Shown: one piece after another, positions 1-64,000 of the stretch
Position numbering within the stretch: position 1 is the stretch's first letter
Layout of the letters: each line of letters opens with the position of its first letter
Assembly: GCA_028687375.1 (NCBI GenBank)
Contig: JAQUAG010000003.1
Location: forward strand, 153,122 to 217,121
Length of the DNA: 64,000 bases
DNA from: Arcobacteraceae bacterium
GTDB taxonomy: Bacteria > Campylobacterota > Campylobacteria > Campylobacterales > Arcobacteraceae
Direction: 5' to 3'
Program-made: the position numbers and the translations under genes
The notes under the pieces: model-generated
Databases searched by the model: none
What the model saw: the letters and a program-made list of their open reading frames with translations, nothing else
What the model was told of the DNA's origin: nothing

Positions 1-1
1 A

Positions 2-508
2 AATGAAGAGGTTGCAAATAAGATAGCTGAGTATGAAAAATATAAAGATACCTATAAAGCTATCATCCCAATTTCAATAAAAAAAGGGAAAAAACAAGCA
101 AATCTTTTGGATGAAGTGGTTAAGTATCTTCCTGTTGGACCATATTTATTTGATACAGAAATCATGACTACTACAAACTTAAGAGATATTTACAGAGAGT
201 TCATAAGAGAATCTGTATTTGACAATATTAGTGATGAGATACCTTATGAAGCTGATGTTATTATGAATAAAGTGGAAGAAAAACCAAATGTTGAAGTGAT
301 AAAAGCAACTATCATTGTTGAAAAACAAACTCAAAAAGGGATGATAATTGGTGAGGGTGGAATTGCTATTAAAAGAATTGGACTTAATGCTAGAAAAAAA
401 ATAGAAAAGCTTATAGGTAAAAAAGTCTATCTTGAACTTTTTGTTTCAGTCAAAAAAGGTTGGAGCAAAAACAAAGAGGGTCTAAAACAATTAGGATACG
501 ATTTCTAA
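2..508 (+). CDS. era: GTPase Era, C-terminal part (gene starts before the window)
   Basis: Era is a GTPase that binds the 3' end of 16S rRNA and helps small-subunit assembly. The frame is open from base 2 to a TAA at 506-508, so about 168 C-terminal residues are visible; the G domain lies upstream of the window. The last ~75 residues form a type II KH domain with the GxxG-type loop GEGG followed by the helix AIKRIGLNARKKIEKL, and the protein ends in the W-S-K/L-x-x-L-G-Y-D-F tail typical of Era. The next gene starts 41 bp downstream on the same strand. Confidence 0.93.
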   Translation, partial: NEEVANKIAEYEKYKDTYKAIIPISIKKGKKQANLLDEVVKYLPVGPYLFDTEIMTTTNLRDIYREFIRESVFDNISDEIPYEADVIMNKVEEKPNVEVIKATIIVEKQTQKGMIIGEGGIAIKRIGLNARKKIEKLIGKKVYLELFVSVKKGWSKNKEGLKQLGYDF

Positions 509-549
509 TGAAATCAATATCTTCCATAGTGGTCTTTTAGGCTATCACT

Positions 550-1419
550 ATGAGAAGATTTGATGCTTCTAAAAAAGTATTGATACCATTTTCTCATATC
601 ACCCATATCTCCAAAAAAGTTACAGAACAAATCTCCCCAAAATATCTCCCATCATTTTTAAAAACATTAATTCTTCAAAAGAATATTCTTATCCCTAAAA
701 ACACTAAGATTTTTTATAGCTTTATTAAAGAAGCGAATATTTATGAGATATATCTCTTTGAAACTACAAATAAGAATCCTATTTTGGAATTTCAACTTTT
801 TGAAAATCATCCAGATTTTCAAAAGTTAAGAGATAAATATTTTCTTTTTATTACAACCAAATTTTTTGTAGTATTTTTTAATAATCAACCACTTTTTGCT
901 TTTGAAAATAAAAACTATACACAAGAAGATATTGTCAAATTTATAGAATTTACCCATAAAATTGTCATCTATAAAACAATTATGATAAACGAAAAGGAAC
1001 TAGAATTATTAAAATTAAACACTCAAAAATATAAGAAACTTCCCTTTCAAAAGGTTAATAATTCTTATGAATTTTATTATTATCTTTTTTATCTTCTCAT
1101 TGTAATTCTCTTCTCATTTTATATCTATAGTGAAAATTTATCCCAAAGCAATACTCCAAAGATAATAAAAACAGAGATAAAAGAGAGCTATAAAAGTAAA
1201 GAGATAACCCTTAAAATAGTTTCTTTTATAAAAAATCTAACCACCCATCATATCAAAGTTGAAAAATTAAAATATGATAAAAAATTGCATAGTACAATAA
1301 TTGCAACCAATCAAAATCTTTATAATTTTTTAGCTCATTACAAAAAAAGTCATAAAATTATTAAATTAGAAAAACTGAATGAAAATCTTTTTATGGCGGA
1401 GATTGAAATTGAACTTTAG
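550..1419 (+). CDS. pilus/type II secretion assembly protein, GspL/PilM-PilN-like (divergent)
   Basis: No family is recognisable with certainty. The 289-residue protein has a ~175-residue hydrophilic N-terminal part, one strong membrane segment at about residues 176-194 and a ~95-residue C-terminal part. That is the layout of GspL, or of a fused PilM (cytoplasmic) plus PilN (bitopic) protein. It lies directly before a second bitopic protein, a GspE-type ATPase and a GspF-type membrane protein, each overlapping the previous gene by 11 bp, so it is very likely part of the same machine. In Campylobacter jejuni the transformation genes ctsR, ctsP and ctsX sit beside ctsE and ctsF, and this could be a counterpart. 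The ATG at 550 is preceded by a weak AGG. The role is inferred from context and topology only. Confidence 0.6.
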   Translation: MRRFDASKKVLIPFSHITHISKKVTEQISPKYLPSFLKTLILQKNILIPKNTKIFYSFIKEANIYEIYLFETTNKNPILEFQLFENHPDFQKLRDKYFLFITTKFFVVFFNNQPLFAFENKNYTQEDIVKFIEFTHKIVIYKTIMINEKELELLKLNTQKYKKLPFQKVNNSYEFYYYLFYLLIVILFSFYIYSENLSQSNTPKIIKTEIKESYKSKEITLKIVSFIKNLTTHHIKVEKLKYDKKLHSTIIATNQNLYNFLAHYKKSHKIIKLEKLNENLFMAEIEIEL

Positions 1420-2239
1420 TTATGTTTTCTCTTCACTCTCTCTATTTCAAAAGATTGAACTCTATCTTATTCCACCTCTTTTGGCTTTTTTTCTTTTTTC
1501 AAGTGATTTATTTTTAAACTCTCAACCATTAGAAAATATCAAACTAAAGATACAAAAGAATACACCAAAACAAGCAAATAAGATAGAAGTAGTTGCATTT
1601 TATGAAACTATAGCAAAAATTGAAAATGTTAAAATTAATGCACTTAAAATTGAAAAAAACCATACAGTTTTTGTAAAATTTACAGGTGAAATTGATAATC
1701 TTTTAAACTTTATTGGACAAATTGAAAAAAGAGCACCAATAGACTCTTTAGACTTTATTCAATTGGATGATAAAATAGCAATTGATGGGATATTCTCAAT
1801 CAAAAATTTTCATAATACAACAATTACCCCTTTACCTAAAATAACTATCCAAAATCCATTTGAAACCACAATTACACTTTCAAATAAAATACAACAACCA
1901 ACTCTATTAGCAAAACAACCTATCAAAAAATCGATAAAGCCAAAAATAAAAAAAGAGCCTCTAGAAAAAATACCCAAAATATCTCCACCATTACAACTCC
2001 CTATCGAAGAAAAATTGGCTGAAGAGGAAACAATAGATAGAACAATTGATATGGTAGAAGTTTTACCAAAAACAAAAACAGTAGCCATTGTTGGAGAATA
2101 TGTTCTTTTAAACAAAGAGTGGTTAAAAGTTGGAGATAGCTACAAAGGATATACCATTAAAGAGATATCCAAAGAAACGATAGAATTTGCAAAAGATGGT
2201 GGTAAACTAGCTGTTATGGAGATGTTTGATGATAACTGA
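1409..2239 (+). CDS. bitopic pilus/secretion assembly protein, PilO/PilP or GspC/GspM-like
   Basis: Predicted single-pass inner-membrane protein of 276 residues: an N-terminal membrane segment (IELYLIPPLLAFFLF), a periplasmic part with a predicted alpha/beta region, a Lys/Pro-rich linker, and a short beta-rich C-terminus (VGEYVLLNKEWLKVGDSYKG...) that resembles the end of PilP/GspC proteins. I chose the TTG at 1409 because GGAG lies 7 bases upstream and it gives an 11-bp overlap with the previous gene, identical to the next two junctions. An in-frame ATG at 1379 would add 10 residues and overlap by 41 bp. The role (linking the platform to other parts of a pilus or DNA-uptake machine) is inferred from position and topology. 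Confidence 0.6.
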   Translation: MNFSYVFSSLSLFQKIELYLIPPLLAFFLFSSDLFLNSQPLENIKLKIQKNTPKQANKIEVVAFYETIAKIENVKINALKIEKNHTVFVKFTGEIDNLLNFIGQIEKRAPIDSLDFIQLDDKIAIDGIFSIKNFHNTTITPLPKITIQNPFETTITLSNKIQQPTLLAKQPIKKSIKPKIKKEPLEKIPKISPPLQLPIEEKLAEEETIDRTIDMVEVLPKTKTVAIVGEYVLLNKEWLKVGDSYKGYTIKEISKETIEFAKDGGKLAVMEMFDDN

Positions 2240-3632
2240 TTTAGATCTATTAACTATTGATTATGAACTTATTGAAAAAACAGATATAAATACACTATTA
2301 AAATACTCACTACTTCCGATCAAAGAATATGATATCTACATCTTGGTAGCTTCAACACTTAATAATCTAGAAATTGAATCAATAGAAAATATCTTTTCAA
2401 AGCCAATAAAATCAATACAAATAGAACAAAAAACATTTGATTTTGAGATACTGCATAGTAAATCAAAATACGACCTATTTATAAAAGCGAAAAAGTCTCT
2501 TCTAAACAAAGAGGATATCATAAACAATCAATCCCATATCTCACATTTTTTGGAAACCCTTTTTACAATTGCTATTTCATTAAATAGTAGTGATATCCAT
2601 ATTGAATCCCTCAAAAATGCTATTATTTTTCGGCTACGAATCGATGGGATTTTAGTTCAATTTTTTCGATTTGATATTGAACTTTATCCAATAGCGAGCT
2701 CCTCTTTGAAACTTTTTTCAAAACTAGACATTTCCCAAAAAAGAATCCCTCAAAATGGAAGGTTTTCAAAGTTTATAAATGAGAAAGATTATGATTTTAG
2801 GATTTCTATACTTCCAACTATCACAGGAGAATCGATTGTTATTCGAATTCTAGATAATCAAAAAGCATTTTTAGGTTTACAACATATTGGATTTTGCAAA
2901 GATGTTTATGATTCTATCAAAAAAAATATCAATTTTTCACAAGGGATGATTTTAATCACCGGAGCCACTGGAAGTGGAAAAACAACTACGATGTACTCTA
3001 TCTTAAATGAACTTGATAAGAAGAAGAAAAAAATCATCACCATTGAAGATCCAATCGAATACAATATCGATGGAGTTATGCAAGTTCCTATCAATGAAGA
3101 GATAGGACTTACTTACGATTTGGTTCTTAAAAATGTTTTAAGACAAGATCCTGATGTTATTATGATTGGTGAAATTAGAGATGAAAATGCTCTGAAAATT
3201 GCCATACAAGCCTCACTTACAGGACATCTTGTGATTGCTACACTTCATACAAATGATGCAATTAAAACTATCAATAGACTCCTTGATTTAGGGGCAAAGC
3301 CTTATTTGATAGCTTCAGTTTTAAGGCTTATTGTTTCTCAAAAACTTATTCGAGTTCTTTGTGATGAGTGTAAAGAAAAAGTTATTCTTGATAATCTCAC
3401 AACATACAAAAGTGTTGGTTGTCCTAAGTGCAATTTTAGTGGATTTATAGGGAGAACCATCATCACAGAACATTTTGAATTTGATGAAACTATCTCAAAA
3501 ATGGTCAATGAAAAATTGGATATTTCAGATATTTTATCCTATGCAAATTATAAATCTATCAACGACAATGCTTATGGTAAAGTTCTTGATGGAACTACCT
3601 CTTTAAACGAATATAATCTTTATGAAATATAA
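2229..3632 (+). CDS. GspE/PilB-family secretion ATPase (CtsE-like)
   Basis: Hexameric cytoplasmic ATPase that powers pilin or pseudopilin assembly. Counting from the ATG at 2229 (467 residues), the Walker A motif GATGSGKTTT starts at residue 245. It is followed by the Asp-box region TIEDPIEY, the Walker B region DVIMIGEIRD at about 307-317 and the His-box LTGHLVIATLHTNDA. A zinc-binding tetracysteine is present (C378, C381, C398, C401), as is usual for GspE/PilB assembly ATPases and absent from PilT retraction ATPases. A TTG one codon upstream extends the frame, but the ATG at 2229 gives an 11-bp overlap with the preceding gene. With the following GspF-like gene the order matches ctsE-ctsF of the C. 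jejuni natural transformation system; a type IV pilus or type II secretion role cannot be excluded because no pilin gene is in the window. Confidence 0.93.
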   Translation: MITDLDLLTIDYELIEKTDINTLLKYSLLPIKEYDIYILVASTLNNLEIESIENIFSKPIKSIQIEQKTFDFEILHSKSKYDLFIKAKKSLLNKEDIINNQSHISHFLETLFTIAISLNSSDIHIESLKNAIIFRLRIDGILVQFFRFDIELYPIASSSLKLFSKLDISQKRIPQNGRFSKFINEKDYDFRISILPTITGESIVIRILDNQKAFLGLQHIGFCKDVYDSIKKNINFSQGMILITGATGSGKTTTMYSILNELDKKKKKIITIEDPIEYNIDGVMQVPINEEIGLTYDLVLKNVLRQDPDVIMIGEIRDENALKIAIQASLTGHLVIATLHTNDAIKTINRLLDLGAKPYLIASVLRLIVSQKLIRVLCDECKEKVILDNLTTYKSVGCPKCNFSGFIGRTIITEHFEFDETISKMVNEKLDISDILSYANYKSINDNAYGKVLDGTTSLNEYNLYEI

Positions 3633-4785
3633 AATTACTTTCCAAGAAAATGGAAAAATAAGTTCAAAAGTAGTAAATGAAATCGATCAAAATACCATAA
3701 ATATTATCAAAATTGAGGAGTTAAATGAAACTTTTTTTAAACTCAATTTTAGTTCAGATAAAGAAGATGAAATAGTACTTCTATTTTATGAGATAAGTAT
3801 GATGCTCTCTTCAAAACTTCCCATTAAAGATATTATAGAGATACTTTTACAGTCACACAAAAAAGGGTTTAGAAAGGATATTTTAACCACTATTGACAAA
3901 ACTCTTCAAGATGGGAAACCAATTCATCAATCTCTTCAAATTTATGAAAAAGAGTTAGGATATTTACCCCTTTTATTTTTTAAATTAGGGGAACAAAATA
4001 GTAATCTAGAAACTGCTCTTCGTTCTCTTTATGAGATTCTCTATGAAAATCAAAAGATAAAAAATAAAATCAAAAATGCTTTACAATATCCATTTATTTT
4101 ACTTGGTTCATTTTTTATCTCGTTGGGATTTATTTTTGTTTTTGTTGTCCCTAAATTTGAATATATTTTTTTAGAATTTGGAGATAATTTACCTTTTAGT
4201 ACAACTATTTTACTCTCTATAAAAAATATACTTTTTGAAGATTATTTTATTATTGGCATTTTATTACTACTTATTTTTATACTATTTTATTTCTTTACAA
4301 TTCGTTATAGATATTTTTTTGATAGTGTGAAATTCACCTCTATCCCCTATTTTAGTAAAATGGAGAGGTATTTAATTTTTTACAAATTTTTCTTGAGTAT
4401 TTCACTTATAGTAAAATCAAAACATAAATTTCAAGATGCCCTATTTTATGGAAAAGATATGACACAAAATCAATATTTCACAGAAAAAATCTCTTTAATT
4501 ATCAAAGATATAAATGATGGAATACCCATTGGTGAAGCATTTAGAAAAGCTAATATCTTTGATGAAATTGCCATTCGGATGATATCTGTGGGGGAGCATA
4601 GCAACAATCTTGAAACTATTTTAGAAGATTTAAAAGATATCAACAAAAATCTACTTTCAAAAAATCTCGACAACTTAACAGCTTTTTTGAACCCTTTTTT
4701 TATTTTTATTATCTCTTCTGTCATCCTTTGGTTAGTCTTAGCCATAATGACTCCTGTGTGGGAGATGGGCAATTTTATAAAATAG
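3622..4785 (+). CDS. GspF/PilC-family inner-membrane platform protein (CtsF-like)
   Basis: Polytopic inner-membrane platform on which GspE-type ATPases act. The 387-residue protein has two GspF/T2SSF repeats, each a helical cytoplasmic part plus membrane helices. Membrane segments lie at about residues 154-180, 207-230 and 356-380, the standard three-segment topology of the family. Typical GspF sequences are visible (ALQYPFILL, GEAFRKANIFDEIAIRMISVGEHSNNL). The ATG at 3622 overlaps the ATPase gene by 11 bp, so the two are translationally linked. This closes the four-gene cluster; pilins, prepilin peptidase and secretin are not in the window. Confidence 0.9.
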   Translation: MKYKITFQENGKISSKVVNEIDQNTINIIKIEELNETFFKLNFSSDKEDEIVLLFYEISMMLSSKLPIKDIIEILLQSHKKGFRKDILTTIDKTLQDGKPIHQSLQIYEKELGYLPLLFFKLGEQNSNLETALRSLYEILYENQKIKNKIKNALQYPFILLGSFFISLGFIFVFVVPKFEYIFLEFGDNLPFSTTILLSIKNILFEDYFIIGILLLLIFILFYFFTIRYRYFFDSVKFTSIPYFSKMERYLIFYKFFLSISLIVKSKHKFQDALFYGKDMTQNQYFTEKISLIIKDINDGIPIGEAFRKANIFDEIAIRMISVGEHSNNLETILEDLKDINKNLLSKNLDNLTAFLNPFFIFIISSVILWLVLAIMTPVWEMGNFIK

Positions 4786-4790
4786 TTTGC

Positions 4791-4796
4791 TATAAT
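4791..4796 (+). promoter_or_regulatory. -10 element of the folE promoter
   Basis: A perfect TATAAT preceded by TTTGC (extended -10, TTTGCTATAAT) lies 44 bp before the folE ATG. No clear -35 box is seen, as is normal for the main sigma factor of Campylobacterota. Confidence 0.6.
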
Positions 4797-4839
4797 CACC
4801 CCTCTAAATACTAAAATAAAAATAATAAATAGGTTTACA

Positions 4840-5394
4840 ATGGAAAATGCAGTTAAAGAAATATTAGAACATATTGGTGAAGATACAAAGAGAGAAGGTC
4901 TTATAGATACACCAAAAAGGGTACGAAAAGCTTGGGAATTTATGTGTAGTGGATACAATCAAAATGCCGAGGAGATTATTAATAAAGCACTTTTTACAAC
5001 CACCAATGATGAGATGGTTGTGGTAAAAGATATAGAATTTTATAGTATGTGTGAGCATCATATGTTACCAATCATTGGAAAAGTTCATGTTGCATATATC
5101 CCTGATGGAAAAGTTGTAGGACTATCTAAAATCCCTAGAGTTGTAGATGTTTTTGCAAGACGACTTCAAATTCAAGAGCAACTCACAGAGCAAATCTGTG
5201 ATGCTATCAATGAAGCTATTAAACCAAAAGGTGTAGCTGTTGTAGTTGATGCTAGACATATGTGTATGGAGATGCGAGGTGTTGAGAAAATTTGTTCAAC
5301 TACTGTTACCTCAGCACTAAGAGGACTATTTAAAAAAGATAAAAAAACTAAAGATGAGTTTTTATCTATAATTTCATCTTCTTTTCATAAGTAG
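4840..5394 (+). CDS. folE: GTP cyclohydrolase I
   Basis: Converts GTP to 7,8-dihydroneopterin triphosphate, the first step to folate and also to queuosine. The 184-residue protein is of normal family length. The FolE signature [20 protein letters not shown] is present with Cys71 and His74 as zinc ligands, followed by [26 protein letters not shown] and the C-terminal [11 protein letters not shown], which supplies the third zinc ligand. It has its own promoter with a TATAAT at 4791-4796 and is separated from the pilus-like genes. The stop codon is one base from the stop of the convergent gene on the other strand. Confidence 0.97.
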
Positions 5395-5395
5395 G

Positions 5396-5944
5396 TTATC
5401 GTCTGTTTTTTTTGATTATATAAAGAAATATTCTTTTAAATAGATTGATTTTTGATCTTTTTTCCCTTTTAAAAAGATTTAAAATCAATTTAATTCGATT
5501 TTTTATCCCATCCAAAAAAGTTTTGCTTTGTAAAAAGAGAGGATTAGTTTTTATAATATGAAGTATCTTAATCGTTAAATTATAAAGAGTTGCGAACCAT
5601 CCAATTGATAAAAGTCTCTCTTTTGAATTCTCTAAAACAGCAAAAGCAATAGCAACAGGGATGAATTTTACGATATATATAACCACAAATAATCCAACCA
5701 TCCCTTGCGCTAGAATAGCCAAAGCCCAAACTCCCATAATTTCTGAAACTCCAAAAAAAAGGACGAAGATAGTTAATATAAGATATTTATGTTGAGTACT
5801 TATCCAAAAAAGTAAAGATTGATAAAGTTTTAACTCTTTAAATTTAAGATAAATTGGTTCTAAAATAGTATCCCAAAAAAGATACTCTAAAAGAAGATAG
5901 GCAAACGCAAGAAGGGAGATAAAAAAGTTTCTAATAACTCTCAT
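5396..5944 (-). CDS. small integral membrane protein of unknown function
   Basis: I do not recognise a characterised family. The 182-residue protein has hydrophobic segments at about residues 7-25, 52-72, 74-100 and a weaker one near 115-130, then a strongly basic tail (KREKRSKINLFKRIFLYIIKKNRR) with several Lys/Arg clusters that would face the cytoplasm. It is the last gene of the minus-strand run that includes the acetyltransferase and engB; 6 bp separate it from the upstream gene. The basic tail could contact acidic lipids or nucleic acid, but this is speculation. Confidence 0.7.
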   Translation of the reverse strand: MRVIRNFFISLLAFAYLLLEYLFWDTILEPIYLKFKELKLYQSLLFWISTQHKYLILTIFVLFFGVSEIMGVWALAILAQGMVGLFVVIYIVKFIPVAIAFAVLENSKERLLSIGWFATLYNLTIKILHIIKTNPLFLQSKTFLDGIKNRIKLILNLFKREKRSKINLFKRIFLYIIKKNRR

Positions 5945-5950
5945 ATAGTT

Positions 5951-6409
5951 TTAAATATGTAAAGTAAGTGCTATCTCATCACAAATTGGAAAATGTTTAC
6001 ATTTTATGCAATCTAGCCAAATTTTTGTTTCAGGGATTGTCTCTTTTGCAATCACTTCAAATCCAAACTTTTCAAATAACTTTTGTTGGTAAGTTAAAAC
6101 TAAAACCGTTTTCAAGTTATAGTGCATCGCTTCTTCTATAGCTCTTTGGATGAGTTCTTTCCCCACACCTTGTTTTCTAAATTCACTTCCAACAACCAAA
6201 CTTCTAATCTCACATAAACTATCTGTATGGATATGCAATGCCACGAAACCAATTATCACTTCACCATCATAAGCTACAATATAAGAACGGATAGTTGTAG
6301 CCATCTCAGAACTATTTCTTTCTAAAATATTTCCATTTTTGACTTCACTTGCAACTAATCCTTGCATTTTAGGAATATCAAGTACTGTTGGTTTTATAAA
6401 ATGAATCAT
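5951..6409 (-). CDS. GNAT N-acetyltransferase, short ArgA-type (probable N-acetylglutamate synthase)
   Basis: A 152-residue single-domain GNAT enzyme. The acetyl-CoA binding motif is visible as RSLVVGSEFRKQGVGKELIQ, followed by the beta-bulge part VLTYQQKLFEKFGFEVI. The C-terminal tail WLDCIKCKHFPICDEIAL, with three cysteines, is a hallmark of the short stand-alone N-acetylglutamate synthases that make N-acetylglutamate from acetyl-CoA and glutamate for arginine synthesis in bacteria lacking the long ArgA. The assignment rests on that tail and on size; the acceptor is not proven. It lies 12 bp downstream of engB. Confidence 0.8.
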   Translation of the reverse strand: MIHFIKPTVLDIPKMQGLVASEVKNGNILERNSSEMATTIRSYIVAYDGEVIIGFVALHIHTDSLCEIRSLVVGSEFRKQGVGKELIQRAIEEAMHYNLKTVLVLTYQQKLFEKFGFEVIAKETIPETKIWLDCIKCKHFPICDEIALTLHI

Positions 6410-6421
6410 CTTTTTTACCCT

Positions 6422-7027
6422 CTATTTTCCAAATAAATAGGTAGAAAGGGCACTTTCTAAGTTCTCAATACCTCTATTTTTCAAATTTGAAACAAATATC
6501 CCTTTTGGATATTTAAGCTTTAGTTTTTGCAAATCAGCTTGGGTAAGTTTATCTGTTTTTGTAAAAGCATTGAGGATTAATTGATCTCCCCTTTTGATAT
6601 AGTTCAAAAACTCATCTACACTCTTATCAATATCCAAGTCAATATGTCTTGAATCTATTAAATGGACAAAAATTTGTACATTTGGTCGTTTTTCTAAAAA
6701 TTCTGTAAGATTTTTATTCCAATCTCTTTTGAGTGATTTTGCTACTTTTGCATATCCAAATCCTGGTAAATCAACAAATCTTGCTCGTCTGTGTTCACTT
6801 TCCAAATCTTCATCATCTTTAAATGTGATATCAAAAAAATTGATTAGTTGTGTTTTCCCTGGTGTTGAAGAGGATTTTGCAAGACTTTTTCTTTTTGTTA
6901 AAGAGTTTAAAAGGGAACTTTTCCCAACATTACTTCTCCCCAAAAATGCTATCTCTGCCACATCTGGATTTGGACATTCTGCTATGTTGGATGCCGAAGT
7001 TAAAAATTGTGCATCTATTATTCTCAT
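6422..7027 (-). CDS. engB: ribosome biogenesis GTP-binding protein EngB (YsxC/YihA)
   Basis: Essential GTPase of large ribosomal subunit assembly. The 201-residue protein shows G1 GRSNVGKSSLLN, the G2 threonine in SSTPGKTQLINFF, G3 DLPGFGYAKV and G4 TKTDKLT, in the usual order for the family. The lptA stop abuts the start, so engB is the downstream member of the lptC-lptA-engB run. The ATG at 7025-7027 gives the conserved short N-terminus before the region ASNIAECPNPDVAEIAFLGRSNVGKS. Confidence 0.95.
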   Translation of the reverse strand: MRIIDAQFLTSASNIAECPNPDVAEIAFLGRSNVGKSSLLNSLTKRKSLAKSSSTPGKTQLINFFDITFKDDEDLESEHRRARFVDLPGFGYAKVAKSLKRDWNKNLTEFLEKRPNVQIFVHLIDSRHIDLDIDKSVDEFLNYIKRGDQLILNAFTKTDKLTQADLQKLKLKYPKGIFVSNLKNRGIENLESALSTYLFGK

Positions 7028-7504
7028 CTATTTACTCTCTATTTTTAATTTAAATTGAACTGGTTTGTTTTTTCCACCGTCAATATTTGTATTTTGATTT
7101 TTTTCATCATAATATATCTTTTCACCTTTGATTATCTTCTCTCCAGTCACATCTTCTAAATAACCATTTCCAGTGATAACATAAACTTGATTATCCACAT
7201 CATAAGTGATTTTATCACCTTTTCCTATCATAACCGTTGTTGGTCTTTTAAGTTTAATACTCACATGCCCATCTGCTATATAATTTTGGATAACTGTTTT
7301 ATTCGCGTTTCCAACTGTTTTGGTATAAACAATTAATTTATCACTATAAAGTGTATCTTCCCCTTTTATCATTGAAACTTTTCCACTAAAAATAATACTA
7401 TTTTTTGATTTATCTGCTGTAAAATTATTTGCTTTGATATCCACATCTGTTTCATCACCATATAAAGAGCTAATCAATATAAAAATAACTATAAAATACT
7501 TCAC
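7028..7504 (-). CDS. lptA: lipopolysaccharide transport periplasmic protein LptA
   Basis: Periplasmic bridge protein of the Lpt machine that carries LPS from the inner to the outer membrane. The 158-residue protein has a short signal peptide (KYFIVIFILISSLYG) and an OstA-type beta-jellyroll region starting with VDIKANNFTADKSKNSIIFSGKV and continuing through YSDKLIVYT and GKGDKITYD. The start is a GTG at 7502-7504 with AGGA 9 bases upstream. It directly follows lptC and precedes engB, so these form one transcription unit. Confidence 0.9.
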   Translation of the reverse strand: MKYFIVIFILISSLYGDETDVDIKANNFTADKSKNSIIFSGKVSMIKGEDTLYSDKLIVYTKTVGNANKTVIQNYIADGHVSIKLKRPTTVMIGKGDKITYDVDNQVYVITGNGYLEDVTGEKIIKGEKIYYDEKNQNTNIDGGKNKPVQFKLKIESK

Positions 7505-7506
7505 TT

Positions 7507-8025
7507 TTATAAATCCTTTGTATTTATTCTAAAATGGGCACTATCCCCACTTATTGCATAGTTATTTCTACTAAGGGAAAGATTTGTTCCACTAAAAATA
7601 CTATTTTTGTATCTAAATAAAAAGGGAACACTATTAGAAGCAACTCCACTTTTCATATCATATTGTAAAGAGTCTGTTGTAAGTCGAAAATCTTTATCTC
7701 TACTTATAACGACATCTTTTTGAAAATCATATATCTCATTTTCTCTTTTTATATATTTTGCACTGATTGTATCAGAATTATTATTAGCATTTCGCAACAC
7801 CACAATAGCATCTTTTAATTGGTCTTTATTTTCATATCGATAAGTTTCTTTAGATGTTAAAATTTTATCGACAAACTTTGTATTGATATCATACATAATA
7901 GAGTTGATAAAAGTTACTTGGGGTTTCTCTTCATTTGATTTAATCTTCATCTCCTCCACAATATTTGTATTTACAAATAAAAAGGGACTAAGTATGATAC
8001 AAAACAAAAAGAATTTTAAAGCCAT
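7507..8025 (-). CDS. lptC: LPS export ABC transporter periplasmic protein LptC
   Basis: Membrane-anchored periplasmic protein that passes LPS from LptBFG to LptA. The 172-residue protein has one N-terminal membrane anchor (residues ~2-19) and a beta-rich periplasmic part of LptC type (region around FRLTTDSLQYDMKSGVASNSVPFLF, SGTNLSLSRNNYAISGDSAHF). Its start overlaps the end of kdsC by 10 bp and lptA follows 2 bp later. The sequence is divergent from the Escherichia coli protein; fold pattern and gene order kdsC-lptC-lptA carry the call. Confidence 0.85.
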   Translation of the reverse strand: MALKFFLFCIILSPFLFVNTNIVEEMKIKSNEEKPQVTFINSIMYDINTKFVDKILTSKETYRYENKDQLKDAIVVLRNANNNSDTISAKYIKRENEIYDFQKDVVISRDKDFRLTTDSLQYDMKSGVASNSVPFLFRYKNSIFSGTNLSLSRNNYAISGDSAHFRINTKDL

Positions 8026-8507
8026 AAACTTTTTAACTCAATATCTGATATTTTTAAAATATACTCAATCATCTCTCTTGCAGCTCCATTTCCACCACTT
8101 TTAGAACTCACAATCGATACAATATCTTTCACTTCAGCAACAGCATCACTTGGACAAAAAGAGAGTTTTACAGATTGTAACATCTTAATATCATTCAAAT
8201 CATCACCAATAGCTGCTACATTTGCTAGAGTTAAATTCTCTTTTTCTAAGATTTCAGCTAAAATTTTTGTTTTATCTTTTACCCCTTGATAAATATACTC
8301 AACACCAAGTTCAGCTCCTCTTTTATCCACAATAACGCTATTTCTTCCAGTAATAAATGCAGCTTTAAACCCAAACTTTTTGCACCAAGCTTCTATAGCC
8401 ATACCATCTTTTACATCAAATGATTTTGTTTCAACGCCATTTGCATCGTAAGTTATTTTCCCATTTGTAAGGGTCCCATCTATATCAAATACAAGTAATG
8501 TAATCAT
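8016..8507 (-). CDS. kdsC: 3-deoxy-D-manno-octulosonate 8-phosphate phosphatase KdsC
   Basis: HAD-superfamily phosphatase (C0 type, no cap) that makes Kdo from Kdo 8-phosphate for the LPS inner core. The 163 residues show the nucleophile motif FDIDGTLTNGKI (D8, D10), motif II ITGRNS and motif III AAIGDDLNDIKML, plus the family feature VETKSFDVKDGMAIE. Its ATG overlaps the hisB stop codon by 4 bp (ATGA), indicating translational coupling. Linkage to lptC and lptA supports an envelope role rather than another HAD activity. Confidence 0.93.
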   Translation of the reverse strand: MITLLVFDIDGTLTNGKITYDANGVETKSFDVKDGMAIEAWCKKFGFKAAFITGRNSVIVDKRGAELGVEYIYQGVKDKTKILAEILEKENLTLANVAAIGDDLNDIKMLQSVKLSFCPSDAVAEVKDIVSIVSSKSGGNGAAREMIEYILKISDIELKSLWL

Positions 8508-9076
8508 AAAATTCCCTTTGTACTAGGAATACCTATTTTTTTATTTTCCACCATTGCTCTTCTTAAAGCTACTGCAAAAGCTTTAAATGTAGCTTCAATA
8601 ATATGGTGTTTATTTGTTCCTCTTTCAAAAATAAGATGACAAGTGATTCCACTATTTAAAATCAATGCATGAAAAAATTCCTCTACAAGTTCCACATCAA
8701 ATGTTCCAACTTTTCCAAAAACGGGTGATTTATAGACAAGATAAGGCCTATTTGAAAGATCCATTGCACAACTTACACTTGCTTCATCCATAACAACTGT
8801 AGCATTTCCATATCTCTCAATCTCTTTAATTGGAAATATCTCTTTTTTTAAAGCTTGACCAATCACAATACCACAATCTTCAACAGTATGATGATCATCA
8901 ATATGAGTGTCACCTTTACATTCGATATCAAGAGATATTCCACTATGTTTTGCAAAAGCTTCTAACATATGGTCAAAAAAACCAACTCCAGTATCAATTT
9001 TACTAGCTTCACAATTTGTTATATCCAATCTACATTTTATTGCGGTTTCTTTTGTTTCTCGTACTATTTGTGTCAT
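8504..9076 (-). CDS. hisB: imidazoleglycerol-phosphate dehydratase
   Basis: Manganese enzyme of histidine synthesis that dehydrates imidazole glycerol phosphate. It is the monofunctional 190-residue form without the N-terminal phosphatase found in enterobacteria. Metal-binding His/Glu motifs are visible: GVGFFDHMLEAFAKHSG, DDHHTVEDCGIVIGQAL and HHIIEATFKAFAVALRRAM. The stop overlaps the kdsC start by 4 bp. It is not in a his operon here, as is usual for Campylobacterota with scattered his genes. Confidence 0.96.
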   Translation of the reverse strand: MTQIVRETKETAIKCRLDITNCEASKIDTGVGFFDHMLEAFAKHSGISLDIECKGDTHIDDHHTVEDCGIVIGQALKKEIFPIKEIERYGNATVVMDEASVSCAMDLSNRPYLVYKSPVFGKVGTFDVELVEEFFHALILNSGITCHLIFERGTNKHHIIEATFKAFAVALRRAMVENKKIGIPSTKGIL

Positions 9077-9095
9077 ACTGCTTCCTTTTTGATAT

Positions 9096-9905
9096 TTATT
9101 GTGCTATTACCATAGCATCCATTAGACCATTTTCTTTCTTGAAATCATTTGCTTCTGATTCACTTTTAAATCCACTTACCCAGACTCTATTTATCAATTT
9201 ACCATCATTATTCGTTTGTTTGATAATTGCCTTATACTCTTTCTCTAGTATCGTATTATTAAATTTATCTTTTGTCATTTTAGCACCATTTAGATTTGTA
9301 AATGCACCAATTTGAACATAATATTTACCTGTTTCTGCAACCTCTTTTTTCTCTTCAGCAGTTGTTGCCACTTTAGAATGAAATCCTAGAATGGTAAGTT
9401 TAACATTTGCTGTTCCAGCACCTACCATCCCAATATCTTTTGCTGCACTATTTGAAAGGTCGATTATTCTACCATCCACAAAAGGACCTCTATCATTTAT
9501 CCTAACAGTAACACTTTTTCCATTATCTTTATTATAAACTTGCACCATAGTATTCATCGGAAGCGTTTTTGAAGCTGCTGTATAAGCGAACATATCATAA
9601 ATCTCCCCACTTGAAGTTTTCTTTTCATGAAAATCTGGTCCATACCATGAAGATATCCCCTCAAACTCATCCCCAACAGAAGCAACTGTTGGATAATACG
9701 TTTTTCCTAAAACTTCGTAAGGTCTCATTGTTGCTTTATGCATCGCTGGTGAATCTTTAATCTCTTGATTTTCTAATTTATGATATTGCGGTGATGTTCT
9801 GTAACTTTTTGAAGAATAAGAACCACTTGAATATCTCTTTTGACATCCTGTAAAAACCAAGATAAATACCACAAAAAGAGAGATTTTATTTAAGCCTAAT
9901 AACAA
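9096..9905 (-). CDS. rlpA: RlpA-family septal lytic transglycosylase, lipoprotein with SPOR domain
   Basis: Outer-membrane lipoprotein that cleaves peptide-free peptidoglycan strands at the septum. The signal peptide ends in a lipobox (LVFTGC). A double-psi beta-barrel follows (ISSWYGPDFHEKKTSSGE ... INDRGPFVDGRIIDLS), then a C-terminal SPOR domain (YYVQIGAFTNLNGA... to the end). The start is a TTG at 9903-9905, supported by AGGAG six bases upstream and by the lack of any other start before the lipobox; it overlaps mltD by 20 bp. The 269-residue length and domain order are those of RlpA. Confidence 0.92.
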   Translation of the reverse strand: MLLGLNKISLFVVFILVFTGCQKRYSSGSYSSKSYRTSPQYHKLENQEIKDSPAMHKATMRPYEVLGKTYYPTVASVGDEFEGISSWYGPDFHEKKTSSGEIYDMFAYTAASKTLPMNTMVQVYNKDNGKSVTVRINDRGPFVDGRIIDLSNSAAKDIGMVGAGTANVKLTILGFHSKVATTAEEKKEVAETGKYYVQIGAFTNLNGAKMTKDKFNNTILEKEYKAIIKQTNNDGKLINRVWVSGFKSESEANDFKKENGLMDAMVIAQ

Positions 9906-11136
9906 TTTTATCTCCTGGTTTTACTTTATTTGATTTTAGATTATTATCTTTCATTATTTTTTCCATAGTTGTTCCATATTTTTTTGCTATACGAAAAAGA
10001 TTATCACCTTTTTTTACAACATATGTTTTAACATAATCAGACTGTATATTCTCAACATCATCAAAAAGAGTTTTCATACCTTCTTCTTTTACAGGAGTTG
10101 TTGTGATATTTTTTCTGTTTTCATTAAATGTACTTAATTTTGATTGAGGTATGTAGAGTTGCGTTTTTGCCATACTTGGTGGTGTCATATTTTTTTTCAA
10201 GTGAGGGTTAAGTTTTTTAAGTTTATCAGTGGTCACCCCAGCTAGTGAAGCTATATTTTTAAGTAACATCCCTCCTGATACATCAACCCGTACAAGTGAA
10301 GATTCACTATTATTGGCCATATTTTTAGCTTCTTTGTCATTATTATTCATCATGGCAAGGGAGATTATTTTTTTTATATAATTTCGACTTTCATCTGGAA
10401 TATATTGTCTACTAACACCTTTCTTTTCTGTTAAAAGATTATTTATTGTAGGTTTATAGTTCCAATCTTTGACAACTTTATATATCTCATAGACATCTTT
10501 ATATTTAGCTCTTCCTCTTCCATAATCTCTTAGCGTTTTTTGATATCCTTGTATAGTTTTATTATTTTTACAATCATTATCTTCACAATACATATCAATA
10601 GTAGCTCTTGTAATCCCTTCAATAAGTCTTCCATCTCCACAGTTATAAGATAAAGCAGCAAGATACCAAGATCCAAAAATACCGTGAAGTTTTGTAAGAT
10701 ATTTAACTGCTGCTTCTGTTGACTTTATAAAATCCATCCGTTCATCAACATATTTATTTTTTTTAAGTCCAAACTGTGTAGCAGTACCTGGCATAAATTG
10801 CCAAAGACCAAGTGCTTTTCTTCCTGATTGTGCTTCTAGTACAAAATTTGATTCTGCCATAGCCATATACAAAAAAACAGATGGCACATCATTTTCTTTT
10901 AAAATACTTGAAATTTCAGGGATGTAATCCTCTCCATTGGTTAAGCTATCAAGATAGCTTTTTTCATAACGGGAAGAAAATTTACTATAAAAATCTTGAA
11001 ATTTTTCATCTTTGATATATGATGTTTCAATATCAAGATCTTTTAAAATATCCAAATCACTTTTCATAAAATCATTATTATATGTAGCACCAAGTAGGTG
11101 CAAATAACATAAAATTGTAAAAATGATTTTTTTCAA
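9886..11136 (-). CDS. mltD: membrane-bound lytic murein transglycosylase D (SLT + LysM)
   Basis: Peptidoglycan-cleaving lytic transglycosylase. The 416-residue protein has a signal peptide, an SLT domain with the catalytic Glu in AMAESNF, the companion motifs GRKALGLWQFMPGTA and ALSYNCGDGRL, then a LysM-like region (about 285-330) and a clear C-terminal LysM (YVVKKGDNLFRIAKKYG ... KPGDKIVIRL). I see no lipobox. The start is a TTG at 11134-11136 with AGG upstream inside the serS stop region. It is followed immediately by rlpA, so two glycan-strand enzymes are co-expressed. Confidence 0.92.
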   Translation of the reverse strand: MKKIIFTILCYLHLLGATYNNDFMKSDLDILKDLDIETSYIKDEKFQDFYSKFSSRYEKSYLDSLTNGEDYIPEISSILKENDVPSVFLYMAMAESNFVLEAQSGRKALGLWQFMPGTATQFGLKKNKYVDERMDFIKSTEAAVKYLTKLHGIFGSWYLAALSYNCGDGRLIEGITRATIDMYCEDNDCKNNKTIQGYQKTLRDYGRGRAKYKDVYEIYKVVKDWNYKPTINNLLTEKKGVSRQYIPDESRNYIKKIISLAMMNNNDKEAKNMANNSESSLVRVDVSGGMLLKNIASLAGVTTDKLKKLNPHLKKNMTPPSMAKTQLYIPQSKLSTFNENRKNITTTPVKEEGMKTLFDDVENIQSDYVKTYVVKKGDNLFRIAKKYGTTMEKIMKDNNLKSNKVKPGDKIVIRLK

Positions 11137-11147
11137 AGTACAGAAGC

Positions 11148-12392
11148 CTACATATATTTTGTAAGAACTTCAGGTATTTTGATAGTCCCATCAGCTTGTT
11201 GATGATTTTCTAAAATAGCAACTAATGTTCTTCCAACTGCTAAACTTGAACCATTTAGCGTATGACAAAGGAGATTCTTTTTATCCTCTTTATATCTTAT
11301 TTTTGCTCGTCTTGCTTGAAAATCATTCGTATTACTTATTGAGCTTATCTCTCTATATTTCCCTTGTCCAGGTAACCATACTTCAAGGTCAATAGTAACA
11401 GCAGCACCAAATCCAAGGTCACCAGTACAAAGTTGTACTTTTTGATGTGGAAGTTCTAAAGAAGTTAATAAATCACTTGCACACTCTACCATTTTTTGAA
11501 AAATTTCAGTCGATTGTTCAGGTTTTGTAATAGCAACAAGTTCCACTTTATCAAACTGATGTTGTCTTATCATCCCTCTTGTATCTCTTCCTGCACTTCC
11601 AGCTTCTTTTCTAAAACATGGTGTATATGAAGTAAGAAGAAGTGGTAACTGTTCAGCTGTTAAAATCTCATCATTAAAAAGATTTGTAAGTTGCACTTCA
11701 GCAGTTGGGATAAGATATAAATCTTCCCCCTCTATTTTAAATAAATCCTCTTCAAATTTTGGTAATTGTCCAGTTCCTATAAGTGTATTTGTATTTGCCA
11801 TAAAGGGAACATACCACTCTTGAAAACCTCTTTCTCTATTAAAATCTAAAAAATAATTTATTAAAGCTCGCTCTAACCTAGCTCCAATCCCACTAAGAGC
11901 TGAAAATCTACTTTTAGCTAATTTTACACCTCTTTCAAAATCGATAATTCCGAGGTTTTCACCAATTTCCCAATGCTCTTTTGGGGTAAAATCAAACTCT
12001 TTTGGTGTAAGAATTTTTTCTAAAACTATATTTTCATCTTCACTAGCTCCATAAGGAACATCCTCATTTGGAATATTTGGGATAGCAAGTAAAATAGTTT
12101 CTAACTCTTTCTCTTCAACTTGTACTTCATTTTCAAGAATAGTCCTTTTCTCTTTTAATCCATCAATTTCATTCTTTAAAGAAATTGTATCTTTCCCCTC
12201 TTTTTTATATGCACCAAATTGTGATGATAAACTATTTTGAAGAGCTTGGATTGATTCCATCTCTTGTCTTTTTATTTTTGTATCGTTCAGCTTATTTTTC
12301 AAACTTTCAAGCAAACTAACATCAACTTTTTTCCGCTTTAGTAAATTACTTACTATTTCAAAGTCATTTTGTAAAAGTTTAATGTCAATCAT
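11148..12392 (-). CDS. serS: seryl-tRNA synthetase
   Basis: Class II aminoacyl-tRNA synthetase for serine. The 414 residues begin with the helical arm (about 25-105, rich in Lys/Glu heptads) that grips the long variable arm of tRNA-Ser, then the catalytic core with motif 2 [27 protein letters not shown] and motif 3 [16 protein letters not shown]. Length is normal. The ATG shares one base with the stop of the upstream 67-codon gene (TAATG), so translation is coupled. Confidence 0.97.
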
Positions 12393-12595
12393 TAATTCAT
12401 ATCCACTTTAATCATCATAGTATCACCATCTTCAAAAACAGTAAAGTTATGTTTTTGACAAAAAGTATCATTCATATCTTCACACATAGCAAGAGCTTCT
12501 TTTAAAGCTTCCTCTTTTGTTTCAAATGTTTGCTCATCTTGAAAATCACTTTTTTTAAAGCATCCACATTGTTTTTCCATTTTTACAGTTATCAT
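12392..12595 (-). CDS. conserved-looking small Cys-containing protein, unknown function
   Basis: A 67-residue soluble protein that I cannot assign. It has five cysteines, two in a C-G-C motif at residues 10-12 and two in [14 protein letters not shown], so metal or redox chemistry is possible. The start at 12593-12595 has AAGGA six bases upstream, and the stop codon overlaps the serS ATG by one base, which supports real translation. No signal peptide or membrane segment is seen. Confidence 0.75.
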
Positions 12596-12607
12596 TATTT
12601 TTCCTTT

Positions 12608-13237
12608 TTAGTTTATTTTATTTTGATTATTTGCAATATTTGCTTCTTTTATTATAACAGATAACTCCTCTTTTTTTATAAAATCAGCCCCCATACTTAC
12701 GATAAATTGACTAGCTTCAGCTATAGTTAAAGTTGTAGATTTTACCATACTTTTTTCAACAAGAATCGCATAACCACTTGTTGGATTTGGACTTGTAGGG
12801 ATAAAGATAGAATATACATCATCATATTTATTTAAAACATATGCAGGTACCCAAAGACCAATTCTTGGGTATTCAACCAATACAACCTCTTTTTTTTCAC
12901 TATTTGCATTTGTTTTAAAAAGGTCTGTTATCTTTTTCACGATCGCATATATTTTTCCAATAGCAGGAAGCTTTTGTAAAATATCATCGATAAAATTTAT
13001 TAAAAGTGATTTTCCAACTTTCTCTATGGAATACCCAATAAATATTAAAAAACCAATTACTAAAATAATAATCAAAAGGCTTGCATAACTATTATTTGTT
13101 ACAGAAAAAATGTTATCAAAAATTCCAACTCCAATCGACTGTACCCATAAAAGAACTTGCACCACAACAAAAAGTGGTATAACTGCTAAAGCTCCAACTA
13201 AAAAAAACTTAAACATTTCTGCTAGATTTTGTTTCAT
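12608..13237 (-). CDS. DUF502-family inner-membrane protein
   Basis: Member of the DUF502 family of unknown function. The 209 residues contain two membrane helices (about 12-34 and 49-72), then the conserved DUF502 core: LPAIGKIYAIVKKITDLF, VVLVEYPRIGLWVPAYV and SIFIPTSPNPTSGYAILVEKS. The family is widespread in bacteria without an agreed role. It sits 12 bp upstream of the small Cys-containing gene and 23 bp after flhA in the same direction. Confidence 0.9.
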   Translation of the reverse strand: MKQNLAEMFKFFLVGALAVIPLFVVVQVLLWVQSIGVGIFDNIFSVTNNSYASLLIIILVIGFLIFIGYSIEKVGKSLLINFIDDILQKLPAIGKIYAIVKKITDLFKTNANSEKKEVVLVEYPRIGLWVPAYVLNKYDDVYSIFIPTSPNPTSGYAILVEKSMVKSTTLTIAEASQFIVSMGADFIKKEELSVIIKEANIANNQNKIN

Positions 13238-13260
13238 TATTTTATCCTCATTTTTTATCT

Positions 13261-15384
13261 TTAAAATTCAACTGTTCCATCAATTGCAAAATCAGCTCTT
13301 GTATCAAGTTCGGCATGACTTAAAACAGCAAGCTCAAATCCAAACTTTTCATATATTTCAGAGATCCTTTTTCTTAAAATTGGATCAACTACCATACAAA
13401 CTCCACTTATCCCTTTTAATTCAATCTCTTTTACAAGCTCTCTTGTTTTTATTACAAGATTATTAATCTCTCCAATACTTAACATCAAATGGCTTACTCC
13501 ATGTTGTTCTTGAAGTTTACTTACAAAATCTTGCTCAATTTCAGGTTTGATGGTGATAATATGTAATACTCCATCTTTCCCTTTAAACTTATTTGTAATA
13601 AGTCTAAAAAGTTTACTCCTTACATGCTCAAGCAAAATCTCGGGAGACTTAGTAACCTCTCCAATATCAGCTAAAGATTCTAAAATAGTAAGCATATCAA
13701 CTATAGGTATTTTTTCATGCAATAAATCTTTACAAACTCTCAAAATTGTCCCATAAGTAGTGATTCTCATCGCTTCATCAACAACAATTGGAAAGTTTTC
13801 CTTTAATCTATCTACAATATTTACTATATCTTGTCTTGTAATAATATCCTCGGCATGTTTTTTAATAAGTTCAGATAGATGCGTAGAGATAATTGTAGGA
13901 GCATCAACTACAGTAAAACCTTTCGTTAGAGCTTCCCCTTTTTGTCCTTCAGTTATCCAAATTGCATCAAGTCCAAATACTGGTTCTTTCACTTTTTTCC
14001 CAGCAAGAGTTGCTCCACCAACTCCACCCATTGCTAGAAATTTGTTAATCTCTACATTTCCTTTTGCTATTGGTATTCTTTTAAGATTTAAGGCGTATTC
14101 ATTCATTGATAAATCTGTTGCATCGGAGATTCTAATTTGGGGGATAACAAACCCAAGTTGTCCTGCAATAGTATTTCGTATCCCTCTAATTTTATCAAGT
14201 AATTCACTATCACCTTGTATAAGAGCAAGTAAACTAGGTCCAAGTTTAAGTTCCAGAACCTCCATTTTCATCGTTTTATCAAGAGTTTTCTCTTCGTTTT
14301 GCTCATTCGCTTGTTTTTTCTTCTCTTTAAGTTTTTCCATATCAGTGATAGGGAGTTTTTGATTTTTTTGCTCTGCTTTAGGGGTAAAAAATTGAACAAA
14401 ACTATTGCTTTGTTTTGATTCTATCATATACACTAAATACCCAATACCACTTAGTAAAATACCCATAGTAAATAAAATCCCAGTAGGAAAACCAGGTACT
14501 AATCCAAATAAAATAAGAGCAATTCCTGTAATAACAAGAGATTTACTATCTTTTACAAGTTGAGCTATCGTTCCACTTGCAAATTTCTCTTCATCTGTAT
14601 TTGAACGAGTGATGATAATAGCTGTTGCTGTTGAAATAATAAGAGCAGGTATTTGGGCAACTAATCCGTCTCCAATAGTTAAAATAGTATACACATTACC
14701 ACTTTCACTAATTGTCATATCATGTTGAAACATCCCTATTAAAATACCCCCAATAAGATTTACAAAAGTGATAATGATACCAGCAACGGCATCCCCTTTG
14801 ACAAACTTTGCAGACCCATCCATTGTCCCATAAAAACTCACTTCACTTGCAAGCTCTTTTCGTCTAGCTTGTGCTTGTTTATCATCTATAAATCCAGCAT
14901 TCAAATCAGCGTCAATCGCCATTTGCTTTCCAGGTAATGAATCAAGTGAAAATCTAGCTTGAACTTCCGCTACCCTTCCCGCTCCCTTTGTAATAACCAT
15001 AAAGTTAATAAGGACTAGAATAATAAAAATAACAATCCCAATAACCATATTTCCACCAACAACAAACTCTCCAAATGCTGCGATAATAGAACTTACGGCT
15101 TCAGGACCATTTTGCCCTTCACTTAAAATAGACCTTGTGGTGGCTATATTTAAAGAGAGCCTAAATAAAACTAAAATAAGTAAAAGAGTTGGAAAAGTTG
15201 AAAGCTCAGTAGGTTTATGGATAAAAAGTGAAATAAGAAGTATTAAAAGTGCCGAAGTTAAAGAGATAATAAGGAAAAAATCAAGCATCCATTTTGGCAA
15301 TGGAATAATAATAATTGCCAACATAGAAAAGATAAATGCGACAAGCACATACTCTTTTCTAAATAAAATCTCTTTATAATTCAT
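13261..15384 (-). CDS. flhA: flagellar biosynthesis protein FlhA
   Basis: Core membrane component of the flagellar type III export gate, where chaperone-substrate complexes dock. The 707 residues have about eight N-terminal membrane helices and the FHIPEP-family signature region (FMVITKGAGRVAEVQARFSL followed by LPGKQMAIDADLNAGFID and ARRKELASEVSFYG). A linker (~330-370, Lys/Glu-rich) and a large cytoplasmic domain complete the protein. The acidic AGFIDDKQA region needed for proton coupling is intact. It follows flgL and fliI, giving a compact flagellar export/hook segment. Confidence 0.97.
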   Translation of the reverse strand: MNYKEILFRKEYVLVAFIFSMLAIIIIPLPKWMLDFFLIISLTSALLILLISLFIHKPTELSTFPTLLLILVLFRLSLNIATTRSILSEGQNGPEAVSSIIAAFGEFVVGGNMVIGIVIFIILVLINFMVITKGAGRVAEVQARFSLDSLPGKQMAIDADLNAGFIDDKQAQARRKELASEVSFYGTMDGSAKFVKGDAVAGIIITFVNLIGGILIGMFQHDMTISESGNVYTILTIGDGLVAQIPALIISTATAIIITRSNTDEEKFASGTIAQLVKDSKSLVITGIALILFGLVPGFPTGILFTMGILLSGIGYLVYMIESKQSNSFVQFFTPKAEQKNQKLPITDMEKLKEKKKQANEQNEEKTLDKTMKMEVLELKLGPSLLALIQGDSELLDKIRGIRNTIAGQLGFVIPQIRISDATDLSMNEYALNLKRIPIAKGNVEINKFLAMGGVGGATLAGKKVKEPVFGLDAIWITEGQKGEALTKGFTVVDAPTIISTHLSELIKKHAEDIITRQDIVNIVDRLKENFPIVVDEAMRITTYGTILRVCKDLLHEKIPIVDMLTILESLADIGEVTKSPEILLEHVRSKLFRLITNKFKGKDGVLHIITIKPEIEQDFVSKLQEQHGVSHLMLSIGEINNLVIKTRELVKEIELKGISGVCMVVDPILRKRISEIYEKFGFELAVLSHAELDTRADFAIDGTVEF

Positions 15385-15403
15385 CTACGCTATATTATAC
15401 AGT

Positions 15404-16621
15404 CTATTTAAGATAATTGATTAAAGATAATTGATTCATTTTAGACACAGTTGAATACAATGCACTGTATGTCGTTTCCAAAGCTTTTGATTCCATAGAA
15501 AGTTTTGCGTAGTCTACTCCATCTGTCTCTTGAATCAAAATATTGTAATGGGTAATTTTTGTTGAGATACTATCTAAATATGTTTCAAATACTTTATTTC
15601 TTCCTCCAAGCTCTGCATGTCCTATATTCGTAGAGCTATATTGCTCATCTACTTTTCCTAAATAGTTAGACAAAACATCTCTTTGCTCCGTATCAGTCAT
15701 AGAATAATCTTGTTCTCCATTATTAGCACCATCGCTTGAGACGGTTGCATACCCTTTGAGTGCATTGATAATTACATTTAAATCATCAAAAATATTATGT
15801 TTTGCTTCTAATAAAAGTCCAGATTTTGTTGTTGATTTGATATTTGCTGCAGTTGTAATATCTTCAGTTGTATAGGTTTGAGGATTTGCACTATCTCCAA
15901 TAACTGTTAAATACTCTGCATCTGGACCAGATGTAACAGTACCATCTTGATTATATTTTTCTAACTTATCGCCAGCACCATTTAATTTCCAAGTGTAACC
16001 ATTTTGATCAATAACCATCTCTTGTTGTGTAAAACTTAATTTTTTATCTGTTGCTGTTGTATCAGTATTGTACATAAAGACATCAGAAGAAGTTACCCCT
16101 CGTTCTCTATATACACCTGAATCAACAGCAACATTTCGTAAATGAGAATTTCCATTAAAATTTATTTGCCCATTCACAACAAAGTCTGTATCTTGAGTAT
16201 AAGGTTGTACTGTTGTATTTGAACCAGCGAAGATATATTCTCCATCTATCTGAGTATTTGCTAATCTTAAAAGATTATCTCTCATCCCACTCACATTTGT
16301 AGCAACTGCTAACTTATCACTTCTACTCATCCCTGCATTTAAAGATTTTAAAAGATCTTGCTTTATACTTTCTAAAGAAGTTTTCACCTCATCTATCGTT
16401 TTATCAGCAACATTATTTTGAGCCACTGTTTTATCTATTTGAGTTTTTAAACCTTCAGAATCTCTTAGTTTATTTTCAATATTAAGATATCTCCCATACA
16501 AAACAGAGTCGTCACTACCATTTTGTAATATTTTACCTGTACTCATTTGATAGCTAATTCTTTCATTTTGTACATTAAGATTGTCTATTCTATAAATCAT
16601 TTGGCTTGATAAATCAATCAC
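15404..16621 (-). CDS. flgL: flagellar hook-associated protein 3 (FlgL)
   Basis: Hook-filament junction protein of the flagellin superfamily. The 405-residue protein has flagellin-type coiled ends: an N-terminal region (SSQMIYRIDNLNVQNERISYQMSTGK, then the GEYIFAGSNTTVQPY segment typical of FlgL) and a C-terminal helical region (ALETTYSALYSTVSKMNQLSLINYLK), with a variable surface part between about 150 and 300. The start is a GTG at 16619-16621 with a very strong GGAGGTGA just upstream, overlapping the fliI stop by 8 bp. Export through FlhA/FliI agrees with its neighbours. Confidence 0.92.
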   Translation of the reverse strand: MIDLSSQMIYRIDNLNVQNERISYQMSTGKILQNGSDDSVLYGRYLNIENKLRDSEGLKTQIDKTVAQNNVADKTIDEVKTSLESIKQDLLKSLNAGMSRSDKLAVATNVSGMRDNLLRLANTQIDGEYIFAGSNTTVQPYTQDTDFVVNGQINFNGNSHLRNVAVDSGVYRERGVTSSDVFMYNTDTTATDKKLSFTQQEMVIDQNGYTWKLNGAGDKLEKYNQDGTVTSGPDAEYLTVIGDSANPQTYTTEDITTAANIKSTTKSGLLLEAKHNIFDDLNVIINALKGYATVSSDGANNGEQDYSMTDTEQRDVLSNYLGKVDEQYSSTNIGHAELGGRNKVFETYLDSISTKITHYNILIQETDGVDYAKLSMESKALETTYSALYSTVSKMNQLSLINYLK

Positions 16622-17924
16622 GGGTCACCTCCAAGAATTTTTTTAATACCTCTTCATAAGAGTGTTTCTCACTGACATCCTGAGTTAAAAACTCTCGAAC
16701 CTTGTCTTTTTTAGCGATGGCCTTATCAAGTTCCATATCCATCCCTTTTTTGTAAGCTCCAACTCTTATCAACACTTCGTTCTCTTTTACCAATGATAAT
16801 ATCCTTTTTAACTTTAAAAAGCCATTATACTGGTCTTTTGATATAACTTTATCAATTACCCTTGAGGCACTTTGAAGAAGATCAATTGGGGGATAAAAAC
16901 CTTGCTCTGTAAGCTCTCTTGTTAGAATAATATGCCCATCCAAAATACTTCTACTTTGATCTGCAATTGGATCATTCATATCATCTCCATCAACCAAAAC
17001 AGTAAAAAATGCAGTAATTGTCCCCTTTTCATTTGCCCCAGCTCTTTCCATTAATTGTGGAAGAAGTGCAAAAACAGAAGGTGGGTAACCACCCCTTCCT
17101 GGTGGTTCTCCAGTACTTAGTCCAATCTCTCTTTGTGCCATAGCAAATCTTGTAACACTATCCATCATAAGCAAAACATCATGCCCTTTATCTCTAAAAA
17201 ATTCAGCTATCGCCATCGCTGTAAATGCACCATATTTTCGCATCAATGATGATTCATCACTCGTTGCAGTTATAATAATTGTATTTTCAAGATTATTTTC
17301 TAAATTATAGTGGATAAATTCAGGAATCTCTCTTCCCCTTTCCCCTATAAGTGCAATCACTTTAATTTGAGCTTCACATCCTTTTACTATCATCCCCATT
17401 AATGTTGATTTACCAACACCACTTCCAGCGAATATTCCAACTTTTTGACCTTTTCCACAAGTAAGCATAGAATCTATTGCTTTTACACCTGTTGCAAACT
17501 TTTGATTAATAATTCCTCTTTTTAGTGGAGAGATTGAGTCTTTATTTATAGGGGAAGTTTCTTCAAGATTTTGAATTTTTCCTTTATCATCAATTGGTTC
17601 ACCCAAAGCATTGATAACCCTTCCAAGTAGCCCATATCCACACTTTACACTCAGTCCATCTTTTTGTAAATAAACTTTATCTTTTATCCTAAATCCATCA
17701 ACAAATGAAAATGGAACAATTGTAAACTCTTCATCTATAATCGAAGCTACCATCCCAAGAACAGTGTAGAGGTGTTTTTCTGATTCTATTTTTACAACAT
17801 CTCCAATAGCTACAATTAAGCCACTAGCTACTACTGTTGTTGAGTTTATTTTATGGATTCTTCCAAAAGGTATTATGAGATTATCCATCTCAATGTTATT
17901 TAAAATTTTATCTATATCTATCAT
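16614..17924 (-). CDS. fliI: flagellum-specific ATP synthase FliI
   Basis: ATPase of the flagellar type III export apparatus. The Walker A loop GIFAGSGVGKSTLMG, the RGREIPEFI region and the F1-type alpha/beta signature (DSVTRFAMAQREIGLSTGE, PPGRGGYPPSVFALLPQLMERAG) are complete. I chose the ATG at 17924 (436 residues), which yields a typical short N-terminus before PFGRIHKI and leaves 25 bp after selO. A GTG at 17978 would add 18 residues and overlap selO by 29 bp; neither start has a clear ribosome-binding site. Gene order fliI-flgL-flhA suggests one transcript. Confidence 0.95.
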   Translation of the reverse strand: MIDIDKILNNIEMDNLIIPFGRIHKINSTTVVASGLIVAIGDVVKIESEKHLYTVLGMVASIIDEEFTIVPFSFVDGFRIKDKVYLQKDGLSVKCGYGLLGRVINALGEPIDDKGKIQNLEETSPINKDSISPLKRGIINQKFATGVKAIDSMLTCGKGQKVGIFAGSGVGKSTLMGMIVKGCEAQIKVIALIGERGREIPEFIHYNLENNLENTIIITATSDESSLMRKYGAFTAMAIAEFFRDKGHDVLLMMDSVTRFAMAQREIGLSTGEPPGRGGYPPSVFALLPQLMERAGANEKGTITAFFTVLVDGDDMNDPIADQSRSILDGHIILTRELTEQGFYPPIDLLQSASRVIDKVISKDQYNGFLKLKRILSLVKENEVLIRVGAYKKGMDMELDKAIAKKDKVREFLTQDVSEKHSYEEVLKKFLEVTRD

Positions 17925-17949
17925 TCTAGGATAGATTTTATCTAAATCT

Positions 17950-19365
17950 TTATGAAGAACAACTACAAATAAATCCACCTAAATTTTTAGGAGTTTGTTT
18001 ACTATATTTTTCATATTTCAAATGTTCTCCAAATGGATTTTTAGCAATTTCAAGCATATCATTTAAAAGTTCATAATTTCCATTTTCTGCCTCTTCTATC
18101 ACATCTTGCAACATATAATTTTTCAAGACATATTTTGGATTGATTTGTCTCATTTGAGTTATTCTTTCCTCTTGGGAAACTTTTTCTCTTTCTATCCTTT
18201 TTAGGTAATCATCAAGCCAAATTTTAATCGTTTCAAAATTTTCAGCCATCATCAAGATACCATCATAATTTTGACAACTGAGATAATAAAAAAATACCGT
18301 GTAGTCAATCTTACAAATCTCTAAAACATCGAAAAGCTCTAAAATAAGCTCTCGATCCTCAAATGTAGTTTTTTCAAATCCAAGTTTTTTACCCATAATT
18401 GTAAAATATTCCTCTTTGAATCTTCCAATAAATCTATTAGCATAACTTTCAAGTAATTCGTGATTTGCAATCTCTTTAAAACTATGCGCTAATACTAGAA
18501 GATTCCATCGCGCAATAAACGGCTGATTAGAAAAACTATATCGCCCCTCGTGGTCAGAGTGGTTACAAATGTACTCTTTTTGAAACGCCTCCATAAATGC
18601 AAATGGACCATAATCTATAGTAAGTCCAGCTATATTCATATTATCAGTATTCATAACACCATGCATAAATCCAACACTTTGCCAAAGTGCCATAAGGGTA
18701 ATATTTTTATCAACAATAGCAAAAAATAATTCTTCATATCTGTTTGTTATATTTATAAGATGAGGATAACTTTCAACTATCACAAAATCAGCTAATTCTT
18801 TTAATAATTCTGGTTTATGTTGCAATCTTGCAAACTCAAATGTTCCAAATCGTACCCACGAGGAAGAAGTTCTTAAAACTACTGCAGTTTTTTCAGTCTT
18901 TTCCCTATAAACTGTTGTATCAGAATCTATAATGGCAGCTGCTCTAGTTGTAGGAATTCCAAGTCCATGCATCGCTTCACTCATCAAATATTCTCTAATA
19001 CTTGATCTAAGCACCGCTCGACCATCAGCATTTCGTGAATATTTTGTCACCCCCAAACCTTTTGTTTGTAGATGAATCCCATCTAAAGTTCCTAAATTCA
19101 AAGCTCTTCCATCTCCAAGATTTGGAACAAAATAACCGAACTGGTGACCACTATAAGCTCCAGCATAGGGGGTGAAATTTTGAATTTCAAGTTGACCATT
19201 GAGTAATTTTGTCAAATCTTCATCACTTAAATCAAGCCCTATTTCTTCTAAATATTCACCATTTTTGCTAATTAATTTTGGATTTTTAAGTGGTATTGGT
19301 TTTTCATCATTGTAAAATACTTGACTTAGTTTTTTATACGGATACTCTAATTTTAAATCATTCAT
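17950..19365 (-). CDS. selO: protein adenylyltransferase SelO (YdiU family)
   Basis: Pseudokinase-fold enzyme that transfers AMP to protein Ser/Thr/Tyr residues, linked to redox stress. The 471 residues carry the family hallmarks HQFGYFVPNLGDGRALNLG, TRAVLRSSIREYLMSEAMH-type helix (here RAVLRSSIREYLMSEAMHG), the HGVMNTDNMNIAGLTIDYGPF catalytic stretch and the C-terminal CSCSS tail; eukaryotic homologues have selenocysteine near this end. It lies between ung and flagellar genes in the same direction, which may only reflect a shared transcript. Confidence 0.95.
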   Translation of the reverse strand: MNDLKLEYPYKKLSQVFYNDEKPIPLKNPKLISKNGEYLEEIGLDLSDEDLTKLLNGQLEIQNFTPYAGAYSGHQFGYFVPNLGDGRALNLGTLDGIHLQTKGLGVTKYSRNADGRAVLRSSIREYLMSEAMHGLGIPTTRAAAIIDSDTTVYREKTEKTAVVLRTSSSWVRFGTFEFARLQHKPELLKELADFVIVESYPHLINITNRYEELFFAIVDKNITLMALWQSVGFMHGVMNTDNMNIAGLTIDYGPFAFMEAFQKEYICNHSDHEGRYSFSNQPFIARWNLLVLAHSFKEIANHELLESYANRFIGRFKEEYFTIMGKKLGFEKTTFEDRELILELFDVLEICKIDYTVFFYYLSCQNYDGILMMAENFETIKIWLDDYLKRIEREKVSQEERITQMRQINPKYVLKNYMLQDVIEEAENGNYELLNDMLEIAKNPFGEHLKYEKYSKQTPKNLGGFICSCSS

Positions 19366-19439
19366 CTTTTTCTCTTTATTATTTTTTGTAGCTTATTGTT
19401 TTATCTGCAAATCAAACTTAAAAAAACTAATCAAACTTT

Positions 19440-20084
19440 TTACCAAATAATCTCACTTTTCCCCATACTTTTTAAAATCTCATTTGTTTTACTAAAATGT
19501 TTACAACCAAAAAAACCACGATATGATGAGAGTGGACTTGGATGTGGAGCTGTTAGGATATGATGTTTTTTTTCATCGATAAGTTTGCTTTTTTTGATAG
19601 CTGGACTGCCCCAAAGTAAAAATACAACCCCTTCAAAATTTTCATTTATATGATTGATGATATTATCTGTAAATATCTCCCAACCAATCTTTTGATGAGA
19701 GGCAGGTAAACTATCTTCAACTGTTAAAACAGTATTGATAAGTAAAACACCTTGTTTGGCCCATGGTGTTAAATCTCCATCATTACATTGTGAATCTCCA
19801 ATACCATCTTTTATCTCTTTTAAGATATTTACCATTGAGGGTGGATTTTTGATATTTGCTGGTGTTGAGAAAGCTAATCCTTGTGCTTGTCCTGCTTGAT
19901 GATAAGGGTCTTGACCCAAAATAACAACTTTAAGATTTTCATATTTACAAAGAGAAAATGCATGAAAAATATTCTCTTTTGCGGGATACACTTTTGTTGT
20001 TTTATATCTCTCATCAATTATCTCTTTTAGTTTTTTATAGTACTCTTTTTCTTTTTCTGCTTCAATAACTTCCAACCATTTCAT
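19440..20084 (-). CDS. ung: uracil-DNA glycosylase
   Basis: Removes uracil from DNA in base excision repair. The catalytic motif GQDPYHQAGQAQGLAFS, the VLLINTVLTVE segment, the LLWGSPA motif and the HPSPLSSYRGFFG loop are all present. The open frame extends 14 codons further upstream, but the ATG at 20082-20084 (MKWLEVIEAEKE, 214 residues) is preceded by GGAGAG at good spacing and fits the family N-terminus. Its promoter overlaps that of the divergent glmS. Confidence 0.96.
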   Translation of the reverse strand: MKWLEVIEAEKEKEYYKKLKEIIDERYKTTKVYPAKENIFHAFSLCKYENLKVVILGQDPYHQAGQAQGLAFSTPANIKNPPSMVNILKEIKDGIGDSQCNDGDLTPWAKQGVLLINTVLTVEDSLPASHQKIGWEIFTDNIINHINENFEGVVFLLWGSPAIKKSKLIDEKKHHILTAPHPSPLSSYRGFFGCKHFSKTNEILKSMGKSEIIW

Positions 20085-20115
20085 ATTGACTCTCCAACCT
20101 TTATAAACTTTAAAG

Positions 20116-20121
20116 TATAAT
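20116..20121 (+). promoter_or_regulatory. -10 element of glmS, overlapping a divergent ung -10
   Basis: TATAAT lies 34 bp before the glmS ATG on the plus strand. The same stretch read on the minus strand contains TATTAT (complement of 20117-20122), suitably placed for ung. The two divergent genes would therefore share overlapping -10 elements, so polymerase binding at one should exclude the other. No clear -35 is seen for either. Confidence 0.5.
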
Positions 20122-20154
20122 ATCAAAAATTTGTTTTATTGGTGGAGTGATAAT

Positions 20155-21969
20155 ATGTGTGGAATAGTTGGATATATTGGGAAAAAAGATACGAAAAGCA
20201 TCTTAATCGAGGGGCTTAAAGAGTTAGAGTACAGAGGATATGATAGTGCTGGGATAGCAATACTTCAAAATGATAAATTTGAAATATTTAAAGCGGTTGG
20301 AAAGATAAAAAACCTTGAAGAGAAAGTCCTTCAAAATACTACTTGTTGTTCATCTAAAGATACACTAACTCTAGGAATTGGTCATACAAGATGGGCAACA
20401 CATGGAAAACCAACAGAACTGAACGCTCATCCACATCTTGGAGTTTACTCTTATGTTGTTCACAACGGTATTATAGAAAACTACAAAGAGCTCAAAGAGG
20501 AGCTTACACTTGCAGGTCATATTTTTGTATCTCAAACCGATACAGAAGTTATCGTCCATCTTTTTGAGTTTTATTTTAATCAACTAAATGATGCACAAAA
20601 ATCATTTAATGAAACTATCAAAAGACTTCACGGTGCTTATTCAATACTTCTTATCACAAAATCAGAACCAAACAAAATATTTTTTATGAAACATGGTTCA
20701 CCTTTAGCAATTGCAAAAGGAAATGATGATGGAGAGATATATTTTGCTTCATCTGATGCTCCACTTATCGGACTTGCTAATGATGTAGTTTACTTAGAAG
20801 ATGGCGTAAGTGGAGTTGCCAGTATTGAAAGTATCGAATTCTCACATCCTGTAAAATGGGCAACTCTCCCAACAAATAAACTCTTTGCACAAAAAGATGG
20901 ATTTAGATTTTTTATGGAAAAAGAGATTTATGAACAAAAAGATGTAGTTGTTGATAGTATGATGGGGAGATTAAAAGAAAATAGCATAGTTTTTGATGAA
21001 CTAACGCCTGATATTTTAGATGGAATTAATGAGATTAAAATCTGTGCTTGTGGGACAAGTTACCACGCTGGATTAACTGCTTCATATCTATTTGAACGAT
21101 TATCAAAAATAAGATGTAGTGTAGAGATAGCTAGTGAATTTAGATACAAAGAACCACTCTTAATGCCAGATACTCTCTTTATTGTTATCTCACAGAGCGG
21201 AGAAACTGCTGATACCCTAGAGGCTCTTAAAATGGCTAGAAACAATGGTCTAAAATCAATAGCTGTTTGTAATGTTGATAATAGTTCAATGACAAGAATA
21301 GCAGATGCAACGATACTCCTTCGAGCAGGAATTGAAAAAGGGGTTGCTAGTACAAAAGCATTTTCAACGCAAACTGTTGTATTATGGATGATGTCGCTTT
21401 ATTTTGGAAATATTAGAGGAGTTATCGCTCAAGAAAAACTTCAAATAGAGCTTCAAACATTAAGGGAAGTTCCAAATAGCCTAAGAGTAGAAGATAAACT
21501 TCATGAGAAATGTAGAAGATTAAGCAAAAGATACCTTCATGGGCATGGATTTTTCTTTATAGGGAGAGATGTATTTTTTCCACTTGCTTTAGAGGGTGCT
21601 TTAAAACTTAAAGAGATAAGTTATTTACATGCTGAGGGTTATCCAGCTGGTGAAATGAAACATGGTCCTATTGCACTTGCTGACCCTGAATTATTTACAA
21701 TAGCACTTATGCCACAACATCTTCACTATGATAAAATAAAATCAAATGTAGAGGAGCTAAGTGCCAGAGATAGTACTATTTGTGCAATTAGCCCACTTCC
21801 ATTTGAGTTGGCTGATGATTTTATCAATACAAAAGAATCAAATCACTATATGCTTGAATTTTTTGAGATGCTTGTAGTATTACAACTTTTTTCAATGGAG
21901 ATAAGTGTAAGACTTGGAAATGATGTAGATATGCCTAGAAATCTTGCAAAATCAGTTACTGTAGAGTAA
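20155..21969 (+). CDS. glmS: glutamine-fructose-6-phosphate aminotransferase (isomerizing)
   Basis: Makes glucosamine 6-phosphate from fructose 6-phosphate and glutamine, the entry to peptidoglycan and LPS amino sugars. The start is fixed at 20155 because the N-terminal Cys after Met (MCGIVGYIG) is the glutaminase nucleophile; GGTGGAG lies just upstream, and the longer reading frame from 20131 is not used. The glutaminase domain (HTRWATHGKPTELNAHP, HNGIIENY) is followed by two SIS domains (CGTSYHAG, SQSGETADT, STKAFSTQ) and the C-terminal AKSVTVE. At 604 residues it has normal length. A strong terminator follows. Confidence 0.98.
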   Translation: MCGIVGYIGKKDTKSILIEGLKELEYRGYDSAGIAILQNDKFEIFKAVGKIKNLEEKVLQNTTCCSSKDTLTLGIGHTRWATHGKPTELNAHPHLGVYSYVVHNGIIENYKELKEELTLAGHIFVSQTDTEVIVHLFEFYFNQLNDAQKSFNETIKRLHGAYSILLITKSEPNKIFFMKHGSPLAIAKGNDDGEIYFASSDAPLIGLANDVVYLEDGVSGVASIESIEFSHPVKWATLPTNKLFAQKDGFRFFMEKEIYEQKDVVVDSMMGRLKENSIVFDELTPDILDGINEIKICACGTSYHAGLTASYLFERLSKIRCSVEIASEFRYKEPLLMPDTLFIVISQSGETADTLEALKMARNNGLKSIAVCNVDNSSMTRIADATILLRAGIEKGVASTKAFSTQTVVLWMMSLYFGNIRGVIAQEKLQIELQTLREVPNSLRVEDKLHEKCRRLSKRYLHGHGFFFIGRDVFFPLALEGALKLKEISYLHAEGYPAGEMKHGPIALADPELFTIALMPQHLHYDKIKSNVEELSARDSTICAISPLPFELADDFINTKESNHYMLEFFEMLVVLQLFSMEISVRLGNDVDMPRNLAKSVTVE

Positions 21970-21990
21970 AATATTAACTCTCTAAAATAA

Positions 21991-22022
21991 AAAAGCCGAC
22001 ATGATTATGTCGGCTTTTTTTT
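21991..22022. terminator. bidirectional Rho-independent terminator between glmS and nuoN
   Basis: A perfect 12-bp stem (AAAAGCCGACAT / ATGTCGGCTTTT) with a 4-base loop GATT lies between the convergent glmS and nuoN ends. It is followed by T8 on the plus strand and preceded by an A-rich run that gives a U-tract on the minus strand, so it can stop transcripts from both sides. Confidence 0.92.
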
Positions 22023-22054
22023 ATAGCTATATAAATTTAACCAAAATGAATTTT

Positions 22055-23551
22055 TTAATATCCACTTGTCTCCACTGCCATATTAATAAAATATATCAGT
22101 GTATCAACCCAAAAAATTGCTGTTACTGAAAGTGTTACAGAAATTCCAATAATCACTTTTAAAATAATTGTATTAGTCATATCTTGATATTCGATAACAA
22201 CTTTATCTTCTCTTGTTTTTAAGAACATATAAACAATCAATTTAAGATAATAAAATGCTGCAATTGCTGAGTTAAGCACCATAATAACCGCAAGTAAAAT
22301 CTCCCCTTTGTTGACTGTTGCACTTAAAAGATACATTTTCCCCCAGAAAACTGAAAATGGTGGAAGTCCAGCAAGAGCAAACATCAAAATCCCTAAAATA
22401 AATGCAGAAACTGGTGCTGTTCTTACAAGCCCTGTAAATTTATCAAACTGATAATCTGTTGTAAATCCATAAAAAGATGGTGCTTGTTTTGTTCTATGTA
22501 CCCAAAGCATTGCAAATGCTCCAAGGATAACAAAAGCAAACAATATCCAATACAAAAATAGACTCTGTACCGCTTGAGTAGTACCAAGCATTATAGCAAC
22601 AAGTACAAATCCAGCATGAGAAATTGAAGAGAATGCCAACATCCTTTTTACATCTGTTTGAACAAGAGCGATAAGATTTGGTATAGTCATAGTAACTACA
22701 GCCATCATATATAAAATACCTTCAACCCAAACATCATGTGCTTGAATAAATATTCCAAAGAATCGTAAAGCCACTACTAAAATAGCAACCTTAGGTACTA
22801 TTGCAATATAACCAGCCATAGAAGCACTTGAACCCTCATAAACATCTGGTGCCCAAGTATGAAATGGTACAAGAGAAAGTTTAAATCCAATAGCTCCAAT
22901 CATAAAGACAACACCAACTAAAATAATTGGATAGTTATCAAAATTTGTACTTGCAAAATGAGCCGAGATTGGACCAAGTTCAACACTTCCAGTTACATAA
23001 TAAAGTATCATTGCTCCAAAAGCATAAAATCCAGCAGCTAATGCTCCCATTGTAAAATATTTAATTGCAGCTTCTGTTGCTTTATCACGATTATGCATAG
23101 CAATCATTGTGTATAAACTCATTGAAGCTGTTTCAAGTCCTACAAAAATCAAGATTAAATTATCAGATGATGCCATAAATTGGAATCCTGCTGTCATAAA
23201 TAAAAATAATGCAAAATATTCAGGGTATCTATATTCATGAAATCTTTGTTTTGTTAAACTTAAAAAGATAAATAATCCAGAAGCAACAACAATAATAGCT
23301 TGTGCTAAAAGTGAAATTCCATCCACATACATCACACCAAAGAAACCTCTATTTTCACCAGTATATGTAAGGATAGAAACTAAATCTATTAGTAAAAATA
23401 GAGTTGTTAGCACTACATAAAAATGTTTATCATTGTGTTTTCTAAACAAATCTATACATAAAATCATTAAAGCACCAAAAATAGCAATACTCATCGGTAT
23501 AATTGATGGTATATTTAAACTCATTACATCTATTGAAATTGGAGTTATCAT
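22055..23551 (-). CDS. nuoN: NADH-quinone oxidoreductase subunit N (complex I)
   Basis: Antiporter-like proton-pumping membrane subunit of complex I. The 498-residue protein has about 14 helices and the Proton_antipo_M core: FVGLETASMSLYTMIAMHNRD with the key Glu of helix 5, KLSLVPFHTWAPDVYEGSS with the helix 7 Lys, and TDVKRMLAFSSISHAGF with a further conserved Lys. It is the last gene of the operon, 1 bp after nuoM, and ends before the bidirectional terminator. Confidence 0.96.
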   Translation of the reverse strand: MITPISIDVMSLNIPSIIPMSIAIFGALMILCIDLFRKHNDKHFYVVLTTLFLLIDLVSILTYTGENRGFFGVMYVDGISLLAQAIIVVASGLFIFLSLTKQRFHEYRYPEYFALFLFMTAGFQFMASSDNLILIFVGLETASMSLYTMIAMHNRDKATEAAIKYFTMGALAAGFYAFGAMILYYVTGSVELGPISAHFASTNFDNYPIILVGVVFMIGAIGFKLSLVPFHTWAPDVYEGSSASMAGYIAIVPKVAILVVALRFFGIFIQAHDVWVEGILYMMAVVTMTIPNLIALVQTDVKRMLAFSSISHAGFVLVAIMLGTTQAVQSLFLYWILFAFVILGAFAMLWVHRTKQAPSFYGFTTDYQFDKFTGLVRTAPVSAFILGILMFALAGLPPFSVFWGKMYLLSATVNKGEILLAVIMVLNSAIAAFYYLKLIVYMFLKTREDKVVIEYQDMTNTIILKVIIGISVTLSVTAIFWVDTLIYFINMAVETSGY

Positions 23552-23552
23552 A

Positions 23553-25076
23553 TTATCTCTCCCCTATTGTGTTTACTTTAGCTATTTGTTCTTTAGCTTC
23601 TGGTGTTACTGCTTTTATATACATTATTTGTACAACTTGTTTGACACTTTTATCAACTGGTTCTAAAATTGGTTTTGGATAAACCCCTAAATATACTACA
23701 AGTATAACAAGTGGTATTAAAGCTGCGTATTCTCTACCATTTAAATCTTTTAATTTAAGATTTTCTGGTTTTGTAATTGGTCCAAAAAATGTTCTTTTGT
23801 AAAGTACTAACATATATACAGCACCTAAAATAATAGTAAGCCCTGCAACTGCTGTTAAAATAGGCGATACAGCAAAGAATCCAAGTAAACTTAAAAACTC
23901 ACCAACAAAACCAATTGTAAGTGGTAATCCAACTGAAGCCATAAGCATAATCCCAAAGATTGTTGCGTACATAGGCATCACTTTAGCAAGTCCACCAAAT
24001 TCAGACATATACTTTGTGTGTTTTCTATCATAGATAACTCCAACAAGCATAAACAGAGCCCCAGAAACAATTCCGTGAGAAATCATAAGGAAGATACTTC
24101 CCCCAATCCCCTCAACATTAAGTGCAAAAATACCAAGAATGATAACACCCATATGTGAAACTGAACTATATGCAATAACTTGTTTGATATCCTCTTGTGC
24201 ATAAGCTACCATAGCTGTATAAACTATAGCGATAATAGCTAAAATAGCCATTGGTGTAACCATTGCTACTGTTGCATCTGGAAATAATGGCAATGAAAAT
24301 CTTATAAACCCATATGTTCCCATTTTAAGTAATACTGCTGCAAGAATAACAGAACCAATAGTAGGTGCTTGTCCATGAGCATATGGAAGCCATGTGTGAA
24401 ATGGAACCATAGGAACTTTAATAGCAAATCCTAGGAAAAATGCCACAAATAACCACATTTGCATATTAAATGGGAGTTGTAACATATACCAATCAAGAAG
24501 ATTAAAACTCCATACCCCTGTTGCTTGTTCATAAATATGCCCAAGGTACAACATACCTACAAGCATTATTAATGAACCTGTAAATGTATAAAGGAAAAAT
24601 TTAATTGAAGCATAAATTCTTTGAGGTCCTCCCCAAGCACCAATAATATAAAGCATAGGTACAAGAGAAAATTCCCAAAATACATAAAATAAAATAGCAT
24701 CAAGTGCAAGAAATACACCAACCATAGCCATCTCTAATACTAAAACTGTTAAAACCATATGTTTTAAATTTCTAGTTTCAGTTAGACCAATAAGTGAAAT
24801 CATAGTAATAAATGTAGTCATAATAATAAGAAATAATGAGATACCATCAAGTCCTAAATTATATGAAATACCAAATTCTACAATAAGTGGAAAAAACTCA
24901 GTAAACTGAATACTTCCAGATGTAGGGTCATAATTAGCCCACATAAAAAGAGATAGTAAAAACTCTACTGCAGTTATTACTATACCATAAGCTCTAATTG
25001 ATTCTTTATCGACAAGCAATCCTATGATTGCTGCAAATAATGGAAAAAATATTAAAATTGATAAAATATGTTCCAT
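23553..25076 (-). CDS. nuoM: NADH-quinone oxidoreductase subunit M (complex I)
   Basis: Second antiporter-like proton-pumping subunit. At 507 residues it has the conserved YVFWEFSLVPMLYIIGAWGG (helix 5 Glu), IKVPMVPFHTWLPYAHGQAPT (helix 7 Lys) and EDIKQVIAYSSVSHMGVI segments, and about 14 membrane helices. It lies between nuoL and nuoN with 8 and 1 bp gaps. All expected charged residues for proton transfer are visible. Confidence 0.96.
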   Translation of the reverse strand: MEHILSILIFFPLFAAIIGLLVDKESIRAYGIVITAVEFLLSLFMWANYDPTSGSIQFTEFFPLIVEFGISYNLGLDGISLFLIIMTTFITMISLIGLTETRNLKHMVLTVLVLEMAMVGVFLALDAILFYVFWEFSLVPMLYIIGAWGGPQRIYASIKFFLYTFTGSLIMLVGMLYLGHIYEQATGVWSFNLLDWYMLQLPFNMQMWLFVAFFLGFAIKVPMVPFHTWLPYAHGQAPTIGSVILAAVLLKMGTYGFIRFSLPLFPDATVAMVTPMAILAIIAIVYTAMVAYAQEDIKQVIAYSSVSHMGVIILGIFALNVEGIGGSIFLMISHGIVSGALFMLVGVIYDRKHTKYMSEFGGLAKVMPMYATIFGIMLMASVGLPLTIGFVGEFLSLLGFFAVSPILTAVAGLTIILGAVYMLVLYKRTFFGPITKPENLKLKDLNGREYAALIPLVILVVYLGVYPKPILEPVDKSVKQVVQIMYIKAVTPEAKEQIAKVNTIGER

Positions 25077-25085
25077 CTATTCCCC

Positions 25086-27017
25086 TTACTTTGTTATACC
25101 AAATAATAGTACGAGAGTTAATAAAATAAATATACCCCCAACCATTAATTTTAATGCTTTTGATAGATTTCCAGTTTGGATACTTCTACCTTCAACACCA
25201 CCATTATAGATCAATTTAGCTATACCATCAACCATCGCATCCACAACTTTCATATCAATCTCTTTCCAACTAAACACTGCAAGTTTGTGATATGGTTTTA
25301 CAATAGCCTTATTCCAAAAATGGGGAATATAGTATTGATTTGCCAATAACTTAAAGCAAAATCTTTTATGCATTGCACCACTTAAATATGTACCAGATTT
25401 TAGATATCTAATCACCGCAAATGCAACACCAGCAATAGCAATAGCACTTGTAACTCCAACTAACATATAATGTGTATTATGGTCTAAATGACTTTCCCAC
25501 ATAGGTAAGCTATTTGTTACAAATTCTACAAAATTCTCTTCAAACCATCCAGCAATAACTGCTAATATAGCCAAAGGAGTCATTGCTGCAATAACATATC
25601 CATAACTTTCATGTGGATGGTATCCTAAATGGTGATAATTTTCTTTTCCATAAAATACATACATTACAAGTCTAAATGAATAAAATGCAGTTAATCCAGC
25701 TGTTATCCATAATATCGTCCAAAATATATACGCTTCATTTGCAAATGCTGCTTCTAAAATCATATCTTTTGAGAAGAAACCAGCAAGTGGGAAAATACCA
25801 GCAAGTGCTAAAGATGCAATTGTCATAATCAAAGCAGTGTAAGGCATATGTTTTCTAAGCCCTCCCATATTTTTGATATTTATCTCATCATTCATAGCGT
25901 GCATAACATTTCCAGCACCTAAGAAAAGAACTGATTTGAAAAATGCATGAGTAGCAAGATGGAATAAGGCTATCCAATAAGCTCCAAGTCCAGCAGCAAC
26001 AAACATATATCCAAGTTGAGATAATGTTGAATATGCAATAATCTTTTTCATATTAGTAGCCACTAATGCCATAGAAGCTGCAAATATTGCAACAAATGCA
26101 CCAAGACCAGCTATAAAATAACCAACTTCAGGAACGATTGTAAATATTTCATTTGCTCTAATTACTAAATATACCCCTGCTGTTACCATTGTAGCTGCGT
26201 GAATAAGAGCAGATACTGGTGTTGGACCTTCCATTGCATTTGCAAGCCAAGTATTGAAAGGAAATTGTGCTGATTTACCCATTGCACCAATAAATAAGAA
26301 AATAGCAATAGCAACTACTAATTCATGACTTAACATTCCAATATTTTCAAAAACCAAATCATATTGTAAAGTACCAAGATTCCAAAAAATCAAGAAAATA
26401 CCAATTAACATCCCAAGATCTGCAACTCTATTCATAATAAAAGCTTCATTTGCAGCCCATGATGGAGAAACCGCTGAATATGGTGAAAGTGTTGAAAATG
26501 GCGATTTTGTAATATCTTTACTATGAGGAACATCCTCTTTGTGATACCAAAATCCAATTAATCCCCAAGAACAAAGACCAACTCCTTCCCAACCTATAAA
26601 TAATCCTGCAAAGTTATCACTCATTACAAGTATCATCATTGAAAAAACGAATGCTGATAACCACGCAAAGAATCTATTGAATGATTTATCATGATCCATA
26701 TAACCATTTGAGTGGATATGTACCATAGTTGAAACAATTGTAACAACAACCATCATTGTAACACTTACTTGATCTACTATAAATCCAAATGGAATATACA
26801 CATGTCCAAGTACAATCCAATCAAGCATATTCACATGGATAACTTCACCTGTCTGATACACATATACCATAAGTAAAATAGATGCTAACATTGAAATAGC
26901 AAGTAAAAGAGATGTAACTACACCTACAATTTGTGCTTTTTTTGCATTTCCAAAAAGTGAAGCAAAAAGTGATCCAACAAGTGGAGCAAAAAGTGCAATA
27001 TATAAATAACTTTCCAT
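25086..27017 (-). CDS. nuoL: NADH-quinone oxidoreductase subunit L (complex I)
   Basis: Distal antiporter-like subunit with the lateral helix that spans the membrane arm. The 643-residue protein shows FIGWEGVGLCSWGLIGFWYH (helix 5 Glu), NRVADLGMLIGIF, KSAQFPFNTWLANAMEGPTPVSALIHAATMVTAGVYL (read as two adjacent motifs) and TNMKKIIAYSTLSQLGYM. A long C-terminal part including two further membrane helices corresponds to the lateral helix and anchor. Gene gaps to nuoK and nuoM are 2 and 9 bp. Confidence 0.96.
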   Translation of the reverse strand: MESYLYIALFAPLVGSLFASLFGNAKKAQIVGVVTSLLLAISMLASILLMVYVYQTGEVIHVNMLDWIVLGHVYIPFGFIVDQVSVTMMVVVTIVSTMVHIHSNGYMDHDKSFNRFFAWLSAFVFSMMILVMSDNFAGLFIGWEGVGLCSWGLIGFWYHKEDVPHSKDITKSPFSTLSPYSAVSPSWAANEAFIMNRVADLGMLIGIFLIFWNLGTLQYDLVFENIGMLSHELVVAIAIFLFIGAMGKSAQFPFNTWLANAMEGPTPVSALIHAATMVTAGVYLVIRANEIFTIVPEVGYFIAGLGAFVAIFAASMALVATNMKKIIAYSTLSQLGYMFVAAGLGAYWIALFHLATHAFFKSVLFLGAGNVMHAMNDEINIKNMGGLRKHMPYTALIMTIASLALAGIFPLAGFFSKDMILEAAFANEAYIFWTILWITAGLTAFYSFRLVMYVFYGKENYHHLGYHPHESYGYVIAAMTPLAILAVIAGWFEENFVEFVTNSLPMWESHLDHNTHYMLVGVTSAIAIAGVAFAVIRYLKSGTYLSGAMHKRFCFKLLANQYYIPHFWNKAIVKPYHKLAVFSWKEIDMKVVDAMVDGIAKLIYNGGVEGRSIQTGNLSKALKLMVGGIFILLTLVLLFGITK

Positions 27018-27019
27018 TC

Positions 27020-27325
27020 TTATCCCTCCATCATTTGTAATGAATCTAAATTAATTGTATTTTTTCGTTTAAACCATAAGATAAGTAATCCAAGTCCAAT
27101 AGCAACTTCACTTGCAGCTATTGCAATAATAAAAAATGCAAACATTTGTCCTGTTAAATCTTGATGAAATTTTCCAATAGCAACAAATCCAACATTTACT
27201 GCATTTAGCATAATCTCTGTAGAAAAAAATAACATTAGTAAATTTTTTCTTCTTGTAGCACCATACAATCCTATCATAAAGAGTACGACACTAAGAATTA
27301 AATAATCATTTAAAGTTACCATCAT
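27020..27325 (-). CDS. nuoK: NADH-quinone oxidoreductase subunit K (complex I)
   Basis: Small three-helix subunit (101 residues) next to the quinone-linked proton path. The two membrane glutamates are placed as expected, in LLMLFFSTEIMLNAVNVGF (helix 2) and IAIAASEVAIGLGLLILW (helix 3). The first ATG overlaps the nuoJ stop by 4 bp; a second ATG follows at once and could also serve as start. Confidence 0.95.
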   Translation of the reverse strand: MMVTLNDYLILSVVLFMIGLYGATRRKNLLMLFFSTEIMLNAVNVGFVAIGKFHQDLTGQMFAFFIIAIAASEVAIGLGLLILWFKRKNTINLDSLQMMEG

Positions 27326-27897
27326 TTTGCATCCTTTTTATTAAAATCACTATGATGATGATCCATATCACATTCCATATCATGTGCTAATACTGTATCC
27401 ATTTTTTTCCCAGCTAAAATAATTCCACCGATCATTGCAACAAGCAACATAACGGCAGCTACTTCAAATGGAATTAAGAACTTTGTAAACAAAACTAAAC
27501 CAACATCTTGTGCATTTCCATATTCATTATGGATAGGATAAGCTGCAATAACATTTGAACTTACAATTGGAGCTACCAAAATTAAAACAATTAAAAGAGC
27601 TACCATACCTGTAAGTAAAAATGTAAGTTTTGGATTTGCAATTTTTTCCTCAACATCACTAATCGAATCAAAAAACATCATCCCAAAAGCATACAATGCC
27701 ATAACAGCACCTGTATAAACTACGATTTGAACAACTCCTAAAAAATCTGCATTTAATAGGAAAAAAAATGCCGATATGAAAATCATACCAGCTGCCAATG
27801 AACTAAGTGCATACAATGCATTCTTAGTTACAACTGTGATTGTAAACATTGCGATGGTTAAAACCGCAAAAGTATAAAAAGCTACTACTTCAAACAT
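27322..27897 (-). CDS. nuoJ: NADH-quinone oxidoreductase subunit J (complex I)
   Basis: Five-helix membrane subunit with the flexible helix 3 that couples quinone chemistry to pumping. The 191 residues include the conserved segment VVQIVVYTGAVMALYAFGMMFF. A His/Asp-rich C-terminal tail (MECDMDHHHSDFNKKDAK) extends into the cytoplasm and could bind a divalent metal; its value is unknown. It overlaps nuoK by 4 bp and follows nuoI by 9 bp. Confidence 0.94.
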   Translation of the reverse strand: MFEVVAFYTFAVLTIAMFTITVVTKNALYALSSLAAGMIFISAFFFLLNADFLGVVQIVVYTGAVMALYAFGMMFFDSISDVEEKIANPKLTFLLTGMVALLIVLILVAPIVSSNVIAAYPIHNEYGNAQDVGLVLFTKFLIPFEVAAVMLLVAMIGGIILAGKKMDTVLAHDMECDMDHHHSDFNKKDAK

Positions 27898-27906
27898 AAT
27901 TTTTCC

Positions 27907-28530
27907 TTAATAAGCTAATGGTGTTTTTTTGATTTTTGCATCAGCATCTGGACTAATTGCCCCAAATCCATCAAACTCAATTTGTTGTGCAATACTATCA
28001 AATGGTGTAAGAAGATCATCTTTAAGTGCAAAATGAGCTCTTTGTTCACTTGCATTTTCATATCTTCCACCGTGAACAATCGCAAGCTCAGGACAAACTT
28101 CCGCACAATATCCACAAAAAATACAACGACCAAGATTGATTGAATATTCTACAACCTCTTTTCTTGATTTTGAATCTATTTTTGTTTCCATTCTAATACA
28201 ATTTGAAATACAAATTTTTTCACAAAGTCCACATCCAATACATCTGTTGTTACCACTTTCAAGAAGTCCTAAAAGTTTATGAATAGCTCTGTATCTTGGA
28301 CTAATTGGTAGTTGTTCCATTGGATACTTTACTGTGTGCATTTGGTTTTTAAATAATGCTTCATTCATTATTTTAAATGTAATCCCAAGCCCTTTAAATA
28401 ACTCTGTACTTAAAGTTCTACCCATAACTTGTTTAAAAGCACCCCAACCAGTTTTTGGATACTCTTCAATCTCTACTTGAACATAACCAGATGTTCCTAC
28501 ATTTTTTTCTTTTAAATCATGAAAACTCAT
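27907..28530 (-). CDS. nuoI: NADH-quinone oxidoreductase subunit I (two [4Fe-4S])
   Basis: TYKY subunit carrying clusters N6a and N6b on the way to the quinone site. The 207 residues contain the two ferredoxin motifs CIGCGLCEKICISNCI and CIFCGYCAEVCPELAI, each with CxxCxxCxxxC(P) spacing. The N-terminal ~80 residues form the membrane-contacting amphipathic region. It lies between nuoH and nuoJ with 9-bp gaps. Confidence 0.96.
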   Translation of the reverse strand: MSFHDLKEKNVGTSGYVQVEIEEYPKTGWGAFKQVMGRTLSTELFKGLGITFKIMNEALFKNQMHTVKYPMEQLPISPRYRAIHKLLGLLESGNNRCIGCGLCEKICISNCIRMETKIDSKSRKEVVEYSINLGRCIFCGYCAEVCPELAIVHGGRYENASEQRAHFALKDDLLTPFDSIAQQIEFDGFGAISPDADAKIKKTPLAY

Positions 28531-28539
28531 ATTCTTTCC

Positions 28540-29502
28540 TTATACCATCATCACAATACCAGTGATAACTATGTTTACTAAAGCTATCGGCATCAATACT
28601 TTCCAACATAACCACATCAATTGATCAGGTCTAATATGTGGCCAAGATGCTCTTGTCCATAAAAATACAAATATTAACAATGCAACTTTTAAAAGAATTG
28701 CTAATGCACCTGGGATAATTCCTAAATCATTAAATCCACCAAGGAAAATAATTGAAACTAAAAACGAAATTGTAAAAAGGTTCGCATACTCACCAATAAA
28801 AAACATACCCCATCTCATACCAGAATATTCTGTAGCATATCCACTAACTACCTCAGCTTCATGCTCAAGAAGGTCAAATGGTGTTCTATTTGTTTCTGCA
28901 AATCCAGCAATTAAAAATAGGAAAAATGCCACAGGTTGAGACCAAATTAACCAATCAGTAATTCCACCAGCTTGATAGTTATTGATATCTATTAAACTCA
29001 AACTTCCAATCATCATAATTGGTGCTAAGATTGATAATCCAGTTACAACTTCATACGATAAAAGCTGAATTGCAGTTCTAGCTCCCCCTAAAAGTCCCCA
29101 TTTGTTTGCTTGTGCCATACCAGCTAATAGTGGTCCATAAAGCCCAGTAGCCATTACACCAAGAACAAATAAAATTCCAACACTAACATCAGAAACAATA
29201 ACACCAGGTACAAAAGGAACTGCACTCATAGCAATAAATGCAGTTGCAGCAGTTATAACAGGTGCTATCATAAATATTAATCTATTTGCATTTTGAGGAA
29301 CAAAATCCTCTTTTGTGAATAATTTAATACCATCAGCTGCTATTTGCAATAATCCAAAAGGACCAACATGCATAGGTCCTAATCTTCTTTGCATAAATGC
29401 TAAAACTTTTCTCTCAATATAAGTTGCGAACCCTGCTAAAGCTGAGAATACTAAAAGTATTACAAGAACTTTTACAATAGTCATTAATATATCATTATCC
29501 AT
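28540..29502 (-). CDS. nuoH: NADH-quinone oxidoreductase subunit H (complex I)
   Basis: Membrane subunit that forms the quinone chamber with NuoB and NuoD. The 320 residues show the family signatures ERKVLAFMQRRLGPMHVGPFGLLQ, ADGIKLFTKEDFVP, AGFAETNRTPFDLLEHEAEVV-type sequence (AETNRTPFDLLEHEAEVVSG) and the C-terminal TRASWPHIRPDQLMWLCWK. Eight to nine helices are expected. It begins 3 bp after the second nuoG gene. Confidence 0.97.
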   Translation of the reverse strand: MDNDILMTIVKVLVILLVFSALAGFATYIERKVLAFMQRRLGPMHVGPFGLLQIAADGIKLFTKEDFVPQNANRLIFMIAPVITAATAFIAMSAVPFVPGVIVSDVSVGILFVLGVMATGLYGPLLAGMAQANKWGLLGGARTAIQLLSYEVVTGLSILAPIMMIGSLSLIDINNYQAGGITDWLIWSQPVAFFLFLIAGFAETNRTPFDLLEHEAEVVSGYATEYSGMRWGMFFIGEYANLFTISFLVSIIFLGGFNDLGIIPGALAILLKVALLIFVFLWTRASWPHIRPDQLMWLCWKVLMPIALVNIVITGIVMMV

Positions 29503-29505
29503 TTT

Positions 29506-31947
29506 TTACACCTTTGTTAAATTTGCAGTTACAAATCTATAACTACCAAATAAATTTTTCGTTTCACTATTTTTTTCAAATGTAGGAACATAAGAGATAT
29601 TCCCATCAAGTTGATTATCTACAATAACTATAAGACTTACAACTCCATTTTGTGTTTCAATTTTTACGATATCACCTTGAATGAATTCAGATTTTTCTAT
29701 AAAATCTTTTGAAACATAAAGAGCTGTTTTAGCATCTTCTAATTGTTTTGCAACCGCTGTAAATTCATTAAATTGATTTATAGGGTTTGCATTATAGATG
29801 ATAACACCTTCTAGTTTTTGATTATCTACAGGAGATACAGAATCACCAGAATCTATTTGATTTGAGCTAAGAAGATATCCTCTTTTTTCCTCTGCACCAT
29901 TTGTAAAATGATTTTCAAGATTTTCAAAAGGAATTTTTTCAAATATCTCTTTTGTGTAATCTATCGTATATTTTACTTTTTTATCTAAAATAGTATTAGC
30001 AATATCTTTTAATGTGTATCCATTGTAACTAATAGCAACATTTGTAGGGACAACTCTTTTATTAATATTTACAAAAGTTCCCTCTTGTTGATTCAGTGTT
30101 GGCATATCAAGATTTCCATCACCTAAAGCACTTATCTCTACATCTGCTTTCATATTGTAACCAACAGTTTTTCCTGTTGCTTTTTCATCTAAATCACATA
30201 GCAAGCTTACACCTAAAGTATTTGTAGATGATGGAATAATAACAACACTAAAATCTGTATATTTTTCAATTATCCCACAAAGTTTTGCTAAGTTTTCGCT
30301 ATTTGGGTGACCATATAAATCTTCCCCAACTACTAAAGTATAACTATCTTTTTTCTCATTCATCGCAGCTATTGTTTCAAGTAAGCTATCATCACTTCCA
30401 ATCATCTCGATTAGTTTAGTAGTTTGGTAACTTACCTCTTTTGCAACTTTTTTAGATACCTCTTTAATGACCTCTTTCTCTTCACCAGTTGCTTCATCTT
30501 TAACAACTTCTGTTACTTTTTCTTTTACAGTTTCTGTAATAGTTTTTGTTTTTGTCTCTTTTAGACTCTCTAAATATGAAGCAATTTGAGTAGGTAATTC
30601 TTTTCCAAAAATATCTAAAATAAGATATAAAATAGCCTCTTCACAAAGTGGTGCATGGAAAACAGTCTCTATAGTTTTTCCTTTTTTGCCAAAACCTTCA
30701 ACTGTAGTATCAGCTAAAGGATGGAAATAAAGCCCTGAACCTTTGTTTAAAGAGATTGAATTATTAAATCCATATCGTACACTTGGTGCATCTGATTTGA
30801 AATATGTCCCTACAGATACTACAAAATTACTATTATGAAGTGTATTTAAATCTCCACTATAAAGTGAATTTCCACTCACAGATGCAAAATTATTTAAAAA
30901 CTTTTTATATTTAAAAGCATCATCATTTACAAGTTTTACACCAAGTTTAACTTTCAGTTTTTGCAAAATATATGCCTCTTCATTTGTAATAAAACTGTTA
31001 AATAAAATAGTTTCACACCCTTTAAATGCTTCAACAACTCTATTAAAAGCAACTTCATCTTTTGAAATAACTTGATTAGTATAATCAAATCCAAATCTTG
31101 CAGCTCCACTTAAACTTGTATAATGCGCATCATTTGTAACTCTATAGATTTTATTTGTTTCATTTTTTATATCTGTATGCTTTACTTCATAATAAAGAAG
31201 TGAACAATCAGAGCTAAATGGATTAGCTGCTGGTATACGCGTCAGTTCCCACGCATTTGTAGTGTATTTAAAATCACTACTTACAAGTGCACCAACAGGA
31301 CAAACAGCAATACACTCACCACAATCTATACACTTGTCCTCTTCAAAACTAATAATATTTTTATTAAGTTTATTCCACATACTATATGCATCTTTTGGCA
31401 TATTATCTTTGTAACTTTTATCTAAAGCTTCACTTCCTCTAGCAGTTGTCCCAAGAGCATTTGAACCTATCATATCTTTACAAACAGTAACACACTTTTC
31501 ACAAACGATACAAAGTCCAGGGTCATAACTCATAACCCCCCAATTTTTAGTATCTCTTAAAACATCTTTTACTGCATAGTTTTGTTTATCTACACCCATA
31601 TAAAGTGTATAGTTTTGAAGTTCACATTCTCCACTTTGATCACAAACACCACATTGTAGTGGATGGTTTACATCATAAACTTCCATAATAGCTCGTCTTT
31701 CAACCTCTATATTTTCAGTTTTTGTTGTTATTTCCATTCCATCTTTTACTTTTGCATTACAAGCATAAATTTGCTTTCCACCAGATTCAACAAGACATAA
31801 CCTACAAGCAAGTGTAGGTGAACATCTCGTCAAATAACAGATAGCAGGGATAAATATATCATTTGCCCTCGCAACATTTAATATATATTCACCGTCTTTT
31901 GCTTGACAATCTTTACCATCAATTTTTACAGTAATCAAATCACTCAT
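29506..31947 (-). CDS. nuoG: NADH-quinone oxidoreductase subunit G, second paralogue (NuoG2)
   Basis: Large Fe-S subunit of complex I, second of two tandem copies (813 residues from the ATG at 31947; a longer frame to 31965 adds six residues within the previous gene). The N-terminal [2Fe-2S] motif CYLTRCSPTLACRLC, the His-Cys3 motif HPLQCGVCDQSGEC and two ferredoxin motifs CIVCEKCVTVC and CIDCGECIAVC are intact. The four cysteines that hold cluster N7 in the upstream copy are mostly gone here (region NPFSSDCSLL ... YTSLSGAARFGF). A charged Glu/Lys/Val-rich insert lies at about residues 467-505. The 8-bp overlap with the upstream copy suggests coupled translation. Which copy enters the complex, or whether both do, cannot be seen. 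Confidence 0.9.
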   Translation of the reverse strand: MSDLITVKIDGKDCQAKDGEYILNVARANDIFIPAICYLTRCSPTLACRLCLVESGGKQIYACNAKVKDGMEITTKTENIEVERRAIMEVYDVNHPLQCGVCDQSGECELQNYTLYMGVDKQNYAVKDVLRDTKNWGVMSYDPGLCIVCEKCVTVCKDMIGSNALGTTARGSEALDKSYKDNMPKDAYSMWNKLNKNIISFEEDKCIDCGECIAVCPVGALVSSDFKYTTNAWELTRIPAANPFSSDCSLLYYEVKHTDIKNETNKIYRVTNDAHYTSLSGAARFGFDYTNQVISKDEVAFNRVVEAFKGCETILFNSFITNEEAYILQKLKVKLGVKLVNDDAFKYKKFLNNFASVSGNSLYSGDLNTLHNSNFVVSVGTYFKSDAPSVRYGFNNSISLNKGSGLYFHPLADTTVEGFGKKGKTIETVFHAPLCEEAILYLILDIFGKELPTQIASYLESLKETKTKTITETVKEKVTEVVKDEATGEEKEVIKEVSKKVAKEVSYQTTKLIEMIGSDDSLLETIAAMNEKKDSYTLVVGEDLYGHPNSENLAKLCGIIEKYTDFSVVIIPSSTNTLGVSLLCDLDEKATGKTVGYNMKADVEISALGDGNLDMPTLNQQEGTFVNINKRVVPTNVAISYNGYTLKDIANTILDKKVKYTIDYTKEIFEKIPFENLENHFTNGAEEKRGYLLSSNQIDSGDSVSPVDNQKLEGVIIYNANPINQFNEFTAVAKQLEDAKTALYVSKDFIEKSEFIQGDIVKIETQNGVVSLIVIVDNQLDGNISYVPTFEKNSETKNLFGSYRFVTANLTKV

Positions 31948-34201
31948 CTGCACCAACCTTTTCAATTTTTACTCTTTTAAATCTATAACCAGACGGTATC
32001 AAATCATCACTTAATCCATCATCAAATGTAGGATAAACTGCAATTGTACCTTTTATTGTTGTATCTACTTTAAAAATTTTCGTTTTTACTTGATTTCCAT
32101 AAATAATATTTACTTTATCACCAGCTTTTATTTTAGCAGCTGTTGCAAACGATGCACTTCCTCGTAAGTGTGTATCAGACTGGAGAAGTAACGACTTTCC
32201 TGTTGCTCTATTAAACTGATGTAATGGTTCACATCTATATACGACACTTCCATTGTATGTTTCAAGTTCATCAACTTCGTCTGGAACTTCATCACTTATA
32301 GGAACTTCAAATTGATTTAAAGGATACCCTCTTAAATCATTTCCATACTTATCAAATCCATTTTTCATATCATCAAATTTTATAGCTTTAAACTCATTTT
32401 TTGAAGCTAAAAGCTCTGTATAACCAATTGTATGTGGTTGTTTTTCATCTAAAATTTCATTTGCTAAATCATTTAAACAATACCCATCAAATAAAATAGC
32501 TGCATTTGTATTTACAACTTTTAAATCAATTGAAGTAAATGTCCCCTCTTGTTGATTTAGAGCTGGAACATTAAAATGTCCATTTCCACCTTTTGAGATG
32601 ATATAGTCTCCAAGTTCATTGTATCCTACAACTTTACCTTCAACGGTAGGATCAAGGTCACATAAAAGAGCAACGCCTAAACTATTTGTAAATGGTGGCA
32701 TTAAAAGAATTTTAAAGTCACCATATTTTTCAAGTAATCCTACAAGTTTTGCAATATTTTCACTATTTTTATGTCCATAGATATCTGTTCCAATGATAAG
32801 AGTTTTTTGTCTTTTTCTTGTAAATTTAGTTTGAATAAGTTCAATCTCTTCCTCACCAACACTAGATTCTCCACTTAAATAACCAATATCAAGATCAGCT
32901 AAATACTCTTTTATATTTTCTGGAGCATTTTCAATAAATGCTTTACAAAGCATTGCTACTATGGCCTCTTCACTTCCAACTTCATATTTAACAAATTGAG
33001 TGTATTTGTTTGATAAAGCAATATCATCAATTGGATGCATATATATAAATTCTGCTCTTTTTTTCTTTGTAGCGATGTTTACATTATATTTTACAACTGG
33101 ATTATCTCTACTAATTCTAGTTCCAATCATAATAATTCCATCACTTGAAGCAACTGTTTGATTTGTAGCACTATAAAGATTTTTTCCAACTATACTACTA
33201 TATGTTGTTAAAAACTTTTTATAGTTGTAACCATCTTCATTTACAAGCTTTATTCCAAGTTTTTCTTTTAGTTTTTGTAAAATCAGTACTTCTTCATTTG
33301 TGATATATGAGTTAAATTTAATACTATTACAAGATTTTAATGCATTCACTGCAGTATCAAATTCCTCTTTTGTTTTATTTACTTTTTTATTTCCAAAATC
33401 AAATCCAAATCTTCCAGCACCACAAAGTGTAGAAAACTCAAAATCATTTTTTACCCTTGCAATTTTTGTACCATACTTCACATCATAAATTAAAGCACAT
33501 CCACTACTACAATGAGCACAAGTAGCTGGTATTTGTTTACTTTCCCAAGAATTTGAACTATATTTGTACGGATTTGAAACCAATGCTCCAACTGGACAAA
33601 CCGAGATGCAATCCCCACATTGTTCACATCTTGACATTTTAATATCAATAGTTGATTTGTATCCACCTGGTTTGATATACAGTGCAGCAGTTCCTATCAC
33701 TTCATTACAAGTATGAACACATTTTTCACACATAATACAAAGATGTGGATCGTATCCTAAAACACCCCATTTCTTTTGTTTTCTATTTTCCTCTTTAACT
33801 GCAAATTCTTGTGAATCTACTTGAAACTCTAAAGTTTTATTTTGTAAATCACACTCTCCACTTTTGTCACAAACACCACATTGTAATGGATGATTTACAT
33901 CATAAAGTTTCATAATATTTGTTCTATGATGAGTTAACTCTTCATTGTTTGTAGTAACCACTGTACCATTAACTGCTTTTTCTTGGCAACTTAAAATATT
34001 TCCCTCAACTCCATCAACTTTTACTGCACACATTCTACAACTAGCAATTGGAGAAACTTTTGATAAATAACACATCGTTGGAATATAAATATCATTTTTT
34101 CTAGCAATTTGTAAAATCGTTTCACCATAAGTTCCATGACACTCTTTACCATCAATAAGAATAGTAATCGGCTTTCCTCTATGTTCTATTTTTTCACTCA
34201 T
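31940..34201 (-). CDS. nuoG: NADH-quinone oxidoreductase subunit G, first paralogue (NuoG1)
   Basis: First of two tandem NuoG proteins (753 residues). Cluster motifs in order: [2Fe-2S] CYLSKVSPIASCRMC with a later LSCQ cysteine, HPLQCGVCDKSGEC, CIMCEKCVHTC, CEQCGDCISVC, and an N7-type set CAHCSSGC with a fourth Cys in FSTLCGAGRFGF. The rest is a molybdopterin-oxidoreductase-like domain without a cofactor role. The start is the ATG at 34201, which overlaps the stop of the NuoF-like gene by 4 bp (ATGA); the longer frame to 34237 is less likely. Similarity to the following copy runs along the whole length (for example LNQQEGTF, LGVALLCDLD). Confidence 0.92.
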   Translation of the reverse strand: MSEKIEHRGKPITILIDGKECHGTYGETILQIARKNDIYIPTMCYLSKVSPIASCRMCAVKVDGVEGNILSCQEKAVNGTVVTTNNEELTHHRTNIMKLYDVNHPLQCGVCDKSGECDLQNKTLEFQVDSQEFAVKEENRKQKKWGVLGYDPHLCIMCEKCVHTCNEVIGTAALYIKPGGYKSTIDIKMSRCEQCGDCISVCPVGALVSNPYKYSSNSWESKQIPATCAHCSSGCALIYDVKYGTKIARVKNDFEFSTLCGAGRFGFDFGNKKVNKTKEEFDTAVNALKSCNSIKFNSYITNEEVLILQKLKEKLGIKLVNEDGYNYKKFLTTYSSIVGKNLYSATNQTVASSDGIIMIGTRISRDNPVVKYNVNIATKKKRAEFIYMHPIDDIALSNKYTQFVKYEVGSEEAIVAMLCKAFIENAPENIKEYLADLDIGYLSGESSVGEEEIELIQTKFTRKRQKTLIIGTDIYGHKNSENIAKLVGLLEKYGDFKILLMPPFTNSLGVALLCDLDPTVEGKVVGYNELGDYIISKGGNGHFNVPALNQQEGTFTSIDLKVVNTNAAILFDGYCLNDLANEILDEKQPHTIGYTELLASKNEFKAIKFDDMKNGFDKYGNDLRGYPLNQFEVPISDEVPDEVDELETYNGSVVYRCEPLHQFNRATGKSLLLQSDTHLRGSASFATAAKIKAGDKVNIIYGNQVKTKIFKVDTTIKGTIAVYPTFDDGLSDDLIPSGYRFKRVKIEKVGADE

Positions 34202-36213
34202 ACTGCCACCATCCCTAGGTAATAACATCTCATACATCTTTCAGCTTCCGCTTGTGCTTCCTCAGCTGTAAATCCTAAATTTACCTCTCTATTATTGTCT
34301 TTTCTTATTTCAGTTGGAAGTTTTTCACTTACCTCTCGTGGAAGCCCTGGCATCCAACCTTTGATTTTCTCTTTTTTATTATAAACTTTAAGTTTATTCA
34401 TATGGTCTTCCATAATCTCTTCATCTGTAAGAGTCACTTTCCCATCATAGATATATCTACTAATTACTGAAGCTGCTCGTCTTGCTTGTCCAACTGCATT
34501 TACAATGGTCATAGGTCCATATTCACAATCACCTGCTGCAAATAATCCAGCTTTTGAAGTCATATAATCTTTACCATTTGTTTGCAAAGTTCCCCAAGAT
34601 GTCATTGTAAGTTCCCAATCTTTTGGTAATATTTGTAAATCACAAGCTTGTGAAACTGCTGGTATTACATAATCACACTCAATTTCAAAATCTCCATCAT
34701 CTCTTTTTACAAGTTCAGGTCTTCCACCATTTGGATCAGGAACTAATTCATATTGATTGATAAGAAGTGATTTTATTACACCATCTTCATCTCTAATCGT
34801 ATCAATAGCACTATGAAAAATAAACTCTACACCCTCTTCCACTGCTTCTGTATACTCTTCTAAAGTTGTATTTCTTATAATTGTTTTTTCATCTCTTCGA
34901 TAAAGCATTACAACTCTTTTTGCACCTTCTCTAATACTACATCTAACAACATCCATAGATGTAAATCCACCACCAACACAAACAACCGTTTTGTCTTTGA
35001 GTTCATTCGATGCTGGACTTCCAATTTTAAATTTATGCCAAAGGTTTACCTTATCAAGCATCGCAATTGCACCCCAATAGCCATGATGATTTTCATTTTC
35101 ATTTTCACATCTTACAGCTTTACTAAGTCTAGCTCCAAAAGCTAAAAGTGTCGCATCAAACTCTGATTCTATCTCTTTTAATCTATCGGCAGTTACTCTA
35201 TGATTTGTAATTACTTCAACCGTATCAAGCTCTGTAACTAATTTTATATCTTCATTATATTTGCCAAATGGCATCCTATATTCAGGAACTCCAACAGTAA
35301 CTTCTCCACCTAAAACAGGTAATTCCTCGAAAATTGTTACGCTTATTCCTTGAACTCCAAGATAATAAGCAGCAGTTAGTCCTGCTGGACCTGCACCTAT
35401 AATAGCTACTTTTTTTCCATCATTCTTTGGTTTTTGCACTTTTACTGGATGAATCCACTCTAGTTTATGATCTGTTTCATAATCAGCACCAATTCTTTTA
35501 AGCTCCATAATAGAGATAGGTTCATCAAGATTCGTTCTTCTACAGGCTGTTTCACATGGATGGGGACACACTCTTCCACAAGTATGAGCTAATGGCATAT
35601 GCTCTCTAGTAGCACTTAAACTTGCACTAAAATCAAGATCTCTTACCCCTTCAATATATGCTGGAATATCTATATGTGCTGGACACATATCTGTACAAGG
35701 TGCAGTAATATTTGCTATATATTTTGAATCATCTACAAGATACCATGGCGATTTAGACTTTGTATCTATTAATTTTTTAAAATCATCATTAAAATACTTG
35801 ATCATTTGTAAAATAGGCACTGGTACAGTTTTACCAATTTCACATTTACTTGTAGCCATCATCGTATCACTAATCTCATTTAAGTGCTCAAGATCGCTAT
35901 ACGCACCTTCACCTCTTGCAATTTTATCAAGCATATCGTAAAGTATTCGTCCACCCCATCTTCCAGGTGCACATCTTCCACACATTTCACTATATTCTTG
36001 ATATTGTTTTGCATAATTAACAGCAAGTTTTACAACATCTACATCTTTTGTAAAAAGTGCAAATCCATCCCAACCAACAAAAGCTTTTGTATGATTTTTT
36101 TTATCATACTCAATTGGCAATTTTGCAGATGATTCTTTCCAATCATCAATAGATTCAATATCTCTATTGTCTATCAATTCCCCTTGCCAAGTTGAAAAAT
36201 ATACTTTACTCAC
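34198..36213 (-). CDS. NuoF-replacing flavoprotein: NuoF-type Fe-S stretch fused to GltD-like FAD/NAD(P)H oxidoreductase
   Basis: Occupies the nuoF position in the operon but has no NADH/FMN-binding NuoF domain. The first ~150 residues keep the NuoF C-terminal Fe-S layout (MCGRCAPGRWGG with a later Cys in SKCEIGK), yet the third of the four expected cysteines is Gly. A GltD-type domain follows: Cys motifs CTDMCPAHIDIPAYI and CGRVCPHPCETACRR, FAD-binding IIGAGPAGLTAAYYL, NAD(P)-binding CVGGGFTSMDVVR and the C-terminal FAD motif GLFAAGDCEYGPMTIVNAVGQ. At 671 residues it could feed electrons from NAD(P)H or another donor into NuoG. Campylobacterota are known to lack canonical NuoE/NuoF; the donor here is an inference. 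The start is GTG with AGGA upstream. Confidence 0.88.
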   Translation of the reverse strand: MSKVYFSTWQGELIDNRDIESIDDWKESSAKLPIEYDKKNHTKAFVGWDGFALFTKDVDVVKLAVNYAKQYQEYSEMCGRCAPGRWGGRILYDMLDKIARGEGAYSDLEHLNEISDTMMATSKCEIGKTVPVPILQMIKYFNDDFKKLIDTKSKSPWYLVDDSKYIANITAPCTDMCPAHIDIPAYIEGVRDLDFSASLSATREHMPLAHTCGRVCPHPCETACRRTNLDEPISIMELKRIGADYETDHKLEWIHPVKVQKPKNDGKKVAIIGAGPAGLTAAYYLGVQGISVTIFEELPVLGGEVTVGVPEYRMPFGKYNEDIKLVTELDTVEVITNHRVTADRLKEIESEFDATLLAFGARLSKAVRCENENENHHGYWGAIAMLDKVNLWHKFKIGSPASNELKDKTVVCVGGGFTSMDVVRCSIREGAKRVVMLYRRDEKTIIRNTTLEEYTEAVEEGVEFIFHSAIDTIRDEDGVIKSLLINQYELVPDPNGGRPELVKRDDGDFEIECDYVIPAVSQACDLQILPKDWELTMTSWGTLQTNGKDYMTSKAGLFAAGDCEYGPMTIVNAVGQARRAASVISRYIYDGKVTLTDEEIMEDHMNKLKVYNKKEKIKGWMPGLPREVSEKLPTEIRKDNNREVNLGFTAEEAQAEAERCMRCYYLGMVAV

Positions 36214-36221
36214 AAATTTTC

Positions 36222-36497
36222 CTATTCTTCTTCTGTTTCTGTCGTATTTTCAACAACAGTTGATTCATCTTGTGTTTTTTTAATCACTACAGTCCAATCT
36301 ACTTCATTGAATTTTAGAGAATTCATCAAAGTCCAATTATTTTCTTTTACTGCATCCGCTACATTTTGAACAGCTGAAAAATCACCGATTTCAAATAAAA
36401 ATATCCCATTTTCATCTTGTGATATTTCATTATTCATAAGTTCTACCAATCTTGGTATAAAATCTACGCCATGGTTTCTTAAATCATATCTTTTCAT
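36222..36497 (-). CDS. small NuoE-position protein of Campylobacterota-type complex I
   Basis: A 91-residue acidic protein in the nuoE position, between nuoD and the NuoF-like gene. It has no cysteines, so it cannot hold the [2Fe-2S] cluster N1a of true NuoE. It resembles the small proteins annotated as subunit E in Campylobacter and relatives (Cj1575c position). A Glu/Thr-rich tail ends the protein. It probably helps dock the peripheral flavoprotein or an electron donor; this is inferred from position. Confidence 0.82.
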   Translation of the reverse strand: MKRYDLRNHGVDFIPRLVELMNNEISQDENGIFLFEIGDFSAVQNVADAVKENNWTLMNSLKFNEVDWTVVIKKTQDESTVVENTTETEEE

Positions 36498-36510
36498 TTT
36501 ATACCCCTAA

Positions 36511-37737
36511 CTACCTATCAATTTCGCCAAAAACGATATTAAGGTTACCAATAATAGTAACAACATCGGCAAGTTGATGCCCTGGTAATAAATCTTGTAA
36601 TAATCCTGTATGCCAAAAACTTGGAGCTCTAAGTTTCATTCTATATGGATACGGGCTTCCATCACTTACGATATAAAATCCAAGTTCCCCTTTTGGAGAT
36701 TCAGTAGCCACATATACTTCACCAACTGGTGGTCTCATCCCTTGAGTAACAAGAACAAAATGTTGCATCAAAGAGTAATTCTGAGTCATCATCTCCTCTT
36801 TTGAAGCTGAGATATATTGAGGTGCATGAGCCATAAGTTGAGTATCACTCTCATGATACATAGGGATTAATTGTTTTAAAATTCTCATTGATTGATGCAT
36901 CTCAGCCATATGAAGTTTATATCTTCCATAACTATCACAAGTTTCTGAATAAGGTACATCAAATTCTAATTTAGAATAAAGTCCATAAGGAATCTCTTTT
37001 CTTAAATCCCATTTCACCCCACTTCCTCTTAAAACAAGTCCAGTACAACCCCATGATTTAGCCATCTCTTTTGAAACAACTCCAACATTTTCTAGTCTCA
37101 TTCTCCAAATTCTATTTGTAGTTAAAAGACCTTCATAAATTTTAATTTGTTCAGTCAAAATTCCCATAAACTTTTCTAAGTTTTCTATCCAACCTTTTGG
37201 AAGATCTAGTGGAACTCCACCAATTCTAACAGCACTGTGAGTAAGTCTTGCTCCACAATAATCTTCCATTAAGTCCATTGCAAATTCTCTTTCTCTAAAA
37301 GCATAAAGGAAAACAGACATTGCCCCAACATCAAGTGCATGAGTTGCAAGCCAAAATAAGTGAGAGATAATTCTATTAATTTCAACTAGCATTGTTCTTA
37401 TTACTTCAGCTCTTTGTGGTGCTTCTATTCCAAGAAGTTTCTCAACAGCAAGTGAGTAACCATAGTTATTTGAAGTAGCTGCTATATAATCCATCCTATC
37501 TGTTGTTGGTAAAAATTCATTATAAATCATATTTTCACCCATTTTTTCCATACCTCTATGAAGGTATCCAACATCTGGATAAGCTTTTACAACTTCTTCC
37601 CCTTGTAATTCTAATACAAGTCTAAGTTGACCGTGAGCAGATGGATGTTGTGGTCCAAAGTTTACAACCATTGTGTTGTCTTCTCTATCAAATGCTATAT
37701 TTTCAAAAAAAGGTTTTAGTCTATTTGTTTGTTGCAT
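36511..37737 (-). CDS. nuoD: NADH-quinone oxidoreductase subunit D (complex I)
   Basis: 49-kDa subunit that forms the quinone site with NuoB. The 408-residue protein has the signature [22 protein letters not shown] with the quinone-site His, then [24 protein letters not shown] and the C-terminal [18 protein letters not shown]. It is separate from nuoC, which ends 2 bp upstream. No unusual change is seen in the conserved parts. Confidence 0.97.
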
Positions 37738-37739
37738 AT

Positions 37740-38561
37740 CTATCTTCTCTCTTTTAAATGTGTAGGTTTAATCTCATCAAATGGAGTAACCAAAGGAACT
37801 CCAAATACCTTTATACCACCATCTTCTTGGTATCTTACAGGAGTTTCAGGTTCATTTCCTTCAATAATCTCTGCACCAAATGGAACTTCATGTCCAAGTC
37901 TTGCAAATCTTGTAGTATCATATCTATCAATAGCAGCTGCATCTCTTTGCTCAGCTCCAATAACTTCTCTAGCCTCTTTACCAAATATTTTATCTACCTC
38001 GTACCATCTAGCTGCTTCATCACCATGAAGTGGATAAGTTTTTAGAAGTGGATGTCCTTGCCAATCATCTGGCATAAGGATTCTTTTCATATATGGATGA
38101 TTATTTGCAACTATTCCAAACATATCATACATCTCTCTTTCAGACCAATCAGCCATTCTAAATAATGGATTTACAGATTCAATAGCCTCTCCCTCTTTTA
38201 CAAAAGTTTTGATTCTTAATCTTTTTCTTTTTGATGTTGATAACATCTCATAAAATATTTCAAATCCACCTTTAGTTGCCACATAATCAATAGCACTAAG
38301 CTCAACTAATAAATCATAAGCCAAAATCTCTTTTGCATGCTTAATAGCTGTAATATTGTCTTGTGGTGCAATCCACATAACTAAATGATCAAGTTCTAAA
38401 TAAACATCTTGAATCTCCACTTTTTTAGAGATACTTAAATAATCATTGCTAAAAGTCGAATCATCATAAACAGATTTTTTTGGTAATGTAGGGGTTACAT
38501 AAAATCTATCATTGTAATATGATTTTTTTTGTACATTTTCTTTTGGTTGATAAGCTCTCAT
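37740..38561 (-). CDS. nuoC: NADH-quinone oxidoreductase subunit C (complex I)
   Basis: 30-kDa subunit of the peripheral arm. The 273 residues have an N-terminal extension of ~45 residues, the NuoC core with the family signature [27 protein letters not shown] (two adjacent motifs), and a C-terminal extension of ~90 residues, also common in Campylobacterota. Its ATG shares one base with the nuoB stop (TAATG), so the two are translationally coupled. Confidence 0.95.
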
Positions 38562-39070
38562 TATATTAACCTTTTTGCTTTTTGAGCCAAACTACAAGGT
38601 TGACTTCTAATTTTCTTTTGTAGCATCATAAGTGCAAACTGTAAAGTTTCAGGTCTTGGCGCACATCCAGGAAGATAGATATCAACAGGGATAACTCTAT
38701 CAGCTCCTTGAACAGTTGCATAAGTATTAAACATACCACCAGTATTTGCACAACTCCCCATGCTTATAACCCATTTTGGATCTGGCATTTGATCATACAA
38801 CCTTCTTAAAAACTCTGCATGTTTTTTTGTCAAAGTTCCAGCAATTACCAAAACATCAGATTGTCTTGGAGACGCTCTAAAAATTGTTCCAAATCTATCA
38901 AAGTCAAATCTTGAAGCTCCTGTTGCCATCATCTCAATTGCACAACAAGCCAAACCATAAGTCATAGGCCATAAAGAGTTACTTCTCCCAAAATTTACCA
39001 ATTTATCAACAGTAGTAAGTGCTATTGGAACACCTCCATTTGATAAATATTTTACTTCATGCTGTGCCAT
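38561..39070 (-). CDS. nuoB: NADH-quinone oxidoreductase subunit B (complex I)
   Basis: Carries the terminal cluster N2. The cysteines are all present: [18 protein letters not shown] and PGCAPRPE. The start is the ATG at 39070 (169 residues, MAQHEVKYL), because AGGAG lies 7 bases upstream; the open frame continues to 39091 but has no such site. It overlaps the 3' end of nuoA by 19 bp. Confidence 0.96.
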
Positions 39071-39441
39071 TCTAATGCTCCTTTTTTCCATGCATACACA
39101 AATCCAATTGTAAGCAATACTATAAATAAAATCATCTCAATAAAACCAAACATTCCAAGAACTTTAAAATCAACAGCCCAAGGAAACATAAATATTATCT
39201 CTACATCAAAAAGTATGAATAATAATGCCATCAAATAAAACTGTACAGAGATAGTATTTGGTTGCTTTGTAACCTCTGGTCCACACTCATAAATCGTACA
39301 TTTTAATTTTTCTGTATCAAGACGTGCTAGTTTTCGACTAATAAATCTTGATGCCATAGTTGTTGCAGTAAATGCACCAAATGTAATGACGAACATCACA
39401 AAAGCCCCAAAATAAGGATGTGCAAAATCCATATGTTCCAT
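39052..39441 (-). CDS. nuoA: NADH-quinone oxidoreductase subunit A (complex I)
   Basis: Three-helix membrane subunit that begins the operon. The 129 residues show [20 protein letters not shown] with the conserved Cys-containing loop, then [22 protein letters not shown], the diagnostic NuoA segment. GGGGGAAAT lies directly before the ATG. The gene heads a 14-gene minus-strand run (nuoA, B, C, D, E-like, F-like, G1, G2, H, I, J, K, L, M, N counted with both G copies as 15). Confidence 0.96.
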
Positions 39442-39476
39442 ATTTCCCCCTAGAATTAACTATTTTTTTTCAAAAT

Positions 39477-39482
39477 ACTATA
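39477..39482 (-). promoter_or_regulatory. possible -10 element of the nuo operon
   Basis: Read on the minus strand this is TATAGT inside TTTGTATAGTAT, 35 bp before the nuoA ATG. It is the best -10-like site in the 210-bp divergent spacer shared with pabB. The rest of the spacer (39442-39651) is very AT-rich and shows no other gene. Confidence 0.4.
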
Positions 39483-39622
39483 CAAATAAGCTTTATATTA
39501 GCAAAATCTCTTTAAATCTTTTCTTACTTTTGTTTTAAAAGAATTTATTGAAATATTGATTTGTAACAGAAAGTTACATTAATCTAATCATCGTATTTAT
39601 ATATTTCACAACATTTTCAATA

Positions 39623-39628
39623 TATAAT
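39623..39628 (+). promoter_or_regulatory. -10 element of the pabB operon
   Basis: Perfect TATAAT on the plus strand, 23 bp before the TTG proposed as the pabB start. Transcription would begin near 39635, downstream of the alternative TTG at 39628, which argues against that longer start. Confidence 0.6.
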
Positions 39629-39651
39629 TGCAAAAAAAATTAGGTAACTAT

Positions 39652-40596
39652 TTGAACTTACAAGCGACTCTTAACCACTTTGGCACAAAAAAGGAACCAT
39701 TTTTCTTTTGTATTAGTTATGATTTAAAAAATTGGAATGTTACTTCTTTAAAAGAGTTGCCAAAAAATATTCAATTTTCTTTTGATAATTTTGAAAAAAA
39801 GTTAATTAAAAAAAAGTTAATTAAAAAAATTCCCATCTCATTTGATGAATATAAAGATAAATTTAATACTGTAATCGAAGAGATTGAAGCTGGCAACACT
39901 TACCTTTTAAATCTTACTTCACAAACAACAATTAATACAAACCTTTCTCTTTTAGATATTTATAATTTATCATCAGCAAAATATAAACTTTATTACCAAG
40001 ATAAATTTGTTTCTTTTTCACCAGAAACATTTATCAAAATCTCAAATGATAAAATATATACATTTCCAATGAAAGGGACAATTGATGCAAGTATTAACTT
40101 TGCAGAAAAAAAAATATTAGAAAATCAAAAAGAGCTAGCAGAACATACAATGATTGTTGATTTACTTAGAAATGATTTAAATATCGTTTCCAAAAATGTA
40201 AAAGTTGAAAAATTTAGATACATAGAAGAGATAGATGCTGGGGAAAAAAATCTTTTACAAGTAAGCTCTATTGTAAGTGGTGAACTTGAAAATAATTGGC
40301 ATTCAAAAATTGGAGATATTTTAATAAATATTTTACCTGCAGGAAGTATCACTGGGACTCCAAAGAAAAAGACTATTGAGATAATTGAGAAAATTGAAAG
40401 TTATGAAAGAGATTTTTTTACTGGTATTTGGGGTGTTTATGATGGAATTTCACTCAATAGTGCTGTACTTATTCGATTTATTGAAAAAACTGAAATATCT
40501 AATAACTTTATTTATAAAAGTGGTGGTGGAATTACTATTGAAAGTGATATTTTTGATGAATACAATGAGATGATTGACAAGGTATATATTCCATGA
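39652..40596 (+). CDS. pabB: aminodeoxychorismate synthase component I (PabB)
   Basis: Chorismate-binding enzyme that with a glutamine amidotransferase makes 4-amino-4-deoxychorismate for folate. Of 314 residues, the C-terminal two thirds carry the chorismate-binding core: PMKGTIDAS, AEHTMIVDLLRNDLN, LPAGSITGTPKKKTIEII, ERDFFTGIWGVYDG and KSGGGITIESD. The TTG at 39652 was preferred because AGGT lies 7 bases upstream and the promoter -10 sits over the earlier TTG at 39628. The gene lacks a fused amidotransferase. Its stop overlaps the next start by 4 bp (ATGA). A 15-bp tandem repeat encodes Lys-rich sequence near residues 48-60. Confidence 0.92.
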   Translation: MNLQATLNHFGTKKEPFFFCISYDLKNWNVTSLKELPKNIQFSFDNFEKKLIKKKLIKKIPISFDEYKDKFNTVIEEIEAGNTYLLNLTSQTTINTNLSLLDIYNLSSAKYKLYYQDKFVSFSPETFIKISNDKIYTFPMKGTIDASINFAEKKILENQKELAEHTMIVDLLRNDLNIVSKNVKVEKFRYIEEIDAGEKNLLQVSSIVSGELENNWHSKIGDILINILPAGSITGTPKKKTIEIIEKIESYERDFFTGIWGVYDGISLNSAVLIRFIEKTEISNNFIYKSGGGITIESDIFDEYNEMIDKVYIP

Positions 40597-41162
40597 ATGA
40601 GCTTTTTTTTGAAACTATAAAATGTGATGATTTTGAAGTCTTTCATCTTCTCTATCACAAAAAAAGAATTGCTAATACAATAGGATTTAATTTCAATCTT
40701 GAAGAATATATCTACCCTCCAAATGAACGATTATTAAAATGCAAACTTATTTATGATACTAATAACATCTTAGAAGTTCAATATATACCTTATTCTAAAA
40801 AAGAAATTAACTCTTTTAAAATTATTTATGATGATGATATCGTATATGAAAAAAAAGCCATAAATCGAAAGATAATAAATAATTTGTATACACATAAAGA
40901 ATCTTGTGATGAGATTATTATTGTTAAAAATGGTTTTATCACTGATACTTCAATTGCAAATATTGCTATTTACTATAAAGATAAATGGCTTACACCAAAA
41001 ATTCCGCTTCTTTATGGGACAACACGAATGAGATATTTAGAAAACGAGATACTTTTTGAGGAAAATATTACAGTTGATATGATGAAATCTTCAACAAAAA
41101 TTGGATTATTAAATGCTATGATAGATTTTGATATAATTGAGAACTTTACAATTCAAGGATAA
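40593..41162 (+). CDS. aminotransferase class IV protein, probable aminodeoxychorismate lyase (PabC-like)
   Basis: A 189-residue class IV PLP-fold protein, shorter than the usual ~270. It starts with the family N-terminus (ETIKCDDFEVFHLLYHKKRIANT), where YHKKR is the R-x-x-R-type beginning, and shows the later motif DEIIIVKNGFITDTSIANIAIYYKDKWLTP, the class IV E/D-x-T-x-x-N-I counterpart. Four-bp overlap with pabB makes the lyase that releases p-aminobenzoate the likely role. The PLP lysine is expected in the NRKIINN region (IYEKKAINRKIINNL); I cannot fix it by eye. Confidence 0.82.
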   Translation: MNELFFETIKCDDFEVFHLLYHKKRIANTIGFNFNLEEYIYPPNERLLKCKLIYDTNNILEVQYIPYSKKEINSFKIIYDDDIVYEKKAINRKIINNLYTHKESCDEIIIVKNGFITDTSIANIAIYYKDKWLTPKIPLLYGTTRMRYLENEILFEENITVDMMKSSTKIGLLNAMIDFDIIENFTIQG

Positions 41163-41168
41163 AATAAA

Positions 41169-41603
41169 ATGATACATAATATAATAAATAGCAAAGAATA
41201 TAGAGATATAACTACAAAACAGATTAAAGAATTATTATCTTTTTTAGCTACCAATAATGAAGAATTTGGGCTCACTGCAAACCTAAATGGTATTACTTTT
41301 ACTCCTGACATTCCACAAACAATCAAAAAACATTTTACAAAATACACACTTTTTTCCCTTGCAAACTATACTTTAGAGAGTCTTGAACTTCATGATAGCT
41401 ATATTACATTTGAAGCTGGATTTGGAGAAGAAAACTTTGGATCAGTTTGTCGAATACCATACTATGCTATTTTTCAAGTAAGTATTGATAACTCTATTTT
41501 ATATATTAATCCAACAGCAACTGTTGAAAAATATTTTATGAGTGAAGAGGAAGAGTTAACACAACTTGAAAGATCAAGAAGTGCTTTTAAATTAAATAGA
41601 TAA
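41169..41603 (+). CDS. SspB-like protein (possible ClpXP adaptor); uncharacterised
   Basis: A 144-residue soluble protein. The part from about residue 30 to 115 follows the order of SspB, the Sm-like-fold adaptor that delivers ssrA-tagged proteins to ClpXP: a short helix (KELLSFLATN), a beta strand with P-x-I-P (ITFTPDIPQ), a YTLFSLANYTLESLELHDSY segment, then ITFEAGFG and IPYYAIFQVSIDNSILYI, matching the SspB pattern of F-x-A-x-F-x-x, I-P-x-x-A-I. The C-terminus is short and acidic (SEEEELTQ), where SspB has a ClpX-binding tail. This is my own pattern comparison, not an established annotation. It follows the pabC-like gene by 6 bp. Confidence 0.6.
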   Translation: MIHNIINSKEYRDITTKQIKELLSFLATNNEEFGLTANLNGITFTPDIPQTIKKHFTKYTLFSLANYTLESLELHDSYITFEAGFGEENFGSVCRIPYYAIFQVSIDNSILYINPTATVEKYFMSEEEELTQLERSRSAFKLNR

Positions 41604-41619
41604 AAATTATCTATTTTTT
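41594..41619. terminator. bidirectional terminator embedded in two convergent stop codons
   Basis: A 10-bp perfect stem AAATAGATAA / TTATCTATTT with loop AAA is followed by T6 on the plus strand and A-rich sequence upstream gives a U-tract on the minus strand. The stem contains the stop codons of both convergent genes (plus-strand SspB-like gene ending at 41603 and fabH ending at 41611), which lie only 7 bp apart. Confidence 0.65.
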
Positions 41620-42576
41620 AGGAGAAAATTTAACAAGTGCTGACCCCCAAGTAAGTCCACCACCAAATGCGTCAAGTAATAGTGTATCACCTGATTTTAA
41701 TCTTCCACTTTCATAGCAATCATTTATTGCCATAGGGATTGAAGCTGATGATGTATTTCCATACTTATTAACTGTCAAAACTTTTTGTTCATCTTTAAAT
41801 TCTAATGCATCCCCCACAGCTTTTATAATTCTATAGTTTGCTTGATGTGGAATAAAAAGGTCAATATCATCATTTGACATATTATTTTTTTCTAATATTT
41901 TTAGTACATCACTTGTAAGAGTTCGAACCGCAACTTTAAAAGTTTCATTCCCTTTCATTTGCATAAATTGCTTTTCACCAGATTCAACACCTGGTGTTAA
42001 AAGTAAGTCTTTTTGACTACCATCTGCGCTACATCTAACGTCAATAATTGCTTCATCTTTATTTTCTGTAGCGGAGATTATAGCAGCTCCTGCACCATCA
42101 CCAAATAACATACAAGTTGTTCTATCTGAATAATCTACAATTGAACTTAACTTTTCAGCTCCAATAATAAGCACATTTTTTTTCATCCCAGATTCAATAA
42201 ATGCTTTTGCAATACTAAGAGCATATACAAATCCAGTACATGCTGCACTTATATCAAATGCCATTGCTTCGTGAATACCGAGTTTATCAGCTATTAAACA
42301 AGCTGTTGAAGGCATACAAAGATAATCAGGGCTAATAGTTGCACAAAGGACTAAATCGATATCTTGAATATCAATATTAGCTCTTTCAATTGCAATTTTA
42401 GCAGCTTCAACTCCAAGATCACTTGTAGCTTGAGTAGAAGTTGCTATTCTTCTTTCATTTATCCCTGTTCTTTTAACAATCCAATCATCAGTAGTATCCA
42501 TTCTGTCACAAAACCACTGATTCGTTCTTATATCTTCTGGGATATAAGCTCCAATAGACCTAAAAGAAGCGAACAT
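41611..42576 (-). CDS. fabH: 3-oxoacyl-ACP synthase III (FabH)
   Basis: Starts fatty acid synthesis by condensing acetyl-CoA with malonyl-ACP. The 321 residues contain the catalytic Cys in [13 protein letters not shown] (about residue 112), His in [12 protein letters not shown] and Asn in [13 protein letters not shown], the complete FabH triad, and the glycine-rich C-terminal [14 protein letters not shown]. It lies 2 bp after plsX, the usual arrangement. Confidence 0.97.
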
Positions 42577-42578
42577 TT

Positions 42579-43568
42579 TTAATCCTTGTATTTGTTTATA
42601 TTTGATTCTATATTAATATTTAGATCAGATTGTGCAGCAACAACTGCTTGAAAAATTGCATTTTGCATAGCTTTTGCATTTGATTTTCCATGTGCTATTA
42701 TAACTGGAGCTTTTACCCCAAGCAATGGTGCTCCACCATATTCAGCATAATCAACTTTTAACTTCAATCCTTTAAAAACTTTTCTCATCAAAACAGCACC
42801 AAGAATTGAAACTAAAGATCTTCTCAAGTTTTGTTTAATAATTTTTCCAATAGTATCAGCTACACCTTCGGCAGTTTTAAGCATAATATTTCCAATAAAC
42901 CCATCACATACAACAACATCTACTGAACCATTGAAGATATCATTTCCTTCAACATTTCCTATAAAATTTGGAATTTTCTCAAGTAATTTAAAAGCCTCTT
43001 TAGTAACTTCATTTCCTTTTGATTCTTCTTCTCCATTACTTAAAAGTCCAACTAATGGTTTTTCTATCCCAAGAACATCTTGAGCATATACTTTTCCCAT
43101 TATTGCAAATTCTCGAAGATTTTTTGCATCGCAATCAACGTTTGCACCAACATCAAGTACTAAAGTATTTTTATCTACAGTGGGCATCAATGTTGCAATT
43201 GCTGGACGACTAACACCTTTAATTCTTCCAATTCTAAGAGTTGCTAAACTCATACTAGCACCGCTATGACCGGCACTTACAAAAGCATCAGCTTTTCCCT
43301 CTTTTACTAATTCAATAGCAATATACGCAGAACTTTCTTTTCGTTTCAATGCATCAGTTGCAGAATCTGACATACTTATTACATCAGTACAATGATATAT
43401 TTCAATTCTATCTTTATATTTTTGAGGAATTAAAGGTAATAGTAATTCTTGATTACCAACAGCTATCACTGAAAAATTATTATTTCGCTTTAAAGCTAGT
43501 AATAAACCTTCCATAATAGGAGCAGGACCGTTGTCCCCACCCATTGCATCTAAAGCAATTTTCAGCAT
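42579..43568 (-). CDS. plsX: phosphate acyltransferase PlsX
   Basis: Makes acyl-phosphate from acyl-ACP, the first step to phosphatidic acid with PlsY. The 329 residues show the family N-terminus [18 protein letters not shown], then [26 protein letters not shown] (two adjacent motifs) and [17 protein letters not shown]. The ATG shares one base with the rpmF stop (TAATG). Confidence 0.96.
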
Positions 43569-43720
43569 TATGCTTTATATTCACCCGTTGTAGGATTTAC
43601 ATTATGAGGCATTTTCCATGTCCCATCCACATCTTTTACTGGTCTTTTTAAAGTTATTTTATAGTGTGTTCTTCTTTTTGCACTTCTTGAGTGACTCACT
43701 CTTCTCTTAGGTACTGCCAT
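43568..43720 (-). CDS. rpmF: 50S ribosomal protein L32
   Basis: A 50-residue gene that is easy to miss because of its size. The translation begins [20 protein letters not shown] and ends [11 protein letters not shown], the standard L32 sequence of Campylobacterota. It lacks the CxxC zinc pairs of the zinc-binding form. It sits in the conserved order DUF177 gene - rpmF - plsX - fabH, with one base shared with plsX. Confidence 0.96.
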
Positions 43721-43737
43721 TTTTTATCCTTTATTTT

Positions 43738-44121
43738 TTAATATTCGATGTCCACAAGATTACCATTTTTTTGGCAATCTGGACAAATATGATAATCACT
43801 GCTTATAGATTCTAACTCACTTGATAATATCTCATCAAAATCCACAACATGATTTTCAATCTCTATAACTATCTCACCTTCTCGTTCATTGGAAGATGAA
43901 AATTCACCATCACTTAATATAAAGTCTTGAATTTCATCAACCTCTATATAGTGCTCTTCTCCACATTTGCAACAGTCAACCAATAATTTTCCAACTATTT
44001 TAGACTTAAGCTTTACTAGATTTTGTGATATTTTACAAAAAGTACCTGAAAATTCAACTGAATTTAGTTTTATGCTAAATTCTTTTTCTAAAGATGGTAC
44101 TTTTTTAAACTCTATTTGCAT
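43738..44121 (-). CDS. DUF177/YceD-family protein (23S rRNA accumulation protein YceD-like)
   Basis: The 127 residues match the DUF177 pattern: an N-terminal beta-rich part (EFSIKLNSVEFSGTF), a central CKCGEEHYIEVDE motif, an acidic stretch and the C-terminal CPDCQKNG. Four conserved cysteines in two pairs suggest a structural zinc. Position before rpmF is the classic one and supports a role in ribosome assembly or rRNA homeostasis, known for E. coli YceD. Confidence 0.88.
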   Translation of the reverse strand: MQIEFKKVPSLEKEFSIKLNSVEFSGTFCKISQNLVKLKSKIVGKLLVDCCKCGEEHYIEVDEIQDFILSDGEFSSSNEREGEIVIEIENHVVDFDEILSSELESISSDYHICPDCQKNGNLVDIEY

Positions 44122-44128
44122 AATTTAA

Positions 44129-44542
44129 TTAACAAATTTCTCTTTGTGCAAAGAAAAAATTAATTTCATTTATAGCATTTTCAACACTATCACTTCCATG
44201 AACAGCATTCGCATCAATACTATCAGCAAAATCAGCTCTAATTGTTCCAGCAGCTGCTTCTTTAGGATTTGTAGCTCCCATAAGTTCTCTATTAATAGCC
44301 ATTGCATTTTCACCTTCAAGTACACTTACAACAACTGGACCTGAAATCATAAACTCAACTAATTCTCCAAAGAAACCTCTTTCGCTATGTACAGCGTAAA
44401 ATGCTTCAGCATCAGCTTTACTTAATTGAATTTTTTTTGTTGCAGCTATTTTAAGCCCTGCTGATTCAAATCTGTCTAAGATTTTTCCTACAACATTTTT
44501 TGCTACTGCGTCAGGCTTGATGATTGATAATGTTTGTTCCAT
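44129..44542 (-). CDS. ndk: nucleoside diphosphate kinase
   Basis: Balances nucleoside triphosphate pools by phosphate transfer through a histidine. The 137 residues start [19 protein letters not shown] and contain the active-site motif NAVHGSDS. I chose the second ATG at 44542 ([13 protein letters not shown], the usual N-terminus), which has GGAG 9 bases upstream; the first ATG at 44557 lacks such a site. The gene is downstream of the terminator that follows the ferredoxin gene, so it probably has its own promoter. Confidence 0.97.
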
Positions 44543-44621
44543 CTCTATGTTCTCCATTTTTAAAATTTTGCGATTCTACCAAAAATATTCTATATATTCT
44601 CTTAGAGCTATAAAAATTATA

Positions 44622-44657
44622 AGAAAAAAAAAGGGCGAGGTTATCCCCGCCCTTTCA
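44622..44657 (-). terminator. Rho-independent terminator after the ferredoxin gene
   Basis: GC-rich hairpin (stem AAAGGGCG-AGG / CC-CCGCCCTTT with one mismatch, loop TTAT) at about 44639-44657, followed on the minus strand by a T-rich tract complementary to AAGAAAAAAAAAA (44621-44633). It lies 18 bp after the ferredoxin stop and before ndk. Confidence 0.8.
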
Positions 44658-44674
44658 AAATTGAATAAAAGAGA

Positions 44675-44932
44675 TTAATCTTCTATACAAGGTTTTCCAT
44701 CAACTGCACCTTCTGTTTTAGGTTTATCCCAAACGATACATCCTTCAGTTGGACAAGCTTCAGCACACGCTGGAGAATCATGATCTCCAATACACTCAGA
44801 ACAAGTATCTGAATTTACATAATAAATATCTTCCCCTGTTGGATTCTCATCATTATCTACAATAGATTCTGTTGGACACTCATCTAAACAAGCATCACAA
44901 CTAATACAAGTATCTGTAATTCTTACTGCCAT
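44675..44932 (-). CDS. 2[4Fe-4S] ferredoxin (YfhL-type)
   Basis: An 85-residue bacterial-type ferredoxin. The first motif is CISCDACLDECP, the second CSECIGDHDSPACAEACP, in which the second and third cysteines are separated by an 8-residue loop, the arrangement of YfhL/Alvin-type ferredoxins with low-potential clusters. The sequence is strongly acidic. AAGGAGAGATAAA precedes the ATG. It could donate electrons to complex I through the unusual NuoF-like subunit or to 2-oxoacid oxidoreductases, but this is inference. Confidence 0.94.
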   Translation of the reverse strand: MAVRITDTCISCDACLDECPTESIVDNDENPTGEDIYYVNSDTCSECIGDHDSPACAEACPTEGCIVWDKPKTEGAVDGKPCIED

Positions 44933-44967
44933 TTTATCTCTCCTTAGTTTTAATTAAACAAACTTTA

Positions 44968-44973
44968 TCATAT
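44968..44973 (-). promoter_or_regulatory. possible -10 element of the ferredoxin gene
   Basis: Reads TATGAT on the minus strand (inside TTTCATATGATAAAG), 35 bp before the ferredoxin ATG. It is the best -10-like site on this side of the 210-bp divergent spacer. Confidence 0.4.
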
Positions 44974-45040
44974 GAAATATAAATTTTACTTTAAAATTAC
45001 ATTCCAATTTATTTTAGAAAAACTTGATGTTACAAAACCT

Positions 45041-45080
45041 TTACTTAATATATAAATATTTTACTTAATATATAAATATA
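45041..45080. repeat. two tandem 20-bp units in the divergent spacer before the sensor-channel-TolC cluster
   Basis: The unit TTACTTAATATATAAATAT plus one base occurs twice head to tail (45041-45060 and 45061-45080); the copies differ only in the last base. Each holds TATAAAT. The 20-bp period places the units on nearly the same helix face, as for an operator or duplicated promoter. It lies 63 bp before the first gene of the cluster. The remaining spacer (44933-45142) is AT-rich without genes. Confidence 0.8.
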
Positions 45081-45142
45081 ACATATCTTAAAGTTTTTTT
45101 TGATAAGCTACGCGATAAAAACCGATTATTTTAAGGGTATAG

Positions 45143-46096
45143 ATGTTTAGTTTTATCAAAAAGTTACAAGAGCTGCTAAGTAAAGCAAAGAAAAATAAGG
45201 GGTTATGGTTTACATCAATAAGTGTTCTATCAATAAGTGGAATTATTTTATTTATGTATATCATTCTAAATATGACAAATACTGTAAAAGAAGAGGTATA
45301 TGTGAGTATTACAAGCAGTTATTTTAAATCATTAGAAAATATCTTAAAAGATAAAAAACAAAAGTATATAGAGGTTTCAGAAGCGATACTTTCCAATACG
45401 AGAGTATTAGATGCAATGGGTCAAAATGATATGGTATTTTTAGATAAATATGCCACTACTATTAATGAATCTTACGCAAAAAATGAACTCAAAGCACTTT
45501 CTATAAGTTTTTTTCCTGCAACAGATACCACATCAATGGTACGAGATACAATAACATCTACAATGAGATCAAAATCTCAAATTTCAGGGTTAGAAGTACA
45601 ACAGGAAGGTGTTTTTATTACACTTATTCAACCCGTTACTGTTGGAGAAAATTTTTTAGGTCTAATTGAAATAAAGCAATCAGTTCACTCTATCAAAGAT
45701 GATTTTGAAGCAAATAATAATAGTTTTGTTTTTTTACTTGATAAAAAAATGTTAGTAAAACTTTCACTTCAAGCTAAAAGTGGAAGATATAAAGATGTAG
45801 TTAGTGACTATGTTGTTTATCAAGGTGCTTATAGTAGTAGATTTTATAGTAAAATTTCTGAAGCTGGTCCAGACCTTTTTGCTTATGAAAGAAGAATAGG
45901 ATATGGAGCTGATGATATTTACTTTAGAACCTATAAAAAAGCAACTGATATTAATGGTGCTGATGTGGGTCTTTATGTTATTGGTGAAGGTGTAGAAAAA
46001 AACAATGGATTTGTTAATATTGCAGAAAGTATGGTAAACTCAGTAACTTCAGCTGCACTTGGTCTTGTTATTTCTATCCTTCTATTTATGTTTTAG
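45143..46096 (+). CDS. Cache-like periplasmic sensor protein without an output domain
   Basis: First gene of the eight-gene cluster; no specific family recognised. The 317 residues have a basic N-terminus, a membrane helix at about 24-44, a ~250-residue periplasmic region and a second membrane helix at the extreme C-terminus (about 300-317, ending in LLFMF). The periplasmic part resembles double-Cache domains of chemoreceptors (long first helix, then ALSISFFPATDTTSMVRD, GVFITLIQPVTVGENFLGLIEIKQSV and SFVFLLDKKMLVKLS). The protein ends right after the second helix, so there is no HAMP, methyl-accepting, kinase or GGDEF part. It may pass ligand or envelope status to the channel protein encoded 8 bp downstream; that is inference. 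Confidence 0.7.
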   Translation: MFSFIKKLQELLSKAKKNKGLWFTSISVLSISGIILFMYIILNMTNTVKEEVYVSITSSYFKSLENILKDKKQKYIEVSEAILSNTRVLDAMGQNDMVFLDKYATTINESYAKNELKALSISFFPATDTTSMVRDTITSTMRSKSQISGLEVQQEGVFITLIQPVTVGENFLGLIEIKQSVHSIKDDFEANNNSFVFLLDKKMLVKLSLQAKSGRYKDVVSDYVVYQGAYSSRFYSKISEAGPDLFAYERRIGYGADDIYFRTYKKATDINGADVGLYVIGEGVEKNNGFVNIAESMVNSVTSAALGLVISILLFMF

Positions 46097-46104
46097 AGGG
46101 AAAA

Positions 46105-47229
46105 ATGAGAAGACTTAAACTTTTAAAAATCTATTTTGTATTTATACTCTTTATAGTATTCCTTACTGTATCAAATATTAAAGTTATATCATCTTATTTT
46201 ATGGCAACAGTAACTTTTAATAGTGCAATTGGTACAGTTTTTGTTATTGGACTTATTGTTATTATGCAATCGGCTATAAGACTTACAATGCTTGCTGGTA
46301 CTTTTGGAGTACTTTCTTATAAAAAGGGAGATGAACTTGAATTTTATCTAAGAGGTATAGGAAAATTAATGCCTGCAACTATTGCAAATATGTTTGAAAA
46401 AAGGGCTAAAAAAGGTGTTCTATACTTTACTAACGATGAAGCAAAAGATGTTGGTGAATGGCTCACTGAACAATTTTTCAATACAAAAGGTTATGTTGGA
46501 TTTTTCGTTGCCACTTCACTAATGATCGGACTTTTTGGTACATTTGCTGGTCTTTTAAAAGCTATTGATAATATGGGAGCAATTATCCTCTCTTTAGGTG
46601 GAGATATCAATATTGCTGAAGTTATGTCCCAATTCGCAGGTCCTCTTGGTGGGATGGCTATTGGATTTGCATCTTCATTATTTGGAGTTGCTTCTGCAAT
46701 CATATTAAACTTTTTACAATATATCCTTTCAAGACAACAAGCTGCATTTAGTGAAGATGTACAAGATTGGCTCAAAGGGAAACTAATAGAATCTCAATCA
46801 GCAGATGTTTTAGGTAAAATTAATACTTCAAATGAACAAATTAAATCAGGGGGAGTTGATACATCTAGTGTAGGAATGGGAACAACGGCATTTTTAGATA
46901 TTTTTGTTGATAAAATCAGTGAACTCTCTGCTAGTATTAACAAAGCAAATCAATCAAGTGAGCTATTTTTTAAACAAGTTGCTTTTGGATTAGAGGAATC
47001 AAATCTTGCAACCAAAAGGCAAGCTGCACTTTTTGAAGATATCTCTAAAAAATTACAGGAGCTAAACACGAGTCAATATTCAGGAACTGAATCTATGATA
47101 AGTTCAATAAATGCTGTCTCTGATGCTATTCTTAGTGAACATGCAACCCTTAAAAAAGTACTAACTGCTCAAGATGAATCAAATAAATCATTACAAGCAC
47201 TTGTACAAACTTACGCAAAAACAAAGTAG
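46105..47229 (+). CDS. MotA/TolQ/ExbB-family proton channel protein (SiiB-like)
   Basis: Predicted inner-membrane proton-channel subunit of 374 residues. Helices lie at about 9-28, 36-60, 130-153 and 181-206. The third and fourth carry the family core: LIGLFGTFAGLLKAI-type helix (LFGTFAG at 143-149) and GPLGGMAIGFASSLFGVASAI. A cytoplasmic region of ~165 residues follows with heptad-like helices, longer than in TolQ or ExbB. Paired with the MotB-like gene 12 bp downstream it should form a stator-like unit that turns proton flow into movement. In Salmonella, SiiB and SiiA form such a channel beside a type I secretion system for a giant adhesin; the TolC gene here suggests a similar link. Confidence 0.85.
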   Translation: MRRLKLLKIYFVFILFIVFLTVSNIKVISSYFMATVTFNSAIGTVFVIGLIVIMQSAIRLTMLAGTFGVLSYKKGDELEFYLRGIGKLMPATIANMFEKRAKKGVLYFTNDEAKDVGEWLTEQFFNTKGYVGFFVATSLMIGLFGTFAGLLKAIDNMGAIILSLGGDINIAEVMSQFAGPLGGMAIGFASSLFGVASAIILNFLQYILSRQQAAFSEDVQDWLKGKLIESQSADVLGKINTSNEQIKSGGVDTSSVGMGTTAFLDIFVDKISELSASINKANQSSELFFKQVAFGLEESNLATKRQAALFEDISKKLQELNTSQYSGTESMISSINAVSDAILSEHATLKKVLTAQDESNKSLQALVQTYAKTK

Positions 47230-47241
47230 GTAACAAGTTAA

Positions 47242-48012
47242 ATGGCTGTTAGATGTGAAGAAGAGTTTAATCCTTGGCCATCATTTGTAGATATATTCTC
47301 ATCTGTTATTCTTGTATTACTCTTATTTTTACTTGTAACAATCGTAAATATTGGTTACTATGCACAATTTAAATACAAAATACAATATACAGGTTCAATC
47401 ACTACTGATGATATTATTTTACAAGACAATACGAAAAAAGTTATTTTAGATGAAAAGAAAAAAGTGGAAGATGTCAACAAAGATCAAATAGTTCCAAAAG
47501 AGCTTATGATGCCAAAAACAGAGATGGAGATGATGAAAAAAATCGAGCAACAACAAAAACTCATCCAACAAATGCAACAGCAGATGCAGCAACAAGTACA
47601 AGCGGCAACAGATATTGAATCTGCAGGGGAAGATATGGCAGATAAAAAGAAAAAAGATGAAAAATCAAAACAAAAAATTTCACAAACAAGTAATATTTTT
47701 TATATAACTTACAATGCAAATGAATTATTTATAGATCAAGGGGTAACAGAAAAACTCAAAGTATTTATCCAAAAAATAAAAAGTGAAAATTCAAATAGTA
47801 ATTTTAATATCTATGGAACTGACCCGCTTGACCAAATAAGTTTAACTGTTACAAAACAAATAACATTAGGAAGAGCGATAAGTGTAAGAAATCTCTTACG
47901 AAAATTTCAAATTGATAAAAGTCAAGTAAAATTAAAACTATCAGAAAAACCTTCAATTCCAAGTGATATCAAAATAGACACTGGCGTAATTGTAGTAGAG
48001 GCGTTAAATTAA
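47242..48012 (+). CDS. MotB/SiiA-like channel partner with OmpA-like periplasmic domain
   Basis: Bitopic partner of the MotA/ExbB-like protein (256 residues). The short N-terminus leads into one membrane helix (15-38) that begins FVDIFSSVILVLL, with Asp17 in the place of the proton-binding Asp of MotB. A Met/Gln-rich, coiled linker (about 90-125) and a Lys/Asp-rich part follow. The C-terminal ~85 residues look like a divergent OmpA domain: FNIYGTDPLDQ in place of the GHTD loop and LGRAISVRNLLRKF matching the L-S-x-x-R-A-x-x-V-x-x-x-L helix. Peptidoglycan binding is plausible but the motif is degenerate. The stop shares one base with the TolC start (TAATG). Confidence 0.82.
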   Translation: MAVRCEEEFNPWPSFVDIFSSVILVLLLFLLVTIVNIGYYAQFKYKIQYTGSITTDDIILQDNTKKVILDEKKKVEDVNKDQIVPKELMMPKTEMEMMKKIEQQQKLIQQMQQQMQQQVQAATDIESAGEDMADKKKKDEKSKQKISQTSNIFYITYNANELFIDQGVTEKLKVFIQKIKSENSNSNFNIYGTDPLDQISLTVTKQITLGRAISVRNLLRKFQIDKSQVKLKLSEKPSIPSDIKIDTGVIVVEALN

Positions 48013-51000
48013 TGCAAAAATTTTTATCAACTTTTTTATCAACTTTATTGGTTTTTTTACCTACTCTTGCAAATGCTGAAGGTGCAGTAAAAATTGCAAA
48101 ATCAACAGATAAAACTGGCGAAAATAAAGATATGCCAAAACCAAAAAACATTGATAAAGAATATGGAAAAGAAGGGACACTCAACGAATCTAAATCTGCT
48201 TTGATCTCTGTTGACCCTTTAGCACTCCAAAACTATTCAAAAATATCAAATAATTTTGATTTTAGTACATATGACAAGGTCACTTTAAAAAGTGTTATCT
48301 TAGAAACACTCTCACAAAGTAACGATTTAAAAAGTGCAAACGAAAAAGTTATCCAAACAGAACTATCGTACAAAGAAGCATATGCAGGATATCTTCCAAC
48401 GGTTGATTTTCAATATAGTGTTAAAAAAACGCACAATCTTGAAACAGGTGATGATACAATCGATAAGCCTTATCACTCTGATTATAACGATGAGAGTTAT
48501 AAATTTACAATAAGACAATCTCTCTACACAGGTGGAGCTACAGAGTTTAAAGTAAAAAGTTTAAAATCAAAACTAGAAGAGGCAAAACGAAAGTACACAA
48601 TCGTTTTAGAAGAGGAGATTCAAAAAGCTATAAAAGCTTATTTTGGAGTACTATTTAGTCATAAGAGTGTTGTAGTTAATGAACGGAATATGGAAAAACT
48701 CAATAAAATTCTGGAAATCACTCAAATTAAATATGATAGTGGAGCATTATCGATTGGAGATTTGAGTGCAGTTAAAGCAAATATAGCAAATGCAAGTGGA
48801 AAACTTATACGAGTAAAATCTGACCTTGCTGATGCTATTGATTTTTATCTTTATACTGTTGGTGAAGATTTTACAAAAACAGCACCTTATGAGGAAAACT
48901 TCCCTATTAAGCTTACAACACTTGAAGCACTTTATGCAGATATTTTAGAAAATAATCTCAATCTTGTAAATTATAGACTTAATATCCAATCTACAAAAGA
49001 TAAGCTTTTAAATATGAAAGCTACATTTAAACCAAAAGTTGACCTTGAACTTAACTATGCAAATGTCCTTGATAAAGAGCAATTTACAGCAAATGAAGAG
49101 ACTTATAATGCAAAAGTTACATTAAATTATAATCTCTACAATGGTGGGAAAGATACAATTGCAGCGATGCAAGTTTTTAGTTCACTACAAGAATTAAACT
49201 ATAGATATAAAGAGGAGATTAAAAAACTTAAATGGGAGATATCAAAACTTTTTAACTCTATCAAATCACTTGATGAAACTCTTTCAAATACAAAAAAAGA
49301 GGTATCTGCTTCAGCTGAAATGGTAAACTCATATTGGGAAGGTTTCCAACTTGGGGAACAAGATTTACAAGTATTACTTCAAGGTCAAAGACAACTCAAT
49401 GGGGCTGAACTTGATTTGATTAAATATGAGCAAGACTATCTTACAAATGTATTTAAACTTTTAACATCAAAAGGGGAGCTTTCAAAATATTTCAATATAG
49501 ATGGTGGTCATCCTGATTTTATTGACTTTTCAAATACAACTGGTACTAAAACTCCTTTAAAAATTGACTTAACAAATACTATAAATAATACAAAAGATAT
49601 GAATAAAACAATAGAGCCAATAGCTACAAAAGATGAAAATCTAACGCAAGATGAGAATATAACTCATAATGACGAAAACGAGACAATCGGTGACTTAAAT
49701 ACTACTGTTGATGAATACCTTGAGGTTGTCAAGGAAGCTGGATTTGAAAATGTTGTAAACTTTAAAGATACATTTTTAGAAGCAAATGATGAAGATTATA
49801 CGATTGCAATTAGTGACTTTACAAACCATTATGATGCTTACACTTATGCGAAAAAGAATAGAATTCTCAACCAATCATTTAGCTATGAATATTTGAATAA
49901 AAATGGCGATTTTGAAAAAGTAAATACAAAAACTAAAGTTGTTGATGTTAAAACTAGTTTAGCATTTGGTATCTATAAATCGCAAGATGAAGCGATAAAA
50001 TCTGTTGATACTATTTTCGATAAAGGGGGGAAACTTTATAACATCGTCAAAGTAAAAGAGATAAAAGAGCTTTATAATGCTTATGTAAATGGTCTTGAAG
50101 CAAAAGTAGAACCTTTTATCGTTAAACCAAAAGTGGTAAAAACATTTATGACAAATCAAGAGTTTAAAAATAAATTTTTATCAGCTCCAAGTTCATACTA
50201 TAGCATCAATGTTATTTCACTCTCACAAATGGAACAAGCACAAAACCTTATCAAACAAGAAAATATTGAAAAAGACTCTTTTGTGTTTAGATATGGAAGA
50301 AATGGTATGTGGGTTAAAGTTATGTTTGGGGTTTTCTCTAGCTATGAACAAGCTATGAGTGAACTTAGTAAACATCCTGATATGATTGCAAAATATAGAC
50401 CAGTTATTGAAAAAATAGGACAAAAACAAGATACATACAATACTTATAAAGATTTCAATCCTACTCCACAATGGTATTTAGATGAACAAAAAGAGAAAAA
50501 AGAAAAGAAAGATTCAAAAGTAGCACCAAAAGCTGATGAGAAAAAAACAAACTCAAAAGAGGAAGTAGTTGTTGTATCACCAGAAGATATCACAATAGAG
50601 GAACCTTTAGCTTTAGATACAAATAAATCTATTGAAACAAAATCTGTAGAATTACCTAAAAAAGAGGAGATTACACAACCTCTTAGTAATGAAACTATTG
50701 TAAAAGAAGAAGAGCCAAAAGTAGAAAATATTGAAGCTTTACCACCACAATCTCAAATTTCTGAACCTACAAATGAAAATGAAGTAGTTCCAGAAATAAG
50801 TCCTACAGAAAAACCGAAAGTAGAATTAGTAGAAGAAAAATCGATTGCTCCAATAGAAAATAAAGAAGAAGTAAGAGATCCTATTGTTGAAACACCTATA
50901 GAAGAGTTACCAAAAGTGGAAGCTATAACTCCAAAAGTGAACGAAGCACCTTTAAAATCTAAAACTGAAATATTTAAACAAGAAAATTATCCATCATTTA

Positions 51001-52178
51001 CAGAAGCGTTTAATAATGCTCCAAAAGGATACTATACAATAGCCCTTGAAACCATACCAGATACACAAAGAGATCGATTTATACAACAATTCATTAGTGA
51101 TGATCAATTTACAGAGGTATCAAATAAAGGAAAAACACAAATTTATTATGGGATTTTTGAAAATATAGAAAAAGCAAGAGAACAAAAATTTAACCTTCAT
51201 CCACATTTAATTGCAGGGGTAAAATTATTTAAAATAGATAGAATTGACAAAAATATCCTCTCTATGCTAAAAGATAAAATAAAAACAGTGGATAAACCTA
51301 TGGTAGTACCTTCTGTAGAATTACCTAAAAAAGAGGAGATTACACAACCTCTTAGTAATGAAACTATTGTAAAAGAAGAAGAGCCAAAAGTAGAAAATAT
51401 TGAAGCTTTACCACCACAATCTCAAATTTCTGAACCTACAAATGAAAATGAAGTAGTTCCAGAAATAAGTCCTACAGAAAAACCGAAAGTAGAATTAGTA
51501 GAAGAAAAATCGATTGCTCCAATAGAAAATAAAGAAGAAGTAAGAGATCCTATTGTTGAAACACCTATAGAAGAGTTACCAAAAGTGGAAGCTATAACTC
51601 CAAAAGAGGAAAAAACTAAAACAGAAAGTATTAATCAAGAAATAACTATCCCTACAGTTAATACACCAACAAGCCAAAAGATTGAAGGAGAAGTAGTTCA
51701 AGAAAGAATCCAAGAAAAGACAGCTCCTATAGAAGAACCAAAAGTTAAAGTACAAGAAGAAGATATCGTTGCTCCAATAGAAAATAAAGAGGAAACAAAA
51801 GCTTTCAGAATAGAAACACCAGTTGAAGAGTTACCACAAGTTGAAATAGCAACTCCAACGATTAAAGAGCTACCATTAAAAACTGAACCTGAAACATTTA
51901 AAAAAGAAAATTATCCATCATTTACAGAAGCGTTTAAAAATGCTCCAAAAGAATACTATACAATAGCACTTGGGACAATACCAAATAACCAAAAAGATGC
52001 ATTTGTAAAAAGATTTATTATGGATGACCAATTTGCAGAAGTATCAAATAAAGGGAAAACACAAATTTATTATGGAATTTTTGAAAATATAGAAAAAGCG
52101 AGAGAACAGAAGGTTAACCTTCACCCTAAATTGGTTAATAGTGTAAAATTAATCAAAATTGAAAGAATCGCAAAATGA
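48012..52178 (+). CDS. TolC-family outer-membrane protein with four C-terminal SPOR-like domains
   Basis: At 1388 residues this is about three times the length of TolC. A signal peptide (cleavage near Ala22) and a TolC/OEP region (about 90-497: helices and strands such as GYLPTVDFQYSV, IRQSLYTGGATEFKVKSLKSK and YNLYNGGKD, twice-repeated design) come first. The rest is a long linker with four SPOR-like modules at about 593-692, 728-810, 1007-1078 and 1315-1388, separated by Glu/Pro/Lys-rich spacers. The last two modules are near copies, and the spacers before them include a perfect 295-bp DNA repeat. SPOR domains bind glycan strands lacking stem peptides, so the channel may be tied to septal peptidoglycan. 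The stop overlaps the next gene by 4 bp. The fusion is unusual; the substrate is unknown. Confidence 0.85.
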   Translation: MQKFLSTFLSTLLVFLPTLANAEGAVKIAKSTDKTGENKDMPKPKNIDKEYGKEGTLNESKSALISVDPLALQNYSKISNNFDFSTYDKVTLKSVILETLSQSNDLKSANEKVIQTELSYKEAYAGYLPTVDFQYSVKKTHNLETGDDTIDKPYHSDYNDESYKFTIRQSLYTGGATEFKVKSLKSKLEEAKRKYTIVLEEEIQKAIKAYFGVLFSHKSVVVNERNMEKLNKILEITQIKYDSGALSIGDLSAVKANIANASGKLIRVKSDLADAIDFYLYTVGEDFTKTAPYEENFPIKLTTLEALYADILENNLNLVNYRLNIQSTKDKLLNMKATFKPKVDLELNYANVLDKEQFTANEETYNAKVTLNYNLYNGGKDTIAAMQVFSSLQELNYRYKEEIKKLKWEISKLFNSIKSLDETLSNTKKEVSASAEMVNSYWEGFQLGEQDLQVLLQGQRQLNGAELDLIKYEQDYLTNVFKLLTSKGELSKYFNIDGGHPDFIDFSNTTGTKTPLKIDLTNTINNTKDMNKTIEPIATKDENLTQDENITHNDENETIGDLNTTVDEYLEVVKEAGFENVVNFKDTFLEANDEDYTIAISDFTNHYDAYTYAKKNRILNQSFSYEYLNKNGDFEKVNTKTKVVDVKTSLAFGIYKSQDEAIKSVDTIFDKGGKLYNIVKVKEIKELYNAYVNGLEAKVEPFIVKPKVVKTFMTNQEFKNKFLSAPSSYYSINVISLSQMEQAQNLIKQENIEKDSFVFRYGRNGMWVKVMFGVFSSYEQAMSELSKHPDMIAKYRPVIEKIGQKQDTYNTYKDFNPTPQWYLDEQKEKKEKKDSKVAPKADEKKTNSKEEVVVVSPEDITIEEPLALDTNKSIETKSVELPKKEEITQPLSNETIVKEEEPKVENIEALPPQSQISEPTNENEVVPEISPTEKPKVELVEEKSIAPIENKEEVRDPIVETPIEELPKVEAITPKVNEAPLKSKTEIFKQENYPSFTEAFNNAPKGYYTIALETIPDTQRDRFIQQFISDDQFTEVSNKGKTQIYYGIFENIEKAREQKFNLHPHLIAGVKLFKIDRIDKNILSMLKDKIKTVDKPMVVPSVELPKKEEITQPLSNETIVKEEEPKVENIEALPPQSQISEPTNENEVVPEISPTEKPKVELVEEKSIAPIENKEEVRDPIVETPIEELPKVEAITPKEEKTKTESINQEITIPTVNTPTSQKIEGEVVQERIQEKTAPIEEPKVKVQEEDIVAPIENKEETKAFRIETPVEELPQVEIATPTIKELPLKTEPETFKKENYPSFTEAFKNAPKEYYTIALGTIPNNQKDAFVKRFIMDDQFAEVSNKGKTQIYYGIFENIEKAREQKVNLHPKLVNSVKLIKIERIAK
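50643..50937 (+). repeat. 295-bp direct repeat, copy 1 (spacer of the TolC-SPOR gene)
   Basis: Identical base for base to 51312-51606 (offset 669 bp, in frame). It encodes the Glu/Pro-rich spacer beginning SVELPKKEEITQPL. Identity ends sharply on both sides (A/T mismatch before and T/A after). Confidence 0.95.
50982..51246 (+). repeat. imperfect direct repeat encoding SPOR module 3
   Basis: Aligns without gaps to 51906-52170 at an offset of 924 bp (308 codons). Both encode NYPSFTEAF, then YYTIAL and KGKTQIYYGIFENIEKAREQK; they differ at scattered positions, unlike the perfect spacer repeat. Confidence 0.88.
51312..51606 (+). repeat. 295-bp direct repeat, copy 2 (spacer of the TolC-SPOR gene)
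   Basis: Perfect second copy of 50643-50937. No silent changes at all, so the duplication is recent or kept identical by gene conversion, whereas the SPOR modules next to it have diverged. Confidence 0.95.
51906..52170 (+). repeat. imperfect direct repeat encoding SPOR module 4
   Basis: Gap-free partner of 50982-51246. It ends at the last codons of the gene, so module 4 is the protein's C-terminus. Confidence 0.88.
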
Positions 52179-54334
52179 TATATTTAAAATATTTTCTTGC
52201 TATTCTTTTTTTATATATTGGTATTCTTTTATCAATTATAATTCCATCATTTAACCATATAAAAGAAACACTTACAGAAAAACATCTCAAAGAGAATAAT
52301 CTTATTGTTGATAATTTTATGATAAAACTAGAACCCGTTCTCCTTGATCATGATTATAAGAAAATCAAGGAATATATGGGAAGTTTCGTAGCTTCAACTA
52401 TTGTTGATAGTCTTGATATAAAATACACAAATTATTACATCACAGTTAATAATCTTCTCCATAATTCAGATAATATCAAAACTAAAAACTGGGTATTAAA
52501 TGACGTAACTATGGATGCAAAGTATGGGAGGATAGAGAAGCTAGGGGATACTGCTTATAAGTTTGTACCAGATAAAGGGTACAGTTTTGTATCGGATATA
52601 GAGATAAAATTTCAAGCTTCAAATGATACTCAAATGGAAAACTCCATCTCAAGTATCAACTTTAGTTTACCAAAAATAACTATCAAGCCTAACGATATAG
52701 AAAAAGGTTTTTTTGATACAAATTTAGAAAAACTTATCAATGTAGAGAGAAAAACTATCAAAAAAAAGTTTTTTATCGATAATACAAATGAATATGCTGT
52801 TTTAAATTGTATTACAAATAATGCTCAATTAAAAACTGATATAGAAAACTCTCTTCTACTGATTTGGGAATATTACAGTTTAGTATTTTTATTTATTGTA
52901 TTAGTTGCTTTTGGTTCACATATTTATCTTCAAAAAACAACTTTTATCAAAACACTTCAAGAAGTAGATAGTTACCTGCAAGATATTTTAAATAACAATT
53001 TTCATAAATTTGCAGGGCTAGAAAAAATTAAGCAAAAAGAGATGCATACAATGGTTGGGAATATTGTTACTTTAACAAAAAGTATCTCCTCTTTAAGAAA
53101 TGAACTTACAAATAATAGAAATACTATTGAGATGAAAATCTCATCAGATCCACTCACAAAACTTCCAAATAAAAAGATTTTTGAACTTGATATGAAAACA
53201 CTATTTATTAGTGATACTAAAAGTTATATCACAAAACTTAAACTTGAAGTTTTAAAAACATTTTCAAAAGAAAATCGTGTTGAAAAAATTGATGAACTTA
53301 TACTTGATTTTGTCTCTTTTATCGACAGAACAGTCAAATCTACAAGCTACCACAATACAAAACTTTATAGACTTTATGGGTCAGAGTTTGTAATGATTAC
53401 AGAACATACAGACTATGACAAGATGTTGGAAATTTTTAATCTTATTGCTCACAATCAAGAAGATGTAAAACACAAATACAATTTAAAAGAAAATCTTTTT
53501 TATGCTGTCTCTATCCCTTTTGATAGATATGGAACTATTGACAAAACTTTAAATGATATGGAACAACTCTATAGTCAAACAATAGATAATGAAAAATTAT
53601 TTTATGTAGAAGAGTCGCAGAAACAAGATGAGAGTGCTCTTAAATTAGAAAAAATAGTAACAAGTATCATTGAAAATGATGCTTTTTCTCTCTCTTATAA
53701 ATTTGATACATTTTTATTTAGTGAGCCAGATAAAATTATTATGAAAGAGGTTTCACCAAATCTTCTAAATATTGATGGAACACCTATCCCAATTGCTACA
53801 TTTATCTCCGTTGCTGAACACTTAAGACTAGCAATTCAATTTGATAAACAATTGATTATCAAAACACTCAAATATGTGAAACAATATAAAATAGAATATG
53901 ATTTAGCTATCAATATCTCTATTAGTTCACTTAATGATACTTCATTTAATACTTGGCTTGAATCCCAACTTCTTTTTTATGATAAAGAAACTATCGATAG
54001 GATTGTATTTAGTGTTACCACTTTTGCTGTAAAAAATAATTATGATAAATTTGCAAAATTTATTAGTGATGTGAAGAATTTCAATGGTAGAATACTTTTA
54101 AAAAGATTCAGTTACAATGATTTAACACTCGCCCAATTGGAACATTTAGATTTAGATTTTATAAGGGTGCATAAAGACTACACAACAAATATTGATACAG
54201 ATAGAGGTGTGTTACTTAAAAATATTGCTAATTTTGCAGATATTCACGATATCCATCTTTTAGGTGATATGGTAAGTGCTGATAGAGATTATGAAGTTCT
54301 TAAAAAATTAAATTTTTATGCAACTTGTAGATAA
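52175..54334 (+). CDS. LapD-like membrane protein with degenerate GGDEF and EAL domains
   Basis: A 719-residue inner-membrane protein: helix 1 (4-24), a ~200-residue periplasmic region, helix 2 (about 228-250), a HAMP-like linker, a GGDEF-type domain from about 323 and an EAL-type domain from about 502. The GGDEF loop reads YGSEF (about 399-403). In the EAL domain the E-A-L, T-E, DDFGTG and AEGVE counterparts are replaced (SEPDKIIMKEV, VFSVTTFAV, LKRFSYNDL, LLGDMV), so neither synthesis nor hydrolysis of c-di-GMP is expected. This is the LapD pattern, in which c-di-GMP binding in the cytoplasm controls a periplasmic output. In LapD systems the output is the protease LapG; no LapG is seen here. 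Four-bp overlap with the TolC-SPOR gene. Confidence 0.82.
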   Translation: MIYLKYFLAILFLYIGILLSIIIPSFNHIKETLTEKHLKENNLIVDNFMIKLEPVLLDHDYKKIKEYMGSFVASTIVDSLDIKYTNYYITVNNLLHNSDNIKTKNWVLNDVTMDAKYGRIEKLGDTAYKFVPDKGYSFVSDIEIKFQASNDTQMENSISSINFSLPKITIKPNDIEKGFFDTNLEKLINVERKTIKKKFFIDNTNEYAVLNCITNNAQLKTDIENSLLLIWEYYSLVFLFIVLVAFGSHIYLQKTTFIKTLQEVDSYLQDILNNNFHKFAGLEKIKQKEMHTMVGNIVTLTKSISSLRNELTNNRNTIEMKISSDPLTKLPNKKIFELDMKTLFISDTKSYITKLKLEVLKTFSKENRVEKIDELILDFVSFIDRTVKSTSYHNTKLYRLYGSEFVMITEHTDYDKMLEIFNLIAHNQEDVKHKYNLKENLFYAVSIPFDRYGTIDKTLNDMEQLYSQTIDNEKLFYVEESQKQDESALKLEKIVTSIIENDAFSLSYKFDTFLFSEPDKIIMKEVSPNLLNIDGTPIPIATFISVAEHLRLAIQFDKQLIIKTLKYVKQYKIEYDLAINISISSLNDTSFNTWLESQLLFYDKETIDRIVFSVTTFAVKNNYDKFAKFISDVKNFNGRILLKRFSYNDLTLAQLEHLDLDFIRVHKDYTTNIDTDRGVLLKNIANFADIHDIHLLGDMVSADRDYEVLKKLNFYATCR

Positions 54335-54342
54335 GGATTTTT

Positions 54343-55758
54343 ATGTTTAAATATTTTTTTTATAGTTTTTTTATAGTTTTTATTTTTACAGGATGTAGTG
54401 ATACTCAAAAAAATCTCGATTATTCCACAAGAGAATACAATGGAATAAGTAAAGATGCTATTCTGAATGCAGCAAAAAGGGTAATTAAACTCTCCGATGA
54501 AGATTTTACAATCTCTTCAAAAAGAAACTCTATTAGTGTCATTCGAGCGATACCAAAAAATAAAGGTTTCACTATTGATATCAATATCAATGAACTTGAA
54601 CTCAATACTACAACTGAAGGTGAGAAAACAACGACTAAACTTATTTTAAAACAAAAAGATGATATTTTTTCAGATAATCAAAGAATTTTAAAAGGGAGTG
54701 TTCACACCCTTTTTTGGGATAGAGTAGATTATCTTTTAGGACTCAATAAAAGTTGGTATAGTTGTAGTAAATATAGATTACTTATGAATTTTGATGGATT
54801 CTTTTGTGATATGAAATACAATTCAAATATATATCCTAGTGAATATGATATGATAAAAGATACCACTATCGCAAAACCTGTTGTTTTAGTAGAAGAAAAT
54901 ATTAATCCTTCTCAAATCAATCTAACTTCAATGGATGGAATAGTATTACCATTTACAACTCCACCTAAAGAGAATGATGTAGTTATTGCTGATCTTAATA
55001 CTTCTGGTTTATTTGATTTAAAACAAAATGCAACCATTTCAAATGATATAAACGATACAAATCAATCAATAATTGATATTAATAGCACAGATAATAACAA
55101 CTCAAATACTTTTGTTCCAGATCTCAATAGTACAATTTTAGAATATATTGAAAAACCATTACCAGATGAGATAAAGATAAATGATCAAAATATTACTATC
55201 TTAGATAATAACCAATCAATCAATCATCAATTACCTGAAGTAAATCAAATGATAATAGTTGATAATACTAATGATATTATTGAAAAAGATTTGAATTCTA
55301 CAGAAAATCTTCCTATTCAAATAGATGATAGCAATAAATCTTTAGATTCAAAATTTGAAAATCAAGAAGATATAAAAGCACCTATAATAACTCCACAAGA
55401 ATCACAAATCGAATCAACTAAACCACCATTATCAAATTTTGGAAAGATATTTATGGAAAGTGATCCAAAAAATGATTACACGATAAATTTAGCTATTGCA
55501 TACACAAAAGAGCAATCAGATAAATTTATCAATGATAATAACATCAAAGATAATAGTTTTGCTATTGGTTTTGTAAATGATTCAGATAATAAATATTATA
55601 TTAAAATTATGTATGGTGTTTATAAATCAAAAGCCGATGCTTTAAAAGTACTTGAAAACTTTTCAAAAGAGCTTAAAGCAAATAAACCAACCGTGGAGAG
55701 TGTAGAAAAAAAACAAACTTTATTTAATAAAAAAGGTGAAGATTTAAGTGTTAACTAA
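54343..55758 (+). CDS. lipoprotein with C-terminal SPOR-like domain
   Basis: A 471-residue secreted lipoprotein: signal peptide with lipobox FTGC (Cys18), a ~150-residue N-terminal alpha/beta region (about 30-160, with KAAKRVIKLSDEDFTISS-like sequence, read NAAKRVIKLSDEDFTI), an Asn/Asp/Thr-rich low-complexity stretch (about 210-350), and a SPOR-like end (YTINLAIAYTKEQSDKF ... YYIKIMYGVYKSKADAL, about 378-455) that resembles the modules of the TolC gene. The N-terminal part is of the kind found in BamC/NlpB-like or DUF4136-like lipoproteins, but I cannot fix the family. Position 8 bp after the LapD-like gene places it in the operon. Confidence 0.78.
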   Translation: MFKYFFYSFFIVFIFTGCSDTQKNLDYSTREYNGISKDAILNAAKRVIKLSDEDFTISSKRNSISVIRAIPKNKGFTIDININELELNTTTEGEKTTTKLILKQKDDIFSDNQRILKGSVHTLFWDRVDYLLGLNKSWYSCSKYRLLMNFDGFFCDMKYNSNIYPSEYDMIKDTTIAKPVVLVEENINPSQINLTSMDGIVLPFTTPPKENDVVIADLNTSGLFDLKQNATISNDINDTNQSIIDINSTDNNNSNTFVPDLNSTILEYIEKPLPDEIKINDQNITILDNNQSINHQLPEVNQMIIVDNTNDIIEKDLNSTENLPIQIDDSNKSLDSKFENQEDIKAPIITPQESQIESTKPPLSNFGKIFMESDPKNDYTINLAIAYTKEQSDKFINDNNIKDNSFAIGFVNDSDNKYYIKIMYGVYKSKADALKVLENFSKELKANKPTVESVEKKQTLFNKKGEDLSVN

Positions 55759-55773
55759 TCCAAAAGAGTAATT

Positions 55774-56718
55774 ATGAAAAATATCTATAAATATATTTTT
55801 ATTATTTTATTACTATTAACTAACCTTTTTGGTGGAGCATTTGAAAATGCTATTAATCTTTATCAAAAAGGTTTATACAAAGAGGCATTTAGAAGTTTTG
55901 AAAGTTTAGCAAAAAATGGTAATTCAAATGCCCAATACAATCTAGGAATGATGTATTATAATGGTGTTGGAATAGAAAAGAATAAGATTTTAGCCTTTGT
56001 ATGGCTTTCTCATGCTTCTAATAATGGGAATAAACTTGCACAAAATAAACTAGGATATATGTATGAAAAGGGGGAAGTAAAAGGGACGAAAGATCAAGAA
56101 AAAGCACTCAATGAATACCTCAAATCTGCCCTACAAAACTATAATATTGCACAACTTAATCTTGCTATGAAATATAGTGAAAATCCAACTGAAGAAAATC
56201 TCAAGATAGCATTCTTTTGGTATCAAAAAGCAGCTGCAAATAATAATACTGCCGCTATGAATAATCTAGCTCATATGTACTACTATGGACAAAGTGTCTC
56301 CAAAAATCTCAAAAAAGCTTTTGATTTATATTTCACAGCTGCATCATATGGAGATAGTGTTGCCCAATATAATCTTGCTATGATGTATTATGGTGGTGAA
56401 TATGTTAAAAGAGATGAAAAAGAAGCTCTTATCTGGCTTAACTTTTCAGCTCAATCAGGATATCCAATGGCACAAGTGAGACTTGGAAATTTTTATAAAG
56501 AGGGAGTCATTACCAAACAAGATTATCAAAAAGCTGTTTATTGGTTCAATGAAGCTGCACAGCAAAATGACCCACCTGGACAATACTATTTGGGAGTTTC
56601 TTATTACTATGGATTGGGAGTTGAAAGAAATCTACCAAAAGCAAAACATTGGCTGGAGATGTCAGCTGCAAGTAAATACAATGGTGCTATATCATTTCTT
56701 CAAAGAAATAAGTTTTAA
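55774..56718 (+). CDS. periplasmic Sel1-repeat (tetratricopeptide-like) protein
   Basis: Signal peptide (residues 1-22, YIFIILLLLTNLFGGA) followed by seven Sel1-type repeats of about 36 residues. Each has the A-x-x-N/L-L-G-x-M-Y-x-x-G core, e.g. NAQYNLGMMYYNGVGIEKN, SVAQYNLAMMYYGGEYVKR and PPGQYYLGVSYYYGLGVER; the third repeat lacks the glycine loop. Sel1 proteins are protein-interaction scaffolds, so this could tie together the periplasmic parts of the cluster's products. It is 15 bp after the lipoprotein gene and 8 bp before the aminotransferase-like gene. Confidence 0.87.
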   Translation: MKNIYKYIFIILLLLTNLFGGAFENAINLYQKGLYKEAFRSFESLAKNGNSNAQYNLGMMYYNGVGIEKNKILAFVWLSHASNNGNKLAQNKLGYMYEKGEVKGTKDQEKALNEYLKSALQNYNIAQLNLAMKYSENPTEENLKIAFFWYQKAAANNNTAAMNNLAHMYYYGQSVSKNLKKAFDLYFTAASYGDSVAQYNLAMMYYGGEYVKRDEKEALIWLNFSAQSGYPMAQVRLGNFYKEGVITKQDYQKAVYWFNEAAQQNDPPGQYYLGVSYYYGLGVERNLPKAKHWLEMSAASKYNGAISFLQRNKF

Positions 56719-56726
56719 TATCTACG

Positions 56727-57686
56727 ATGGATAAAACAATTGATTTTTCAAAAACTATACACTTTGTAAAACCAAATGTTGATTTTGATTTAAATGATTT
56801 TGAGCTATTAAATAGTTTAAAATATGATTTTTTTTATGAAACTATAGCTAAGTTCTATAGTATCAAAAAAAATGAGATTGAACTTTTCAATAGTCAAAGC
56901 AGTGCTATATTTTCACTATTACGGTATCTTCATTTAGAAAAATGTTATCTCTATTCCCCTATCTACCAAGAATATAAAAGAGCCGCTATAGCTTTTGGAT
57001 ACGATATTACTTTTATTAATAGATTTGAAAATATAGAAGAAGAGATACAAAAAGATAGTTTGGTTATTTTTGCTAATCCTTCATATCCAGATGGGAAGTA
57101 CTATGATATAGCCAATTATTTTGCAAAATGGACAAAAGCAAATGCAACCATAATTATAGATGAATCTTTTTTGGACTTTACAAATGAAAAAAGTGCTATA
57201 GATTATCTAAAATGCTATCCAAAACTTTATATTATAAAATCTTTTGCCCATTTCTATGGTATTTCACATCTTAAAATATCAGCTATTCTCTCAAATAAAG
57301 TATCGGTACAAAAACTAAAACAAAAAGAACCTCTTGATAAAATATCACTAGTTGATATACATTATATTTGTGAGGCTTTAAAAGATAAAAATTTCAAGAA
57401 AATTGGAAAAGCATTAGCTTCAAAGAACAATATTTTATTAGAGCAACTACTTCAAAAATCTAATTTTTTTGAAAAGATTTATCCAAGTAGCACTAATTTA
57501 ATTTTAGCAAAATTATCAAAATTAAAAGCGATACAACTACAAGAGCTATTTATAAAACATAAAATTTTTATTCAAAACTATGCACATTTTGATAGTTTAG
57601 ATGAAAGTTATCTAGGATTTTGTGTTCAAAATACAAAAGATTTAGAACTCCTAGAGAAGATATTAAAAGAGTTACCTAAGTATTGA
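56727..57686 (+). CDS. aminotransferase class I/II-fold protein lacking the PLP lysine (HisC/CobD-like)
   Basis: A 319-residue PLP fold-type I protein of HisC/CobD type. The NPxxPxG-type loop (ANPSYPDGKYYD) and the Asp that contacts the pyridine nitrogen (IIIDESFLDF) are present. In the segment that normally reads S-F/L-S/T-K-x-x-G-x-x-G-L-R, the sequence is KSFAHFYGISHLKIS: the Lys that forms the Schiff base is His (codon CAT) and the G-L-R becomes H-L-K. The frame is intact, so this is a substitution and not a frameshift. It is either a non-catalytic relative or uses PLP differently. Last gene of the plus-strand run; it overlaps the convergent gene by 15 bp. Confidence 0.78.
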   Translation: MDKTIDFSKTIHFVKPNVDFDLNDFELLNSLKYDFFYETIAKFYSIKKNEIELFNSQSSAIFSLLRYLHLEKCYLYSPIYQEYKRAAIAFGYDITFINRFENIEEEIQKDSLVIFANPSYPDGKYYDIANYFAKWTKANATIIIDESFLDFTNEKSAIDYLKCYPKLYIIKSFAHFYGISHLKISAILSNKVSVQKLKQKEPLDKISLVDIHYICEALKDKNFKKIGKALASKNNILLEQLLQKSNFFEKIYPSSTNLILAKLSKLKAIQLQELFIKHKIFIQNYAHFDSLDESYLGFCVQNTKDLELLEKILKELPKY

Positions 57687-58247
57687 TATTCCATCATCTG
57701 TTAATTCGTATTGAATATCTTTTTCACTTAAATCATAAGTCAATTGAATTATCTCTGACATATTTTTATGATAGTTGTAGCCAACTTTTTTAAAAGTAAA
57801 TTTTTCTTTATCAAAAACAAGAGTATTTAATCGCTTTCCAATTAAAGCAAGATCTATCATCAAATCATCATCACAATATTGTGAACAATTTTCCTCTTTT
57901 ACTACTATCTTCAAAAGTTCATTTTGGGCAATAGGTTTTAAAACTCTTTGTTTATTGTACTTTTCTTTACAATTTTCACAACTATGTACATCTGAACAAC
58001 CACTTATTTCACTCATTATCACCACTTTTTGTTTTGGCTTGATTTCTAAAATAAAAGCTAAAAGTTTTTTCCCAATATCATCAGCAAAATCTATAAATAC
58101 CATATCATATTCATACTTACTAAAAAACTCAAATCCATCTTGATAATGACTGACTTTATCAATAATAAAATCAGTAGGAATTGATTGAAGCATATCACAC
58201 AGTTTTGATAAATCATTAGGATTATTATCGTAAATTAATATTTTCAT
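57672..58247 (-). CDS. receiver-domain protein with inserted cysteines, unknown C-terminal part
   Basis: A 191-residue protein starting like a response regulator: ILIYDNNPND, the phospho-acceptor Asp53 in MVFIDFADD, Ser79 in IMSE and Lys104 in LKPIAQNE. Between the Ser and Lys elements is an insert with C84, C90 and C93, and two more cysteines follow at 121 and 125. The C-terminal 65 residues (GKRLNTLVFDKEKFTFKKVGYN ... YELTDDGISILR) match no output domain I know. No kinase gene is adjacent. It converges with and overlaps the end of the aminotransferase-like gene. Confidence 0.75.
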   Translation of the reverse strand: MKILIYDNNPNDLSKLCDMLQSIPTDFIIDKVSHYQDGFEFFSKYEYDMVFIDFADDIGKKLLAFILEIKPKQKVVIMSEISGCSDVHSCENCKEKYNKQRVLKPIAQNELLKIVVKEENCSQYCDDDLMIDLALIGKRLNTLVFDKEKFTFKKVGYNYHKNMSEIIQLTYDLSEKDIQYELTDDGISILR

Positions 58248-58331
58248 AACAAAATTGTATTCTTTTTTTGTAATTTTGCTGTAACTTTTTGAGTTTTTCT
58301 TTAAAATAATTTAAATTTTTAATCTTTCAGA

Positions 58332-58344
58332 TAAAGTCAGCTTT
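58332..58344 (+). repeat. 13-bp inverted repeat flanking nfo, upstream arm
   Basis: TAAAGTCAGCTTT, the exact reverse complement of AAAGCTGACTTTA at 59300-59312. It lies 51 bp before the nfo ATG, just upstream of the probable -10. Confidence 0.7.
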
Positions 58345-58358
58345 CTAATTCTATTTGC

Positions 58359-58364
58359 TATTAT
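58359..58364 (+). promoter_or_regulatory. possible -10 element of nfo
   Basis: TATTAT preceded by TTTGC (TTTGCTATTAT), the same extended context as the folE promoter, 31 bp before the nfo ATG. The rest of the 147-bp spacer (58248-58394) is AT-rich with no gene. Confidence 0.5.
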
Positions 58365-58394
58365 TATCAAAAATCAAAATAGATTGGATAATCG

Positions 58395-59294
58395 ATGTCA
58401 AATCATCTTAGTAAAAAGTTTTTCGGAGCACATGTAAGTGCTGGTGGTGGTGTTCAAAATGCACCACTTAATGCTATGGAGATAGGTGCAAAAGCGTTTG
58501 CCCTTTTTACAAAAAATCAAAAAAGATGGGATGCAGCTCCACTTGATACAAAAACTCTTGATGAGTGGTTTGCAAACTTAGAAAAAAGTGGCATTTTACC
58601 AAAGCATATCCTTCCACACGATAGCTATCTTATCAATCTTGGGCATCCAGAAGAGGATAAACTTCTTAAAAGTAGAGAAGCTTTTATAGATGAGATGAGA
58701 CGATGTGAAGTTTTGGGACTAGACCGTCTCAACTTTCATCCTGGGAGCCACTTACAAAAATTTTCAAAAAAAGATCCAAATCTTGAAGAGCTCACTTATA
58801 GTGCTGAGATAGAGTGTCTTGAAACAATAGCAGAATCAATCAATCGAGCATTAGATGAGACAAAAGGGATAATCGCTGTTATTGAAAATACAGCTGGTCA
58901 AGGGACGAATATGGGATATACTTTTGAACACTTAGCTTACATTATCGATAAAGTGGAAGATAAAAGTCGTGTTGGGGTGTGTATCGATACTTGTCATATG
59001 TTTACTTCTGGTTATGACATTAGAACTCGTGAAGCTTATGATAAAACTTGGAATGCTTTTGATAAAATTGTTGGAAGAGAGTTTTTAAAAGGGATGCATA
59101 TAAATGATAGCAAACCACCACTTGGAGCAAAAGTTGATAGACATGAATCTTTAGGACTTGGGCACATTGGAATAGATGCTTTTAATTTTATAGCAAATGA
59201 TGAGAGGATGAATGATATTCCACTTATCTTAGAAACTCCAAATGAGTCACTTTGGGCTGATGAGATTAGAAAATTATATAGTTTGGTAAAATAA
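58395..59294 (+). CDS. nfo: endonuclease IV (AP endonuclease)
   Basis: Zinc-dependent endonuclease that cuts DNA at abasic sites. The 299 residues show [29 protein letters not shown] (His zinc ligand), [20 protein letters not shown] (Glu ligand), [19 protein letters not shown] and [22 protein letters not shown], then PLILETPNE, covering all three zinc sites. Together with ung it gives base excision repair in the window. The gene is bracketed by a 13-bp inverted repeat. Confidence 0.97.
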
Positions 59295-59299
59295 ATCGT

Positions 59300-59312
59300 A
59301 AAGCTGACTTTA
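59300..59312 (+). repeat. 13-bp inverted repeat flanking nfo, downstream arm
   Basis: AAAGCTGACTTTA, 5 bp after the nfo stop; reverse complement of 58332-58344. It also overlaps a local stem (AGCTGACT / AGTCGGCT). Confidence 0.7.
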
Positions 59313-59356
59313 GTCGGCTGTCAAAAAAAATGAAATTGAAAAGTATAAGAAAAATC

Positions 59357-59372
59357 ACCGAATGAATTCGGT
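59357..59372. other. short palindrome in the nfo-rimO spacer
   Basis: ACCGAATGAATTCGGT: perfect 7-bp arms with a 2-bp centre, 27 bp before the rimO ATG and just before its ribosome-binding AGGA. No T-run follows, so it is not a simple terminator; an operator or mRNA hairpin is possible. Confidence 0.6.
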
Positions 59373-59398
59373 TCTACAGAAAGAAATTAGGAAAAAAT

Positions 59399-60715
59399 AT
59401 GGAAAAAAAACTACACCTTGTAAGCCTTGGTTGTACAAAAAATTTAATTGATAGCGAAGTGATGCTGGGTCGTCTTAAAGATTATACTATCACCGATGAA
59501 CCAAGTGAGGCTGACCTCATCATTGTAAATACTTGTGGCTTTATAGAAAGTGCAAAAGAGGAATCATTAAATACAATTTTTACCCTCCACGATCAAAGAA
59601 AAGAGAGTTCTGTTTTGGTTATGGCTGGATGTTTATCTCAACGATACAAAGATGAACTTCAAGAGGGGCTTAGTGAAGTTGATATCTTTACTGGTGTTGG
59701 GGATTATGATGTGATTGATAAACTTGTAGAAGAGAAAAGAAGTCAATTTTCCCCTAAAGTTTTTTTAGCAGATGAAACACTAGATCGTGTAATAACTGGT
59801 TCAAACTTTCATGGATATATCAAACTTTCTGAAGGGTGCAATCAATCATGTGCATTTTGTGCGATACCAAATTTTAAAGGGAAGCTCAATAGTAGAACTT
59901 TAGAATCAATTGAAAAAGAGCTAAAAAATATGGTTGCAAATGGTTACTATGATTTTTCTTTTGTAAGTCAAGATAGTAGTTCATATCTTAGAGACCATAA
60001 TATAAATGATGGACTAGAACAACTCATTGAAACAGTTGAAAAAATTGATGGAGTTAAAAGTGGAAGAATTTTATATTTGTATCCATCAACAACAACTCTA
60101 AATCTTATTAATAAAATTGCTCAAAGCCCTATTTTCCAAACCTATTATGATATGCCACTACAACATATCTCATCAAATATGCTTAAAATTATGAAAAGAG
60201 GAAAAGGGACTGAAAAACTAAAAGAGCTTATGGATGAGATGAGAAAAGTTCCGAACTCTTTTGTAAGAAGCACTTTTATTGTAGGGCATCCAGGGGAAAG
60301 CGAAGAGGATTTTGCTGAGCTTTGCGATTATGTAAAAGAGTACGAGTTTGATAGAGCAAATGTATTTAGTTATAGTGATGAGGAAGATACAAGTGCTTAT
60401 GAGATGAGTGAAAAAATACCACAAGAAGTTATCGATAAGAGAGCTGATATTTTAGGTGCAATCATCAAAGAAACAACTTTAAAAAGTATGGAAAAAGATA
60501 TCGGAAAAACTTTTTCTGTGGTGGTTGAGGGTGTAAGTGATGAGCATGATTTGCTCCTTAGTGCTAGAAAATTATCATGGGAAAGAGATATTGATGGAGA
60601 GATTTATATCAATGATAATGAACTTGAAGTTGCCGTTGAATTTGGAAAAATTTATAATGTGAAAATAACTGAACTTGTGGGGGATAAACTTTTAGGAACT
60701 ATTATTAATGAATAG
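59399..60715 (+). CDS. rimO: ribosomal protein S12 methylthiotransferase RimO
   Basis: Radical SAM enzyme that adds a methylthio group to an Asp of ribosomal protein S12. The 438 residues show the N-terminal cluster cysteines (SLGCTKNLIDSEVML, NTCGFIESAKEES, AGCLSQRY), the radical SAM motif EGCNQSCAFCAIPNFKGKL (CxxxCxxC) and a C-terminal TRAM domain. The RimO-type sequence after the CxxxCxxC and the wording of the N-terminus separate it from MiaB. AGGA lies 7 bases before the ATG. Confidence 0.95.
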   Translation: MEKKLHLVSLGCTKNLIDSEVMLGRLKDYTITDEPSEADLIIVNTCGFIESAKEESLNTIFTLHDQRKESSVLVMAGCLSQRYKDELQEGLSEVDIFTGVGDYDVIDKLVEEKRSQFSPKVFLADETLDRVITGSNFHGYIKLSEGCNQSCAFCAIPNFKGKLNSRTLESIEKELKNMVANGYYDFSFVSQDSSSYLRDHNINDGLEQLIETVEKIDGVKSGRILYLYPSTTTLNLINKIAQSPIFQTYYDMPLQHISSNMLKIMKRGKGTEKLKELMDEMRKVPNSFVRSTFIVGHPGESEEDFAELCDYVKEYEFDRANVFSYSDEEDTSAYEMSEKIPQEVIDKRADILGAIIKETTLKSMEKDIGKTFSVVVEGVSDEHDLLLSARKLSWERDIDGEIYINDNELEVAVEFGKIYNVKITELVGDKLLGTIINE

Positions 60716-61025
60716 TATCGATTTGTTTATTGAAAAGATTCATAACAATCACTTTGTTGAAGCTCATGAAGTTTTGGAAAATGATTGGAAAAGATTTAAA
60801 AAAGAGAGTAAAAAGGAGAATGCTAAATTTCTTCAAGCCCTTATCAATGGGGCAACTTCAATTGCACTTTGGATAAAAAAACGACCAGAACCAAGTCTAA
60901 GAGTTTGGGACTTTTTCCAAAAAAATAAATATTTAATCGAAACTATCAACCTTAACGAAAAAGAAAAATATCTTTTTACAATTAAACTTTTAGAGTATAA
61001 ATTCACACAAAAAGAAAAACTTTAA
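60708..61025 (+). CDS. DUF309-family protein
   Basis: A 105-residue helical protein. The DUF309 motif is visible as NHFVEAHEVLENDWKRFKKE (H-E-x-x-E-x-x-W type), followed by FLQALINGATSIALWIKKRPEPSLRVW. The family's role is unknown; the acidic/His helix resembles a metal-binding site. The start overlaps the rimO stop by 8 bp, so it is translated from the same mRNA. Confidence 0.88.
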   Translation: MNSIDLFIEKIHNNHFVEAHEVLENDWKRFKKESKKENAKFLQALINGATSIALWIKKRPEPSLRVWDFFQKNKYLIETINLNEKEKYLFTIKLLEYKFTQKEKL

Positions 61026-61036
61026 ATTATATCTGT

Positions 61037-61042
61037 TATAAT
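61037..61042 (+). promoter_or_regulatory. -10 element of the SLAC1-family gene
   Basis: Perfect TATAAT (CTGTTATAATCC) 31 bp before the ATG at 61073. No clear -35. Confidence 0.55.
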
Positions 61043-61072
61043 CCACGCCTATTTTTATTATAAGGAACTTCA

Positions 61073-62053
61073 ATGGAAAATGGTCATGGTTTAAAACTAG
61101 AATGTGAGCAAAATAGGTTAAAATTTTTCCCTATTATGATGTATGCTATTGTTATGGGGCTTGGTGGACTTACTATCACTTACCAAAAAGCGCATATTTG
61201 GCTTAGTTTCCCATCGATTATAGGAACCGTGTTGATGTATATCACAACAATTGCTTTTTTTACAATTAGTACTCTTTATATGATGAAATATTTTAAATAT
61301 AAAAAAGAGGTTATCTCTGAATTTAATCATCCTATTCGAATTAACTTCTTTGCTGCTATCTCTATTTCGATGCTTATGTTAGCTATCATTTATAAAGAAC
61401 AATTTTTACCACTAAGTGCTTGGTTTTGGTATATTGGTGCTTTTTTACATTTTGCACTTACAATGTACACCATAAGCTTTTGGATCAATAAAAATCAAAT
61501 TTTAGATCACTCAAATCCAGCTTGGTTTATCCCAATTGTTGGAAATGTCCTTGTCCCTGTTGGTGGAGTTGGATTTGCAAATCCTGGTATATTAAACTAC
61601 TTTTTCAGCGTTGGGATGTTTTTTTGGATTATACTTTTTGCACTTATTTTAAATCGTATCATCTTTCATCATCAATTAGCTACTAAATTTATGCCTACAT
61701 TATTTATCCTTATTGCACCACCTGCTGTTGGATTTATTGCTTATGTTAAACTTTATGGTCACATAGATACTTTTGCTTTAATGCTTTTTAATATGGGATT
61801 ATTTTTTACATTTTTAGTAGCTTTTATGTATAAAAATTTTATTAAAATTAAATTCTTTATCTCTTGGTGGGCATTTGTATTTCCAGTTGCTGCGATGGCA
61901 ATTAGCTCTATGCTTATGTTTCATCATACAAAAGATATTGCTTTATTTATACTCTCTTATGTATTGATAAGTGTAGTAACTATAATAGTTCTAGTCGTTT
62001 CTTACAATACTATTTTAAATATCAATGAAAAAGAGATTTGTATTCAAGAATAG
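61073..62053 (+). CDS. SLAC1/TehA-family anion channel or transporter (TDT family)
   Basis: A 326-residue polytopic protein with ten predicted membrane helices, the count for the TehA/SLAC1 fold. Family-like segments include FFPIMMYAIVMGLGGLTI at the first helix, PAWFIPIVGNVLVPVGGVGF, FFSVGMFFWIILFALIL and FILIAPPAVGFIAYVKL. Members conduct small anions or C4-dicarboxylates, or confer tellurite tolerance; the substrate cannot be read from the sequence. It is a single gene with its own promoter. Confidence 0.88.
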   Translation: MENGHGLKLECEQNRLKFFPIMMYAIVMGLGGLTITYQKAHIWLSFPSIIGTVLMYITTIAFFTISTLYMMKYFKYKKEVISEFNHPIRINFFAAISISMLMLAIIYKEQFLPLSAWFWYIGAFLHFALTMYTISFWINKNQILDHSNPAWFIPIVGNVLVPVGGVGFANPGILNYFFSVGMFFWIILFALILNRIIFHHQLATKFMPTLFILIAPPAVGFIAYVKLYGHIDTFALMLFNMGLFFTFLVAFMYKNFIKIKFFISWWAFVFPVAAMAISSMLMFHHTKDIALFILSYVLISVVTIIVLVVSYNTILNINEKEICIQE

Positions 62054-62098
62054 TTAACGAATTAACACAAATCTCATATTAATTTTATCGTTTGTGGG

Positions 62099-62104
62099 TA
62101 TAAT
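62099..62104 (+). promoter_or_regulatory. -10 element of the UbiD-family gene
   Basis: Perfect TATAAT (GGGTATAATC) 38 bp before the TTG start at 62142. Confidence 0.55.
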
Positions 62105-62141
62105 CTTTCTTTACTAATAAAATAGAAAAAAGGATTATCCC

Positions 62142-63968
62142 TTGTCATATACCATAAATGAAACAATCAAACGGCTTCAAGAAAACAATCTACTTAAAAT
62201 CATCACAGAACCTTTAGATATCTATCTTGAGATTCCCCATATTGCTTATATTGAAGTGAAAAAACCTGATAGTAAAGCAATACTTTTTACAAACCCAATA
62301 GATAAAAAAACAGGTAAAAAATTTACAACTCCTGTTTTAATGAATGTGTTTTGTAATGCAAAAGCAGTTGAACTATTTATCGGCGATGCTGATAAAATAG
62401 CTAGTGAAATAGAAGGTTTACTTAAGATGAAACCACCTCAAGGGTTTGCAGATAAGTTAGCTTTATTTGGGAAACTTTTTAATCTCAAAAATGTACCGCC
62501 AAAAAGATTAACAAAAAAAGGTATCTCTCAAGAGATTATTAGATTAGGAAAAGATGCAAAACTTAGTGACCTACCAATCCTTACAACTTGGGAGCAAGAT
62601 GGTGGTCCATTTATCACTATGGGGCAAGTGTATACAACAAGCCTCGATGGAAAGATGAATAATGTAGGGATGTATAGACTTCAAGTGTACAGCGATGGGC
62701 AACTAGGGATGCACTGGCAAATCCATAAAGATAGTAACCACTTCTTCCACGAGTATAAGAAAGCTGGTAAAAAAATGCCTGTAAGTATTGGAATTGGTGG
62801 GGATCCTATGTATATTTGGTGTGGACAAGCACCGCTACCTATTGGTGTTTTTGAACTTATGCTGTATGGATTTGTAAAAAAAGAAAATGCAAAACTTGTA
62901 AAATCAATCACAAATGATATCTATGTACCACATGATGTTGACTTTGTTATCGAAGGTTTTGTAGATCCAGAAAATTTTAAAATCGAAGGACCTTTTGGGG
63001 ATCATACTGGATACTACACTTTAGAGGAGGAATATCCTGTACTTGATGTTACTTGTATCACAAGTAAAGCTCACCCGATTTTTGCAGCAACTGTTGTAGG
63101 GAAACCACCACTTGAAGATAAATATATGGGATATGCAACGGAGAGAATTTTTCTCCCTCTTTTAAAAACAACAGCTCCCGATTTGATTGATTATTATATG
63201 CCTGAAAATGGTGTTTTTCACAATCTTATCCTAGCAAAAATCAATGTAAACTACCCAGGTCACGCTTCTCAAATGATGCATGCATTTTGGGGTGTTGGAC
63301 AAATGAGTTTTGTAAAACATGCTATTTTTGTGGGTAACGATGCTCCAGAACTTCACGATGATGAGGCTATAACAAAATGGATACTAAACCGAATTAATCC
63401 AGAAGAATTACTTATCACTAGAGGAGTTGTTGATGCACTTGATCACTCTAGCCCAAAATTTGCAGTGGGTGGAAAACTTGGGATTGACTGTACTGGTGAT
63501 GAACTCAAAAATAGTGGCATTATCGCTATTGGTGATGAGGAACTTCTTCATAAAATTCAAAATATCACAAATGATGTGGTTGATGTAAGACAATATCACA
63601 CAGATACAAAAAACCCTATCACAGTTTTAAGTGTAGAAAAAACTAGAAGCCAAAAAGAGCTTTTTGATGAACTTAAAATACTTTTCTTACATATTAAAAT
63701 CTTAGTAATAGTTGATGTTAAAAATAACCACCTTGGCAATCCATATATGCTCCTTTGGAGAGTTGTCAATAATATAGATAGCAATCGTGATATTTTTATA
63801 GAAGATAATATGATAGGGATAGATGCAACTAATAAAAATAATTTAGATGGATTTACAAGAAGATGGCCTGATGATGTTACCTGTACGGCAAGTGTTCTTG
63901 AAGATTTAAAAACTAGAAATATTATCGATGTAGATGATGAATTTATCGAAAAATGGGGATTGATTTAA
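62142..63968 (+). CDS. UbiD-family decarboxylase, probable menaquinone biosynthesis decarboxylase
   Basis: Prenylated-FMN-dependent decarboxylase of 608 residues, the long UbiD form annotated as a menaquinone biosynthesis decarboxylase. UbiD signatures: the N-terminal IAYIEVKKPDSKAILF, the mid-protein GMYRLQVYSDGQLGMHWQIHKDS (Arg/Glu region), FVIEGFVDPENFKIEGPFGDHTGYYTLEEEYP-type sequence (read as EGPFGDHTGYY with the catalytic Glu nearby), and the C-terminal DALDHSSPKFAVGGKLGID. The start is TTG with AGGA upstream; no in-frame ATG occurs before residue 67. Campylobacterota use the futalosine route to menaquinone, and this fits the late decarboxylation step, the quinone then serving the complex I encoded here. 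The prenyl-transferring UbiX is not in the window. Confidence 0.9.
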   Translation: MSYTINETIKRLQENNLLKIITEPLDIYLEIPHIAYIEVKKPDSKAILFTNPIDKKTGKKFTTPVLMNVFCNAKAVELFIGDADKIASEIEGLLKMKPPQGFADKLALFGKLFNLKNVPPKRLTKKGISQEIIRLGKDAKLSDLPILTTWEQDGGPFITMGQVYTTSLDGKMNNVGMYRLQVYSDGQLGMHWQIHKDSNHFFHEYKKAGKKMPVSIGIGGDPMYIWCGQAPLPIGVFELMLYGFVKKENAKLVKSITNDIYVPHDVDFVIEGFVDPENFKIEGPFGDHTGYYTLEEEYPVLDVTCITSKAHPIFAATVVGKPPLEDKYMGYATERIFLPLLKTTAPDLIDYYMPENGVFHNLILAKINVNYPGHASQMMHAFWGVGQMSFVKHAIFVGNDAPELHDDEAITKWILNRINPEELLITRGVVDALDHSSPKFAVGGKLGIDCTGDELKNSGIIAIGDEELLHKIQNITNDVVDVRQYHTDTKNPITVLSVEKTRSQKELFDELKILFLHIKILVIVDVKNNHLGNPYMLLWRVVNNIDSNRDIFIEDNMIGIDATNKNNLDGFTRRWPDDVTCTASVLEDLKTRNIIDVDDEFIEKWGLI

Positions 63969-64000
63969 TCTCCTTATTTCGTTAAATATACTATTGTTTA

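Follow-up and report, generated by a model that had tools for sequence, protein, structure and literature searches.

Architecture of the gene cluster

Eight plus-strand open reading frames (ORFs), separated by gaps of 8, 12, −1, −4, 8, 15 and 8 bp, were confirmed (Table 1) in the window, by which we mean the whole stretch of 64,000 nucleotides analysed here (G000:C48:153122-217121, from a genome assembled in 51 contigs). A sequence-only reading of this DNA had described all eight as one operon-like unit. The conserved gene order upholds this for genes 1–7 (45143-56718, plus strand, internal gaps of −4 to 15 bp), which occur in identical order across many Campylobacterota genomes, an arrangement beyond chance. 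It does not do so for the CobC-like gene 8, which does not adjoin the module in relatives, and the module is therefore taken to comprise seven genes. Upstream, 210 bp separate gene 1 from a divergent ferredoxin-like gene. A promoter and terminator scan of the cluster yielded nothing above chance, and a plasmid search gave no match.

Table 1. Genes of the cluster and the matches on which their assignment is based (positions within the window)
Gene	Assignment	Position	Strand	Basis
1	Cache-type periplasmic sensor	45143..46096	+	PF14827 (dCache_3), weak, E 2e-4, below cut-off
2	SiiB/MotA/ExbB-like channel subunit	46105..47229	+	Weak ZorA match, E 7e-4; 4 predicted transmembrane (TM) helices
3	SiiA/MotB-like subunit	47242..48012	+	One TM helix, linker, OmpA/SiiA-like peptidoglycan-binding-type domain (about 145-256)
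4	TolC-family outer-membrane channel with SPOR	48012..52178	+	PF02321 2.7e-39; SPOR 1.1e-5; TIGR01844 1.7e-46, below cut-off
5	LapD-derived receptor, degenerate GGDEF-EAL	52175..54334	+	Best PDB match LapD 3pjw, E 8e-29
6	Lipoprotein, weak C-terminal SPOR-like segment	54343..55758	+	SPOR E 0.097, below cut-off; lipobox-like FTGC by eye
7	Sel1-repeat protein, apparent signal peptide	55774..56718	+	PF08238 7.8e-56, 7 repeats
8	CobC-like, CobD/HisC-type aminotransferase	56727-57686	+	Outside the conserved module

The Cache protein carries one TM helix at each end (residues 24-42 and 297-315) and no cytoplasmic output domain; its C-terminal helix (ALGLVISILLFMF) is strongly conserved in an alignment with 15 relatives (A5). 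The TolC-family protein, which scores 135 bits against PF02321 (cut-off 22), bears a long Pro/Glu-rich periplasmic extension with one Pfam SPOR domain and, by eye, further SPOR-like segments. Its gene contains an exact 295-bp direct repeat (window positions 50643-50937 and 51312-51606, an offset of +669) that duplicates the Pro/Glu-rich linker, possibly a recent expansion or an assembly-sensitive site. The lipoprotein and Sel1-repeat genes are both syntenic in relatives, the latter as the conserved last gene of the module. Another gene of ~270 codons, HDOD-like by eye, recurs beside or within the module in relatives (L042, L046, L153, L155, L160 and L162). The locus is also carried, with 88% protein identity to the Arcobacteraceae-type gene studied here, by a sequence titled as a Helicobacter pylori PMSS1 metagenome-assembled genome (CAMCYD010000025.1, L013), a label that looks wrong.

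The exporter half and the giant substrate

The sequence-only reading had suggested that the cluster might be one half of a system, supplying regulation and energy to an exporter encoded elsewhere, and this was supported: the exporter and the end of its substrate are found on another contig, and the parts are contiguous in relatives. An LssB-type ABC exporter is encoded at G000:C15:38627-40684 (TIGR03375, 696.7 bits against a cut-off of 693.1, the single match above cut-off in the genome), adjoined by an HlyD adaptor gene (TIGR01843, 9e-101, over cut-off) and a TPR/methyltransferase (TPR-MT) gene; no TolC gene was found beside ABC and HlyD on this contig. With ABC and HlyD on C15 and genes 1–7 on C48, the locus is split in our genome, so that linkage in the strain itself rests on relatives. 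There, the gene order is giant ORF, TPR-MT, ABC, HlyD, Cache, MotA-like, MotB-like, TolC, LapD-like, lipoprotein and Sel1, contiguous in G009, G012, G017, G025, G029 and G034, the last three genes being counted only where the fetched stretch extended to them; in G029 the stretch stops inside TPR-MT, and the N-terminal module of the giant protein lies on another contig. The same layout was found in G367 and G416, and a variant layout in G359, G351, G169 and G371.

The MotA-like gene is present in 16 of 60 relatives and in 29 of 397 genomes sampled across the phylum. The cognate ABC gene likewise occurs in 16 of the 60, with identities of 47-100%, well separated from a group at 32-37%, and 15 of the 16 on each side are common to both (Fisher 4.7e-12), the exceptions being two fragmented assemblies, G033 and G052. 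The comparison of neighbourhoods across Campylobacterota, which the sequence-only reading had put forward as a check, thus found genes 1–7 co-occurring and linked to ABC, HlyD and the giant protein. In G042, G052, G286 and three f20 genomes (G188, G249 and G285), the stretch that was read contains the Cache and channel genes but no LapD-like gene; most of these genomes also carry the giant N-terminal module and TolC. LapD-like, lipoprotein and Sel1 genes therefore appear to be a layer added onto the core.

These linkages bear on another proposal of the sequence-only reading, namely that the genes build no exporter but a stand-alone envelope structure around TolC, with its anchor in septal peptidoglycan. 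Such a structure would fit the SPOR domain on TolC, the weak one on the lipoprotein and the Sel1 protein, as well as the separation of the exporter from these genes in our assembly. However, exporter and giant substrate are contiguous and co-occur with these genes in many relatives, which makes a septal structure very improbable.

The ORF upstream of TPR-MT in relatives encodes an RTX-type giant protein (PF00353) with a common C-terminal segment, in open frames of up to 13,090 codons (G009, a one-contig genome), followed by 12,331 and 11,227. Its N-terminal module was found once each in 12 of the 60 genomes; all 12 have the MotA-like gene, and the module is absent from all 44 genomes that lack this gene. 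In our genome, contig C15 opens with the last 16 codons of the giant gene, which encode TGDYDLGNTTLHIEIV up to the stop; they agree with the C-terminal end of the giant protein of G006 (TGDYDLGNTTLHIDIV), and the giant gene has therefore been cut by the assembly. A SapC gene follows the giant's end on C15, as in G006. The N-terminal module was not found in our assembly, in which only those last 16 codons are assembled. The giant protein is probably an adhesin, and we regard the identity of the components and their linkage with exporter and giant protein as highly probable.

Three further observations concern giant proteins and their surroundings. A 6,814-codon repetitive, RTX-like ORF on the window's own contig (G000:C48:64690-85134; L113, L114) was considered as the substrate and rejected; it has its own ABC, HlyD and TolC genes, extending to about 89.6 kb, and no strong C-terminal match. 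By eye it resembles type I-secreted surface-layer proteins, and a stretch nearby is masked with N. An FkbM-family methyltransferase gene lies between TPR-MT and the giant gene at L044:18749-19579 (tested) and, similar by eye, at L092:13898-14728, which suggests glycan modification of the giant substrate. A second SapC gene is located away from the giant locus, at G000:C31:21207-21857.

A probable SiiA/SiiB-like channel pair

Weak sequence matches together with topology point to a MotA-like identity for the gene 2 product. It has a C-terminal coiled-coil-like tail, does not match Pfam MotA_ExbB, and aligned with the ExbB/TolQ set of the same genome over the GLFGT region (hhalign, probability 78%, E 1.8e-5). 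In the MotB-like partner, Asp17 within the single TM helix is invariant in 16 of 16 relatives (alignment A3). Profiles of either subunit returned no useful match in a PDB sequence search, and no significant match emerged when the MotB-like set was compared by profile with the genome's own ExbD/TolR or flagellar MotB. Structure prediction was more informative. The AF2 model of the MotB-like protein has a mean pLDDT of 69.6, the folded part (145-256) averaging above 80, and SiiA (6qvp) occupied Foldseek ranks 1-5, with target TM scores of 0.78-0.83. VIA superimposed the modelled periplasmic domain on 6qvp over 97 residues at 1.9 A (Z 13.6; next entry 11.4), placing it closer to SiiA than to MotB. 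The domain is thus predicted, on models, to adopt a SiiA fold, strengthening the SiiA/SiiB comparison drawn in the sequence-only reading.

The pair belongs to the same channel superfamily as flagellar MotAB and the housekeeping ExbBD/TolQR systems, and the sequence-only reading had itself raised the objection that it might simply be the flagellar MotAB of the strain. The flagellar genes, however, are separate (G000:C48, about 124.6-126.1 kb), as are three ExbBD/TolQR-type pairs, and the periplasmic domain is nearest SiiA, above MotB; a flagellar or housekeeping identity can be practically dismissed. SiiAB is reported in reviews to be a proton channel that affects SiiE retention by a mechanism described as unclear (PMC12607715, PMC6272769). 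A SiiAB-like role of the pair described here is probable, and presumably it conducts or uses protons.

Among the MotA-like relatives, some have frames of 700-800 codons whose long C-terminal tails recall those of ZorA (L049, L156, L157 and L161). Elsewhere in our genome, at L002 (G000:C23), an ExbB/ExbD-type pair stands, by eye, beside an OmpA-like lipoprotein and a FecR-like protein, possibly a further envelope energising unit.

A LapD-derived receptor and the question of LapG

The degenerate GGDEF-EAL protein is nearest LapD (3pjw) by profile, and the AF2 model of its output region aligned with the LapD orthologue CdgS9 (4u64) over 131 of 131 residues (Z 11.6; next 7.5), which on models indicates a LapD output fold. 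Both findings favour a canonical c-di-GMP/LapD/LapG switch, in which the receptor would sequester an adhesin-clipping periplasmic protease and the channel pair would be incidental, and so does the presence of LapG in 12 of the 16 system-bearing relatives. Against this, LapG is absent from four system-bearing genomes: no LapG (BTLCP) was found in our genome at E<=1, and G019, G042 and G052, which carry the MotA-like gene, lack LapG too. Binding of LapG requires the tryptophan of the GW loop (PMC3032553, PMC4359373), and at the aligned output-domain column GW is retained in 6 of 6 canonical LapDs of the phylum but in 0 of 17 window-type proteins. The full GWxQ was dropped as a test motif, since the Q is missing from canonical LapDs of the phylum as well, and the aligned GW was used instead. 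An [ATP]AAG cleavage site was found in none of 12 giant N-terminal modules of relatives (first 300 residues), the one positive control being the canonical adhesin of G006, which has AAAG.

In G006, the one genome looked at in this respect, LapG sits in a separate canonical Lap locus (L118, G006:C13) comprising LapD, two LapG-type proteins, TolC, ABC, HlyD and the AAAG adhesin. The canonical locus and the window-type system thus coexist in one genus, while our genome has no LapG, nor was a second LapB-type ABC of this group found in it. Pfam LapD_MoxY_N is present in the canonical LapD of G006 and absent from the two window-type proteins tested. Lacking LapG, docking motif and cleavage-site motif, the LapG-based switch was rejected: a standard LapD/LapG circuit was not supported, and we consider it improbable for this system.

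An inserted stretch within the output domain was also considered as a special feature and set aside; PF16448 matches the canonical LapD of G006 in two stretches too, suggesting that this protein also has an insertion. The residue equivalent to LapD R450 is replaced in 11 of 11 proteins, so that c-di-GMP binding may have been lost, although the E617 equivalent remains acidic (D or E in 11 of 11).

A related alternative is that the receptor works through another protease, with the SiiAB-like pair energising or controlling export. Our protease search covered BTLCP/LapG, and Desulfovibrio vulgaris demonstrates that strong divergence of Lap regulators is possible (PMC13090378); yet no recurring protease gene was seen among the annotated genes of the conserved module, and we judge this alternative unlikely, if less so than the canonical switch. 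On balance, LapG-independent signalling by the LapD-derived receptor is the somewhat favoured interpretation.

Proposed mechanism

We conclude, with a probability of about 0.72, that a giant RTX-type surface protein is exported by a type I secretion system, of which the seven genes encode the outer-membrane, energising and regulating part. Sequence comparison supports the components, their linkage and co-occurrence and the loss of LapG features. In the mechanism that we propose, the giant protein would leave through the ABC/HlyD/TolC channel with its C-terminus leading, and its N-terminal module would remain in the envelope, acting as a plug. Drawing on the proton gradient, the peptidoglycan-anchored SiiA/SiiB-type pair would govern whether the giant protein is retained or released, in line with what has been proposed for SiiAB and SiiE. 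For the Cache protein, which lacks an output domain, we tentatively suggest gating of the channel via the conserved TM helix; this is, if anything, the less probable case. The LapD-derived receptor, its LapG docking lost, would probably relay a cytoplasmic signal (c-di-GMP, if still bound) to the channel, TolC or the plug and not to a protease, and the probable role of the SPOR and Sel1 parts is to hold the assembly in place in the periplasm. The sequence-only reading had labelled the machine c-di-GMP-gated and proton-driven, properties that we, too, only infer. In its fullest form, the model is a protease-free, reversible switch joining Lap and Sii logics, in which a rewired LapD-family receptor would signal via the periplasm to a SiiAB-type channel, with the Cache protein as co-sensor, and this channel would hold a megadalton-scale adhesin, or let it go, by mechanical means; we offer this as a plausible conjecture, falling somewhat short of even odds.

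Comparison with known systems

A search of the open-access literature, which is weak evidence on this point, did not find the combination of a SiiAB-type channel with a LapD-derived receptor without LapG docking. Like the Salmonella SPI-4 SiiABCDEF system, the one described here has an ABC exporter with a C39-like N-domain, an adaptor, a TolC-type channel, a giant surface protein and a MotA/MotB-like pair whose periplasmic domain has a modelled SiiA fold. Unlike SiiE (595 kDa), the substrate is of RTX type and can be much longer, and single frames of up to 13,090 codons are very large even among bacterial adhesins. The Cache sensor, LapD-derived receptor, SPOR-extended TolC, lipoprotein, Sel1 and TPR/methyltransferase proteins are additions to the Salmonella set, and the system belongs to Campylobacterota. 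A SiiAB-type pair fixed beside a giant-protein exporter outside Salmonella provides an independent comparative system for the control of SiiE by SiiAB.

With Pseudomonas Lap and its orthologues (Legionella CdgS9/LapG), the system shares a LapB/LssB-type ABC, a TolC-type channel and a LapD-like receptor with degenerate GGDEF-EAL and LapD output fold, but in place of LapG, GW docking and the [ATP]AAG site it has a SiiAB-type channel and a Cache protein. This suggests that a LapD-type receptor is able to act on another target once its protease has been lost, a changed form of inside-out signalling. In Desulfovibrio DvhA/DvhG/DvhD, too, the regulation of a giant adhesin secreted by the type I route has diverged, but DvhD is an HD-GYP protein that works with a BTLCP protease (PMC13090378, the main text of which does not mention MotA, OmpA or SiiA). 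Finally, the ZorAB, ExbBD, MotAB and TolQR units belong to the same channel superfamily, and the genomic context of the pair described here is giant-protein secretion.
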